Shown here piece by piece: positions 1 through 64,000 of a DNA stretch of 64,000 nt. The notes below the pieces were generated by a model. That model was not told the DNA's origin, made no database searches, and saw only the letters and a program-made list of their open reading frames with translations. The stretch comes from Peronospora farinosa (lineage: Eukaryota > Oomycota > Peronosporomycetes > Peronosporales > Peronosporaceae): NCBI GenBank assembly GCA_947646735.1, contig CANTFK010000673.1, positions 172,139-236,138 of the forward strand, read 5' to 3'. Both the position numbers and the translations under genes were made by a program. Numbering within the stretch: position 1 is the first letter of the stretch; the number at the start of each line of letters is the position of its first letter.

Positions 1-207
1 TATAATTCTTAGAAATAGCAGAGTGAACTAGTGTCCAAGCACATAAAACATCTCTATAACAGAGATACATCTAGCAGACTGCATGGCCATGGCTATCAGT
101 ATTCGATACTATTGTACCAACCAACACCAACACAAGAACAATAGACAGTGCTAAGCTCCGTCTCCATCGTTAAGTTACAAGTACATAAGTGAGGTGAATA
201 CGGCGCA

Positions 208-747
208 TCAATTCACGGCGGTGACATCGTTCTGGTACAGCTGTCGCTGCTGCTGCTGCTTCTTGCGCTGTAGTTGCAGCTTTCGCTTCAGGTTCTTTGC
301 CTTTTTCTTAGCTGCATCTTCTCTCAGTTTATCCAGCAATTCGTCTTGTACTGTACGTTTCCGTTTCCTATCGTCCTTCGGTGTCTGTGTCTTAAGACGC
401 ACAAGTTCCTGTTCTTCTTCGTCTTGTGCTTCGTCCCACTGCGTTTGCACTTCTTTTTCTGCTAGAGCTGCCTCCTCTAGGTGACTTCCTCGAGATTTAC
501 GCAGTAGCTTGCGCTTCATCTCGCGCTCCGTCTCCGTCAGTGTCACGTCCACATGACCGGCATTGGGTCGCGTAAGACTCGGCGCAGAGGACGAAGAAGG
601 ACGATATAGTGTCACGGGGCGGCGTTCTTTCTGTTGCATCTCCTGCTTTATCTTGTCCTCATTGCCATCTCCACCAAGCAGCCAAGAACTCACTATATCG
701 AGTGCATTCGATCGGAATGCGACGCCCTCGTCATCACTAGTGCCCAT
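208..747 (-). CDS. Hypothetical Lys/Gln-rich coiled-coil protein
   Basis: An open frame of 179 codons starts at ATG 747; the frame stays open further upstream, but only to a TTG. The N-terminal third is acidic and polar. From about residue 75 the protein becomes strongly charged, rich in Lys, Arg, Glu and Gln with almost no hydrophobic core, and ends in KKQQQQRQ-like tracts, which predicts a long helix or coiled coil and probably nuclear or nucleolar localisation. I do not recognise a family. It is divergent to RPS13 with about 180 bp between the start codons, so the two probably share a promoter. The ATG lies just after a CAG/GT sequence, so an upstream non-coding or short coding exon is possible. 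Confidence 0.6.
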   Translation of the reverse strand: MGTSDDEGVAFRSNALDIVSSWLLGGDGNEDKIKQEMQQKERRPVTLYRPSSSSAPSLTRPNAGHVDVTLTETEREMKRKLLRKSRGSHLEEAALAEKEVQTQWDEAQDEEEQELVRLKTQTPKDDRKRKRTVQDELLDKLREDAAKKKAKNLKRKLQLQRKKQQQQRQLYQNDVTAVN

Positions 748-929
748 ACCTGCGTATTCTCCTTCTTCCACCAATCAAATCGCATATAAGACTGACTTTC
801 AACCAATCGTTACCCCTTCTTTCTGCTCAATAATTGGTTGGTTGGGAAGCATCGAGAGCTCCTCAATATCTTCATCCACTCTTTGATCTCCTCTCCAGCA
901 AGTTAAAGTCACCAAATACTTTCGTCACC
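748..929. promoter_or_regulatory. Divergent promoter with CCAAT boxes
   Basis: This short gap separates the start codons of the minus-strand coiled-coil gene and RPS13. Three CCAAT-type boxes lie close together: CCAAT at 771-775 and 803-807, and its complement ATTGG at 833-837. Pyrimidine-rich stretches follow toward RPS13. The spacing and head-to-head layout suggest a bidirectional promoter; start sites cannot be placed from sequence alone. Confidence 0.5.
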
Positions 930-1569
930 ATGGGTCGCATGCATTCTCACGGCAAGGGTATGAGCAAATCTGCTCGCCCGTACAAACGCACGCCACCTTC
1001 ATGGCTCAAGATCTCGTCTGAGGACGTGGAGGACCACATTTGCAAGTTTGCCAAAAAGGGTTTGACCCCATCGCAGATTGGTGTCATTCTTCGTGACTCG
1101 CACGGTATTGCCCAGGTCAAGAGCGTGACTGGCTCCAAGGTGCTGCGTCTTCTCAAAAAGAACGGTGCGTCCTATTGTCCTCAAACTCTATAACGTGTCT
1201 AGTTATTGACGTAATCTCTTCCTTTGTGCTATTTCTTGGCTCTATGCTCGGTACCACCTGACGCTACGGATTTGATGGCTCTGCTTCTGCCTCTCTGTTT
1301 GACGTGGGGGTACGCGGGTTTCTTTTGATTACGAATCACAATAATCAGGTCTTGCCCCTGAACTACCAGAGGACCTGTACATGCTCATTAAGAAGGCCGT
1401 GGCTGTCCGTAAACATTTGGAGCGCAATCGTCAGGATAAGGACTCGAAATTCCGTCTCATTCTTATTGAGTCGCGTATTCATCGCCTGGCTCGTTACTAC
1501 CGCAAGAACCGCAAGCTCTCGCCTAACTGGAAGTACGAGTCGGCAACGGCCTCAACGCTAGTGGCTTAA
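930..1569 (+). CDS. RPS13: 40S ribosomal protein S13 (uS15 family)
   Basis: Two exons, 930-1164 and 1349-1569, join to 151 codons plus stop, the usual length of eukaryotic S13. The start [12 protein letters not shown], the central [15 protein letters not shown] and the C-terminal [22 protein letters not shown] block are hallmark S13 sequence. The intron (1165-1348, 184 nt) begins GTGCGT, ends CAG and splits a Gly codon in phase 1; the reading continues cleanly as [11 protein letters not shown]. The protein is a component of the small ribosomal subunit in the cytosol, contacting 18S rRNA in the platform region. Start chosen at an ACCATGG context. The gene is convergent with PSMG2 downstream. 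Confidence 0.97.
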
Positions 1570-1962
1570 GTTGTCGGTCGGTTGCATGAGCGCTCGATAG
1601 CGTTATTTTGCAATACAAACCTTGTCCAATTGCTGGATAGATTGATCATTGGCTGTCTCTTGTGTTCAGTCTTCTTTGTAAGTCTATAGCCATTTTCGAG
1701 TCCTGTTGTCTCGTCCTAGTTGTGCACTCGTATAACTCATGATGGTTCGCTAGTGTCGTGGCCAGGATCGTATTGACGGACTACAAGACCAAAAGGTTTC
1801 AGGTAAACATTGTCGCTCGCGCTTAGGACATTCGTCTTCTTGATGGTCAAGTAATTTGCACTTGACTGTTAGCTTGCACCATTCGCACAAAATCTCCTCG
1901 TCAACAATATGGGAATCACATTAGTCAGGAATACACGAAGTGTAGCATCCTTGCAATCTATA

Positions 1963-3265
1963 TTAGAGGTACAGCGACACATCAGGTCCTCGTCCAAAAA
2001 GCTGGTTCCATGAAGGCGGAAACGCAAACGGAAGCATTGGTGGCATTGAGCTAGAAACATCCGTCGGAGTAGCAGTCAGATGCTTGGGTATCACTCGCAA
2101 AAAGCAAAAGAGCTGTGTAGCCATGGCAGCCGCGTCAGGAACGTTGTTGCCTTCGGCACACGGCATAACCCATGCGACGAACGGCAATTTCAGCTCATCG
2201 CACTGCGCATGCAACAGTGGAGCGATGCCAGTACCACGGAGTAGCTCCCATTGGTCTTCAGACGACAAAAGCGGCTCGGCTACTCGGGAAGCACTCTCAA
2301 TGTTGGTAGTGAGCCCCTCAAAACGAGTCAAAAATGAGTCGTCCAGTTGAGCAGCATCAGCTGAATAGATAGTACGGATCGGGCGACTGCAAGCAACAAA
2401 AGTCACGTGTTAGCAGGTAAAAAGTCATTTCTTCGAATTTACACACAAGTGTCGAACCTCATCATGTTGGAGTCATGACGTAGCATGTCGTCACATCCAG
2501 CCACAACACCAAGTGCTGCCACTTTACTAGTACTCGCCCACTCCGCCAACTCTCGGACAAACTCACGTGCTCGTCCCTACAGTCCATACACAAGTCATCA
2601 ATCAGCACTAAAGCTATCAGCCATTAGACTATATCGATGAAATCTCATACTGGCAAGACAGAAGCTCGCTGTTGAATGATCATGAGCTTCTTTTCTTTGC
2701 ACTGATACACTGCAGCAATTGTAAACGAATTAGCTCCTTCTCCTGAATAAGTCTCTTGACACATCACACACACCCTCTAGGTTAAGACACAGAGCGTGTG
2801 ACTGCTGTGTAGAAAAGGCAGCACCACCAGCAATAGCAGGAAGTGCATTGCTGAGCAAATGGCCGACGCATGTGATCTCCACGTTCTAATTCAGATCCAG
2901 AGATGAGTTAAGAACCTTCTAGTGGACTGATTAGAGTCAAAAGACCGGCAGAGAAAAGACCGTTGCACGTACAAAAGCTTCTCCATTCTGCAGTAGCGTA
3001 TTAATCAGTAGATCCAGCGTCAATTGGCCTAGATTTGCGTTAGAAACAGCGGGCTAAAGGTATCAAAGGGGAGAAAATGATACACAATTTTGTTAGAAGA
3101 TTACGAGGTGAATACTCAAGGGATAAGAGTCAAAATTACTCAGTGAGGTCAAGACAGATCTGAAGAAGAAAATGAACGTACCAATAGCACCATGTGATCC
3201 GCGAAAAGCGCGGCACACGTCGCAGCGTCGGCGGCATTTGCTCCATTCAGAGGATAAAATTCCAT
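1963..3265 (-). CDS. PSMG2: Proteasome assembly chaperone 2 (PAC2/PSMG2)
   Basis: I read six exons: 3265-3182, 3053-2973, 2885-2774, 2709-2651, 2576-2458 and 2386-1963. They total 879 nt, or 292 codons plus stop, with consistent phases and GT-AG borders (two donors are GTACGT; the donor at 2457 is a weak GTTCGA). Family landmarks are PAVSNANLGQLTLDLLI near residue 29, a LNLEVYQ segment mid-protein, EGNNVPDA in the C-terminal half and the terminal PPSWNQLFGRG motif. PAC2 pairs with PAC1 as a heterodimer that scaffolds alpha-ring assembly of the 20S proteasome in cytosol and nucleus. The human protein is 264 residues, so this is slightly longer, mainly in the C-terminal half. Exon joins are inferred by eye. 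Confidence 0.88.
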
Positions 3266-3573
3266 GATTTTAGTGATATATTACGTGTGATATACGATAC
3301 GAAAGTGTATACAAGATGTATAGTGTATTTACACCCTGATTTATTGGCCCGAATACCGCTACTCGACACGTTAAATAATAGTCATTGCAAAATATAGTCA
3401 TTGCAAAAAAAAAATGATTATGTTTTTGTATAGGGAATTTTACCTAATCAGATGTAGACGGTGAGTTCCATACCACATATTGAAACCACATGTCCTCAGA
3501 TTCTTGTACTTATTTTTACCAAATATTTTCCTAATGTTTAGAATCAGCAGCTCTTATATATAAAACTATTCTG

Positions 3574-4329
3574 ATGCCATTGATAAAAATACTCTGGAAG
3601 CCAAACGAGACAATATTGAAAATAACATTGTCATCTCAATTGAATCAATTGTCACAACTCATGGGTGAAAAGTCCAGTCTCAATCATCGGACTGTAGAAA
3701 AAATGACCAATTGTTTCCAAAGACTCCAGCAGCACTCGACATCATTGAAATTAGCTCGAAAAACCACATCTAGTGAGTGTCAAAGGCCATGTTCCAACCT
3801 GCGACAAAGTCGATTCGGTCTCGTAGCAAAAGTAAAAGTCGTTCAAAATGCATTTACTTTTGCTACAAAACCAGTGTCCAAGTCAGTCGAGATACTCACG
3901 AAAAGTCGAAAACGTGATCGAATCCGGAACTACCTCGTCTGTCGACGAGAAGTCAAAACCAATGAAGCCCTTTTGTATGTGGCAGAGCCTGCAATACTGT
4001 CGACGGACAAGGAGGAAATTCGGTCATCGGATGATACGGAAGAGGGTGACGACGTCTACATGGTCGACTGCCAAAGCGATTCGGACTCGGATGACGACTC
4101 GTGTAATGAAGATGACTTTGTGGCTCCGCCAGTGATTATCCCCGAAATATACCGAAAGCAGGACCGTCTCGGTGGGGTCATCGTAGCAGGTGCGCGAGTT
4201 TTATTCACGAATGCTGCGTTTCAGCGGCAGCAAGCGATAGTGCACAAGCTGCAGTCGGTTCCTGAAGGCAGCCAGCTTGCAGTCCTTATGGGATTGCACC
4301 GTGAGCCCATTGTGATCCGAGCCTTTTGA
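3574..4329 (+). CDS. Hypothetical acidic-tract protein
   Basis: A 251-codon ATG frame with no recognised family. The first half is basic and Ser/Thr/Lys-rich (TKSRKRDRIRNY); around residues 150-185 there is a strongly acidic Asp/Glu/Ser tract (DSDSDDDSCNEDD), followed by a compact hydrophobic C-terminal segment of about 65 residues that looks folded. It ends 123 bp from the stop of the convergent helicase-nuclease gene. A CAG shortly upstream of the ATG could be a splice acceptor, so a 5' exon may be missing. The mix of basic and acidic low-complexity sequence would fit a nuclear protein, but this is only inference. Confidence 0.5.
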   Translation: MPLIKILWKPNETILKITLSSQLNQLSQLMGEKSSLNHRTVEKMTNCFQRLQQHSTSLKLARKTTSSECQRPCSNLRQSRFGLVAKVKVVQNAFTFATKPVSKSVEILTKSRKRDRIRNYLVCRREVKTNEALLYVAEPAILSTDKEEIRSSDDTEEGDDVYMVDCQSDSDSDDDSCNEDDFVAPPVIIPEIYRKQDRLGGVIVAGARVLFTNAAFQRQQAIVHKLQSVPEGSQLAVLMGLHREPIVIRAF

Positions 4330-4452
4330 ATACGGCGAGCATGAGCGAGTTAGATGTTTTTCTTCCATGTCACGTAACGTCAGTGTTGATGTCCAATATA
4401 CCAGTTCCATTTGGTTTTCATCATCCGAGTTGATTGTCCACATGTGGCAAGC

Positions 4453-7400
4453 TCATCCTTGGACTGCCAAGCGAGTTTTTCTTGCAGATCGACGTGCACG
4501 CGATGCATCATCGGTAGCAAAATGACAGGCAGACCCTGCATACGGACAAAAAGCACACTCGGCGAAGCTTGGCTTGGGCTCAAAATCTCCACGACGAAGG
4601 CCCGTTGCGACCTCAACGATAGCATCTTCGGCCTCCTGCGATGCTTCGGTTGAGAAGAGGACAAATCCGTTGTCATCATTCCCTGCTTTGCTGATTCTTT
4701 TGCTTCTGGTACGCTTGGTAGCGTTGCTACTCGGATCGCTGTAATTATCACCAATTTGCTGTAGCTTGGCTCCGTATGGTGCCTCGCCAAAAACCTTGCA
4801 GAAAGCGTACATGTACATTTTAAGCTGTAAGCTTTCGCGTGCTAGTTTGCCCATGTTGCGTTCGGCCCCACCCATATTAGACTTGAACTCTTTAATGATA
4901 TACTTAGAGGACCCACCGCCATTTGGGTCCGAAACACGGTCGATGCGGTCCCAGACACCGCACAATTCCACATTGGCTTCAGGGACGCAAAAAGAGAACG
5001 CTTGCTCTACGTGGATAATCGCTTCCAATTGTAAGTCATTGAAGTGTGTCTCCATGAAATCCCTTAGCGCCATCATGCCTCGCTCGAACAAGACAGATGA
5101 CTGCTCCTTAAAAAGTCCGTACCCGTCATCTACCCAGGACTGCATAAAAGCTTCTTCCGCTTTCACAGTAGCAAGTGCCTTCGCCTCGTGTGCAACCTCT
5201 TCTTTCAGCTGAGCCTCTGCCATCGCTTTTGCAAAAGCAGCTATGCCTTCATGTAGCGCGCTCCCGAACATCATAGGAGTTGATACGTCTCCATTCAGCT
5301 TCAATATGCGGCCCAAATAGTAACGATGTGGGCAGCGCAGGTATTCTGAGATTTGCGAGTATGATAAATGTGGCGGTTCGTATGATGCACTTGCTGCTGA
5401 CGCCGTTGGAAGACGAGTGTCCATGCTTGTACTATGTGTAGAGCTCTCAGGGTCCAAAATCGACGTCGTAATCTTTGGCTGCTTCACGTACGGTGTTTCT
5501 TGATTATGACGATACCTACCAGCTTGGTGATCGTCACTCTTTGTTATTGAGGAAACATCCGCGGCTATTTTCCGATGATCATCATGCCTTGCTGACTTTC
5601 TCAATCGCGTGATTGAAGGGATCATGCGATTCACAAAGTCAAGCAAGAGATGTGCTATTTCCGAGAACGAAAAGATTGAGGTCTCATGTTGCACAGAGGA
5701 TGTGTCCTCTATCGAAGCAGATTGCTTGGACATTGACTGCTCATTTCGTGAAGAAATGGCACAGCTTGATTCAGTCTTCCATTTGCTGCCGCCGGTATAG
5801 CTGGTACCTGTTGCTGGTTGGTCTCCTTCCTGCCAGATCGGTTGAAAGGTCCGGCTTAAACTTTCGTGCTTGGATGCCGAGATGGCTGTAAATTCAGCAA
5901 AAGACAGCACCACTTCATCATACTCGCTCAACGTTAAGGCCTTGTATGCAAGCTGTTGGCATTGCTCGAGATGTTCAATACGTGTTTGCAGTGGATATGG
6001 TTCGCTGAGCAGATCATACGGGAGCGGCAAAGTGAGACGTTTCATCCGCCCAGGGAACTTGCTATCGCGCATTGACATCAATATCAACACATGCTTGCGA
6101 CCTTCCTCACCATCAGTCAGGGAAGATGCGTAAGAATGTAACGCGTACGCTGTCAGCGGGATTACACGGATACAAGCATCCTTGGCACTTGTCTTCGTAC
6201 TAACGTCGAATGTATCTGCCCATGAAGCTGACGAAATCAAGTTCGTTTCCCTTAATTGCTGCAAGTATGGCACCACAAACGGTATTTTATCACTCATTGC
6301 AACTTCTTGCGCGGTCTCGAGTTCCCGTAAAAAATCTGCCAGCACCAACGACTCACGCTCTTCTTCCGGAGAGTTAGGACTCAGTAGTTTTTCCAGTCGA
6401 CCTGTCCTCTCCAAAAAGCTCTGCACGATTTCAGCCGCAGACAGTTCGTGACATTTGGTACGAAGATGCTTCATGATGTTCACAAATGACTTAGCTATCT
6501 CTAAGCCGACCTCGTGCTGACAAGACACTACTTGAGGCAGCTTTTGCTTCTCCCCTTCTTTTTTATTCAGGGAGGTGCCAAGCGACTTGCCATGATTTTC
6601 GACAAAAGTCTCAAGGACCGTAAACAGATCAACGTGGCTTCGATGCTCCTTCTCCATCAACCACGAAAGAAGCTCTGCCGGAAAAGCAAAACAGTCTGAC
6701 CGCAAAACGTTGTAAAGATGACGCGAGTCGCTCGGAAAGCATAACGCACACAGTAGTGAATACACTGCGTTCACACCAGGCTCGTCAAAAAGGTGGATAG
6801 GTGCACCAGTGGAGACACTTGCTGCTGAATATTCGCCATCAACTTGAGCTGGTAGATCCTGCTTCTGAAATGCCAACGTGATTCGATGTGCATCTGCATG
6901 CGTGGGGCATACCACAGTGGCGTTTATAGCTCCAGTAGCCGCCAATTTGCGGACTAGAAATGCACTAATACCCCTCTCCTCGGCCTCGAAAGTACCAAAG
7001 CGCCAGCACTTCAACGGGACCGGCGCGGGCACATCGTTATTAATATCAGCGCGTTGCGTCAACACCTGCCGTGCAAAGGCTTGCATCTTCGCTCTGGGAG
7101 GTTTGTTATCTATCTCAAACGCAGTGCGATTCAGCGTACATGTCTGACCTGTATCTGCTGCCGTCGACAGCAACTGTCGCTCCAAAATCTGTGTTCGTGG
7201 ACAATTCTCTCCTTCAAGTAGTACACGGCTGAAGCTGGCACTGGACTGCACACTGGACTGACCACACAAATGTCCCACTAGCTTTGCCATCGCTGGTGTC
7301 ATCCTCTGCACATCGTCCACCACCACATCCGTGTATTCTCGCACCATTGCCTGACTCAAATTCTTGGCCAATGTGTTCTCCACGTCTCCTTTTTGTACTC

Positions 7401-8109
7401 TGCACATTGTCAACATGTCCAGTACCAGTCCATCCCATGACGTAGCATTATGCTGCCTCAATAGTCCTTGAAAACTTGTATACATCTCGGACAGTTCTTG
7501 TGGCAATGGCTCTCCCGATGCAGCTACTGCTACCGAATACTCTTCAGGTGCAATCCCTTCTCGCTCCAACAGCTGGAAAAGCTGCAGTAAATCTTGCGTC
7601 ACTTTACGTCTCTGCAGCATCGACGTTGCCGTGAGTCGAGCCACACTTGGCACATCTTGACTGCTGTGCATCAGCAATGCCGCCAATTGAGCGTGACCAA
7701 AGACACGACGTTCGTGGCCGTGCTCACGCAGCAGCAGCTGACAGAACTCACGCACACTAAAGACACCGTGGCCGTGTCGCTCCAGCTCAAACACCGGTGA
7801 ATCTCGCTCCAGTGCTGCTCGAACAGATGAATCAGATGCAGAACTTCCTGTGAGGAATAAAATGCGACGCTGTGGCTGCTGCAGGAGCCAGCGCATGTGC
7901 TGTAAAGCCTGGAGGTTTGGTGCACTGGTGACTAAACTTTGGTGCGTGATACTGGAGGTTTTAAATAGACTTGGAGACTCGGAGTTGGATGCATTGCAAG
8001 AGGAAATACTGGAAAAGAAGCAGCAAGTTCGAATAGGTGATGGAGCGCCTGTATAGAAGAGCTTTAGGCGCCCAAGTGACCGCGTCGCGACGTCCACCTG
8101 CCGGGCCAT
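4453..8109 (-). CDS. AddB/RexB-like helicase-nuclease with Fe-S PD-(D/E)XK domain
   Basis: One uninterrupted 1218-codon frame. The N terminus (about 1-35) is rich in Arg, Ser and hydrophobics and lacks acidic stretches apart from one Asp, like a mitochondrial presequence. Residues about 80-750 resemble a UvrD/AddB-type helicase body: a degenerate nucleotide loop (FLTGSSASD, no GKT), a Walker-B-like VVVDDVQ, and helicase-2-like segments (LRSDCFAFP; LILMSMRDSKFPG). Residues about 915-1205 form a RecB-family nuclease: YLRCPHRYY with the first cluster Cys, GSALHEGI, GVWDRIDRV, IIKEFKS (catalytic E-x-K) and C-terminal C-x2-C-x5-C (ECAFCPYAGSACHF), which would complete a four-Cys iron-sulfur staple. 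Bacterial AddB processes double-strand ends; an organellar DNA repair or degradation role is inferred. The lost GKT suggests the motor no longer binds ATP, as in RexB. Confidence 0.8.
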   Translation of the reverse strand: MARQVDVATRSLGRLKLFYTGAPSPIRTCCFFSSISSCNASNSESPSLFKTSSITHQSLVTSAPNLQALQHMRWLLQQPQRRILFLTGSSASDSSVRAALERDSPVFELERHGHGVFSVREFCQLLLREHGHERRVFGHAQLAALLMHSSQDVPSVARLTATSMLQRRKVTQDLLQLFQLLEREGIAPEEYSVAVAASGEPLPQELSEMYTSFQGLLRQHNATSWDGLVLDMLTMCRVQKGDVENTLAKNLSQAMVREYTDVVVDDVQRMTPAMAKLVGHLCGQSSVQSSASFSRVLLEGENCPRTQILERQLLSTAADTGQTCTLNRTAFEIDNKPPRAKMQAFARQVLTQRADINNDVPAPVPLKCWRFGTFEAEERGISAFLVRKLAATGAINATVVCPTHADAHRITLAFQKQDLPAQVDGEYSAASVSTGAPIHLFDEPGVNAVYSLLCALCFPSDSRHLYNVLRSDCFAFPAELLSWLMEKEHRSHVDLFTVLETFVENHGKSLGTSLNKKEGEKQKLPQVVSCQHEVGLEIAKSFVNIMKHLRTKCHELSAAEIVQSFLERTGRLEKLLSPNSPEEERESLVLADFLRELETAQEVAMSDKIPFVVPYLQQLRETNLISSASWADTFDVSTKTSAKDACIRVIPLTAYALHSYASSLTDGEEGRKHVLILMSMRDSKFPGRMKRLTLPLPYDLLSEPYPLQTRIEHLEQCQQLAYKALTLSEYDEVVLSFAEFTAISASKHESLSRTFQPIWQEGDQPATGTSYTGGSKWKTESSCAISSRNEQSMSKQSASIEDTSSVQHETSIFSFSEIAHLLLDFVNRMIPSITRLRKSARHDDHRKIAADVSSITKSDDHQAGRYRHNQETPYVKQPKITTSILDPESSTHSTSMDTRLPTASAASASYEPPHLSYSQISEYLRCPHRYYLGRILKLNGDVSTPMMFGSALHEGIAAFAKAMAEAQLKEEVAHEAKALATVKAEEAFMQSWVDDGYGLFKEQSSVLFERGMMALRDFMETHFNDLQLEAIIHVEQAFSFCVPEANVELCGVWDRIDRVSDPNGGGSSKYIIKEFKSNMGGAERNMGKLARESLQLKMYMYAFCKVFGEAPYGAKLQQIGDNYSDPSSNATKRTRSKRISKAGNDDNGFVLFSTEASQEAEDAIVEVATGLRRGDFEPKPSFAECAFCPYAGSACHFATDDASRARRSARKTRLAVQG

Positions 8110-8456
8110 TCACTGTTGTTGACAATCTATCGGTGATTGGATAAAAAGAACAGCGTGTTTAAGATACGAGGCCAGTACTATTACTATCGCCATCGTATAT
8201 GACGAGAGTACTATTACTATTCTTGTAAGTAGTAGTCTTCGTTTCTGACACAAAAGGTAAAACAATTTACTCTTTTCCGCAAAAAAAAGGTAAGAAAAAA
8301 ATAAAAAACCCGGCTATATCTGTAATACTTTTCGTAAAAAACACCACCACCACCATCTCGTTTGATTGCATCAGTTGCAAAAAAACCGTCATGCCAATTA
8401 AACAGACAGTATAGTTGCCCCCCCCCCCTCCTCCTCCTCTCTTAAGTCAATACACT
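8110..8456. promoter_or_regulatory. Divergent intergenic region
   Basis: The gap between the divergent helicase-nuclease and DDHD genes. It is A/T-rich in the middle (A-runs at about 8280-8310) and carries CACCACCACCACC and a C9/TCC run just before the DDHD start. An upstream ATG at 8391 opens a seven-codon frame ending TAG at 8412, a possible small upstream ORF. No TATA element is convincing. Confidence 0.4.
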
Positions 8457-11400
8457 ATGTATCATGTGGCTGAAATGGTACGTGATGCTCGACATGACAT
8501 GGCTACACGTCACGATGATACTTCTCATGGTTTTCTATGGAACACACTCGCAGCTTTTACGCCATTTCCCTTTTTATTCTCGTTATGTGGTCAAATTTCG
8601 AGCAGTCTCGTCCGTCGAGCTCCTGAGTTAGTAAAACAAGCAGCAGGTGCAACACGTGACTGTGTTGTTGATGCTGCAAGTCATTCCCATGATCAAATGG
8701 TCGAGTTACGTCTCACATGCACACGAACAGGTCAACGAGTTTTCTATCGGATGAAAAGTCAAGTTGAAACGGCCAAACTTCCATCGCTATTGATCCCAGT
8801 ACAACATCAAGTAGCTGTCCCTCTTTTACGTGGAATGGAAGGCTTGGCTCAATTTGTCACAAGTGAAGAATTACCGGAACTTTATTTTGTTGCCAAGAAT
8901 TCCATGCGACGCAGTTTTTTGCTACGACATTTAGTACTGCCACCATTGGGAGCAGCGGAGAGTGTTGTGCGATACGTTGTTATTTTTCCAAGTTATATTG
9001 TGTTTCCATCTCGAGCTGAGATTGAAAACAGGACGGATTTATTCTTGGAAGGAAGTACAACGCGTGTACAATCGTTGGTGGAACATTTGTACTCGGCTAC
9101 TGAAGTATTGGACCAGCATTTGAGTATGGTTCAGTGGAATATCCTTGGACGAGGACCGTACGAGTCACTGAGTGTTGCTAGACGCAGTGAAGTGATCCGA
9201 TCTGTTCATCAGAGAATGCGCACCATTGCGTCACATTTTAAACTGTTTGAGTTTTTAGCCACTATCAAGTTGCAGAATGAAATGCTGTACGGTGACTTGC
9301 AGCGCGAGTTTCCCGATGTAGGCGGTGTCCCACTCACGCCAAAGCAGATAGCGTCCAACAAAATCCTGACCGTTGAGCTGGCTGAGCAAGATGAGAACAC
9401 CTTTCCCATCTGGTTTTACAAGAAGATTGATGTCTCCAGTGGTAACGGACAAGTCCTACCCAGCGGACTGAACAAACGTAGCAAAGCGATCCCTTCAGAT
9501 ACACGCCACGCAGCGAATCCGAACCAATCTACTCAGCTTAATTCTAACCCGACCACTACAGGTGCAGGCGGATCGGGCGGTTGGATTGAGTTTCCTGCAC
9601 ACGAGGGCCGTCGTCTTGAACGGAAGTTTCGGTGGTATCAGCGGCAGAAGAGCAAGGTGGCCGGTCCGATCGGACCTTCTAGAATTGTTCTGGTGGATGA
9701 AGGTCGCCATGAGGTGGACTTGGAGACTATGCGCATGATGCCAGTGTACTGGCCAGCTCTCGAGGAAATTGCCGTGTGCCGCTCTCGCTGGGTCTTCGCC
9801 CAGCGTAATTACGGTCTGGCTCCATACAATCCAGAAGCCGCAGCTGTGTTAGAAAGCGCTTTCGTGTATTACTTGGGGTTGTACCCGCTTGAAAAACAAC
9901 GATTGATGGATATTGAGGCAAAAAAGCCGCGCGGCTTGTTTAGCTCCCGCAACAGTCTCAATGAGGCAGTTCTGGCAGCTCGCGTGGAGAAAGATTGCAC
10001 GCTTAGAATCCCGGTCGAAGGACATCTCGTTGAGTTTAAAGGTGCACAAGATATAATGCAGTACAAACGCTTGCTAGCAGGCACAACGTCTTTTACAAGT
10101 AAGCGCCGTGTTTATCGCGGAGACCCGCGCGTGCGTGCTGATCCCACCAATCTGCAGCTTTGGAAGGATGCTATGGAGTGCAACGTCTTGACTAGTGAAC
10201 CACTGAAGGTGACCGAAGATGACAAAGATATTGAAGAGGAGATTGAACATCTTGTGCTCATTGTGCACGGCATCGGCGATGCGCTTAAGACGCTTGACTT
10301 GATTAACGTTGTGTCGTTGCGCTCTATTATTGATTGTTCAACAACGCTGCGGGAGCTGAACCGTGAGGCTCTTCGGTCCGCGCATTTTGCTCACTTGGGT
10401 GGCAAGGACGCTGAAAAAAATGCTAAGGGCGACGACAAGGCAGCTTCGCGCCGACCATGCGTGGAATTCCTGCCCATCGAGTGGCACTCAAAACTACACA
10501 TGGAAGGCCTGGACCAGCTTATTCGCGATGTGACATTGCCAGCGATTCCGAAGCTTCGTGAGCTAGCTAACGACACAGTGTTGGATGTACTGTTCTTTAT
10601 GTCGCCACTCTTTCACCAGGTCATCTTGGACGAAGTCGCCAAGGAGATGAATCGCGTGTTCTTGCTATTTCAGTCTCGCCACCCGGGCTGGATGGAACCG
10701 CGTGCTTCCGGAAAGAAGCGCAAGAAAGTGTCAATAATTGCTCACTCACTGGGTTCCATCATCTGCTTTGACATTCTGAATCACCAAGATGTCTACATGC
10801 AGCAACCGCGAAGCACGCCGTGTACTGATGACGAAGGCGGTAGCGACGAAGAAGACGTGGCAATCGGGAACAGCCGTGAGAGCAAGGATGATAGCAACAT
10901 GTGTACCGGGAACGATGGAGATGCAGAATTGCTGACTGACAATATGTTTGGATTCGACGCCGCCGTTGCGAACACAACGTTAAAGCGGCGCTCACGGTCG
11001 ATGTTGGAAATGTCAAATACGAACCGCACGTGCGACCAAGAAAATGCTTGCCAGAAAAGTCAAGAAGCGTCCTCTAAGACACCAACTACTGGCCGCACTG
11101 GCCGGAAAAAGTCTTCGACGACGCCTCGCCACAAGAAGACAATGCCTAAAAAGACCAAATTTGCGAAGAAGCATAAGGCCTCTGGATGTGCTACTGCTCA
11201 ACCTGCAGGCATTGGTGCTGTTTCGCTGGTGCCAAAGCTTGCATTTGACGTAGAAGACCTCTTTTGCTTTGGGTCTCCAGTGGGTCTTTTTCTGAATGTG
11301 CGGGGACAGAAGCTGAACCGAGAGTTCCAGCTCCCTCGCTGCCGGCGGTTGTTTAACATCTATCACCCGTACGACCCGGTGGCTTACCGTATTGAGCCCA

Positions 11401-12095
11401 TATTGAATCCTGCACGTGCGTACTCAAAGGCTACAATCATCCGTACGTTCGAGGGTAAGCTGCGATTCCAGTATCAACTACGCAATTCGTTCCGTGCCAT
11501 GTGGGCTTCTCTTCGTCACTGGCGTCGTGACTTCGAGCATCAGGTACTTGCTGGCGCACATAGTGTGGGGCTCGTGGAAAGTCCCGCATCAACGACGCCG
11601 CTGTCTGATGCGCTGGCGGTTGTAACGCAACCGTATCAAGGGCAACAATTCCGTCTAGGAGAGGAGACTCGGGGTGAGCAGCAAAGAGAGGAGCGGGAAG
11701 GCGATGAAAGTATCGAGAATGTAGCAGTTTTTGGTCGATTATGTCAAGGACTGCCCATTGATTATTCTCTGCAAGAGAATGAGATCGAGATTGCGAACGA
11801 GTATTTATTTGCATTGACGGCACACGTCATTTATTGGAGCAACCGTGACGCGAGTCTGTTTGTAGCGCAGAAACTCATTTTGGAACCGGCCATTGAAAAT
11901 TGGCCTGCTAGTGAACATGAGGTGACACTGGAGGGTTCAGATTACGAGACGGCTGCTAAATGTGAGCAAAGTGGCAGTGACGAAGTAGCGACATGTAGTG
12001 AACATGGAGATGATACAAAGGTGCAGGAAAAAGAGGAGGCAACAGCTTCGTCAGAAGTGTTTTTGGACGGTGAGTTGGATGTCCCAAAGTGTTGA
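8457..12095 (+). CDS. DDHD-domain phospholipase (PA-PLA1 type)
   Basis: A 1212-residue frame from ATG 8457; the longer open frame begins at a TTG in a poly-Pro run and I reject that start. About residues 300-440 contain a WWE-like region (FPIWFYKK, WIEF, RKFRWYQRQ, RWVFAQ). The catalytic domain follows: LVLIVHGIGD at about 600, EFLPIEWHSKL, VLDVLFFMSP, and the nucleophile motif SIIAHSLGS at about 758 (Ser in G/A-H-S-L-G). A Lys/Ser-rich insert (about 785-920) precedes the DDHD part: LFCFGSPVGLFL, NIYHPYDPVAYRIEP and YLFALTAHVIYWSNRDAS. Animal relatives (DDHD1, DDHD2, SEC23IP) hydrolyse phosphatidic acid or other phospholipids at Golgi/ER membranes. The long polar insert and acidic C-terminal tail are lineage additions. 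No introns are evident. Confidence 0.9.
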   Translation: MYHVAEMVRDARHDMATRHDDTSHGFLWNTLAAFTPFPFLFSLCGQISSSLVRRAPELVKQAAGATRDCVVDAASHSHDQMVELRLTCTRTGQRVFYRMKSQVETAKLPSLLIPVQHQVAVPLLRGMEGLAQFVTSEELPELYFVAKNSMRRSFLLRHLVLPPLGAAESVVRYVVIFPSYIVFPSRAEIENRTDLFLEGSTTRVQSLVEHLYSATEVLDQHLSMVQWNILGRGPYESLSVARRSEVIRSVHQRMRTIASHFKLFEFLATIKLQNEMLYGDLQREFPDVGGVPLTPKQIASNKILTVELAEQDENTFPIWFYKKIDVSSGNGQVLPSGLNKRSKAIPSDTRHAANPNQSTQLNSNPTTTGAGGSGGWIEFPAHEGRRLERKFRWYQRQKSKVAGPIGPSRIVLVDEGRHEVDLETMRMMPVYWPALEEIAVCRSRWVFAQRNYGLAPYNPEAAAVLESAFVYYLGLYPLEKQRLMDIEAKKPRGLFSSRNSLNEAVLAARVEKDCTLRIPVEGHLVEFKGAQDIMQYKRLLAGTTSFTSKRRVYRGDPRVRADPTNLQLWKDAMECNVLTSEPLKVTEDDKDIEEEIEHLVLIVHGIGDALKTLDLINVVSLRSIIDCSTTLRELNREALRSAHFAHLGGKDAEKNAKGDDKAASRRPCVEFLPIEWHSKLHMEGLDQLIRDVTLPAIPKLRELANDTVLDVLFFMSPLFHQVILDEVAKEMNRVFLLFQSRHPGWMEPRASGKKRKKVSIIAHSLGSIICFDILNHQDVYMQQPRSTPCTDDEGGSDEEDVAIGNSRESKDDSNMCTGNDGDAELLTDNMFGFDAAVANTTLKRRSRSMLEMSNTNRTCDQENACQKSQEASSKTPTTGRTGRKKSSTTPRHKKTMPKKTKFAKKHKASGCATAQPAGIGAVSLVPKLAFDVEDLFCFGSPVGLFLNVRGQKLNREFQLPRCRRLFNIYHPYDPVAYRIEPILNPARAYSKATIIRTFEGKLRFQYQLRNSFRAMWASLRHWRRDFEHQVLAGAHSVGLVESPASTTPLSDALAVVTQPYQGQQFRLGEETRGEQQREEREGDESIENVAVFGRLCQGLPIDYSLQENEIEIANEYLFALTAHVIYWSNRDASLFVAQKLILEPAIENWPASEHEVTLEGSDYETAAKCEQSGSDEVATCSEHGDDTKVQEKEEATASSEVFLDGELDVPKC

Positions 12096-13303
12096 ATAGA
12101 TGGTGATGCCAATGTTGTAAAAAGACAAGAGAATGCAGGAAAATATGGAGAATGTAGTGAATGAATTGGTCTCATTTGCGATTGCCGTGTCAAACGCTGC
12201 ATCCAAGGCGACTCAAGTGATCATGCCCAGAGCTGATACGTATCAGAAGGGGATGTCCTGCGGCGTAATCACTCGTGTCCTGACTCCACCGAGATGTGCG
12301 AGGTTTATTGCCAATATTTAAAGCTAGTCAGCGACTTCACTTCTGTCCCACTTGTTGCTGATACTTTGAATGCAATTCGATGGACCCCTGGAAGTATTTA
12401 CTGAAGGATCAGCAACCGATTGACTAGTTTGGCTTTCTTAGTATCAACACATCATCGAGTTTTTCATGGGGGGGGGGGTTCGAACCACAGCCATCTTGAT
12501 AGCCGAGAGTTGGTCCGTAGTTAGCGACAAGATGATCATTCTTCTTCCCAATGCTTTTGTATAGAGTTACAGGATCGAATGGCAAAGGCCCGGCATCTCC
12601 ATTGAATGCAAAGCAGCGTCTAGTTTTCGCCTTGTTTCTATGTTCTATCAGCATTCTCCTCGCGTAACGACAGTGAAGCAGTCTCGTCTTCGTGGTCTTT
12701 CTCCCTTGTCCCTTGTCCCCATGTAACGGTTTTTTAAGGCAGAGATGGGAAGATCCATCCAGATACGAGCACATCAATGAAGGCGATCCCCAATCAAACC
12801 ATGCAATTGAGACGGCTTAGCGTAGCACCCCAGCTGCCGCTGCACAGCTCAGTGATCACTTTGTTGTAGTTACTACAAGTGTAAAGTCCATGTGTATCGT
12901 CTGGTACGATTGCTGCCATCGACGTATCTCTGGTCTTGAATGGCACCATCACTGCCAGCTCGGACAACGTGCACGTCGGTCTTGAATGGTGCTCAGCCAG
13001 TCCAGAGGTAGGAAAACATTATGATGGGGTTTGCCGTGTGTGACGCGGCGGACGGCACTCGTCCCTTTTTTCTTGCGTTGCTGCTGTCACGTCCGTCTGT
13101 CCCCCGTCCGCCCGTCCGATGCTCAGGGAAGAGTGTCCTCTCCGGCAGCCGATCAGTAAGAGCTGCACCAGCTGAGTAAGTCGTGATGCTCATTTCCTCT
13201 CTTTCTCTGTCGGAAGCTCGTCACGGGCGTACGACCGACTGACACTGTGCTACAAAAGAGAGAGAGAGACTACGAGGACAGAAGAGGTGGAGTGCCCAGA
13301 GCC
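12096..13303. other. Intergenic region, no supported gene
   Basis: About 1.2 kb between the DDHD gene and the next plus-strand gene. Only short frames of poor coding character are present, including a 117-codon minus-strand frame at 12424-12777 crossing a G-run. The last 100 bp before ATG 13304 contain a GAGA run. Promoter and 3' UTR sequence of the flanking genes is the likely content. Confidence 0.5.
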
Positions 13304-14626
13304 ATGGCCACGCTTCAACTCGAACATCCTTCAACTCGAGTCAGATGCGACCAAGACAACAACGACTCGACAGACAGCTACTGGCACTTTGACTGTCGCT
13401 GGACATTCATTCCCGCTTCAGCTGACCCGACCGGTGAAAGCGTGCACCAAACTGGCACCGGATACAGCTCTAATAACGCTGGCGATGGACCGGAAAAGAC
13501 CCGTGACCGGAAAAGTTGGTTCCCTCGTTTCAAGTCCAACTGGCTGGGCACGTTCCGTTCCAAGCAAATGTTCCCCTGCTGTGAGTGCGCAGTGGTGTCT
13601 TCTCCCAGCAACAGCTCAGTCTTGACTCAATCTGGACGCTACAAGGGCGCCGAGGGCAAGCACTGCCGGTGCGGGAAGGACCAATGGCACTATGCCAAGT
13701 CTGTCGAGGAGGCCGAGTACAATCGTCGCATGGCAATCAGCAAGGCTCTTGGTGGCATGCGCTACGACGAGGCCGTGCTGCGACTGCGTAGCATGGGCCA
13801 ATCCGAGCTCGACTTTAAGCCGTCCGAGTTCACGGCCGACCATGAGTCTCCTCCACAGCAGCGCAGCATCCGTGACTTCACCCCGTCGTCCTTGTCTTCG
13901 TCTTCATTAAGTTCCAACCCGCCCAAGCGAGCTCGGAGTGTGTCAAGCGGCCCGCTCCCTGCGTCCACCTCTCGATCATGTGCTGCACCGCAGCTCATGA
14001 AGCCTGAATTACCAACGTTGTCTGCAATGCCTTATCAAGCTTATGGCTACGAGAACTCGACTAAGCAGTACGGAGCCTACAATTCCGGGTACGGCAACAA
14101 CAGCATCGAGTATGCGCTAGCGGTGCAGCCGCAACCAAATGCGTACGAACAACTCACGCCGGCGCCCTTTGGAGATGAAGAGGGTTTTGGTGAGCTACTA
14201 CAGGGCATCCTAGAGGACGATTCTCGAGTTGCAACAGGTACCAATATGGGTCCCAATTTAAATCATTCCAACTCGTTTGCGGCCGGCCGCAACTGCTATT
14301 ACGCTGGAGCTTCTAGCAACCATGTCGCCCCGCTGAAGCGAACAATGAGCATGCCGTCGTACGCCATGACATCATCCTGTTCACCTCGCGAGGTCGGCGT
14401 GGAGCAGGCATACTATGCTGATGCGAATCGCCGATCGAGCTTGAATCTGGGTGTGCCATCATTGTACACCAATTACCGCCCTGCACCACACCAGCAGCCT
14501 GTGTTGCAGCAGTTTTCTTATCAACAACAACAGCAGCAGCACCCACACACGGAGCAGCAGTACAGTCGGCCGCTGTCCATGACGCCCAGCATGGCAACTG
14601 TCACTTCGACCTCATTTTCAACATGA
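13304..14626 (+). CDS. Hypothetical Ser/Gln/Tyr-rich protein
   Basis: Start set at ATG 13304 in a GCCATGGCC context; the open frame extends 19 codons upstream only to a GTG. The 440-residue product has a Cys-containing segment (MFPCCECAVV, then HCRCGKDQWHY, about residues 87-130) followed by a conserved-looking helix (NRRMAISKALGGMRYDEAVLRL). The rest is low complexity: a Ser/Pro tract with KRAR basic patch near 205-225, Tyr/Asn/Gly-rich sequence, and a Gln-rich C terminus. The architecture suggests a nuclear regulatory protein with a small folded N-terminal core. I do not recognise the family. It is convergent with the hydrolase gene downstream, 178 bp between stops. Confidence 0.65.
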   Translation: MATLQLEHPSTRVRCDQDNNDSTDSYWHFDCRWTFIPASADPTGESVHQTGTGYSSNNAGDGPEKTRDRKSWFPRFKSNWLGTFRSKQMFPCCECAVVSSPSNSSVLTQSGRYKGAEGKHCRCGKDQWHYAKSVEEAEYNRRMAISKALGGMRYDEAVLRLRSMGQSELDFKPSEFTADHESPPQQRSIRDFTPSSLSSSSLSSNPPKRARSVSSGPLPASTSRSCAAPQLMKPELPTLSAMPYQAYGYENSTKQYGAYNSGYGNNSIEYALAVQPQPNAYEQLTPAPFGDEEGFGELLQGILEDDSRVATGTNMGPNLNHSNSFAAGRNCYYAGASSNHVAPLKRTMSMPSYAMTSSCSPREVGVEQAYYADANRRSSLNLGVPSLYTNYRPAPHQQPVLQQFSYQQQQQQHPHTEQQYSRPLSMTPSMATVTSTSFST

Positions 14627-14804
14627 GCATTATCAGCAGCCGAGAGGGCTTAGCGTATAGTAACTAGTTCAAGTAGCTGAATAGCGTAATGGGAAAGAGC
14701 TCAGGGTGAAGTCTCTATGTAAATACAAGCGGCCCTGTCCGTGCGTGCGCTGTTTGACTGTCTACTGACCGGTCGGCTTTCACTTCCATCCATTCCTTCG
14801 TTAT

Positions 14805-15841
14805 TTACACCTTCGACGGTACAGCCACAAATTCCCGGCTCTGTGTGAGTTTGTCATCGGGCTCCTGCAAGAAGGTCTCAAGCAATGTGTTAAACCGCTC
14901 GGCTTCGGACAGCACAAGGTCATTCCCACCTTCAGGTACCACGCTCAGTCGAGAATGCATGATGCGCTCGCTCAAGTACTCGCCGTGGAATAATGGCACA
15001 AACTTGTCCTTTTCGCCGGAAACCACAAGTGTCTTGCACTTGATATGGGGCAGATGGCCGCAGTACAAGTCACCACCATCTTCACGCTCAACTTGACGTA
15101 ATGCCTCCACCATTTCTGCAGTACGACGCACCAGAAACGTCATTCACGATAAGCCCATCGACTCAAAAGACCAACATCAGCACTTCTAGTCATAACGTAC
15201 CGGTCCACTTGTCCTGCAGACTATCAACACCACACTTGGCTTCAGCAGTCTCGCGCATCTCTTTTGGCCACGAGTCTACATCCTTATACTCCTCCATATC
15301 CTCCAAATCCTCATCACTAACGAACGCCTGCAGCAGATCCGAACGTAGCCCACAACAAAACAATCCTCAGTCTTTAGAGCTACAATCTGGCCAGTGTAAA
15401 AACACGTACATTGCCATTGACCAGCACAAGTCGCGTCACTCTCTCGGAGTGTTTAGCCGCCAGCACAGCACCCACATTGGCACCGTGGCTACAGCCCAGC
15501 AGCGAGAATTTCTCAAGCTTCAGCGCGTCAGCAGCACGCAAAACTTCATCGACATCACGTTCAATACGTCGACTCCCAAATTCTGTTTCTGGTAGACGTG
15601 GTTCTACGCCGTAAAGCGCAAAACTGCGCGTGAGCTGCTCACTGGTGAATTGGAGACGGAAGTCTCGAGCCACAGAGCCAAACGTGGACGGTAGACACAG
15701 TAATTTTTGTTGCGTTAAAACAACTGATGAAGGTGCTACTGCAGAGAGAGAGGAACCATTGATACCCACAGGTAGCTGTAAAGTACGGAAGGTTGCGGGG
15801 ACAGCACAGAAGTGACGAAGCAGTGGACGGAGTGACGGCAT
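14805..15841 (-). CDS. BPHL-like alpha/beta hydrolase lacking the expected catalytic His
   Basis: Three exons, 15841-15406, 15365-15201 and 15115-14805, join to 912 nt (303 codons plus stop) with matching phases and GT-AG introns of 40 and 85 nt. The frame is open 12 nt further to a TTG; ATG 15841 is preferred. The nucleophile elbow is intact (LLGCSHGAN, G-x-S-x-G near residue 130) and so is the acid region (VVSGEKDKFVP). In valacyclovir hydrolase (BPHL) the catalytic His lies in a PEGKHNLH segment; here that site reads VPEGGNDLVLS with no His. A single C-to-A change could produce the Asn. The N terminus is Arg/Leu-rich and could target mitochondria, as in animal BPHL. Confidence 0.82.
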
Positions 15842-15853
15842 GAGGTCGAGCAA

Positions 15854-16021
15854 TTGATTATGAAAGGATGGGTTGGTCTCTAATTCTAGAGCTTGGTTCT
15901 TAGCTTTTATGTACTTTTAATATTAAGGATATCAAGACACATGACTCCTTTTTAATGAAACCAATGATGCGGTTTGACGCCATCGGTGAATCCGTTTCGT
16001 GCGCGTCACCTTAGGATTTAA
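15854..16021. other. Gene-to-repeat boundary, no gene
   Basis: Upstream flank of the hydrolase gene running into the first transposon scrap. A/T-rich, no coding frame seen. The hydrolase promoter must lie here. Confidence 0.4.
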
Positions 16022-16239
16022 GTACTCGACATGAGATCGACCTGTTACCAGGCACAATATATTGTGTCATGAAGCAGTGGCCACTGCCTCGGGACCAGGT
16101 CGAAGCGATCGACAAGTTCTTTGCCAATCGCCTAGATGCGGCCATGTGAGAAAATCAACTTTTCCTCACAGCTTTTCGACCTTCAGTGTCAGTTGATGCC
16201 AAGGAACTAAAGAGATTCCTAGGGCTAGCGGCGTACTTG
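16022..16239 (+). pseudogene. Ty3/gypsy reverse transcriptase scrap
   Basis: Two pieces of RT remain. About 16030-16148 reads HEIDLLPGTIYCVMKQWPLPRD and on to FFANR, aligning with the same segment in E1 and E2. About 16197-16240 reads DAKELKRFLGLAAYL, which belongs after the RT core. The central RT, including the catalytic DD box, is deleted. The scrap ends abruptly at 16240 where an LTR-like block begins. Confidence 0.75.
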
Positions 16240-18350
16240 TGTGGTGGAGTGGGGTCTTAAAACGGTGTGATTAGACCCCAAACCACTCACTGTGCCGGAC
16301 TGCCGACTGTCATAGGGGACCGCGTATGGACCTTCTTTCACCTTGTGTACCCGTCGGCTGGCAGGTTGCACTCTTCGAAAGAGAGCTTGGTGAGGATGTA
16401 GATGTCTGTCTTGTACGAGGTAGACCTGGGGGCCTCGAGTGGATATGCTTCACTCGGTGGGCCGGTAAGTGCCACTCGACCGAGTTGATAATGGACTTAT
16501 AATCTAAATCTTCAGGGAGCTGGTTGTTCCTGGCCTTTTCCTTGGTTGTCTTAGAGGTGTTAACGAACTGACCTTTACTTTGCTCCCGAACCTTTAGATG
16601 GAAGAGACTGCTTTCGATAGCGGGTCTTTGGGGGGGGTGTGGGATTCGCAAAATTGCTGATGCGACTACAACTCTCCACTGGCGCCCGGACGACCGACTA
16701 CCGGAGGGGGTACCCCGATTCCGTGTATATAGCCTCTCTCACCTTGTGTACCCGTCGGTAGGGCGGGTTGCTCTCTTCTCGGTAGACTTGAGTCGATGTT
16801 GATCCTAATCGGGTTAGGGATAGGGGGTTTTGGTGATCTTTTGGAAATCTTCACAAGATCGACCGAGTACTTGTTTGTTGATCGTACCAATAGATCCCAA
16901 TAGTCCAATAAGGCGAAGCTTGAATCTTCTGACCACTTGAGCAGAACCTTCTGACCACTTGATCCGTCCTGCACTTGCATGCCTTGTCCTTACTTGTTAT
17001 TTCTTCGTCCGATCGCAGTTGAGTTATTGTGTCGAGAGTTCCTTCACCTGGCCAAACAATCCAGGGTGCACTTGTAGTCGATATTCTCGGCGTTGGGAGG
17101 CCAAATATCCTGCCCGGAATAGAGAATTCGACACGTGTACTTAGAAGCAAATTAAACTCTGTTTAATATTAATCAATCAAATACCAAAACCTATGATCTT
17201 GCCTATCTGTAGCTCAGGACTATTGCCACGTATCGCCCTTTCGGAATAATCAGATCTTGTAATGGGTCCACTCCAATATCGCCGCGATCTGGATCGCTAC
17301 CTCGATCGGATCTAATACCATATTTGTATCGGATCGCGGTACTTTTTTTAGTATTGGATCGCGGTACTAGTAATTAGTATCGGATCGCGGTCCGCCGGAT
17401 CACGACTTAACCTCTTCACCGTTTCTCGGGATATGTGAGATGGTCCATCTATATGACATGTCATGTCCACCTCATTCCAGTCTACCATAGCGACGTGATC
17501 CACACCAGACCGTCTTCCACATACTTGGATGTACCAATCCTCCTTCTTAGCGATCGCGTTCACGCGGATCGCCATCGAAAAATACCGGAGATCGCAGTTG
17601 CGTAGTTCTAGGCCATATTTAACTCCACATAGAATCGCGAACTCTACCATTCACTGTTTTCCATCCTATTTTCCATCATCTCGAAATCTCTTCTGCGGGA
17701 TCGCGATTCATCAATATTAGCCACTTCGGACTTAACCGAAATTATGTGATCACACTTTGCCAGATTCACTCTTTCGCTTCGCCACACTACTCAAGACAAA
17801 CCCATAGGCCAAATATATCCTGGGGTTCTATTCGCACTTGAGTCTACCCCACACGACTGTATTCATCGAGTAAGTCAAATTATATCCCTTCCCCGGAACA
17901 GGTGGGCAGATCGAAACAAGTTTCTTTGAGCGTGACGAAGTCCAGGTAAATCGCAAATTGAGTAGTATTTAAAAATAGTCCTATCCTTCAACTTATTCAC
18001 TCTATACTTGCCTAAAGACCTAATTCCCTGTGTTGACTGGTCAGGAGTGGCTACACCTCGAGGTACCCAGGTCTACCGATGTGGTACTGAGACCTTATGA
18101 CGAGGGACCCAGGACTACCAATGAGGTACCCAGGTCCATCGATGAGGGACTCAGATCTACAAATGAGGAGACCGTGGTCTACTTCTTTCGGTACCGTTAA
18201 ACCAGTACCCTGATAATGATCTCCCCTTTGTTGGTCCTGCACATTCTCAGCCACAACTAGTCACTTCACTCCGAGGTCCTCTTTCTTTCGGGTCCCTTCT
18301 CCCTGGCGCGAGGTCCTTGTCCCTTCATTCAATTGCCCTTCGATTCTCCA
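16240..18350 (+). repeat. LTR and leader relic of the E4 gypsy family
   Basis: Starts TGTGGTGGAGTGGG and is homologous, in the same orientation, to 54757-56880 over several stretches (16643-16980, 17020-17760). From about 17790 it instead matches the reverse complement of 63390-64000, including the segment with ATCGCAAATTGAGTAGTATTT and a short version of the GGTCTACC/GAGGGACC minisatellite (18050-18180). It therefore looks like a plus-oriented 5' LTR plus leader of the family whose minus-strand pol lies at 58-63 kb. Single-base and short indel differences are many, so the copy is old. Confidence 0.6.
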
Positions 18351-18839
18351 CATTTTAAAAAGCACTTCACCACAGGTGATCCCGAAAACGACATTTTTCG
18401 AATATCCAGCGCTGTCTTCGCCAAATTTTCGGTCGGGGATGCGCGTGTCGCGATAGCTGGCGTCAGACTCCTGTCTTGATATACGCGGCGTACTCTAAGG
18501 TGTCTCTCCAGAATTGGAGCGGCAGCCGGCTTGCGAAGATCATGCTGCGCGCCACGTTGAGTATCGTCCGATGCATGCGCTTGGCGTTGCTGTGCGACGC
18601 TTGTTCCGCGCTTCGCTGACTTGTCGCGCTACTCCTATGCGCTGACAGAGCAGACCAACGTTCTTACTCACCGCCGCCGTCTGTTCGCAAGACGTGTGTC
18701 TTGCATTCGACCATTAGTTCAAAATAATAAAACGCTTTCGAATTTCTTTGCCGCTTGTCCTTCGTCCGCGACAGGACTTTAAACATTCGTAAGTTTCGTT
18801 TCTTGTGACGCGGTCACCGATGCCTTACCGGCAGCAGGC
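18351..18839. other. Unassigned repeat-like stretch
   Basis: GC-richer sequence between the LTR relic and the copia gag relic. It is full of stops in all frames. It may be leader or LTR of the copia element, but no second copy is present in the window to prove this. Confidence 0.3.
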
Positions 18840-19889
18840 GTAGGCACGCGCTACGGTTGACGCCGCGTATCCTCGCGTCACAGTGCAGCAGCCAGAAGCG
18901 ACAGCGCCAATTCAGCAGCAAGGAGTGCTGTAATTCGCGACACCGACGGCAGTTCAGCTCAGCGCAAGCTCACACTTCGCAAGTTTAACGGCACTGAGCT
19001 GTATTACGGACTGTAATCCGGTTTATATGACTAGTTAAAGACTAACCTGCGACAATTCAACTTGGCCGATGCGTCGTGCGATTTTCGCTGGAGTGAAGAC
19101 GTCAAGGTGAATCTACTCGGTCATTTCCTCGCTGGCACGGCTGAAAGGTACTACCACAAGCAAGTTGACTCTGATGGAACCAACAAGCAACGCTGGACCA
19201 CGTAATGGGACGACTGTTAAATTACGATCACCGCCGGCCAGCCAACAAAACTCTTCGCGCAAAAAAGGACGCAAAGAGATCGTAGGCAGAGCACTTCTTG
19301 TAATGGTAGCCACGCACGAGGTGGAACAGAATCATTGGTGCTAGACAACATTGTCCATCCCGCGTCGCCAAAGCTCATGAACGTCATGAGACCCAAGTAC
19401 GATCCGATACGGGCCGATTACTTGCGACACTCTGAAGTATGTAGCACTTTGCAACATCAATCGAGATTGGTTAATGATCGGTTAGGCGTGAGGTATTTGC
19501 TACGTATGTCAAGGTATCGCCACAGCGCAAAGAGACACGCAGATACTTTTGTGCGGCAAGACGGGTCACATCCAAGCGAATTGCCGCGGCAAAAAAAGTT
19601 GGCGGCGGAAGCCAAAAAAGCAGAGTTGGAGACATGGTGCTTGCAATCAGGTCGCCAACGCTGCTCTTTTGGCTTCCGCCGCCACCTTTCTTCTTGCCGC
19701 GGAAAAATCACGCAAGCGCGGGACCCGAGCTAGATTCAGCGACAAACCTATCGCACATTGATCATCATCATCTCTGTTGCAAGTGACTGTATCCTGTACA
19801 GAGGGTCGATTCGTCACTTGGTGTATGATGCGCCGATGATGCAAGTCGCCGACGACTGCGACCACGAGATTCCTTTAACATCACCAATA
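18840..19889 (+). pseudogene. Ty1/copia gag and start of protease (left half of split element)
   Basis: Decayed gag: KLTLRKFNGTELYYGL near 18965, LLGHFLAGTAERYYHKQ near 19110, then a zinc-knuckle remnant (CGKTGHIQANCRGKK near 19550). The protease start follows in another frame near 19780 (GSIRHLVYDAPMM, then DDCDHEIPL). Frameshifts and stops are numerous. The frame is cut at TTAGA (19890-19894), the target duplication of gypsy E1, and resumes at 27889 with the rest of protease. An inverted duplication of the knuckle region follows the knuckle (separate entry). Confidence 0.7.
19584..19702. repeat. Imperfect inverted repeat in copia gag
   Basis: Arms 19584-19629 and 19655-19702 are near reverse complements (starting CCGCGGCAA, ending TTGCCGCGG) separated by about 25 nt. 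They contain the post-knuckle GGCGGCGGAAGCC segment. A transcript would fold into a long hairpin. Confidence 0.8.
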
Positions 19890-19894
19890 TTAGA

Positions 19895-20484
19895 TGTAAC
19901 TGGACAATGGTTACAATTAATAATTAATGTAAGGTCTAAAAGTATCTATGATTACTTTTGACCTGTCACTTGGGTGCGATACACAAATGTGATTCACCCT
20001 CGTGAACGTGATATCCATTGATGGATTCACATGGGAAGGGATGACGCTACTTGAATCTAGGCATCGCGACGTCCCAAAAGGACGTCATTAGCGAGCTTAA
20101 ATCTACATTTAAGCTCACACGTCAGGATACGCTTCTAAAGAGTCGCGTATCAGCGTTCCGATCTTTACATAAATAGCCAATCGGTAGTTAAGTATATATT
20201 TGGTTATAATTCATTAAATATAGCTCAGTCTTGAATTTGCTAAATCGAAAGCACCGCGCACGAGAAGCTGAAAAATCTTCTGCGTGACGTCGGTGACTTG
20301 TTGTTTAGAAGCTCGTTGCACTCTCGCTGAAGCGAGAGTGCAAATGGTGGTACGATTGCCTAAGCAGTCGACCAACCACACAACCACCCTCGCACGCGAA
20401 GTTAAGACGGTCTAACCGCTTCCTCGCTTGTGCTAAGTGTGCGCTAAGTAGCAAGAGGAAACTTCGTAGAAGTCCCCGTCTACA
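19895..20484 (+). repeat. E1 5' LTR
   Basis: 590 bp, about 15 bp shorter than the 3' copy because of changes near its start. Contains three perfect hairpins: 20068-20086 (7-bp stem), 20093-20116 (10-bp stem) and 20316-20343 (12-bp stem, TGAA loop). Confidence 0.92.
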
Positions 20485-20486
20485 CT

Positions 20487-20496
20487 TGGTAGCCCT
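20487..20496 (+). promoter_or_regulatory. E1 primer-binding site
   Basis: TGGTAGCCCT, two nucleotides after the LTR end. TGG complements the universal tRNA 3' CCA. E2 (52835-52842, minus) and E3 (44745 on) have TGGTAGCA at the same place, so all three use the same tRNA type. Confidence 0.7.
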
Positions 20497-20870
20497 ATTA
20501 GTCCTTCCCACAACCCGTCTCTCTGAGCGTGTGTGTGGTTGAGATGGTCCTCAATATGAACTGGAGTGAATTACGTTACCTCTCTCAACACCATAAAAAG
20601 TTGGCAGAGCATATGGCGCAGAGATTTGGTGAAAAGACCTGGTCAACCTCTTGCATTGTCCTCCTGAGCAACATGTTGCTCAGTTGGAGCAATTTGAGGC
20701 GTTTGTCCTCGGACAGCGCAGAAATGCGTCCGAGGTAAACAGCCAAGCTACGGCTGAGTCCATCAATAAGAACTCAGGATGAGTTTAAACTTGAGCAGGC
20801 ACGGAATGAGGCGTTTAAAAGAAGTGTTGAGACGCTCTCTGCCCGGCCTACTCAACCGAGGCCCATTCGG

Positions 20871-21649
20871 ATGGACCCTCCGAAGTTCGATGGAACTAGC
20901 CCTCACACGATTGTTCACTGGCTATTAGCGGTTGAGCAATGTGGAGTGGCGCAGCTCATCGAAGACGACGCCAGAATGGTGTCGTATGCCATGTCCAACT
21001 TGCGTGGCAAAGCGTCAGAGTGGGCATACTCTGCTCTGATGGCAAATGCTGATGCGTTTCCATCATGGGCGATCTTTAAGGCAACGATTCGCGCCATGTA
21101 TCAGCCGCCTAACAACGAAGTGTTGCTTATGGCGCGCTTCTTTGGAGCACGACAGGCGAAACGCTCTCTGCAAGAGTTTGTGCAGGAGATGCGTTCGCTG
21201 TCGGCGCCCATTAATGGGGAACCGATACCAGAGCGTATCAAGGTGGCCACGTTCATGAATGGACTTAGGCATGGCCCATCGCGTCAGGCCCTTTTCAGAA
21301 AGGTGCCAGCGACGATGGAAGAGGCAATTGACATTGCCTTAGTTGAGGAGCAATCCTACAACAGCGCCTCGGCGACAATTACAGGCCGTCGTCCGAGAGG
21401 TCTGATGCCGCTCCTATGGAGTTAGGCAATGCAGATGTTATCTGCTACAAGTGCGGCAAGCGAGGCCATATGATGGCTCGCTGCTATGCCAAAGCAGCTG
21501 ATGGTGCTAAGTCAGCCAAAAGAAGTCTCCCAACCCAAAGGGTGGTTCGAAGAACCGTGCACGTTGCACGGGTTCAGATTCGACCCCCGATAAGTCGGGA
21601 AATGTGGGAGCGCAGTAGGGGCGGGATTCCCTATTGTCGCGGACTCTGA
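20871..21649 (+). pseudogene. E1 gag with zinc knuckle
   Basis: Capsid part at 20871-21425: MDPPKFDGTSPHTIVHWLL, then RGKASEWAYSAL and the MNGLRHGPSR segment typical of Ty3 gag. A frame change near 21416 leads to the nucleocapsid knuckle CYKCGKRGHMMARC (C-x2-C-x4-H-x4-C) at about 21446-21487. No single frame encodes the whole protein. Confidence 0.85.
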
Positions 21650-21668
21650 AGCTACCCCTAAGTTCAGA

Positions 21669-22309
21669 GTGATCGAACAAAGGGGTAGCATAGTCCCTGA
21701 GGTTCCGAAAGGTCGGACCTCAACCCTTTTGGTCTATAGCGCTCGAGTACGAGGCTATGACCAAGTGATGACCCTTCTCGTGGATTCGGGTGCATCACAA
21801 AACTTTGTGAAACTCGCGGCTCTGAAAAAGAGTCCGGCGAGTTATGAGTCGCTTTGCCAGGATGGCAAGCGAGAAGAGGCGATCGTTCGTCTAGCGAATG
21901 GCGCGCTCGTCAAATCAGAGGGAGTTCAAGTTCAACTTGCCTTCAGTTTCATTGTAAAGAGAAGTTCACAGTGCTAGGTATGGAGAGTCCGTATGACCTC
22001 ATCCTAGGCATGCCTTGGTTGGCTAAACACCAACCATGGATAGACTGGCGTACACGCACAGTTGCATGCTTTACGAAAGACACCGGAAAGGATGTGCTCT
22101 TGCGAGAGGCTTATGCGACTGATGCTGTGTCCAACACAGTCGAGGGTGCGATGACGGTATGTCAATCGACACCAGGAACTACCCAGCTCGAAAAGAGTGG
22201 TGTAGTTGGAAGTGCACTGGCGGAAAGTCAGGTGACACATATTCCTACCCAGGTCGAAAAGACTGGTGTAGTGAATGGGGCGATGACAGGAAGTCAAGCG
22301 CCACCATAA
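21669..22309 (+). pseudogene. E1 aspartic protease and repeat linker
   Basis: Active-site LLVDSGASQNFV at about 21775 and the downstream YDLILGMPWLAKHQPWIDW at about 21990, in two overlapping frames, so a frameshift separates them. After the protease comes a linker with two near copies of a QLEKSGVVGSA/QVEKTGVVNGA unit before RT, a position where E2 also has expanded tandem units. Confidence 0.8.
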
Positions 22310-22393
22310 CCGGCACAGAGCCATGAGCCTGGTGCGGTTGGAAGGAGTGAGTTAGCTGAGATAGCAACGACACCTTCTTCCAGGTCAAATGTC

Positions 22394-24409
22394 GTGGTGA
22401 CTCGAAGAACGAGCACCAGACGTATTAAGACGATCAAGGGCACGTCGAAACGAGTGACCCTTGGATCAGTCTCGGTCCAAGAGGACGGGCCTACGAACGA
22501 GTTGTTCGAGGCCGTCGAAGACAAAATGCCGGAGGCATCCTCAGTTGAGGTGCTCCAACTTGTCTTGGCATCTGCCGAGGAGATAGTAAATCTCTCGGAG
22601 ATGACGTGGGATCTGTTCCTGTCCGAACTAAAGGAAGGAAAGATCCACGAGATAGTCGCACCAGTTCCAGAAGAGAACGTGGTGGACTGTTGCTCTTCAT
22701 CCACAATGGATGAGAGCGTCTTGGAGACCGACAAAAAGAAACGGTTCGCTGCTCAAGGCTGGGATGCCTTGAAGGACAGCCCGTTCTATGATGTTCTGTG
22801 GAAACACCGTGATGTGTTTCCAGCAGAAGTGCCGAGCCGCCTACCGGCCGATAGGGGCATCAGGCACGAAATTGACCTGGAGCCTGGCACCAAGTATTGT
22901 GTGACCAGGCAATGGCCGTTGCCGAAGGAACAAGTCGATTACATCGATGAGTTCTTTGACAAACGAGCCAAGGCGGGACATGTACGTGTGAGCAAGTCGC
23001 CTCACTGCAGCCCGACCTTCTGTATGCGTAAAGAAACAGGTGGATGGCGCGTGGTTCATGCTTATAATAAGCTGAACACGGCCACCATTCCAGCTCAAAC
23101 GCCGATCCCGCGGAAAGATGTTTTGTTGAATTCCATGGGAAAGTCAACTATCTTTTCCGCGTTGGATTTGAAGGATGGCTACAATCAAGTTCTCATGAGA
23201 GATACTGATGTAGCCAAAACGGCAGTAAGTACCCCAAGCGGTATGCTGTGGGAGTGGCTTGTGATGCCACAAGGGTGGAAAATGCTCCAGCAACATTTAA
23301 CTGAGTGGTGGCTCACGTGATGCGTCAGCACCGTGCCTACGCGCCTCATTACTTTGACGACGTGTTCGTGCATAGTAAGGCGGAGGACGGTCTGAGCGCG
23401 ATAGAGTCGCACAAGCGTCATTTAGACGCTGTGTTGCAGACTCTGGGTAACGCTCAATTATACGTTAACTTGCAAAAGTGCGTAATAAGGGGTCCCCGAG
23501 ATACCTGTACTGGGCTGCATCGTAAGTACACATGGTGTACGAGCAGACCCAGAAAAGGTTAAGGCTATCAAGGAATAGCCAGTCCCACGTAATGTGAAGG
23601 ATTTGCGCCAATTCCTTGGGCTCGCTAATTACTTTCATAAGTACAGCAAGAATTATGCGGAGCAGACTAAGCCATTATCTGACCTTTTGAAAAAGGATAC
23701 AGAATGGACTTGGTCAAAGGAACAAGAAGATGCATTCACTTCAGTGAAGCAATCTCTTGTAGAGGCACCGGTCTTGGCATTGCCAGACGCGGATAAGCCC
23801 TTTAGCGTCGTCTGCGATGCAAGCAATTTTGCGATCGGCAGCGCGCTCATGCAAAAGGATGACAACGGCGTTGACCGTGACATATCGTATCAGTCTCGGC
23901 TTTTGAAAGCCGCAGAGATGAATTGCCCTGTGCATGACAAGGGCTACTTTCAATTAAGTATGCTCTTGTTAAGTTTCGAGTGCACCTCTTGGGCACCTAA
24001 CCTTTTGTGGTTTATATGGATCACGCATCACTGCGGACCGCTATAAATTCACCGCACCTCTCGCCGAGAATGGCGAGATGGCTAACACTCTTCTCTGAAT
24101 TTAATTTCAAAGTTGAATATAAGCCGGGTAAGTCGGAATGTCTTGGCTGACGCGTTATCGCGCAGACCAGACTTCGAGGCAAGACGCCAGGAAAGTGTGT
24201 CTCGTGCGAAAGCACAAGGTGAGTCGTCAACATTGGCAGCCATGAAGGCGTACCATGTGACGAGCTCATTGGCCTCCGATATAAAGGAGTGTTACAGTCA
24301 GGACGAACATTGTCGCCTGCTGTTGGATCATTTTGGTGGACGAAAGGTTACCCTTCCGTCGCACCTTAAAGTGAAACTAAATCGCTTTAGTTACAGTGAT
24401 GGCCTGTAA
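22394..24409 (+). pseudogene. E1 reverse transcriptase and RNase H
   Basis: RT from about 22800 ([34 protein letters not shown]), a frame change near 23290, the catalytic YFDDVFVHSK at about 23350, a stop in the RT connection near 23575, then the thumb (DLRQFLGLANYFHKYSKNYA) and RNase H (FSVVCDASNFAIGSALMQ) at 23594-24046. Another break precedes [13 protein letters not shown] near 24150. Confidence 0.85.
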
Positions 24410-26347
24410 TGGCATCAACTGTCACCTTGTGGTCCCTTGAAATCTATGTCCCTCATGACACAGATCTCAAGCTGATGATACTTCACGAGTGCCATGATGC
24501 TCCATCTAGTGGGCATCTGGGCCGTGAAAAGACATTCTTACGAGTGTCAGAGGAATTTTGGTGGCCCCACCTATACCGATGGGTGGCCAACTATATTCGC
24601 TCTTGTGAAGAGTGTCAGCGCATAAAGCCTGCACATTCGAACAGTGCGCCACTGAATCCACTGCTGATTCCAACTGAATGTTGGAAGTCGGTCAGTTTGG
24701 ACTTCATGTTTGGCTTACCGCCTGACCATAAAAGCAGGACGGGGCTCGTCGTCTTTGTAGACAGACTGAGCAAGAGTGTGCATTTGGCACCATGTAGCAG
24801 GAAAAGAGGCTGCCCTCTTGTTCCTGGATCACGTGTATCGACTACACGGGATGCCCGAGTCCATAGTATCGGACCGGGATCCGCGTTTTACGTCGGGTTT
24901 TTGGCGACATGTGTTTGAGCTGCTGGGTAGCAAGCTCCACATGTCAACCACTGATCATCCCCAGACCGATGGCCAAACAGAACGGGCCAATCGAGTCGTG
25001 GCGGATGTGTTGCGTACAATAGCGACTCCTAAAGAATGGAGCAAGCAATTGCCATTCGTGGAGTTCGCTATTAATAACAGTGTTCACGCCAGTACGGGTG
25101 AAACACCGTTTTACATTAGCGGACTTCGTCATCCTCGAAAGCCAGTCTCGTTTGTACGCAGCCCGAGTCTTAGTGGGGGAGGGCCCCTCACTTCGCTCGG
25201 TGCGAATGCCAAAGAGGGCCAAGGTTGCCCTAGTGACACTGCTAATTTAGCAGTGGTCACGACACCTATAGGTGTCACAAAGGAGGCACGGCAAGAAATG
25301 CCAGTGCTCCTTGACGATGACACTATAGTGTTATCAACAGTGTCGACCCATGAACGACCTCTTGGAGGCGTCATAGGCGAGCTGGATGCTAAAAGCGTGA
25401 GCGAAGCTCAGCGCTTTGTGGATGAGCGATTAGCCATCACACGTAAAGTCCGTGACGCGATGGAAAGCGCACAGGACAAGCAAAAACAATATGCAGACCA
25501 GCATGGTCGCAAAAACAATGAACACTTTAGTGTGGGGGACAAAGTGCTATTAAGTACTGCTACCCTACCTAAACATGCAATTTATGTACTACCTGGTGGT
25601 ACTACTAAGCTATTGCCCCGATTCATTGGGCCCTTTACAGTGGTTGAAGAAGTTGGAGACCTAAATTATAGGCTCACTCTCCCACCGTATATGAAGACGC
25701 ACCCCGTATTTTACGTGGGTCGTCTGAAACGGTATGTTGATCCAGAAGAGATCACATATCCACATCGGTCTAACGAGACCGATGGTGACGTCGACTGTGA
25801 GTCGAGCGTCGCGGCCGATCAGGCGACGAGGAAGCCGAGAGGATCCCCGTATACGAACGAGGCGATAGAGGACTCGGCGATCGAGGAGGACTCCGCGCTT
25901 GACGCGGGTCTCTCATCACCAGTCGCTCTAAGATGTCCAAACGGGTCTTCAGGCGGTCATACCCCTGACGGTCCATCGCCCTCACATCACGCAGATCCGA
26001 GGTCAGTCGCGAGACTTGACTCTCGAGATCTGTCACCTGCCTCTTCAGCGCAGCGGACTCAGCCTGCGACTGAACAACAGCAGGGTAGGCAGCCGCGAGT
26101 AGGTGGGCGTAATCGCCGCCCCTATCGGGCGCCACCTGCGTTGGTGGACACGGAAGGGAATACGCGCTTCCTTGTTGGAAGGCTGTTGGCCCACCGGTTT
26201 GCGAAGCGAAAGCTCCAAATCCTTGTCCAGTGGAAGGGTTACCCAACGATCTTTGACTCATGGGAGCCTGTTGACGCTTTGCGCGTCAACGTGCCTGAGC
26301 TGGTGGCTGCTTATGTGAAGCAGCACCAGCTGTCATCTTTCTGCTAG
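24409..26347 (+). pseudogene. E1 integrase and chromodomain
   Basis: HHCC zinc segment ([18 protein letters not shown] and CEECQRIKP), catalytic core LDFMFGLPPD, then after a frame change near 24790 [12 protein letters not shown] and HPQTDGQTERANR (the D-D-E core). The 24776-26347 frame continues through the GPF/Y-type module (PRFIGPFTVVEEVG) to a chromodomain near 26215-26285 (VQWKGYPTIFDSWEP). The last 580 nt are also open on the opposite strand. Confidence 0.88.
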
Positions 26348-27179
26348 GTCCGGATGGACTAGCAGAAGAAGCGTGGCGAGAATTAATTGGGGCCTCCCCC
26401 CAAAATTTCCCCCCCCCCCCAGGGAAACTTTCCCGGAGGTTTTTTGCATCTACATGCAAGGTAACACGGCTCCGAAGTTCAGCTTCATATTCGTCGGCTG
26501 TTTCGTTATAACGCAGCACGACTGGAATTGGGAAAGCACGACCAAGTGCTTTGCCCTGCTTTTTCCACAAGGGAAAGACGCTATAAAATTTATGAGCGTC
26601 TATAGTTGCACGCTGCAAAAGCGCTGCGCTAGACCCATCCGAGTTCATCCACTCAGATGGAGGTGGCATTGGTGGCAAGCCACCACTCACGTAGCCGCCC
26701 TCGCGACGGCGGGCTAGTGAGGCGACGTGGAGCTCACACTGACCTGAGTCTGACTCTCCGTCATGGATTGTCAATACATCAGCCTGAGGAGTCACATCTG
26801 ATTGAGTCGTGACTGCTTCTTTTGAAGTAGCACGCTCAGTATTAGTCGCTGCGCTCGTAGGCGCAGGCGACAAGGCCTTACCTTCACTTGCAGGAAGCAT
26901 AGACGCTCCCTCAAGGACGGGTGCCTCAAATGATGGGGACATATGTACCATCAATGCGCTTTGCTCATCTCCAATTTGGGGTGATGTCAATGGCGTAGTC
27001 TCATTGTAGTCTACAATGAGAGATGGATCTTCATCCACATTATAGTGAGATGGAAGATTCGTCTCAGTTCCTGAAGAACTTTGCGACGGCTGCGAATAAT
27101 CGCGGCGCGTGCGCTTAGTGCTGGACTGCATGGGTGCCTTTGCAGGCGACCCATCAGCCTTACCACGTTTCGGTGGCAT
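25770..27179 (-). pseudogene. E1 antisense ORF (one internal TGA)
   Basis: Starts at ATG 27179, 105 bp from the 3' LTR, and runs antisense to TAG at 25770-25772. The frame has about 469 codons and a single TGA at 26286-26288. The first part is Ser/Thr/Pro-rich with a basic start (MPPKRGKADG), then a hydrophobic stretch around residues 190-260 (KFYSVFPLWKKQGKALG, VVLRYNETADEYEAEL). The last part has a heptad-like coiled coil (ALKRQVTDLESQVSRLTSDL) and an Arg/Ser/Pro-rich tail ending SRRHHRSR. It overlaps the 3' end of pol by about 580 nt. I do not recognise a family. Its near-intact frame contrasts with the shattered sense frames. Confidence 0.6.
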
Positions 27180-27269
27180 GAGAATCGAGTAGACTAAGCC
27201 GCGCGTCTTACAACGGCTCGCAGTCTCTCTGTCTCCTAGGCGATGTCTTATAAAATAAAAAATCGTTCT

Positions 27270-27283
27270 AAAAGGGGGGATGG
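27270..27283 (+). promoter_or_regulatory. E1 polypurine tract
   Basis: AAAAGGGGGGATGG directly precedes TGTAAC of the 3' LTR; expected primer site for plus-strand DNA synthesis. Confidence 0.85.
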
Positions 27284-27888
27284 TGTAACAGGGTATTTAG
27301 TTACGCGTAAACATTAATTAATAATTAATGTAAGGTCTAAAAGTATCTATGATTACTTTTGACCTGTCACTTGGGTGCGATACACAAATGTGATTCACCC
27401 TCGTGAACGTGATATCCATTGATGGATTCACATGGGAAGGGATGACGCTACTTGAATCTAGGCATCGCGACGTCCCAAAAGGACGTCATTAGCGAGCTTA
27501 AATCTACATTTAAGCTCACACGTCAGGATACGCTTCTAAAGAGTCGCGTATCAGCGTTCCGATCTTTACATAAATAGCCAATCGGTAGTTAAGTATATAT
27601 TTGGTTATAATTCATTAAATATAGCTCAGTCTTGAATTTGCTAAATCGAAAGCACCGCGCACGAGAAGCTGAAAAATCTTCTGCGTGACGTCGGTGACTT
27701 GTTGTTTAGAAGCTCGTTGCACTCTCGCTGAAGCGAGAGTGCAAATGGTGGTACGATTGCCTAAGCAGTCGACCAACCACACAACCACCCTCGCACGCGA
27801 AATTAAGACGGTATAACCGCTTCCTTGCTTGTGCTGAAGGTGTGCGCTAAGTAGCACGAGGCAACTTCGTAAAAATTGCCCGTCTGCA
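27284..27888 (+). repeat. E1 3' LTR
   Basis: 605 bp, TGTAAC...CTGCA, with the same three hairpins as the 5' copy (12-bp stem at 27717-27744). Differences from the 5' LTR are concentrated at both ends. Confidence 0.92.
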
Positions 27889-28516
27889 TTAGAAGTGTGC
27901 TGTTGTGCATATCGCGAACAGCAAAGAGAAAACGATCACGCCGACGGAAGTGTACTTGTCGCCGCAGCTCGCGCGCAACATCGTCTCATACGGAAAGATC
28001 GAGCAGAAAAGCTTCGGACTTGTGTACAGCGGATCGGGTCGTGTTCGCGCGAAGCAGTGACGGCGCGATCGCTTTGGACATAAGCATGCAGACGAACGTG
28101 CTGTACGTGCAGACAGCGACGACAGCGGTGCGCCAAAAAAGCCATCAATTGCGCTGATGGCCGTGCTCTTCAGCTTAGGATCGACCACAGTTGATGACCT
28201 TCAGCGCAGGTCACTTATGCATTTCCATGCTCGGATGGGAAACCTGTCGTTCGATACGATAAAACGAATGGCGAAGACACCCGGTTCTGGCATCGAGCCC
28301 ACTGACCATAAGAGAACGGTGTGTATCCCCTGTACAGACGAGAAACAAACGAAGAACAAGCAGTCGCAGGCAGACACTGGCGGGCACGCGCCGATCGATC
28401 GGATTGGTAAGGTAATTTGCTCGGACCTGAACAGTCCAATGAGGTATACAGATCGGCAAGGCAATCACTACCTCGTCAACTTCGTCGACCACGAGTCGAA
28501 CTACTGTCGCGTCTGA
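27889..28516 (+). pseudogene. Ty1/copia protease to integrase (right half of split element)
   Basis: Continues the copia frame after E1: VVHIANSKEKTITPTEVYL, then VSYGKIEQKSFGL (protease tail), a GAG-pre-integrase segment (MHFHARMGNLSFDTIKRMA) with C-x2-C, and the integrase start (VICSDLNSPMRYTDRQGNHY, then FVDHESNYCRV). The sequence leaves recognisable copia at about 28516. Several frameshifts are present. No copia RT is in the window. Confidence 0.75.
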
Positions 28517-29396
28517 GGTGACGGCACAGGCGCCCGCGTTTGACGAGCCGCTGGTTTTCGCTCTGGTGAGTTCCTCATCGCATCGATCGTCATCGTCCTA
28601 GCACCCATACTTGCGCCAAGAACGGACGCAAACAGTCCACTCTCGATCGCACCGCGCATGCGCTAATTCTCGTCGATTTGCATCTGGGAAGTCTCCATCT
28701 TCTTCATGCGGTCCGAGAGACGAAAGAGGCTCGGCGACCGACGAGAAGATGCTCGCGGCCGCCGAGATCCTTTCGTGAGCTGGCTTGTCTTCAACGACGG
28801 CTGCGGCGTGCGGCGGAGTTGCCATGTGCTGGCGAAACAGCGCGTGCCGGCGCTGCCTTGTGTGGCCTTCTGTTGCCGGCGCTGCCTTGGTGTCGTTCGA
28901 TCCAGCCTTTGGGCTCACAACCTGTAGGAATTAGTTAGCAGTGGTTAGATGAGAGTGAAATTGATTCTATGTTCTGCTTGATCTTATATGCTACTCTTTC
29001 TCTTTAACGCCCCCTATCTACGCTAACTATCTTGCCGTTCCTGCTCTCACGTTCATCTATACCTTTCGTTCTGGCTCTACCTCAATTCTGTCCTACCTGG
29101 AACTGTGCTTGTACACAAATGCCAAGATGTGACAGCCGTTTCTCTCATCACTTATTCAATATAAGGAGAACTGAAGATAGCAATTGTTCCATGTTGCAAT
29201 CATTGTGGCCATGGAATTGAATATTGTGAGCTTAGTGACACGTCATTAGATATATTCAAATTTTGTATTGAGATGTGTGTGAAGCCATATTAAATTTAAT
29301 AGTTTTTGTCAAGTTCCGTGGTAAAGTTGATAATCTTGTCATTGTAGTATTTCAATTCTGCTCAAACTACCAGGCATAACGTGTTCCTCAATTATT
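28517..29396. other. Unassigned sequence and upstream region of the HAD-like gene
   Basis: After the copia relic ends the sequence stays GC-rich to about 28930 with overlapping short frames on both strands that I cannot assign. From about 28940 it becomes A/T-rich and looks like ordinary promoter of the next gene. Confidence 0.4.
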
Positions 29397-30644
29397 ATGG
29401 CGACTACTAAACGGCGCAATGTGGTGCTGCATTTTGACTTGAATCGTACTATCCTTATGTCAGATGCTGCTGGTGGTCGAACTATGGAAAACACTGTGAA
29501 TTATTTACTTTCAGAATGCACATGGGGTTACGTCAACCCTTTGGCTCCATTCGAGTGGGTTTGTGTTTCCGACACTTCATCCATTGAACCTCCAGTTACT
29601 AATAATACCAATGGACTATCGCTAATTTCATACAAAAAGTATGTGGATAATGCTTATCCATATCAAAATATAGCCACTGCTAAAGACAGTGACATTGATC
29701 AGATTAAAACGGTAAACAAAGTAGCCAAACAAAAGCGAACGGCTTTACAATCGGCATTTACATGTGGAGACAATGCTCCTGGTTTTCGTGTCCGACAATC
29801 ATTTCAAGACGTGATGGAAAAGCTCCATTTTCCTCACGGTAAACAACGTGAAGCTGCCAAGCAATTGGCTTCAACGATGCCCAAGTCTCGACTACATGAA
29901 GCGTGGAGTCAAGGACGGTACTACTTATTGCCATCATTTTTGCAGTTTCTATCTTACTTAACGTCTTCCAAAGTGATGCAAAAGGAACTCAATGTGAAGC
30001 TTGTGTTTCGTACTTTTGGTGACGATATTGTGGAAGTTGCACGGGAATTGGATCTCTTAGTAGACGGTCACCACCCGATCGGACTTCCTGCACTGCCGGA
30101 CCATTTCCGTCTCAAGATAGAACCAAGTGCTCGTTGTATTGCTACGTTCTACCGTGATGGACTCGAAGCTGACGGCACGGTTTTAGCTTTGGGCACGCTT
30201 ACCAAGGTACCGTTTTCTACCAAGCTCGCGGAGGAAGGGGCCAGCGCACCTAACAACTTTTACGCTGCGTCGGACCAGAACGTAAAAGTGATTCGCGGAT
30301 TTCAGTCTATTCAAGAGACGCTTGAAGGTATGCTTAAAGGTGCTAGTATACTGGCACTTCGTGACTACTGGGAGTGGTGGAGCGCCCACGCTGAGAATGG
30401 CCAGTATGGAAAATTGCTGCTTATTGATGAAGAGAAGGCAGTGATGAACGGTGATATCGCTGTCTTTTTTGACGATCACATCGAGGCAAACCACTCTCAC
30501 ATTGTAGACGTGCGCGACGTGCGTTCAGGAGCTTCTGTGGACTTTGAAAAGAGTTATGGGAAGTATCTACAGCGGGTGGAGCCCGTTGCGGCCATCACGG
30601 ACCCAAACTACTTCATTTCGCTGTTCGAGAAGTACGTAATGTAG
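29397..30644 (+). CDS. HAD-like hydrolase family protein, uncharacterised
   Basis: An intact 415-codon single exon. The start VVLHFDLNRTIL (residues 9-20) resembles HAD motif I, with Asp14 as candidate nucleophile and Asn where the second Asp usually sits. VKLVFRTFGDDIVEVA near 200 fits the motif II Thr/Ser region, and GDIAVFFDDHIE near 360 fits the acidic motif IV. A family member would be a Mg2+-dependent phosphatase or phosphotransferase; the Asn may alter or remove acid/base catalysis. I do not know its substrate. No signal peptide or membrane segment. It lies between transposons, but the frame is clean, so it appears to be a functional host gene. Confidence 0.75.
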   Translation: MATTKRRNVVLHFDLNRTILMSDAAGGRTMENTVNYLLSECTWGYVNPLAPFEWVCVSDTSSIEPPVTNNTNGLSLISYKKYVDNAYPYQNIATAKDSDIDQIKTVNKVAKQKRTALQSAFTCGDNAPGFRVRQSFQDVMEKLHFPHGKQREAAKQLASTMPKSRLHEAWSQGRYYLLPSFLQFLSYLTSSKVMQKELNVKLVFRTFGDDIVEVARELDLLVDGHHPIGLPALPDHFRLKIEPSARCIATFYRDGLEADGTVLALGTLTKVPFSTKLAEEGASAPNNFYAASDQNVKVIRGFQSIQETLEGMLKGASILALRDYWEWWSAHAENGQYGKLLLIDEEKAVMNGDIAVFFDDHIEANHSHIVDVRDVRSGASVDFEKSYGKYLQRVEPVAAITDPNYFISLFEKYVM

Positions 30645-30721
30645 CTTTGCGATGTCAAAAGCGACTTTGAGGAGGAGAAATGTGACGAAGGATGGCTCAG
30701 ACCTTGCAGATGATTTGCACA

Positions 30722-32326
30722 TTATACATTGCTTATCGCTTGGGCCAGCTTTTTTTCGAGACCTTGTTTTCGGTGCTGCTTCTTTTCTTCTTCGGAGTCG
30801 GTGTTCTTCCTTCTGCTCACCATTCTTGTCTTCACATTCTTCTCATTAGCATCGTCACCTTCTTTTTTCGCGACCGAGGGAATCGCCTCACTACCGCTAT
30901 GCTCTTCTTCGTTACCATTACCAGTACTATCTGAAACGGCCGCTGCAGCAGCAGCAGCTCGTCGTTTTTGTTGACGTGAGCTGATACGTGTTGCTGGCAA
31001 TATGGGTCGCCGTCTGCGTACTGGTGCACGTTTCGTTAGAGGCTTGGTCGTTTTACTTTGTTCGCGTAAATTCGTGTTTGCTTCAGAAGCGGCGGCGTCA
31101 AGACTTCCCAAGCCACTCACTTCCTCGCTCGCGGACGCAGTAGATACAGATGCGAAGCGCATGCGTTTTCGAGAGTTGCGCGAGGAAAAAGAGGGAGCTG
31201 CAGAACTGGTACCATCACTGGCAATAATCGTGCGTTTTCGAATTCGCGTTGGCGCGCGCGGGGGTGAACAATATTCAGGGTCAAAAAGATTCGTCGTTGG
31301 CTGTCTTACTACTCGACGCGTGAAAAACAAAAGCAGTGGCCTTCACATCGTTCTCGTCTGCGATACTCTCGTGTCTGTATTCATTGCTTTCTCATTCCAA
31401 GCAGCTTCTCTCTCTTCTTTACGAGCCGCAACCTCCATGTCCGCTTCCTAAATCTTTTGCAGTAACATAGCCGCTTTCGTTATACTAGCTTTACGCAACT
31501 TCTCAGTAAGCGTCCTCGCAACATGCAGCAATTCCACAGCCTTTCGTCTCGCTTCAAGCTACTCGTGCCGCTCTACATCCATCACCACATACTGACAAAA
31601 AAGATAAATCTGTTCTGCAAACTGCGCCCACTCACAAATCACGCCTTGTGTAACTCGATCATTTATTTTTGTCCAATCCACTTGATACGCATCTTTCCAA
31701 CTTGATTCTCTTCATTTGTCAGTGTAAACATGGCTGGATCCACAACATTGCTCTTTGTCACCGACACAATCTTAGACAATACATCCAGCAACATACTCTT
31801 CCGTGACGCCTTTATACTCGCCATCGCAGTCTCCACCTGATACGTCTGCGCCCCATTCTTCTCCGCCTCGTCCTTTTCCACTCTCTTCTTCCTCGACAAC
31901 AACCTGCACAATCTTCTTTTCCTTCATCTCCATCTTCTTTTTTTTTAATCTCTATCTGTTCTCTTCACTCTCTGTATTTTCTTCCATCTCTTTATCCTTC
32001 TTCTCTTCGTTCTTCTCCCATTTCTATCATCTCAATATCCTTCACCTCTTTCATCGTCTCTTTCTCATCCAAAATCTCTTTTTTAGCAATACCATTTGTT
32101 GTAAGAGATGACGTCAGTGTTTCATCACTTGCTGATGGTGACGCGTTACGTTTGTTTCAATCTTCAAATATTCTTCAAGGTCTCGTCCCTTGTCCTCTTT
32201 TCTCGCTCGTAAACACAACCATCTTGACATTATCGATCTTCTTCTTTCCAATGTCTTTTTTTCTTCTCTTTCTTCATCTCGTCGTTTTGACGCTTTAAAG
32301 TAATCCACAAGTGCCGCGAAATCCAA
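30722..32326 (-). pseudogene. Decayed bromodomain-like gene
   Basis: Minus-strand pieces line up in order but not in one frame. 32326-32114 begins MDFAALVDYFKASKRRDEER and is Lys/Glu-rich. 31911-31663 carries SMLLDVLSKIVSVT. A segment at about 31690-31400 reads DWTKINDRVTQGVICEW with LFCQYVVMD and LLHVARTLTEKL, resembling the second half of a bromodomain, with in-frame stops. 31330-30722 is an intact 202-codon basic tail (RKRTII, PVRRRRPIL, poly-Ala, acidic patches). A BRD8-like chromatin protein is my best guess. Undetected introns could explain some breaks, but stops inside the bromodomain-like segment favour a pseudogene. Confidence 0.45.
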
Positions 32327-32540
32327 CGCACTGAAGGATGTTTTGGGTTTAAACAGCTACAAGAGCACCATCATTGTACCTCTGAAAATAATGATTTCCC
32401 TTTAGACACAGCTACTGCAAGTACCAGTATATTTTCATAAAAGTCGCAGAATGATGGTCAGCTTCAACTAACCAAGAATATCTTCATATTACTTGTGGTC
32501 CACACCAATCATCGTTTCTATTCGTTCATTTCATTTCAGT

Positions 32541-35511
32541 ATGGGTGACTTTTTCCTGCACGCCTTGGTCGTCGACTTGGAGCAGACGCAGCGCGCATTG
32601 CCTCTGCACTGTTTGTTTTGCGTGCCTCAGCCCCGGTCGTTTCTTGTGGACGAAGTAGTAACCCAAGACGTACTGTATACACACTTTCTCACTTCTGAAG
32701 GCACTAACGATAAACCGGCTAGTCGTCTTGGCGAGTATCGTACACTTAATGGTACGTATACTTACTGATGTAATTTATGTAAATATACTGTCACTTCAAC
32801 AGTGTGGTTTGATTAGGTAAACAAGTACGTATCTTGGGGTCTCATGTTCATACCAAAAAAGGGTTTAATGATCGTAGACAAGTGAGAATCTTGCTGTCTG
32901 AGAAGAAAGAGGTCCACCATCAAATAGTGACTGTATTGCACATTAGTCGTCCTCTAGAAGGAGGCATTGAGATCCCAGACGATCCCAATGAAATTGACGT
33001 TGCGACTTTTCGAAAGTATACAGCCATTCTACGATCATTCCCTGAGAACGAGCTGGTGTTTTACCAATTAGATGAGACAATCAATCAAGTACACCGAATT
33101 TGTGCTCAAGAGCAAGTGTATGAGAGGTATAAAGAGACGTTGCCAGTAAGCTTGAGGCAAGAGTGGGAAGCTGCAGTAGATGAATTGATTCATGCAGGGA
33201 GTTTGGATAGTGTCGAAGAGGAAGATCGATTACAGATAAGACATGGAGGAGGAGAGAGTCATTTACTGCAGCTTCAGCAAGTTGTCGAGTGCTACTTAAT
33301 GGAGAGTTTGTATGACTTGGTTTATCCAAGAGTAGTGGCAAGCTGTTACGATATGGACAGGAAGTTGCAACAAGTCATGTATCGTATGAGACACTATACT
33401 CCAGAAGATTTCGGACTTCGTAAGGAGTTTCAGGTGAGATGCCAATACTGTTTGCAAAAAAGGATGAAGTGTTGTAGTTGAATGTTAGTATGACTTGTTG
33501 ATTCTTACTATGTGTAGTGTTTTGCGGCGGAAGCGCGAGATACACTTCTTACCGTTGTTGAAAAGAAAACACCATTGCATATGCTGCTAGTTCTCAAAAC
33601 CTGCATTGATCAAATTAGCGACGCGATAAGTCGGAATGTCAAGCTGCGTCGATTAGACTCTGGTACTAGGTGCTTCTGACGGTTTTTCTATGCGTATTGG
33701 TATCTCATACGTTTCAATGCGTATTGTTGCAGAGGCGTATCAGTTGACAACAGACGATATCTTGGACCAGCTACTATTTGTGGTACTACGGGCATTTTAC
33801 CACGTAACGCGCAAATTAACGGGAAGGGATGTATGTCCAGTATCACCATTTCCCATTGCAGCCGTGATAAAGTACATATCCGACTACCACTTCATTAACT
33901 TGAATACGACAGCGCTAGGCTTCACTATCGCAAACTTTCAAGTGGCTATCGAGTATTTCCTGAAGCGTGGGGATCACAGAGATGATTGCAAGGAGTGTTT
34001 GGAACTCGCTTCGCAAGACGGAAACGCTGGAAGTCGCTGCTTGCAGATGATTGCAGAGTCGAGCTGCGTTCGGGCTGCCCATAAGATTCGACGAGATCTT
34101 ATGAAGGATGTAGAGGACGTGGAGCTTGCACGACGAGATACGAAGACTGTGACTGGGCAAAAATGTTTGCCAGTCGTTCTTGAATCTACTCGTGATGTGA
34201 CGTCCATGAGAAGTATATCAGTAGTTGGTGAATGGTCTTCGCCGATTGATGATGGTCACGAAGTGGAAGCTAATGCCTCATTAGGTGGCTTGCTTGCTGT
34301 TCATCCTGTTGAATTTGTTGTTAATGGAAAAAAATCCGTAAAGAGTGACACCAATGTACTTCAAGTAAGCGGTGGGCAACGTTTTTTTGCTTCAGTAATG
34401 GAAGATGGCAAATTGTTCATGTGGGGAGACAGCTCCGGTGGCCGTTTGGGATACGCTCTTGCTGATGGAGATTCGCGACGAGTGAACTGTCCACAGCGTG
34501 TATTCACCTTAGAGCAGCAGACGATCACTCAGGTGGCATGTGGAGCTTTTCATACGCTGGCCACAGATTTAAATGGACATGTTTTTGCGTGGGGTAGCAA
34601 CTCCAGAGGGCAATTGGGATTTCTATCACCAGGCTCTTCGGCAATAACAATGGAGACACCGTCCGTTGTAGGAGCTCTTCGAGGGGCGCGCATAAGTTCT
34701 GTTGCTTGCGGCGAGTACCATTCCTTGGCCCTTTCGTCCGATGGCTGCATATTCTCATGGGGTTGCAATAAGTACGGTAAACTTGGTCGTACTGCAGAGG
34801 GGTTGCTAGAGATGGCGGTAAGTATCCATTTTATGTGGGCCAAATTGGCTAGATTGTATTGTTGACAAGTGTTGGGATTCGCATGCATGGCTAATGTAGA
34901 AACCTAGACTACTCGATGCGGACTGGACAGGATGGTCAATGGATACGAAGTCCAAGATAAGGAGTGGAGAAAAAAGCGTTGTCAGCCGCATCGCTGCGGG
35001 AAAAGATCATTCGCTTGCCATTAGCAGTGATGGAGCGGTATTTACATGGGGGCGTGGTGACTCTGGGCAGCTTGGACACGGCTGCTACATGGATGTCACC
35101 GAGCCAATGCAGGTTATGGCTATAGCTGGTACCTCTGGCCTAGTAGACGTCGCAGGAGGGAATACTTTTTCGCTTTTTCTGGTCGAAAATGGAACAGCAT
35201 ACATCTGCGGACGGGACCCTTCGCTCAATGCTGATAAGCTGCTTCTCTCGCCATCACTGCTGTCACTTCCATCTCAACTTGCGCATAAGTTCTTGGGGCA
35301 GATCGTTTCAGTCTCTTGCGGCGAAATGCACTACGCCCTTTTGTCAAAATGTGGAGCGCTTCTAGTCTCCTTCGGAAGCTTTTTCCAGCCCTCACTCGTT
35401 GTCGGATCAACAACAGACGAATTGCAGGAGAGGCGTGTAGCCTGGGTGAAAGAGGCTGGCATAGTGCGTCAGATGACTTGTGGAGCATCTCATACGATCG
35501 TCGTTGCCTAA
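32541..35511 (+). CDS. VPS9-RCC1 fusion protein (alsin-like Rab GEF candidate)
   Basis: Five exons, 32541-32751, 32817-33433, 33518-33662, 33733-34817 and 34900-35511, total 2,670 nt (889 residues) with consistent phases and GT-AG borders. The N-terminal 320 residues are helical and unassigned. A VPS9 domain follows at about 324-405 (TTDDILDQLLFVVLRAFYH; IKYISDYHFINL; an AIEYF helix). VPS9 domains exchange nucleotide on Rab5-type GTPases at early endosomes. The C-terminal half has RCC1 repeats (KLFMWGDSSGGRLGYA; HVFAWGSNSRGQLGF; CIFSWGCNKYGKLGR; AVFTWGRGDSGQLGHG), with two weaker blades at the end. Animal alsin has the domains in the opposite order (RCC1 first, VPS9 last) plus DH/PH and MORN parts that I do not see here. 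Confidence 0.85.
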
Positions 35512-36659
35512 ATGCAAAAAAACAGAAGTTTACAACATCATACTCCGCGGTTAAAGGTAGAAGTAGTCATTGTGGAGACTCCCGAGCTGTTCTTGATATC
35601 TTGTAGAACTTGTCGTAACAAGGTTTACATAATGGATCCGTGTCGAAATTCAAGAGATGAAGGTACTTTTGTGTGGCTATCGATCACGTTCTGGAACATG
35701 TGCAACTCAAGCGCATTAATTTTGGATTCCGATGGAGAAAGTGTGCAAGAAGTCGACACTCCACCACCAAGTTGTATAATGGAGCCCCATTGTCATTTAA
35801 TGCTAACTATGTGGTCAATTTTCTATATCTTGACGTCTGCTGTAAATGTATTGACAGTTGAAAATGCAAAGGTTACGGATCTCGTGTCTTACCTCAACCG
35901 ACACGTTCGATTACGAATACCAGCCTTCACGTGACGTGCGGAAACCCCAAACATCTCTGTCTCGTGTCCGACCGCTCCAGTGCACTAGAATCCTCCCTCG
36001 CTGGAGCTCAAGTGGGTGGGGGCATGTCTTGGGCATATATCTCGCGCGGCCACCGGTCATGCGGACAGCAGACGAGTGGAAGACAAGGGCAGCGCGCTGT
36101 ACAAGCTGCCTGTGTTGATAATGGGGTCGCACGATAAAGTGACGAGTTAGAGCTTGCCCAGGTGTTTTACGAACGGCGAGTGAAAAGGAGCTGTAAGTTT
36201 TTGACGAATTCTTCCACGCACTTTTTGAGGATCCGGAGCATAAGACATCTTTGGCCAATTTGGTGTAAATGCCTGTGCTCTGCAGTTCTTGTCCGCATGA
36301 CTTGGTGACACGTACATGTTACCACGTCGACAAGAAATGCTGTTCATTATTCGAGCTCGCAGTGGCAATGAAGGTGCTGTTGCAGCGGCTGAATCCTCCT
36401 CACGAACGTGGGGTAGGCGTGACGACTGCGACGGTGATCTCCAACAAGTCGTTTGGTTAATCTTGACCTTCCGGTGGCAGCAACACGTCGTAATCTCGAT
36501 AATCTTGTCGACGGACGCTAGCATAAAAACAACAGCCATGCGTAGAAGTACCGGACATTGCCCTTGCCAACACACACTTGCCATACACGAAAAGTGATGA
36601 CCATACTCTTTGATACACACTTGACAATTTATACGATGTAGAGCTCGGTTTACAATAGT
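35512..36659. other. Unassigned region with overlapping short frames
   Basis: Downstream of the VPS9-RCC1 gene. Plus-strand frames (for example 35512-35934 and 35673-35861) overlap and look like one protein in shifted frames (INFGFRWRKCARS; NANYVVNFLYLDVCCKC; DLVSYLNRHVRLRIPAF), suggesting a broken or spliced gene that I cannot name. 36120-36650 shows no convincing coding sequence. Confidence 0.35.
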
Positions 36660-36913
36660 AAAGATTGCTCGGAGCTGACAAGACACGAGGCCCAAAAACT
36701 GGCGATGCTGCTGGGAATGTGGAGTGTGACAGCCTTGAAGACGGCTGCATTCCTGTCAATCCAAATTCGTGTTTGGCAAATCGTCGCGAGGATATGCCAA
36801 ATTTGTGTCCAGACGCGTTCAGCTTCATTGGCGTCATCCTGAAATTGGTCCGCTAGGATTTTCGTGCGGTACTCGCGGATGCTGTCAACTCGTCGACTGG
36901 CACAGGCCCCCAA
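36660..36913 (-). pseudogene. LINE 3'-end fragment
   Basis: Encodes ACASRRVDSIREYRTKILAD and on to RNAAVFKAVTLHIPSSIASF. This matches the C-terminal part of the nearby LINE (40800-41030) at most residues, but on the opposite strand and separately diverged. Only about 85 codons remain. Confidence 0.8.
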
Positions 36914-36986
36914 ATGTAGTTACATAACACAAATGTCATTTACTCTCTGTATTACAATACAAATGTTGTACTTAAAATCAGCTTAC

Positions 36987-37669
36987 CTAAAAGTACTTCC
37001 TGATGAAGACAATAGCGAGCCTTGGAAGAAGCAGTTGCCGTACCTCGTACGTGCCGCAGCGCGGGTTCAGCAACTCGGTCGGTTGCGTACATAAGTTGGC
37101 GTTCCTGTTGTCCACGTACTTGGCTCTGAGACACAGCTGAGACACCGGTCGCGCAATTAGCGATTGTAGATCCCCGTTCGGATTTCCCGCCAGCATGCCA
37201 GCGGCACTACAATGCAATGAAACAGCCAACAAACAAGTACAAGACTTGTGCAGTTTTAGCCGCTGTGTCTGCATCACCATCTATGAAATTACACGATCAT
37301 CTGCATTTGCTTTATGAATTGTCCCATCGCTGAACATCTAACATATTGCTGGGCTAAGCCAAAAACAAGATGTTCTAGAGCATGTGCCACCTCCGAGCTC
37401 TTGCAATTTCGGGTATAATTGATACGCGCTGAGGCAGCTAAAGAAACGACGTTGACTGCTTCAAAGCGCCGCGTTGCAGTGTACGGATGGCGGCGCACTT
37501 GTAAGCGCATGTTGTAACCGTTGTAGGCGCTGGACGGAACGCTGGCTGCAATACTGGCTTCTCCTTTTCCCGCGGCTCTCGTGATTTGGAGGTCCATTTC
37601 GATTAGAACCATGTGTGTAGGAACACACTGTTTATTTGCCGTGACTACGTAGACGGAGCAAGCTATCAC
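36987..37669 (-). other. Possible broken minus-strand coding sequence, unidentified
   Basis: The frame 37669-37289 has good coding character (YNGYNMRLQVRRHPYTATRR; SSEVAHALEHLVFGLAQQ) without an obvious start or end. The next frame, 37280-36987, is less convincing. No family recognised. Confidence 0.3.
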
Positions 37670-37679
37670 TACATTGTTA

Positions 37680-38289
37680 TCCAGGCCCGGCCATCGATGT
37701 CAGCTTCCCTGGCTTTCGGAGGTCTACGTCTCTGTCCGTTGTTGGCCGAAGGCGCAAATTGGGACCATCAAAGGTAATTGAAGTAGCACTACTACCAAAC
37801 ATGAAAATTTGTCATGAACATAGCATTCTACGGTGGCTGTGGCTTTCTATTTGCGCCTGTACAGTTCAAATCATACATAGACGGGAAATCACTAACGTCC
37901 TGTCCATCTGACCTCATCAGCTCAAACGTCAAGTTGATATGAGTGGATTAACTCGGACGTGCTGCTCACAATACCTTGGCAAGCTGATAAGATCATTCGA
38001 CACCAGTCAAATTCCTACGGTGCGCTTTGTTTAACAAATGCGCTAACAAATGCGCCACAGTTGGGCACCCTTCACCAGCCTAATATCTTTGAAAGCGCGA
38101 TGTTGATATCGCCGCATTGCTCTAGTATCATCCTTTAAGAATGTAAACACTATTTTTTGTCCTACGTATTGACGATAATGATACCGTTTGCGATGATGCT
38201 CGGTCCCTTGAGATACTTCTGCGATACAGCTAGAAAGGTTACTATCCAAGAGCCAGGCGAATTTGGCGGTGTTGATGTCTGCCCTTCCA
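37680..38289. other. Non-coding flank upstream of the LINE
   Basis: No coding frame supported. Because the LINE carries a target duplication, this sequence was originally continuous with the region just upstream of the effector-like gene at 41.4 kb, so it may be its distal promoter. Confidence 0.4.
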
Positions 38290-38305
38290 ACAGTCAAGTG
38301 TCCGA

Positions 38306-41236
38306 GCGGATTTACCTCCCTCGTTTCTCGAGGCGCTAATAATCCCGCTGCGAAAAAAAGGAGACTCGGACGACGCGATGGATTATCGTCCGATCTCCTT
38401 ACTGCAAACCAGCTACAAGGTGTTTGCCAAGGTACTGGCAACGAGATTACAGCTATCGTTACCCCGGGCCATCAGCGACTCCCAACAAGGCTTTGTGCGC
38501 GGGCGCAAAATGTCCAAACCAGTTATGATGATGATGGCTCAACTGTCGACTGCAATGGAGCAAGAGGAGGTGCCGACAGCACTCAGTCGGTGTATTTTGC
38601 TGCTGGATTTCAAGAAGGCTTATGATACCGTGGACCGGGACTTTCTGTACGCGACTCTACGTCAGTTCAGCTTTGACGAGCGATTCATCGACCTCATTCG
38701 ACGTATTCACACCGGCACGACAGCCAGCTTCGTCGTAAATGGTTGTTATTCCACACCTCTACAGGTTCGGTCAGGGATTCGGCAAGGATGCCCGTTAGCA
38801 CCTCTTCTATTTTTGCTAGCAGTTGAGGTTCTCGGCCTAGCACTTCTGCAAGACCCCAACCTTAAAGGGCTACAAGTGCCCGGCCAGCCCGGGCAGACCC
38901 ACCTTTACTCAGCATTTGTGGATGACACCACCCTATTTCTCGAGACAGCGGAGCAAATACCCCACGCGTTACATGTTGTGCGAGCATTTGGCGCTCTTGC
39001 TGGCCTACAGGTTCAACCTGCAAAGAGTCAGCTGATATTTCTGAATAGATCTGTCATGCTGGAGAGGTACGAGGGAATGACGGTCGTCCCCGCGGGCGCA
39101 ACAACTCGATACTTGGGCTATGAGGTTGGAACGGGGGAGTTAGTGAACAAGAACTGAGCCCAGCGGATCCGGAAAATTCAAAGGAGGCTTCTCACAGCGA
39201 CACGAGTAGCAACGAGCGTGGAGAATCGTGTGTTAATCCTCAACTCCATCGTGTTTCCCTCATTATTATTTACCGCGATAGTTTTTGAATTACCTCGGTG
39301 GGCGGAAAAAGAACTGCACAATCTATACAAGCAATTCCTGTGGGCGCACGCGACGACGACAGAAAGCAGTCGCCACAAGGTTAATCCTGGACTACTTGTG
39401 ACGCCAAAACAAGCGGGAGGCATCGGACTAGCGGCTGTTTCGGTAGCGGTTAAAACTCAACGCACAAAGCACGCGTTTGCTTGGCTTACTCAGAAGCCGG
39501 ATAAATACTATACTGCATGGCGAATGTGGACTTTCCGGAACAATCAAGGACCGGCCGCGACAATAGTGACTCCGGCTCAGGCTAAACTACGGGCATTGTT
39601 TAACCGGGCAGGTTCGCCAGGCCATGAGCTGAGGCAGGAGCTGGGAGAACGGCTCTCCCCAACAACAGATCAACAGGACCAGGTGACCGCGTGGAGGCAC
39701 GCCCACTCCTCGGCCTTACTTGACCGAGCCATTAGCTGGTGGGAGGGGGACGAATTGGTACTGTCGTTCATTGACCCTTTCCCCATACGGCTGCTGGGGT
39801 ATGATGATATGCCGGAGGAAATTCAGCGATTCTGGGCCACTTTTAACTGGAGTGCGAACCCATGGATTCGGGACCAGGGAGGCAACATGCTGGCCAGGAC
39901 TACTTATAACAGGATCGAGGACTGCACCCTCGAACAACTACACATCCGGCGTACGGGGCCAGCGGAATTCGTTTTACGAATACCAATCCCTCAGGACCAA
40001 CCCGGCCCTCATTCCAACGCAAAACTCCGTCGGTGGGCAACAGCCATCTTGCTTTCATCCCCGGACTTACCTATCGGGTCAGAGTTGCACGCGGCACCGC
40101 CACTACGCCTACGACAGGCACCACCATGTCTCCGCAGTTTTCGCTGGAAGCTTCTCGGAGCAGGCCTTATCGAAGGTCACTCGACGGATATCAAGCACGG
40201 CCAAACTCGGCCTGTCACTCTGCACCAAGCTGATGATGGGTTACACTGGTTTTGTCACGGCTTCCTGCCGGAGCTCACTGTCGGTTCGCCATCGGAACGC
40301 CAGGCGGTCTGTCGTGAGATTAGAACTTGGGGTCTGGTATTCGAAGCGCACCCGCAGCTGCATCGGTTTCCTTGGTCTGTGCCGACCACAACGTCTAATC
40401 ACTTCGTTACAAAGGCCTTAGGCAAGCAAGCTTTCCGGTTCCATAAAAAGGTTCTCGCTCGCCAACTTTCCGTTCTCATTGATCGACTGTCCAAATCTGC
40501 AACGACGGATGAATGGCAATGCGCAGCGCTCCGGCAAACGCCGAGGCAAGTGTGGGATCATAGTAATGGACTCACACCGTATCCAGTCTGGACAGGGTAC
40601 AGGGTGGCGACCAGACAATTAAATCTGTATCACGCTACGAGGTACGAAAATAATAGTTGCAGAAAGGCACCGGCCTGCAGCGGCAGTGAGGAGACCATTG
40701 GTCATCTGTTTTGGGACTGTGCCTGCGCTGCAGCGCTATGGGGCAAACTTATTGGTCACTGGACTGGGCAACAAGTTACCCGCCAAGCGACCAAACACTT
40801 TGTGGTGGCCTGTGCAAGCCGAAGGGTTCACAGCATACCCGAGCACCGTATGCAAAGTCTAGCGGACCGATTTCAGGATGACACGGATGCAGCCGAACGT
40901 GTCTGGACGCGAATTTGGCACGTCTTGGCAACGATATGTCACACACGGCTATGGGTCGACAGAAATGCCGCTGTCTACAAGGCAGTCCCGCTCCACCTTC
41001 CCAGCAGCATAGCCAGTTTTTGGGCTTCGTGCCTTTGTCAGCTCCGAGCGATCGCGAAGAGAGAGCATCAAAAAGTTGCGTCCGCCACAACGGGTGCTTT
41101 GCTATATGCATGCATCGAGTTGCTCGAGCGCGAACCTAGAGGGCCACCGCTTTCAACGGTGACCAGCCATGATTTACAGTCGGGCCAACCGGCGTTGACA
41201 TCCTGGCTCAGGACTTTCCAGAGATCTTGCACATAG
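38306..41236 (+). pseudogene. LINE ORF2 (RT and C-terminal zinc region), one in-frame stop
   Basis: A single frame of about 976 codons interrupted only by TGA at 39155-39157. RT landmarks: DYRPISLLQTSYKVFAKVLA, LLLDFKKAYDTVDRDFL, GIRQGCPLAPLLFLL and the catalytic AFVDDTTLF at about 38915-38940. The C-terminal half holds the zf-RVT type segment (GSEETIGHLFWDCACAAALW, with Cys-x-His-x-Cys spacing) near 40680. No endonuclease domain because of 5' truncation. The codon context suggests TGG to TGA. The single lesion and clean target duplication point to a fairly recent insertion. Confidence 0.9.
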
Positions 41237-41278
41237 TTAACACCATGTAAATAGACGATCTGAACAACCCCCCCCCCC
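38306..41278 (+). mobile_element. 5'-truncated LINE with 16-bp target duplication and C-tail
   Basis: ACAGTCAAGTGTCCGA occurs at 38290-38305 and again at 41279-41294, exactly flanking the element. The insert starts inside the RT ORF (coding from its first base, reading ADLPPSFLEALIIPL) and ends with twelve C residues (41267-41278) rather than poly-A. The endonuclease domain and everything 5' of it are missing, the usual result of incomplete target-primed reverse transcription. Confidence 0.85.
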
Positions 41279-41289
41279 ACAGTCAAGTG

Positions 41290-41345
41290 TCCGACAGCCA
41301 GTCAAATGTCCAACAGCCAGTCAAATGTCCAACAGCCAGTCAAGG
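41290..41345 (+). repeat. Short tandem repeat upstream of effector gene
   Basis: Units of about 19 bp of the form CAGCCAGTCAAATGTCCAA, roughly three copies, starting inside the LINE target duplication. Confidence 0.75.
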
Positions 41346-41415
41346 TCACAAACAGCCTCCCCACATTACATTTTGCCTGCCACTGTGCACGTACAGTAAG
41401 CGCCAGCCCACGACG

Positions 41416-43298
41416 ATGCTGATTGTTACCGCGCTGATCCTATGGTCAGCTGCGAGCGTGGCCTCCGCGATGCCTGTGCATGTCATCCATAGCGCACACG
41501 AGTCTACTACATGGAATGTGACGAACACTCCCCTCTCGGGCTCAAGCGTGAGCATGAATTCAAATTACTATACCTACAGCTCCGAGGAGAGAGGTGGACC
41601 ACCGGCGGATATCGTAACCATACTAAAGAATTTCCACGCATCCATCATACCGTCTGCTACGAGCGAAATTCCTCAGTTCGAAGCCATGAGTGAGGAATTT
41701 ACGCGTCTAACCCAAAGTGGCGAAACAACTTCATTTGTACCCGACTGGAAAAAATTTGTCAAGTCACAATACCCAAGTCACCCGAAAATTGCAGAAAAGG
41801 TAATATTCTTGACATTGGCATATTATTTTACGGGTGATGTTCTCCGTCATTTCCTAGTTGCGGGAACAAAGGTTGACACAACGAAGTACATTGCTCTCGA
41901 ACTACTTAACCTCGTGATCAATAAGTGGAAAAACAACGGGCAAAGTGAAGCAGAGGTATTTAAGCTTTTGGAGCTTCAGCAGCCGAATGGCAATCTTTTC
42001 GAAGGTCCAATCTTTGGTAAGTGAATTGAATTCGTACAAGCCAAATATGAAGGTCAACACGAGCGTTATAAAAAGATGTATGAAGTCTTGGCAACACATT
42101 TTAAGGTCGACGACCTAGCCAGAATTCTGGTTAAGGGAGCAGAAAGCGATGTTGGTGAAGAAATGAATGGCCGTGCTAGAAGTCTGCTAGACTTTCAGGT
42201 CCGTAGGTGGAAGACCCTTGACCGAGATGAGGCAAATGTGTTTAAGCTGTTGCAACTCGACGAGACAAAAAAACCTTTGGAAAGCCCGGTTTTTCTTAAG
42301 TGGGCCAAGTTCGTCTGGCTGCGATACCCTAAAAAAACTCCAATAAGATGATTCTCGACAAACTATCATCTATTTACGAAAGCAAAAATGCTTTATTGGG
42401 TGGTCTGGATGCGCTAGATCGAGCAAAAGCCTCTTCTCAGGATAAAGCTGCCGAAAAGATACTAAAGTACCAGTACAAGCAGTGGGGCAACAAAGGTGCG
42501 GAGGAGGTTTTTGATATTTTAGAGCTCCAACGGACAGATAGCAATCTTTTCGATAAGCCGGCCTTTTCCGCGTGGGTCGGCTTCGTCTCGTCAATATCGT
42601 CGGATGGTTTAAAAGCATTTAAGACGATACTCTCCTTCCTTGGACTTGATTACAAGGACAATCTAGAGACAATACTCTCCCTCCTTGAACTTGTTTACAA
42701 GAATAGACCCAAGACGATGCTCTCCATCCTTGAACTTGTTTACAAAGATAATCTGGTCAAAGCTTTAGATGACGGAACAAAGATTAAGAAAGTGAAACCC
42801 GTCGCTGAAAATGTGAAGGCAGCCTTGAAAAGAAAAAAGGAGACAGAAGCGAAGAATAAATTGCGATTGGCAAAACGGAAAAATTCTTACTTACAAGAGC
42901 GTCCACCGGCGAAACGGCAGAATTCTAAGCGTCCATTGGCGATCGGGCAGAATTCCAAGCGTCCACCAGGACTAGCATCAGCATCAAAACCAGCATCAGA
43001 CCTAGTGCCAGACCCAGTAACAGACCCAGACCCAGCACTAGACCAAGTATCAGCATTAGGCCCAGCACCAGCATCAGCATCAGCATCAGACCCAGCACCA
43101 GACCCAGCACCAGACCCAGCACCAGCACCAGCACCAGACCCAGCACCAGCACCAGACCCAGCACCAGCACCAGCACCAGCACCAGCACCAGCACCAGCAC
43201 CAGACCCAGCACCAGCACCAGCACCAGCACCAGCACCAGCACCTGTGGCGAAATGGCCGATAATCGACTTGAACAAGCTACCGAATGAACGGCATTGA
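41416..43298 (+). pseudogene. Secreted EER/WY-type effector gene, interrupted
   Basis: From ATG 41416 a typical signal peptide (hydrophobic core, small residues before the cut) is followed about 30 residues later by an EER motif; I see no RXLR. Three similar modules of the oomycete WY type follow (a conserved Trp, a VF-x2-L helix and an LF/LE-x-P-x-F end), at about 41900-42020, 42175-42320 and 42450-42590. Two lesions break it: a TGA at 42022-42024, where modules 2 and 3 have Trp, and a frame change near an A7 run at about 42330. After module 3 come three short ILSxLxLxYK repeats, a basic Lys/Arg-rich stretch (KRKK; possible nuclear localisation) and a Pro-Ala/Asp-Pro tail. WY effectors act inside host plant cells to dampen immunity; here the full protein cannot be made by simple translation. 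The first frame alone could still yield a 202-residue secreted protein. Confidence 0.7.
43003..43245 (+). repeat. Pro-Ala/Asp-Pro coding minisatellite
   Basis: A CCAGCA hexamer array interspersed with CCAGAC units, encoding PAPAPDP-type sequence over about 80 codons at the end of the effector frame. The array is imperfect at its start and nearly pure toward its end. Confidence 0.9.
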
Positions 43299-43299
43299 A

Positions 43300-44742
43300 C
43301 GAGGCTTTTGCTGGAATTATTTGAACCTGTTTTCTCGACAACAGATTAGCTTTTGAAAGCATAGTATCACCAAGGCTATACAATGGTCCTGAAACTTTAT
43401 GACTACTTCCTTTGAAAACGATCGAAGAGTTCAAAGGACATACTTAACATTAGTCTAAGAAAAAATATTCCATGACTCTAGCGAAAATTTGCGTGTTTGC
43501 AATCAAGGTGGGTTTTGTGTTTTGAATGGAAATGTCTTGTCACGTTGATTGGCATTTTCTGGCGCTTAGGTATCAACCATTTTCTGCTTTGAAGGGCCGC
43601 GGCAACAATTCATATAAAAATATAATGATATAGGTCTAGCAAACCCCTTAGCAATGCGTAGATATTAACAAGATGGCGAACTGACATGGCGCGAATTGTA
43701 TAGGAGCAGTTAAGACGCTAAAAAGAGTGTTAAGCTTAGAGAACGTATTATGCTTGTATTGATGGAAAATTGGATCAATCATTCCAAAATTTTGTCAATG
43801 TGTACCCGGTGGAACGACGGGATTACATTGGCCTGAATATGTTGACTTTGTTACTTATTAATTTACCTACGTCAACCAGATATTCTAAGTCAAAGTGATG
43901 GGCCAATATACTGTCACCGTATAATCTGCGCGCCTATTCGTCGAAACGACGGGTGAACACCCTGGTCTTGTATAATAAAAGAATGAGTCCGTCCGTGTCA
44001 TGTCTTATTTTTCTTTTTTTCCTTTGGTACAGCCGGTTCATTTCGTATTTCTTACGACCTAGTACTGTCCTCTTCGGCGAGGGCCTACACTCCCTGACCG
44101 GTCATATAACGGGGTTATACGACGGTTGTACTGTCATTCCGAAAGTTTACGGTTAAACTCCCCTTTGTATTGCATATAATGCATTATTATACTTCTCTTT
44201 AGAGAGGTATTAAGTATGAGCGTTAAGATACGGTATTCGGTAATACCGTATCTTATCGATTGGGATTCGATAATCGATAACGCTGTACTAAGTACATCAT
44301 ACACAGATGTTTAGACGATACGTCGTCCAATAGCAAGGTCTGCATATAATTATTACTATTATAGTAATTAATCTAGTGTAGTGTACTTAGAGTAGGACTA
44401 TCCATAAAATCTTAAAGCATAAATAAAATCAGTTCTCATTTTGAGTTTAAGATCGCAAGTCTTCCTGACTTGTTCTCTTGTGCACTTCGTGCGTTGGTTC
44501 TCTGAACCCTTAAGCTTCTAGCTTGTTCTTGCACTCTGTGCGTTGATTCTCTAACACTATAGCTTATTGCTTGTATACTAAAGTCTCTTTCCTAGTTCCT
44601 TAAAACAGGGTGACTTTCAGTCGTTTAATTAGTTTCTTAGAACTAAGTGGCTTTTAGCCGTAATTTTTTTTATTTCTCAAAAATAAGAGGCTTTCAGCCT
44701 AAAAGCCTTCCTCTGGCTAAAGAGCTGTGCATCTCCGCTACA
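43300..44742 (+). repeat. Probable 5' LTR of gypsy E3, left boundary unclear
   Basis: The right end is set by homology of layout: ...GCTACA, two bases, then TGGTAGCA (44745), as in E1 and E2. The left boundary cannot be fixed because the matching 3' LTR is not in the window. The block is A/T-rich and contains a perfect 14-bp-stem hairpin at 44224-44255 (TAAGATACGGTATT, loop CGGT) and several smaller palindromes. 43300-43800 may be ordinary flank of the effector gene. Confidence 0.45.
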
Positions 44743-44800
44743 CTTGGTAGCACTGTAGTCAATCCTACACCTGAGTCTATAAGACTGACCCTCTGTGAGG

Positions 44801-45357
44801 ATGGAGAATCAAAATCATCTCTCTGAGGCGCAACGACTCGCCTTAGATAAACTATCTACGTTCGTCGGGCCTGATCAAATCGAGGCCCTTTTGTCCCAAG
44901 GCCCCGAGGTTTTAAATGCTCGTCTTGAGGCCTTTATGCGTTATGAAGCAACGCTACTCATGCAGGTCCATGACTAGGCAGCGTCAGCTGCGCCTACGCA
45001 GTACATCCCGGTACCTGTGCCCGATGCAGAGCCAAAGGCTCGCCCACTTGTTGTAAACGTGAAAACCTTTGAGGATAAGGAGGGAGAAAATCTTCTCCTC
45101 TTGAACCGAGAAGTTAAAAGTGGCAATGGATGCTGCCATGTTTGTGTCAGATAAGCAACGAGTTGTCTTGGCCATTTCTTAGCTCGGTGGAAGAGCTACA
45201 GATTGGGCTCTAACGAGCGATGTCTCCGTAAATGCCGCATTTCCCACATGGGAAATGCTTAAAAAGCAAATTAGTTGCGTGTTTGCACCGCCTAATCAGG
45301 CTTATCGTGTGCGCTCACGCTTCTTAGCTACCCGACAGGGTAAGAAAGAATTGTCGG
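44801..45357 (+). pseudogene. Gypsy E3 gag, 5' part
   Basis: ATG 44801 opens MENQNHLSEAQRLALDKL, similar in style to E2 gag start, and stops at TAG 44975. Downstream the frame shifts but keeps gag features (VMLKKQISCVFAPPNQAYRV; RSRFLATRQGKKELS). It is cut by the E2 insertion at GTCGG and continues at 53188 with SDYVQELRTLIAVMQ. Confidence 0.8.
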
Positions 45358-45689
45358 TGTAACGGGGCTAGAACGTACCGTCACTAGCTTACACGTGCGC
45401 TTGAGGAAGACTCAAGCCCGAGTATTAGGTATTAAGTAAATTTAACTCTGATTTTTATTTTGGTTTTAATTCGTACTAATTACGAAGATTTTAGTCGTAA
45501 TAAATACGACAGTGTTCCCGCCTTTCGGGAACCACACAATTTCAGGTTGATTTATCATTGGTCCATATTGGGGACTTTAGGCCCAATAATAAACCAATAA
45601 TAAATTACCACGCTGTGCCCGCTATTCGGGCCCAGCACCTGCCTATGTTTATTTGTGTTAATGCTATATGTGTAATGTAGCCCATTACA
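45358..45689 (-). repeat. E2 3' LTR (left copy)
   Basis: 332 bp bounded by TGTAAC and ACA on the plus strand. Contains hairpins at 45399-45417, 45514-45532 and 45617-45631. Because the antisense ORF starts 14 bp beyond its edge, an antisense promoter would have to lie in this LTR. Confidence 0.93.
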
Positions 45690-45702
45690 TCACCCCCTTC
45701 TC
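45690..45702 (-). promoter_or_regulatory. E2 polypurine tract
   Basis: Reads GAGAAGGGGGTGA on the minus strand, directly before the 3' LTR. The antisense ORF ATG (45703) abuts it. Confidence 0.85.
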
Positions 45703-47166
45703 ATGACAGCACTCACCAACCGTGAGTGCTCAACTGTCGAAAACCCTTCGCCCACAAACGAACAAGCAATGTCCGGAGACCCAACACCCAATCCAGCAGA
45801 ACTCCCAAGATACATCAGCGGGAATGCATCAACCAACATCATGGCGCGGCAGCTCATACCTTGGTCGCTGTACGACTTGTCCGGAGCTCACGCTCCGGAC
45901 TCACTGGACATGATGCGGGACTACTTCCGCCGATTTCGAAAATTGCGCGGGAAAGGTCTTGATGGAATCGAGCATGAAGCTCTACAACGTTCTTGGTGCG
46001 CCTTCATCCAACGTTGGAATCGGATGCTCGAGGATGGTAGCAGCTTCCAGTTATGGCTCGCCAATCGAGAGGAGCTTCGCGCCGATCACTCCATCGGCGC
46101 GCTACGCGAAAGAGTGTGTGAGGATGCTTGGAATGAGGACCGTCTCTGCTTCGTCCATGTCAATGAAGGATGCCAATCTTGTGACTCGACTCCACGCCCA
46201 ACTCATGACGAATGGCGACGACACATCGCTGAGTGTCCACTCAGTGATCGCGAACGAAGTTGGATTGCGAAGTATGAGCGAAGTCTGGGCGAACGGAGAA
46301 GCGCAGTTATTCGTGGTGCGCCCTGCTGGCGGCACCACTCGCGACAGCGGAGTCGATCTCCGCGGGATCATCAGCGCAGGGCAGCGACACGTTCGCCTGC
46401 CCGTCCAGTTGCGCGATTCTCGCCTAGCAATCGTGATATGTATTCACCGCGACATTCTCGATCACGGCATCGATCTCGTTCGCGACATCGTTTGCGTTCG
46501 CGACATCGTTCTCGTTCTTGTCATCGTTCCCGTTTCCGAAAACGTGAATCTCCTTACCGCTCTCGTTTGTCACGAGAGCGTTCGCGTGCTCGCCCGCCTT
46601 GGAATAGTCCGACTTCGTGGCTTCATACGACAGAACCACATCTGGAACGTCACGAAGGAGCGAGGAACGTGGTTCCCATGTATCCTGCTCGGGAGGGAAT
46701 CCAAGCCAACGTACTCGGTACCTACGCACGGATGGAACCGCACGCTTCTCATGAGCCGACTGCAGTAATGGTTGTGGAGGGTCCTCGTGACCCACAATGC
46801 GGTCTACAATCCAGCGCACCTGTCCCTCCGCATCAACAAGCGGAGGAGGGCTCTCGCGGTGGTAGAGCTGGCGTCCTGGTTGCTCAGGACGATGTTGATC
46901 AGGCCGTGAATATAGCTGCCGATGCTCGGCTGGAGGCTGAGGCTGCCAGTGAACGTGCTGCCCAGGCGGAGAAGACTTCGAGTGAGACCCGGCAGTCGAA
47001 CCGTGAACTGCTCGAGCGGATAAGGATTCTGGAGCGCCAGATGCTTGGTCAGGTTCAGACGGGATCGAGACCCCGCCCCATGTCATCGGCGCGTCGAGCG
47101 CGACGGGAAGGCCGTTCGACTTACGAACCCCTGAAGCCGGCGTCGGAGCCAAACCGTGAAGCGTAG
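45703..47166 (+). CDS. E2 antisense ORF, 487 residues, intact
   Basis: ATG 45703 to the stop before 47167, on the strand opposite to gag-pol. Residues about 45-200 look folded: helices with WSLYDLSG, DYFRRFRKLRGKGL and WCAFIQRWNRML, then a candidate zinc site C-x2-C...H-x4-C (CQSCDSTPRPTHDEWRRHIA, then EC). Residues about 205-315 are Arg/Ser-rich (RHRSRSRHRLRSRHRSRS), like SR or nucleic-acid-binding proteins. Residues about 390-445 are a predicted coiled coil (QSNRELLERIRILERQMLG), followed by a basic tail. The 3' half overlaps the chromodomain end of pol by 743 nt. The sense pro-pol has three stops but this frame has none. E1 has an equally placed frame of similar length. Function unknown; a nuclear or RNA-binding accessory protein is the natural guess. 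Confidence 0.6.
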   Translation: MTALTNRECSTVENPSPTNEQAMSGDPTPNPAELPRYISGNASTNIMARQLIPWSLYDLSGAHAPDSLDMMRDYFRRFRKLRGKGLDGIEHEALQRSWCAFIQRWNRMLEDGSSFQLWLANREELRADHSIGALRERVCEDAWNEDRLCFVHVNEGCQSCDSTPRPTHDEWRRHIAECPLSDRERSWIAKYERSLGERRSAVIRGAPCWRHHSRQRSRSPRDHQRRAATRSPARPVARFSPSNRDMYSPRHSRSRHRSRSRHRLRSRHRSRSCHRSRFRKRESPYRSRLSRERSRARPPWNSPTSWLHTTEPHLERHEGARNVVPMYPAREGIQANVLGTYARMEPHASHEPTAVMVVEGPRDPQCGLQSSAPVPPHQQAEEGSRGGRAGVLVAQDDVDQAVNIAADARLEAEAASERAAQAEKTSSETRQSNRELLERIRILERQMLGQVQTGSRPRPMSSARRARREGRSTYEPLKPASEPNREA

Positions 47167-50100
47167 CCGGACGATATTCCTTCAGCCGCCCGACATAGAA
47201 TGTCGGGTGGAGTCGCAGTGAAGAGGGGACGTCGAGTGTATAAGCGTCGCCAATTGCCTTCAGAACCTTGAATGGACCGATGAAGCGTGGCGCGAGTTTA
47301 CTCGCGCCCAGATTAGTGACCGCAGAATCCCTTAAACCTTCCGTCGATAATAATACACGGTCACCTTTCTCAAACTTGCTCATGTTCTTTCTTCCATGTT
47401 TGTCAGCGTTCTCCTTCTGTAGGTCTACAGCAGTTTGTAGTGCGTCGCGTACAAACCTGGTGATGGCTTGACGTTGGAGTATAAATTCCGACACGGCCAT
47501 GTCATCAATTGGTCGCGCCGACTCAATCGGCGCGTAGTTGGCAGTAGAGGGAACGCTTACCCGAAGACGGTTCAATCAATGTCTGCGCAGTCCATCGAGC
47601 TAATGGGGACGCCACGTCTGATGGCGCCAAATGGCCGTCTTTGCCTTGGATCGTGTTACTGCATTCGCGCTCAAAATACCGTGAGCTGCACTCGATCCTT
47701 GTTTATCACCTTTATCCCCCCCCAGAGTGGAGCCACTAGGTGTTGTGGGTCGCCCCACGGCCAGGACAGTAGGAACACGAGGGTGACGAGCCGAATTCAC
47801 AAAAAATGGCGTCAACCCTGTTGACGCGTGTACGGCGTTGTTGAGTGCGAACTCAGCGAGTGGTAAAAATGCACTCCAACTTGTAAATGACGTAGCATAA
47901 CTCCGAAGAACATCTTCGAGGACTCGGTTCACGCGCTCGGTCTGCCCATCCGTTTCCGGATGGGCTGCCGTCGACATCAGCAGTTTTGTCCCGAGGAGCT
48001 CGAAAAGTGATGTCCAAAATGCGGACGTAAATCGCGGATCACGGTCCGAAACAATGTTTTCTGGAAGGCCATGATGACGGAACACCGCGTCGATGAAGTG
48101 CGCCGCGGTCTCTGCCGCGGTGACCTTAGCGTGAACAGGCACGAGATGTGTCATCTTGCTGAATCTGTCAACAAAGACCAAGATGCCCGTTCGAGCTTGG
48201 CTATCGGGCGCAAGCCCGAAGATAAAGTCCATCGAAACTGATCTCCAGGCCTCTGCTGCAATTGGCAACGATCGCAAGGGAGCCTGTGACGATGGAGATG
48301 GCTTCACACGCTGGCATATTTCGCACGTTCGGATCCAGTTGCGTACCCACTTATACATGTGGGGCCAGAAGAAGTCTCGAGACACAGCCGCGAAAGTCTT
48401 TTCGCGGCCTAAATGGCCGCCAGCAGGAGCATCGTGATACTCGTGAATGATTCTTGCACGCAAATCCATGTCATTGGCAATCACCGTGCGAGGAGCATCG
48501 AATTGGTCGATGCTATACAGAAGCAAATCGCCATCTAAACTGTATCGATGAATATGGTCGCGCTTGGTACGGGATAATGCTCCCAGTGCAGCATCGCTGG
48601 GAGCACGCAGATACTCGATAATGTCTGCATAATCTGAGTCACCCTTGTACGCTGCGACGATCTCATCAAATAAACACGGCTCGGGTGTAACCCGAGTTAA
48701 GTTCAGCGATACACACATTGCACATCGGTCATCATCGTCCTCGTCATCAGTAGCCTGGCGACTCAGAGCAGTCCGAGGATCGTAGTCGGGACGTCGTGAC
48801 AAGGCGTCAGCGAGAATATTGGTCTTGCCTGGCTTGTAATGCACGACGAAGTTGTACTCAGAGAAGAATGAGAGCCATCGTGCCATCCGTTGGGACAGGT
48901 GTGGGCTCTTCATCGCTGTGCGCAGCGATGCATGATCGGTGTACAAAGCAAACGTACTTTCACCAAGGAGATGCACGCGAAACTTGATGAGTGCATAGCG
49001 CATCGCTAATAACTCCTTGTCGTGAACCGGATAGTTCTTCTCAGCTGGCTTCATCTGTCGCGACTGATAACTCACGACTCGTTCACGGCCCTCATCATCA
49101 AATTGCATGAGGGCACAACCGATTGCAAAATCACTGGCGTCGCAAACCACGTGGAACGGCTTGGAATCGTCTGGTAGGACCAGGACTGGCGCTGACGCTA
49201 GGCTCTTCTTTACTGCTTCGAAGGCTGCTTGGTGCTCGGGACGCCACAACCACGTGGCGTCTTTCTTCAAGAGTGACGACAAAGGCTGGATAGAACCAGC
49301 ATAATCCTTCGTATACTTGTGCAAATAATTAGCCAAGCCGAGCCACTGGCGCAACTCCGTAGGGTTCTTGGGCGTGGGCCAAGAACAGATGGACGACACC
49401 TTCTCTGGATCAGCTCGAACTCCCGATTTACTCACATAGCAACCTAACACCGGAATCTCCGGTGCACAAAAGACACACTTCTTGAGATTCGCGTACAACT
49501 TGTTGTCCCGCATAACTTGAAACACTTGCTTCAGGTGTTGAAGGTGAACTTGGACATCGTTGAGGTTGCCCTCGGCGCGACTATGGACGAAGATATCGTC
49601 AAAATAACTTGGGGCAAAGTTCCGAAGAGGTCTCAACACTTGAGACACCATGCGATTGAAAGTGGCCGGAGCGTTCTTCAACCCTTGTGGCATTACCAGC
49701 CACTCCCATAACATGCCACTCGGGGTGCTCACCGCGGTGAGTGGGATATCGCTCGGGCGCATCAAAATCTGGTAAAAGCCATCGGTCAAGTCGATGGCAC
49801 TGAAGATGACACTACCTGACATGGAATTCAGCACCATGTCCTTCCTGGGAATTGGCGTTTGCGCAGGAATAGTGGCATCATTCAACTTATTGAACGCATG
49901 CACTATCCGCCAGCCTCCCGTAGCCTTCTTCACGCAGAAGGTTGGACTCGAATGTGGTGAGATACTCTCCCGCACATGACCCGCTTTGCGGCGACCTTCA
50001 AAGAATGCGTCAATAGCTTCGACTTGATCTCGAGGCAACGGCCACTGCCGTGTCACACAATACTTCGACCCTGGCACGAGATAAATCTCGTGCCGAACAC

Positions 50101-51654
50101 CGCGGTCCGCAGGAAGTTCAGCCGGGATCTTGTCCGGGAACACGTCTGCATACTCACGAGCAATGTCGTAGACGAGGTTACCAGACTCTCTCAGGGCCTC
50201 CCATGACTGTGATGCAAACCTTTCTTCACGCGCAGACTTCGGCTCAGCGCTTTGAGGACGCGCCATATGCTCCTCGTTTGCCACGGTAACCACCTCGTTG
50301 GTGATTAGACACACTTGTTCCACAGTGCCTCCCTTAAGGTCACGTAGGAAATGCTTCCAGGAAAGCCCTGAAAGACTTGTAATGGAAAACGCATTACGAG
50401 GAGGACTCTCGACCTCGATATATTGGCGCCTTTGTGGACTCCCTTCCACGTACACGATAGCGTGGAAACATTCCAACGCTAAATTCTCGGTGCTGTTTTC
50501 CCCATCGTGCTTCGAGTCACTACTCGAAGCTGGCGAACCGCAGTCAGGTGATAAACCATCACCCCCCTCTAGGCACTGGATGTCGTCATCCAAGAAGCCG
50601 GAAACACTGGACGGGAGTACCCCAAACTCGACCGTCGACACTTGATGCGGGAGCTCCTGCTCGGCCGCCGTAAACCCGCGTGGGAGCCCCTACTCAACCA
50701 CAGTATGCCCATGTGGGAACCTCGGTTCGACCACAGTGGGTGATGATGGGAACCCCGGTTCGACCATCATGCTCTCGCGTGGGGACTCCTGTCCGTCCAC
50801 GTTGTACTCGTGTGGGAGCCCCTGCTCGACCACAATATTCCCATGTGGGAACCTCGGTTCGACCACAGTGGGTGATGATGGGAACCCCGGTTCGACCATC
50901 ATGCTCTCGCGTGAGGACTCCTGTCCGTCCACGTCACACTCGCTGGCGAGCTCTTGCTCGTCGCCACAATGCCCTTGTGGGAGCCCCTGCTCGACCACAA
51001 TAGGTGCAGATGGGAACCCCGGTTCAACCACTGCATTCACGTGCGGGAACCCCTGTTCAACCGCATTAATGACGCGCGGGAACCCCTGTTCGACCGCGTC
51101 GTCCTCGTCGTCCTCTTCGCTCTGTAGCGAGGAGTCACTGTCACTTGTGTCCCGAAGAACAGCACAAGCAGTGCAGAGAGGGCCATCGCTCGCTCTGTGC
51201 ACCGCCAACGTCGTGGAATCGCGATCCACGACTGTGACGTTTGGCCAGTCACTTGGAGATACCAAGAGATGGGTAAACACTTCACTGACATCGAACTTGC
51301 GTTGACGTCTCACTGATCTGGCTAACCAGTCGATCTGGGGCTTATAACGTGCCAACCATGGCATGCCCAGTATGCAATCGAATGCATAATTCATCGCGAT
51401 CACCAAGAAATCATCATTACTGCGAAAGCCATCAAACGTATACGGCAACGACACTTCGCGCCGCGATACGCGGTGTGGTTTCCCGTCAGCCAACTTGACG
51501 ACGACTTGGCCAGGTCCCTCACGGACCTGAATGCTGGGAGGCAGCATCGACAAACAAGATTCACGAAAGAAATTGTTTGTTGCTCCTGAGTCCAGGAGTA
51601 CTCGCAGAGGTCGCCGGACGCCGGCGACATGTAAACTGACAATAATCAGACGTT
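46424..51654 (-). pseudogene. E2 protease-RT-RNase H-integrase-chromodomain polyprotein, three stops
   Basis: The frame opens after a TAA near 51655 without an ATG. Protease active site VLLDSGATNNFF, then CILGMPWLARYKPQIDW. An acidic linker with VVEQGFP-type repeats follows (50690-51120). [35 protein letters not shown], catalytic [11 protein letters not shown] near 49595. RNase [19 protein letters not shown]. Integrase: [63 protein letters not shown]-terminal GPF module (APRFIGPFKVLKAIGDA) and chromodomain (YRVRWLGFPPEQDTWEP). In-frame stops are TAG 50688-50690, TAG 47600-47602 and TGA 47576-47578; no frameshift occurs across about 1,740 codons. Confidence 0.92.
50705..50960 (-). repeat. 132-bp in-frame tandem duplication in E2 linker
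   Basis: Copies starting at about 50708 and 50840 (plus coordinates) are almost identical, 44 codons each, encoding VVEPGFPSSPTVVEPRFP and neighbours between protease and RT. Confidence 0.85.
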
Positions 51655-51768
51655 AATCACCACTCGTAGTGGTGGCATTTAACCGTGCGCGTAGCGCAGG
51701 AGGACTGGAAAGTTGGGCTGCCACGGGGGGACCCGGACCTCCGTTCCAACCAGTAGGGCGCCCTGCAC

Positions 51769-52818
51769 CTACTGGTCCCGACCGTTTTTTGGACGTGCGG
51801 CCGGCACAACACCCTCATGATGGGCGTCCACTACTTGCACCGATAATGGGGCTGGCGCACGGCACTCTGCCGCGCGATGTCCTGGCTTGAGACAACGAAA
51901 GCAAACCATTGGACGCCCGGTGCGAGCGTCACCTTTATGATGAAAGACACGTCGCCGGTCACCCGACGACTCCATAACGTCGATCTCCATAGGTTCTGGG
52001 CCAGAAGGCCGGGGAACGCTGACGACCGAGGGTTTGGCATAGGCCTTTGTGACCCTAAAGTCTTCACGGAGTGCGATGGCGAATGCCTCCTCCAATGTGG
52101 CAGGCTCGGCGCGCTGCAGCGATAAGCGGGTCTGCCCCTCACGCATACCATCCACAAAGACATTCACCTGTGTGTACATGTCCATGGGGTGCGTGATAAT
52201 ACACGACGCCAGATGCCTAGCCATCTGTACGTAGTCGCGCATCGCCATTTTACCCTGTCGCATCGACAGGAATCTTGATCGCACCAGCTTCTCCTCTTGT
52301 GGTGGCTCGAAGGCAAGACGGAGATCGTCCTGGATGGTATCCAAGGTGGGAAATGCGTGCTCGTCCACAACGAGTTTACCAAGGGCCCACTCCTTGGCCT
52401 TCCCAGTGAGGCGGGAAAGAAGAAAGTTGACCTTCGCCTGTGGAGCCTCAAGAAGTCTCGAGGCGATGGCGATATCAACTTCTCGGAACCACCGGTTCAG
52501 CGATAACCGGTCCTTACCTTCTCCAGAGTAGGAGGAGGTTTCCATCTTCACGGCCTCATTACGTGAAGGGCGCGAGGGAGTTAAGCCTCGCCGGTTGGAT
52601 TCGGCGAGCTCGCGTGCCATAAACTCATGTATGGCGAGACGTTGCGCGTCAGGGGTCGCTGATCTCATCAGCGACGCGACGAATGCCTCTCCCGATATCG
52701 CCGCGAGGCGATTAAGGGCATCCCACTCAACACCAGTAAGATGGGGGAAGGTCGCGTGCTCCAGAAATAAATCTGGAGCGTCAAAGTACGACGATTCGCT
52801 CATCCCAAACTCGGGCAT
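51769..52818 (-). CDS. E2 gag, intact
   Basis: 349 codons from ATG 52818, 27 nt inside the 5' LTR edge. Capsid core: [35 protein letters not shown], then [20 protein letters not shown] and [14 protein letters not shown], standard Ty3 gag order. The nucleocapsid knuckle [14 protein letters not shown] (C-x2-C-x4-H-x4-C) lies near residue 312. Ends TAG at 51769-51771. The protease frame begins about 115 nt downstream in another register, so pol expression would need a frameshift, reinitiation or spliced mRNA. This protein could coassemble with those of other copies. Confidence 0.92.
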
Positions 52819-52834
52819 AGGAAGGACTACAAAG

Positions 52835-52842
52835 TGCTACCA
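52835..52842 (-). promoter_or_regulatory. E2 primer-binding site
   Basis: TGGTAGCA on the minus strand, two bases from the LTR end; same site as E1 and E3. Confidence 0.7.
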
Positions 52843-52844
52843 GG

Positions 52845-53187
52845 TGTAACGGGGCTAGAACGTACCGTCACTAGCTTACACGTGCGCTTGAGGAAGACTC
52901 AAGCCCGAGTATTAGGTATTAAGTAAATTTAACTCTGATTTTTATTTTTCGTTTTAATTCGTACTAATTACGAAGATTTTAGTCGTAATAAATACGACAG
53001 TGTTCCCGCCTTTCGGGAACCACACAATTTCAGGTTGATTTATCATTGGTCCATATTGGGGACTTTAGGCCCAATAATAAACCAATAATAAATTACCACG
53101 CTGTGCCCGCTATTCGGGCCCAGCACCTGCCTACATATGTAATTGTTTATTTGTGTTAATGCTATATGTGTAATGTAGCCCATTACA
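52845..53187 (-). repeat. E2 5' LTR (right copy)
   Basis: 343 bp; differs from the left copy by the CATATGTAATTG segment near its right end and a GG/TC change in a T-rich run. Confidence 0.93.
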
Positions 53188-54760
53188 GTCGGACTATGTC
53201 CAAGAGTTGAGAACTCTTATTGCTGTTATGCAGCATGACCCTCTGGCAGAGGAAGTCCAAGTAACCATTTTTATGGAAGGACTTCGAACTGGGGTCGCCA
53301 GGACAAAAAAAATTGTGTCCAGCCTTCGACTTTCGAAGAGGCAGTAAACATAGCGTTTAACGCTTAAATAAAATTTTAAATCTGCTCGCTATGGTCTGCC
53401 ATGGTATAATTTAAATGCCTCTAACAGGGCGGAGCACATGGACCTCAGCCATGCTGAAGAAGCTGAGCTTCAACTGCTGAGCAGCAAGGTAACATCCGTA
53501 GATGTTATATGTGCGGAAGCACTAGGCATCTCCGCCCTAGCTGTCCATTGCGAAGCAACGCCCTAATCGGCAGAGCCGAAACCCTGCTCCTATCCAAAAG
53601 GCGAGCACGGCAGGGGAAAACGTCAGCTCCCAGTAGGCGCGGGGCGCCCTACTGGGAAAGAACAAAGTTCTGTTGAATCTTTAGGAGGTAAAGGTAAACA
53701 GGGCTTAGCCCCAGGTGGTTCTGTGGATGCTCCCATAGAACAGGATTACAAGCCAGGCTTGTTGGTTGTGTCGGCAACCGTTTAGGGTTTCGAGAAACCA
53801 TGGTCAATTTTAGTTGACTGAGGGGCGTCAGGTAGTTATGTCCGACGTCATTCCCTTGAAGGGAGTCAGCTGTATGCTGAGGCGCTAGAAGCGCAAGAGG
53901 GTGATAGCATAACTGTGCGCCTCGCAACAGGTGTACGTGTCACCGTTCCTAAAGTCCCGTTGAGCTTAGGTGTGAAGTTTTTAGACTTTAATAGCGTTGA
54001 ACGCTGTCTTGTCCTAGATTTGGACTCGAGATATGATCTCATTCTCGATATGGCCTGGCTAGAACGCCATAAGCCATGGACCGATTGGAGATCCAAAACC
54101 TTAGGCGCAACGCGCAACGTTCCTAGCAAAGCTTTGAAGAGTAATGAACCCACCATCGCTAGGAAACAGAAGTGCTATTGGCGCAAGCCCTTAACTGAGT
54201 TAGTTAATGTGCTGGACATTGGAGTTTTTGAGTTGATAAACTCCAATGTCAACAACAATAGCGTCGAGCAGAGCTAAGTGACACCAAGTGGAACGGCACG
54301 TACTCCGTTAAGTGATACTCATAGTAATAATGAAACATTGAATGTCGGTAATGACATCGGCTCTCGTATAGAGTACGTAAAGGTCGATGAACTTTTTAGT
54401 GATGTTACTGGTACTAGTGACCCACTAGATGTCAATACTGACATCGGCTCTCGCATAGAGCAGGTTTAGGTCAATGAATCTGTTGACCTTGGGGATGATG
54501 GTATCCCAAGTACTTTAAAATGTATGGTCTCGTTAAAGAGACGGCAGCTTTGCCAGATGGCGTCTGCGAGACGCAAGCATCTGTTATATCAAGCGATAAT
54601 GTCAGTGACCAGTTGTACACCCTGGTCAACGGAGTGACAGGTGATGTAGATGGTGAGGTTGACCTTGAGGTCCTCCCATTACAAAATTCGCTCTTAGAGA
54701 TTGACGAAATGTCCGTGGATAAATTTCTTCAAGTCTTGAAGGCTGGTGATCTATCTGAGG
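53188..54760 (+). pseudogene. Gypsy E3 gag 3' part, zinc knuckle and protease
   Basis: Resumes E3 after E2: DYVQELRTLIAVMQHDPLAE and VTIFMEGLRTGVARTK, a shifted zinc knuckle CYMCGSTRHLRPSC near 53510, and a protease whose active site reads LVD-stop-GAS near 53815 (the Ser codon replaced by TGA), then YDLILDMAWLERHKPWTDW near 54035. The linker before RT follows (LQVLKAGDLSEV). The element is cut off at about 54757 by an E4-family LTR block; no E3 RT or integrase is present. Confidence 0.82.
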
Positions 54761-55536
54761 TGGAGTGGGATTCGCAAAATTGCTGATGCGATTCCAACTC
54801 TCCACTGGCGCCCGGACGACCGACTAACGGAGGGGGTACCCCGATTCCGTGTGTATAGCCTTCCTCACCTTGTTTACCCGTCGGTAGGGCGGGTTGCTCT
54901 CTTCTCGGTGGACTTGAGTCGATGTTGATCCTAATTGGGTTAGGGATAGGAGGTTTGGTTATCTTGTTGAAATCTTCACAAGATAGACCGAGTACTTGGT
55001 GTGATCTTCCCAATCGATCACGGTTATCCAATAAAACGAAGCTTGAATCTTCTGACCACTTGAGCAGAGCCTTATGACCACTTGATCCGTCCTGCACTTG
55101 CTTCGCCTTGCCCTACGTGTTTTATCTGCGTCCGATCGCAGTTGAGTTGTGTTGAGTGTTCTTGTAATCCCTGCCCCAAACAATCCAGGGATATGACTTG
55201 CGTAGTGTGTAGGCTTCCTCGAGACGTCGGGTGGCCAAAGAATCCAGCCCGGAAGAGAAGTCGACACGTGTATTAGAAGTAAAATTGAACTTTGTTTAGT
55301 GTTAACCAATCAAAACTCGAAACCTACAATTCTGCCTATCTGTAGTCCAGGATCTATCACCACGTGTCACCCTTTCAGAAAAAATCAGATCTCGATATGT
55401 GGTCCATCCCAAATGCCTTCGCCATCCCGATCCATCGGCGATCTTGCCTTATCCTTGGATCGCGATCTGAATCAGATCGCGTATCAGTTCAGAATCGCGG
55501 TCGATCCATAATGCGTGATCCTTGTGAACTGGATCG
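54757..55536 (+). repeat. E4-family LTR-like block, copy 1
   Basis: Opens GGTGGAGTGGGATTCGCAAA and contains CTCCACTGGCGCCCGGACG at about 54800. It is homologous to 55537-56330 and 16643-17300 in the same orientation, about 85-90 percent by eye. It interrupts gypsy E3. Confidence 0.7.
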
Positions 55537-56257
55537 TGTGGTGGAGTGGGATTCGCAAAATTGCTGATGCGATTCCAACTCTCCACTGGCGCCCGGACGA
55601 CCGACTAACGAAGGGGGTACCCCGATTCCGTGTGTATAGCCTTCCTCACCTTGTGTACCCGTCGGTAGGGCGGGTTGCTCTCTTCTCGGTAGACTTGAGT
55701 CGATGTTGAACTTGATTGTGTTAGGGATAGGTGGGGGGGGGCGATCGAGTGGAATTCCTCACACGATCGCAGTTGTTCTTGGGGTGCTCTGTTTGAGTCG
55801 CCCTGATCTCCCTTGAGATCGCCTTGTCCAAAAATGTAGATACTTGATCCGCTTGCCTTCTGACCACTTGAGCCGTCTCGCGATCTTGTATCTGGACTTC
55901 TTAGTCCTCTGCGTCCAATCGCAGCTTGAGTTGTTTTGTTGAGAATTCTTGCAATCCCTGGCCAAACAATCCAGGGATATGACTTGCGTAGTAGGTAGAC
56001 TTCCTTGAGACGTCGGGAGGCCAAAGAATCCAGCCCGGAAGAGAAGTCGACACGTGTACTTAGAAGCAAATTGAACTCTGTTAATGTTAACCAATCAAAT
56101 ACCAAAACCTATGATCTTGACTATCTGTAGCTCAGGATATGTTGCCACGTATCGCCCTTTTGGAAAAATTAGATCTTGTAATGTGGTCCACTCCAATATC
56201 GCCGCGATCTGGATCGCTACCTCACTCGGATATAATACCATTTTAGTACCGATCGCG

Positions 56258-56475
56258 GTACTAAATAATTAATACCAGATCGCGTTACTAAATAATTAGT
56301 ACCAGATCGCGGTACTAAATAATTAATATCGGATCGCGATACTAATAATTAGTACCAGATCGCGGTACTAAATAATTAATATCGGATCGCGATACTAATA
56401 ATTAATATCGGATCGCGGTACCAATAATTAATATCGGATCGCGATACTAATAATTAGCATCGGATCGCGATCTGC
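56258..56475. repeat. GATCGCGGTAC tandem array
   Basis: About eight units of 25-27 bp, each GATCGCG(G/A)TAC followed by TAATAATTA-type spacer. A single-unit version is at 17325-17395. Confidence 0.9.
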
Positions 56476-56892
56476 CGGATCACAACTTGTCCTCTTCACC
56501 GTTTCTCAGGTCATGTGAGATAGTTCATCTATGTGACATGTCATATCCACCATTCCAGTCCTCCATAGCGACGTGATCCACACCAGACCGTCCTCCACAT
56601 GCTTGGATGTACCCATCTTCCTCCTTAGCGACCGCGTTCACGCGGATCGCCATCGGAAATACTGGAGATCGCAATAGCGTAGTTCCTAGGCCATATTTGA
56701 CCCCACATAGAAGTGCAAACTACACCATTCACTGTTTTCCATCCCATTTGACATCATCTTGAAACCTTTCTGCGAGATCGCGACTCATCAATATTGGCCG
56801 CGAGATCGCGACTCATTAATATTGGCCATTTCGGACTTAACCGAAAATATGCGATCACACTTTGCGAAATTCACTCCTTCACTTCGCCACAA

Positions 56893-57130
56893 TCGCGATC
56901 TAAGTTGTATCGCGGTTCTGAGTTGGATCGCGGTTCTGAGTTGGATCGCGGTTCTGAGTTGGATCGCGGTTCTGAGTTGGATCGCGGTTTTGAGTCGGAT
57001 CGCGCTTCTAAGTCGGATCGCGGTTCTGAGTCGGATCGCGCTCAACTTTGGATCGCGCTCTACCTTAGATCGCGGTTTTGAGTTGGGTCGCGGTTCTGCG
57101 TCGGATCGCGATTCTGAGTCGGATCGCGCT
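56893..57130. repeat. 18-bp GGATCGCGGTTCTGAGTT array
   Basis: About a dozen units of 18 bp; pure in the middle (56925-56990), decaying at both ends. It opens several reading frames on both strands that are artefacts. Confidence 0.92.
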
Positions 57131-57482
57131 CTACCTTGTATCTCGGTGCTATCCAAACTCGATAGCGATACGATATGTATCGCGGATCGTGATTTGTCCA
57201 TTACAATTAATTGAGGCCGCGATTTACACTTTGCGAAATTCCACTATTTTTACAATCAAGTAAAATCCGTACAATGTCAATACATCCAGTTCGATCAGCC
57301 GATACTGGAATCAAGTATATCCAAGCGGTGATCTATTCCATGATAATCCAATATAACCTGGAAATGTGATCCATGCTACGATCAACGGTACGTTTCCATT
57401 CGATCATCCATGAATTAGGATTGACTCCACCACACCCAATAAGTCATTTTAGTAAGTGACTTAGTGGTGGACAGGGAGTCGA

Positions 57483-57598
57483 CCGTTAGCGGGAAAGGGA
57501 TCCAACCGTTATGGGAAAGGGATCCAACCGTTATGAGAAAGGGATCCAACCGTTATGAGAAAGGGATCCGGCCGTTATGGGAAAGGGATCCAACCGTT
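57483..57598. repeat. 22-bp tandem repeat before E4 3' end
   Basis: Five to six units of CCGTTATGGGAAAGGGATCCAA with one or two changes each. Confidence 0.92.
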
Positions 57599-57599
57599 G

Positions 57600-58103
57600 G
57601 CGAGAAAAGTCCCGAAATTTCGGCTCCGGATGTATCGATAAAATTATTACATGGACTTAGCCAAAACTCCTAATCGATTTTACCACAATCGTCCCCTGCG
57701 CCGCTAGACGACATACAGTGTCGATCTGGCTGTGCACCATCTGTTTGATTAATTTTCCTCGAGTTGTATGTTGACTAGTAACACCTCTCAGTCGCTCAAT
57801 ACAATTCCATTTTGTTTCTCCTTTTCGTTAAAATTGTCTTCTTTTGTTGGGCTTCTCTAGCCGCGATCCAGTCTCCCAGACCTTCGATCGCCATACGCAT
57901 TACACACAAATTTCCTTTCCACCATCCTATGCAACCTTCTTGCATATTGTACCATCCCCAACACTCGATCTTCGTTAGCCACCAGATCCCTCTTCATGTG
58001 ATTGCATCACTTCAAAACGATTCCGGCTAATCTTTCCACGTTCAAAATCTCGCAATAAGGCACCACAATTTAAGTCGGCTTCATCCACCCAGGATGGGTT
58101 ATC
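57600..58103. other. E4 3' untranslated region
   Basis: A/T- and C-rich sequence between the repeat array and the C-terminal end of the E4 pol frame. No coding sequence seen. Confidence 0.4.
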
Positions 58104-58884
58104 TTAACCTTTCCAGTAGACTTTAAACTGTCTATGTACTCGTCCAAAACGTGTCTTTCTATCGGACTGTACATCCACAATCTTTTCCACTTCGAATTCA
58201 TCGTCTCCCAGATTACCTTCAAAACTATCTTCCGGCAAAAGCGCTTCATCAAAATCGAATCGATATTCTTCTTCGATCGTCAGCAAATTTTTTGGACGAT
58301 CGGGGAACGTCTTTACTCTCTTCAACTTGGATATATGTACGACGGGAAATAATCGATATGGTGTACCAGAAACCTCCAGGCGGACAGCGTGATCTCCACA
58401 CATTTCTTTTACTCGAAAAGGTCCATGCCACATATGTGCTAGCTTTCTAGCGTAACCTTCTTCACACGATCCAATATAACCAGACTTGCACCCCTGGTTC
58501 AATTTCGTGAGGCTTAAGATATTCATTGTGGCGATCATCACGTGTTTGGATCGCAGTCCTGAGTCTCTCATTTACTGCTTCTCTTGCCCGCTGATAATGC
58601 CGCTGCACATGATATCGCCACATTCGTGGGTCGCGATCCCGACGCCTAGTACTCCCTAATGATAATGTGGCTTCCAACGTAGATCGCGGATCCCAATCAT
58701 GCATCAAGAAAAATGGTGTTTCGCCGCGCACCCGATCTTGGGCGGTATTGATCGCGAAAGTTAGGCGTTCGGCATACTCATCCCAGTCTTGTTGATTAAC
58801 GTCAGAGACATACATCCTTAATGCACGAGTCAGAGTTTGCACCATACGCTCATCAGGTCCATTTGCTTGAGGTCGATATGCCAT
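58104..58884 (-). pseudogene. E4 integrase C-terminal part
   Basis: 58884-58462 encodes the end of the integrase core (AYRPQANGPDERMVQTLTRA and the DWDEYAERLTFAINTAQDRV helix). A frame change leads to 58571-58104, with an SH3-like module (LAHMWHGPFRVKEMCGDHAV; FPVVHISKLKRV) and a chromodomain-like end (RVHRQFKVYWKG). Confidence 0.8.
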
Positions 58885-59033
58885 CGTTGCCCTTTGCTTC
58901 TGTCCAATAATTTGGTTAAATGCACGAAAAAATCCGACATAAACCCGGGTTATCGGTCATGACGTATTGCTTCACTAGCACCAAAACGACGGAAGACACA
59001 CTCTTCATAATTTTCAGCGATATTTTGGGCTGT

Positions 59034-60295
59034 TCACGACGAACTTGATTTGGAGATCACATAGCCAGAAAATAAATCCACCCAGATAAGTAACTCGGTA
59101 TTTCCTTTGAGCGATTTAGGCAGAGACGGGATGTGATCCATGGCGATAATTTGGAAAGGATAGGTAGACTGTAGATTCCCCGGTGATTCTCCATCAATCA
59201 CGGGACGTCCCTTTACAGTTTCACAATCTGTGCATTGATTCACATAGCGTTGAACACTTCGGTAAAAACCCCTCCCGTAAAGTGCGCTCTAATCCGCTGG
59301 TAGGTTCTCCCAACTCCCTGGTGACCCCCTTCCAAACTAGAATGATAATGATGCAGGAAATCTTGCTGAAGATTTTCGGGCACCACCAGACGAGCGATTT
59401 CTTCCCGATCTTCGGATTTCGTTGTGGTTCCCGGGCAAAAATATAACAGATTATCTTCATCCACTTCATAATCATTAGCCATCTTGGCACATGATTTCGC
59501 TTCTTCGACCGTCAATGTTGAAATGTCGCCGACCAAATATGCCTTCAGATTATCGATCCAGCGTTCTTCGTCTTGGGCACGCTGTATGCGATCAATTCTC
59601 ATCTGCTGCACCATTTCTTCCTGCAAAATCTGTGGTTTTCGACGTTTTCTTCGTGGTGATTTAGCGATCGCCGCTACTTTAACCACTGACTTGGTCTCTT
59701 GAGGCTTTAGCAATTCATCCAACCGATTAAGCGTAATTAAATCTCGGCGATCCTCATCCGTAGTCACACTCGCCCCCTCTTCTCGTTGCAATGCGATACT
59801 AGCCAATCGATCTGCGCTCTGATTCCAATCGCGTTTCATATGTAGAAACTCATGAGCAGGCCACGACCGCAATTTCTCCAACGCTTTATGTCGCAATAAT
59901 TGTAAACCTGGTGCCTTACAATCAATTTCACCACGCATTTGCCGTATCACCAAATTCGAGTCTCCACAAATTATGACTCGCCCCCTGTTCTGGTTTGCGA
60001 GTAATTCAAAACCCAGTAACATGCCGTTGTATTCTGCTTCATTCACTGTTAAATCCGTTAAATATTTGGAAACTGCCTCCAAAATTGTCCACTCTGGTAA
60101 TTGCCACACAATAGCACTGTAAGCTCCACCTTTACGTTTTACTCGTGCCGATCCATCGAAACTGACGACCAAAAGACTTTCCGTCTTTCCTACCGTAGGA
60201 GGAGGCATACTTATAGTCCTTCTTGGCTGTTTCCGGGGAGCGATCGCAATTAGTACCTCATCGAATTCCTCACGGGGCGTTATACTTGCCGCCAA
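59034..60295 (-). pseudogene. E4 RNase H and integrase N-terminal part
   Basis: 60295-59240 begins in the RT-RNase H link and holds an RNase HI domain: VVSFDGSARVKRKGGAYSAI (first Asp), LTVNEAEYNGMLLGFELL (Glu), IICGDSNLVIRQMRGEIDC (Asp), WNQSADRLASIAL (last Asp). The HHCC motif follows: HYHSSLEGGHQGVGRTYQRI, then after a shift near 59240 CTDCETVKGRP and the core start IIAMDHIPSLPKSLKGN with DLFSGYV. The RNase H is of the cellular-like HI type, unlike the E1/E2 form. Confidence 0.85.
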
Positions 60296-60710
60296 AGCTC
60301 CCAGTATTTTGTCTTCTCCGTTCTCACATTTTTTTAATCTCCAATGTCCAAGTCGATAACAATGCAGCCCACCTTCCTAGTCTTCCATTAAGACCGGAGG
60401 ATTGCACTAGCCAGGCCAGTGTTGAATAACGCGTAAACACCTTAATCTCCAGCGAGACTAGCATAGTATAGCATGTATCCAGAATCCGGAGAAGTGCTAA
60501 CACCTCTCGACCATCCCGTAATTTATTTCATTTGGCTTCAATGTTCGATTGAAAATGTTACCGGCCAATATATGCCGTCAAATTCCTTCAGCAAAATTGC
60601 TGAAACCGCCCATTTACTTGCGTAAACGACAATAATTGGAGATCGATCTGGATCAAAGTGTTTGAGGATCGGGGTATTTGCGATCTTGACTTTCAACATA
60701 GTGAACGCGA

Positions 60711-61926
60711 TCATCGATTTTTCCCTTTGAGTCCGACCTTCTCGATCTGGATCGCCCCTCTACTAAAAACTCGATCTGGATCGCCCCCTGTATCAGGGTC
60801 TCGATCTGGATTAGGTTGATTCGTTTCTTGCCTGTCACAATCGTTACTCTTTCTGACATCTGTATCCAATGTATTCACCTTATCCAAAAGGCGGAATTCA
60901 TGGAAATCTGCTTCCCGTAATTCGTACGACTCCGACGCATAAATCGCAAATTTTTCGATAAATCGGCTATAGTTATTCAAACTTCCTAGAAACGATTGCA
61001 TCGATCGTAAGGTCTTTGGAAATGGGATATTCACAAGCGATTCTAGATCTTTTGGATGTGCCTCTATTCCGGCGAGTGAAACTTGATGTCCCAAGTAATC
61101 CACCTTTCGTCGTCCCCAAAAACTTTTTAGCCAGGCTTATCGACAGATTCCATTCATCGCACACCTCTAGCAATCGTTTCACCTAATCATATAAGGAGGT
61201 CCACGATGTAGCTGGAATCAGTATGTCATCGATATATGATCTTCTACCAAGCACAGAAGGATTCTGGCTGGTATACGGTCCTCTCTCCGAAAACACGTCA
61301 ACCAATCTTGGAGATTCATTATTTGTTAATCTCGAATCTGGTGATTCTGCACCGATCGTAGTTGTACTCTTGCCGATCTTGAGATAGCCATACAACGCAT
61401 TGTCTATAAGTCGCTGATAAATCTGTGGAGCGTTTTTCAGCCCAAACGGCATACGCAACCATTCAAACAAGCCTGACGGCGTGATAAAAGCCAAAATCAT
61501 CCTTGCTCGCTCGGTCATTTCCACGACCCAAAATCCGCTCGCCATATCCAGAGAGCAATACCACATCACCTTGTCCATATCTTGTAGCAATTCACTTTTT
61601 AAAGGCATGGGGTAAACCATTAGTCTCGCCAGTTGGTTCACCCGTCGATAGTCGATACACAAACGGATGTCGACACCGTTCTTCTTAATGATCACAACAA
61701 TTGGAGAGGCCCATGGTGAAGTCTATGGTCGAATGATTTTAGCTGATAATAATCCCTTGATTAGGTCAGCTAACTTCTCACGAAATTTAGGCGCGACTGG
61801 TCGTACTCGTTGTGCGATCGGATGTGCTCCACCAACATCTATATCACATACAGCTCCACGTGCCGCTGGAGGTAAGGCATTTCCTTTACCGATAAGCAAA
61901 TGACGACTCTTCCAAATCATTGTCAT
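60711..61926 (-). pseudogene. E4 reverse transcriptase
   Basis: 61926-61723 reads GGAHPIAQRVRPVAPKFREK then IKGLLSAKIIRP; after a stop SPIVVIIKKNGVDIRLCIDY, YCSLDMASGFWVVEM, and MPFGLKNAPQIYQRLIDNAL (61695-61183). Then comes an unusual Ser/Thr/Asn-rich insert of about 40 residues before the catalytic SYIDDILIPA near 61225. Thumb: MDYLGHQVSLAGIEAHPKDL and FLGSLNNYSRFI (61103 on), a frame change away. Confidence 0.85.
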
Positions 61927-63280
61927 AATTCTTCTTGGTCTTCAGTTAGGGGAACTCCCGGATCGCCCACTTGTATGTCATCAAGTGTGACTTCGGCTGT
62001 AGATGAACCAATTTCTGGCAAAACTGCCATGTGTTGATCTACGTCTTCGGCATACAACTCTCCACTCTTATGATAGTATGTTGGACTCTCCAGCTTCACC
62101 TCTTCACTTTTCGTCGAAAATTCTCCCTCGTTTTCCACATCGGACTTATTTTCCATCTTTCGGGATTGTGGATCGCGACTTTCAATTGCTGGATCGCGAT
62201 CCCCACACATATTGATAATTGCAGGATCGCGACCCACAGAACTAAACTCGATAATTGCCAGATAACGATCCACAAAAACACTTTCCATAATTGCTGGATC
62301 GCGATCTACACCATCAATAATCGTAGGATCGCGATCCACAGTACACTTTCCACAATTGCTAAATCGCGATCTATAACTGTCGGATCGCGATCTCCATAAT
62401 CACGATTAACCAAATTCATATAGTGATTAATAAATTCTGAATTGAGGCCCTCGTTGGTGCGAGCTTCCTTGACTGGTGCATCCTGTACTTGATCGACTTC
62501 TGGCGTCCCTTTGATCACATTAATCATAAACGGCGATCGTGCTGATCGTTGATGTTCATCCTTGATCCCCTTATCGTCTACTCACCCGTTCGCTATGTTT
62601 TATAACATTCATCGACGTCACTTATGGTACTTCGTTCATCATTCGATCGCGACGCGAGTTTCACTGTTTCCGTAGTCTTTTTTTCTGCTTCATCCTTTGA
62701 ACGTGTTAAGATCCTCTTCGGCGTAGGGTATGAAGGATGATCCACTAGCGGTCCAGTATATACTTCCGGTGGTTCTTCTTCCCGATCCGTTGTCGCTTCG
62801 AACGCTAATGTCTGCCATTCGTTATACCGACGCGATCCCACCGAGACATATCCTGGGGACCGAGGTATCATATCAGCGACCATCCACCAACCTAATGGCG
62901 ATCCATGACTTAAAATCACTTCTTGATCGCCGATATTAGTCAGTTGCAAGTACTTGATCTGACCAGGTCCCGTAGTCACTGTGGGCACCCACTTCGGATC
63001 GCGCCTCACCCAGATCTTGGCTTTAGGAGGACTAACTCCGATCTTCACTTCGGTCGATTTACCCACGGGAATCACCACATATTGATCTGGAATTGTGATC
63101 GCTTGTATACTCGCCCGATAAGGGGGTCTTCGTCCATTCAGAAGGATCCTGACCTCATCAGGTAAACAAAGCGTTCCATCTGCTAAATCCAGGCGTATTC
63201 CAGCTGGGACCATGAAATCCATTCCTAGGATCGCGTCTTGACCTATGTGGTGAAGTGCTGTTTTTGTGATGTGGAGGTCC
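61923..63280 (-). pseudogene. E4 protease tail and DRDP-repeat linker
   Basis: About 63275-62593 begins within retropepsin (LHITKTALHHIGQDAILGMD; the catalytic D-T/S-G is missing) and runs through PDQYVVIPVGKSTEVKIGV to a Lys/Glu-rich end. The 62527-61923 frames form a linker whose codons come from GGATCGCGATCC-type palindromes and give DRDPAII repeats. The N-terminal protease and gag appear replaced by the leader minisatellite, a deletion relative to an intact element. Confidence 0.65.
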
Positions 63281-63439
63281 TAGAATCCAGTTGGATTCGG
63301 AGTGTAGACCGTGGGTCAGGGACAGGAGACCAGAGAGACAGGGGCCTCGAAGGGGAGCGACCGTTGGTGGAGAACAATCCGCAGGACCCCACCGAAGAAG
63401 AATCAGTATCAGGGTACCGGTTAACCGGTACTAAAGGGA

Positions 63440-63775
63440 GTTGATCATGGCCCTTCATTGATCGACCTGGCCCCTCGTTGGTAGACCTGGGTCCCTCGTT
63501 GGTAGACCTGGGTCCCTCATTGGTCGACCTGGGTTCCTCGTTGGTAGACCTGGGTCCCTCATTGGTCGACCTGGGTCCCTCGTTGGTCGACCCGGTCCCT
63601 CGTCGGTAGACCCGGTCCCTCATCGGTAGACCTGGATCCCTCATTGGTCGTCGACCTGGGTCCCTCATTGGTCGACCCGGCCTCTCATCGGTAGATCTGG
63701 GTCCCTCATTGGTCGACCTGGGTCCCTCATTGGTCGACCCGGCTCCTCATCGGTCGACCTCGGCCCCTCGGGGTT
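63440..63775. repeat. GGTAGACCTGGGTCCCTCATT minisatellite
   Basis: About 15 imperfect units of 21-24 bp alternating GGTAGACC and GGTCGACC. A degraded, reverse-oriented counterpart is at 18050-18180 in the E4-family relic. Confidence 0.9.
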
Positions 63776-64000
63776 CAGCCACTCCGGACCAGTTAACACA
63801 AGGATCAGACCAGTCGACGCAAGGAATCAGAGCTTCAGGCAAGGATAGAGTAAAGGAGTTTAAAGGATAGGACTATATTAAATACTACTCAATTTGCGAT
63901 CTACGTGGCACGACTCCGTCACCCAAGAAGAACTTGCTCTAAGTTACTCACTGTTCCGGGAAGGGATATATTTTGGCCCCCCGTCGAAGACAGTTGTGTA
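63776..64000 (-). repeat. E4 leader / LTR end, runs off the window
   Basis: Its reverse complement matches 17800-18060 of the relic (ATCGCAAATTGAGTAGTATTT and the TCCTATCCTT segment). Probably the 3' end of the E4 5' LTR and the start of the leader; the boundary cannot be fixed. Confidence 0.55.

Follow-up and report, generated by a model that had tools for sequence, protein, structure and literature searches.

The element and its antisense frame

The window, a stretch of 64,000 nucleotides from Peronospora farinosa, contains a Ty3/gypsy LTR retrotransposon with a chromodomain, which lies on the − strand between a 5′ LTR at positions 52845–53187 and a 3′ LTR at positions 45358–45689. Comparison of the LTRs (331 identities, 1 mismatch, and 11 gap positions) indicates that this copy is young, and the target-site duplication GTCGG at both outer ends of the LTR pair identifies it as a two-LTR element.

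According to Pfam, the pol domains follow the order RVT_1, RT_RNaseH, Integrase_H2C2, rve, SH3_Tf2-1, and Chromo, which is that of Ty3/gypsy elements with a chromodomain. The reverse transcriptase, RNase H, and integrase zinc-binding and core domains occupy positions 47600–50641 (− strand), and SH3_Tf2-1 and Chromo (E = 3.1e-15 and 7.4e-8) the pol 3′ end at positions 46424–47575 (− strand). Pro-pol is interrupted in this copy and survives as separate open pieces; its best-scoring named pol relatives, at 90% and 89% identity, belong to Peronospora farinosa and P. effusa, respectively. A gag-like ORF with a CCHC-like knuckle, recognized by eye, takes the usual sense position (51769–52836, − strand). 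The pro-pol linker contains 33-nt repeats (positions 50649–51110).

On the + strand, the 3′ LTR and the 13-nt polypurine tract (positions 45690–45702, − strand, read from the sequence) are directly followed by an ORF of 487 aa (positions 45703–47166), which runs from its first ATG to a TAG codon without internal stops. The first-pass annotation had described this intact antisense frame at the 3′ LTR, its start at the polypurine tract, and its overlap with pol, and all three points hold: the ATG immediately follows the complement of the tract, and the last 743 nt (positions 46424–47166) are shared with the pol ORF carrying SH3_Tf2-1 and Chromo. Order-2 Markov resampling of the 721-nt part outside the overlap gave 42 stop-free sequences in 4000 (about 1%); openness alone gives modest evidence of a gene, and the strong evidence comes, in our assessment, from selection and cross-genus conservation.

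A perfect 9-bp hairpin with the loop CAACC lies beside the polypurine tract (positions 45708–45731). It is identical in 62 of 88 genomic copies and still intact in the diverged copy L099; three copies have pairing-preserving changes on both arms, and in others a pair is broken. As a 24-mer it ranks 171st of 709 in conservation and is hence not exceptional by that measure. A role as an RNA signal, on one strand or the other, is possible.

Several other features of the window were noted, the first three by eye. To the left of the element, positions 44800–45357 (+ strand) resemble the beginning of another gag, and the insertion site may be an older element. The ORFs at positions 38378–41236 (+ strand) resemble a non-LTR retrotransposon reverse transcriptase, as judged from a motif. 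Two adjacent ORFs at positions 41287–43298 (+ strand) contain a similar Lys/Trp-Gly...Glu-Val-Phe-Leu motif, the first with a hydrophobic N-terminal stretch and the second with a long Pro/Ala/Asp repeat tail; they are possibly secreted-protein genes. Direct repeats of 300 nt with 100% identity (positions 19915–20214 and 27316–27615, spacing 7401) are probably the LTRs of another very recent element.

Copies of the element and selection on the frame

A genome search provided at least 88 loci (88 of 883 candidates scored; 89 matches), and all 88 rows were counted, with the window's own locus included as the reference row. At 31 loci, the copy still has an open frame of 430 aa or more that includes the domain, and the frame is decayed at the other 57; the start ATG is kept in 81 and the stop TAG in 85 of the 88 rows. 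Random stops in other copies had been named in the first-pass annotation as evidence against a gene. Such stops are present, but the variants shared among copies are under purifying selection within residues 49–203.

We compared shared variants, defined as those in at least three copies, with singletons, found in one copy. Singleton variants are near neutral, with omega = 0.87–1.47 in all six frames of four regions including the LTR. Residues 49–203 were chosen from the cross-species alignment, and the strand opposite them is free of pol. In this region, the ratio of nonsynonymous to synonymous variants (N:S) is 23:30 for shared versus 146:63 for singleton variants (p = 0.00063, 88 copies), and the shared variants favor the third codon position (phases 16/12/33, p = 0.0007), both tests taking variants as independent although the copies are related. 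The part of pol outside the ORF, used as a positive control, gave N:S values of 24:33 for shared versus 156:59 for singleton variants (p = 3e-5) and shared-variant pol phases of 21/10/39 (p = 1e-4).

The third-position bias is weaker over residues 1–240 (35/37/52, p = 0.028). Neither residues 1–48 (10/16/14) nor residues 204–240 (9/9/5) show a phase bias, and N:S in residues 1–48 is the same for shared and singleton variants (20:7 versus 54:17, p = 1). Over the whole overlap with pol, the shared-variant phase test is not significant in either frame (p = 0.079 for the ORF and p = 0.15 for pol), and dN/dS values of 0.69 in the ORF frame and 0.59 in the pol frame indicate weak selection in both.

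Eight extra copies (L097–L104), all with pol opposite the frame, were compared with the window. Over residues 49–203 they gave dN/dS = 0.13–0.39, with 0.17 in the most diverged copy and 0–2 stops per copy. L099 belongs to a subfamily with 57% protein identity over 472 alignment columns; in this copy, residues 49–203 have dN = 0.149, dS = 0.874, and dN/dS = 0.17 and are free of stops in the ORF frame, and two stops lie beyond them. A dN/dS near 1 in the part outside pol, which the earlier annotation would have counted against a gene, was not found in residues 49–203 of any of the eight copies; residues 1–48 show no constraint (dN/dS = 0.78–4.06 in seven copies and undefined, with no synonymous change, in the eighth). 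The sole other frame with a low ratio over residues 49–203 (0.26) is the mirror frame, which shares third positions with the ORF and contains 8 stops in the window and L099.

These data bear on the possibility that the frame is an accident held open by pol constraint on the opposite strand. The antisense letters in the overlap are indeed shaped by the conserved pol domains, and the remaining part would be open by chance in about 1% of cases. However, pol does not reach the selected domain; the sense frames opposite it hold 8 to 12 stops in the window and L099, and no selection is seen in the part outside pol of a 269-codon chance ORF, which is read in another + frame and covers some of the same DNA (N:S 42:11 versus 162:53, odds ratio 1.25, p = 0.6). 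We consider the probability of such an accident to be negligible.

The position of the protein start differs from that first proposed. The first-pass annotation placed it beside the polypurine tract, whereas constraint begins near residue 47 rather than at the first ATG. Because residues 1–48 are unconstrained and L099 is without an ATG at the position of the window's first Met, the constrained protein probably starts near Met47; residues 1–46 (positions 45703–45840, + strand), an open frame without signs of protein constraint, would then be a possible 5′ leader. Two homologs (P0011 and P0015) have Ile at the Met47 position, so their start must be upstream.

Indels shorter than 100 nt and common to at least three copies were examined in the same way. 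None of nine in the LTR, none of two in pol outside the ORF, and not the single one in the ORF outside pol (a 1-nt insertion in four copies, within residues 1–48) is a multiple of three. All five in the ORF–pol overlap are multiples of three (3, 18, 18, 36, and 54 nt at positions 46435–46470) and lie in the Arg/Ser part. Since pol is also in frame there, indels alone are no proof of the ORF.

Homologs in other oomycetes and known antisense genes

An alignment search found at least 34 protein homologs, including all 18 from a single-sequence search (the best 8000 candidates by shared words were scored). The 24 with a named source come exclusively from Phytophthora (P. capsici, P. ramorum, P. 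rubi, P. fragariae, P. nicotianae, and P. megakarya), Peronospora (P. matthiolae and P. destructor), and Hyaloperonospora (H. arabidopsidis), and the oomycete homologs that the first-pass annotation had proposed to look for are thus present in three genera.

A protein-level test of codon complementarity asks whether a homolog can be encoded opposite a pol protein, for which we used the best 120 of 434 pol relatives. For the ORF and pol of the window, the complementarity run in register s = 1 reaches 245, against 7 and 5 in the other registers. In the first set of homologs, the s = 1 run is at least 17 in 18 of 18, and shuffled pol never rose above 15; in the second set, it is at least 16 in 9 of 16, which gives 27 of 34 homologs with runs of at least 16 for both sets together (shuffled pol ≤15). 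Long s = 1 runs include 222 residues for P0001 with pol P0022, 113 for P0010 of P. fragariae with pol P0072, and 80 for P0017 of P. destructor with pol P0078, whose contigs are both 16,284 long.

Runs longer than 15 were also obtained in register s = 0, from 14 of the 18 homologs in the first set and 5 of the 16 in the second; in P0007, P0013, P0015, and P0150 they exceeded the s = 1 run, and s = 2 reached 19. For this reason, the test was repeated more strictly: stretches rich in Arg/Ser were masked, and reversed pol was added as a control. The s = 1 run then exceeds all controls in 23 of the 34 homologs, at least one from each of the nine named species, with P0014 passing narrowly (14 versus 12); in P0004, P0013, P0016, and P0150 the s = 0 run is the longer one, and no signal above control is seen in seven of the 34. 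For P0002 and P0013, the s = 0 run and an s = 1 run lie next to each other on a single pol protein, the pattern expected if either sequence contained a frame shift. The P. fragariae proteins PF003_g40587 (P0139) and PF003_g40586 (pol P0092) have neighboring locus tags and contigs of equal length, and their gene models show no overlap in the complementarity test (best run 9).

Most homologs appear, from these runs, to have the same antisense register over the SH3–chromodomain tail of pol as the window. Because homologs in three genera share this register, the arrangement appears either to predate the split of Phytophthora, Peronospora, and Hyaloperonospora or to have moved among them. Selection on residues 49–203 and the homologs in three genera together support the original reading of the frame as an antisense gene beside the 3′ LTR, and we regard it as almost certainly a real protein gene.

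Antisense genes of this kind are known elsewhere. Like the present ORF, the aORFs of plant Ty3/gypsy elements (Retand TRP28, maize Grande gene23, and rice RIRE2) lie between or beside pol and the 3′ LTR, and the available text of the sources describes them as kept in most copies and across species, with a proposed nuclear or regulatory role (PMC11963269, PMC7264820). As described there, they lie between pol and the 3′ LTR, whereas half of the present gene overlaps pol in antisense; Retand is described as a non-chromovirus, in contrast to the present element with its chromodomain and oomycete host. The TRP28 domain (PF04195) has no match at E ≤ 0.1 in any of the 19 homologs scanned. By the general definition, an aORF is a coding frame that runs antisense to gag-pol close to the 3′ LTR and persists in most copies; the present frame fits this description, with decay in 57 of 88 copies.

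HBZ of HTLV-1 shares the position of an antisense gene next to the 3′ LTR, which, in the available text, contains the HTLV antisense promoter (PMC7264820); no sequence or fold relation of HBZ and related retroviral antisense genes to the ORF is shown. The oomycete Ty3/gypsy element Chronos has a chromodomain at the end of pol, as here, and is described in the available text as having a second RNase H (aRNH) (PMC5348765), whereas in the two pol pieces of the window copy Pfam at E ≤ 1 gives RT-linked RNase H models only. The word "antisense" is missing from the main text of the Chronos paper as available, and the literature searched (titles and abstract openings of the best-ranked matches) contained no antisense retrotransposon gene of an oomycete.

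The kind of gene is therefore known, and what is new is the oomycete branch, the unusual way in which the gene overlaps pol, and a domain whose fold is unrecognised. Antisense genes have so far come from a few retroviruses and from elements of flowering plants, and the oomycete case is apparently an independent third. Selected over several genera and overprinting pol, it would allow the question why LTR elements place a gene backward from the 3′ LTR to be studied by comparison. It also accounts for a set of proteins annotated as "hypothetical" in Phytophthora and downy mildews as members of a single family of retrotransposon genes, offers an N-terminal domain ready for biochemistry, and suggests an unstudied route of self-control for such elements.

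Predicted protein, expression, and possible roles

AlphaFold2 was run for the full-length protein on a 19-sequence alignment (mean pLDDT 60.7, pTM 0.38). It predicts a helical region with block-mean pLDDT of 77–93 over residues 61–200, disorder over most of residues 1–51 and 210–393 (pLDDT < 50 over most of the latter), and a single helix at residues 395–451 (block-mean pLDDT 93–96 over residues 401–440). Residues 47–209 alone give seven helices with a mean pLDDT of 83.4 and pTM of 0.67. The region predicted to fold is also the region under selection, and together the two results delimit a conserved N-terminal domain from Met47 to about residue 205 (positions 45841–46317, + strand). Its fold has no convincing match among solved or viral structures, and no fold or Pfam match was informative on function.

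Three near-invariant cysteines of this domain, C139, C149, and C160, are retained in 26 of 27, 25 of 26, and 26 of 27 covering homologs, and C157 in 21 of 26. The C2HC zinc site of the first-pass annotation stands as to its conserved cysteines; its candidate histidine, H174, the sole His examined, is kept in only 14 of 25 homologs. If there is a metal site, it looks like C4 rather than C2HC, and C139, C149, and C160, with C157 in most homologs, could bind the metal.

The Arg/Ser repeat domain proposed earlier was confirmed as a region with 15 RS/SR dipeptides at residues 204–315 (positions 46312–46647, + strand), disordered according to pLDDT. The C-terminal coiled coil, likewise proposed, corresponds to a long helix at about residues 391–451 (positions 46873–47055, + strand), in which heptad periodicity accompanies the predicted helix: in the best of seven phases, the a/d positions are 78% ALIVM versus 27% elsewhere. 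HBZ is a bZIP protein with a C-terminal bZIP; Pfam scans gave no bZIP family here, and there is just a plain coiled-coil-like helix.

An antisense RNA rather than a protein might be the functional product, acting by silencing or by interference with the sense RNA. The overlap with pol would permit duplex RNA, and non-coding antisense transcripts are reported in other elements, such as micropia in the available text of PMC7264820. Codon-phase selection, amino-acid conservation, and the predicted folded domain nevertheless require a protein, which makes this alternative very improbable as the sole explanation; an RNA role may be additional to that of the protein.

Expression of a protein-coding antisense transcript from the LTR has a candidate bidirectional promoter core at positions 45557–45598, formed by four CCAAT boxes, two per orientation (ATTGG at 45557 and 45567, CCAAT at 45583 and 45594). 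Two or more boxes on each strand occurred by chance in 38 of 5000 order-1 resamples, and L099 has the same box spacing (10, 16, and 11) plus one extra ATTGG. The boxes are retained in 83 of 88, 70 of 77, 76 of 85, and 79 of 85 rows, which is similar to the median conservation of 5-mers across the LTR (0.92). The + strand boxes precede the first ATG by 109 and 120 nt; in P. infestans, CCAAT is mostly within 150 nt of the start codon according to the available text (PMC3599244). By the definitions given there, positions 45540–45860 of the + strand have no INR or FPR motif and two DPEP-like matches only; the same text reports that INR, FPR, and DPEP are all missing from 46 of 121 well-mapped promoters (PMC3599244).

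With moderate confidence, we interpret the ORF as an accessory gene that a Ty3/gypsy chromodomain element of the Peronosporaceae carries in antisense, with proposed LTR-driven expression and a trans-acting nuclear role. The bidirectional LTR, with CCAAT in both directions, would fire from its 3′ copy into the element and give an antisense mRNA, translation of which would begin at Met47 or at a Met upstream of it. The encoded protein would pair via its coiled coil, enter the nucleus via the Arg/Ser region, and act in trans on the RNA of the element or the chromatin of its LTR, in the manner of regulators such as HBZ, Rev, or gene23. That it is such a trans-acting nuclear regulator seems to us plausible, at slightly below even chances. 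A protein that is real and is a structural or nucleoprotein helper, that is, an RNA-binding packaging factor or capsid partner, cytoplasmic with Gag and no regulator, is rather unlikely.

Extended to Peronosporaceae Ty3/gypsy elements in general, the accessory-gene reading leads to a tentative and somewhat doubtful picture of a two-strand genome. A bidirectional LTR would drive gag-pol at one end of the element and, at the opposite end, a helical-domain protein overprinting the pol chromodomain tail and acting in trans on the nuclear fate of element RNA or chromatin, with an origin independent of HBZ and plant TRP28.

Deletion derivatives bear on the question of cis or trans action. An identical 140-bp deletion in the conserved domain, not a multiple of three, is found at five of the 88 loci (L088, L092, L093, L094, and L096), which are unrelated sites, with flanks of 17–27% ungapped identity over the last 120 nt. 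These copies are 98.9–99.7% identical to the window copy in the longer matched part and 96.3–97.5% in the shorter. Because the same deletion is found at five unrelated sites, the derivative must have moved several times without an intact gene. The intact gene is thus not needed in cis: this argues for help in trans from intact copies, or the gene could also be dispensable for movement.

The same five near-identical insertions are as expected if loss of the gene is tolerated or favored, and hence if the antisense product restricts the element, as self-restriction or copy-number control, so that derivatives without it escape and spread. Under such restriction repeated loss is expected, yet the gene is conserved across three genera and the deletion is found in just 5 of 88 loci; we consider this explanation quite improbable. 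In L088, L092, L093, and L094, the frame after the deletion (residues 152–487) is open for 368 aa, and a shortened protein from these loci is possible.
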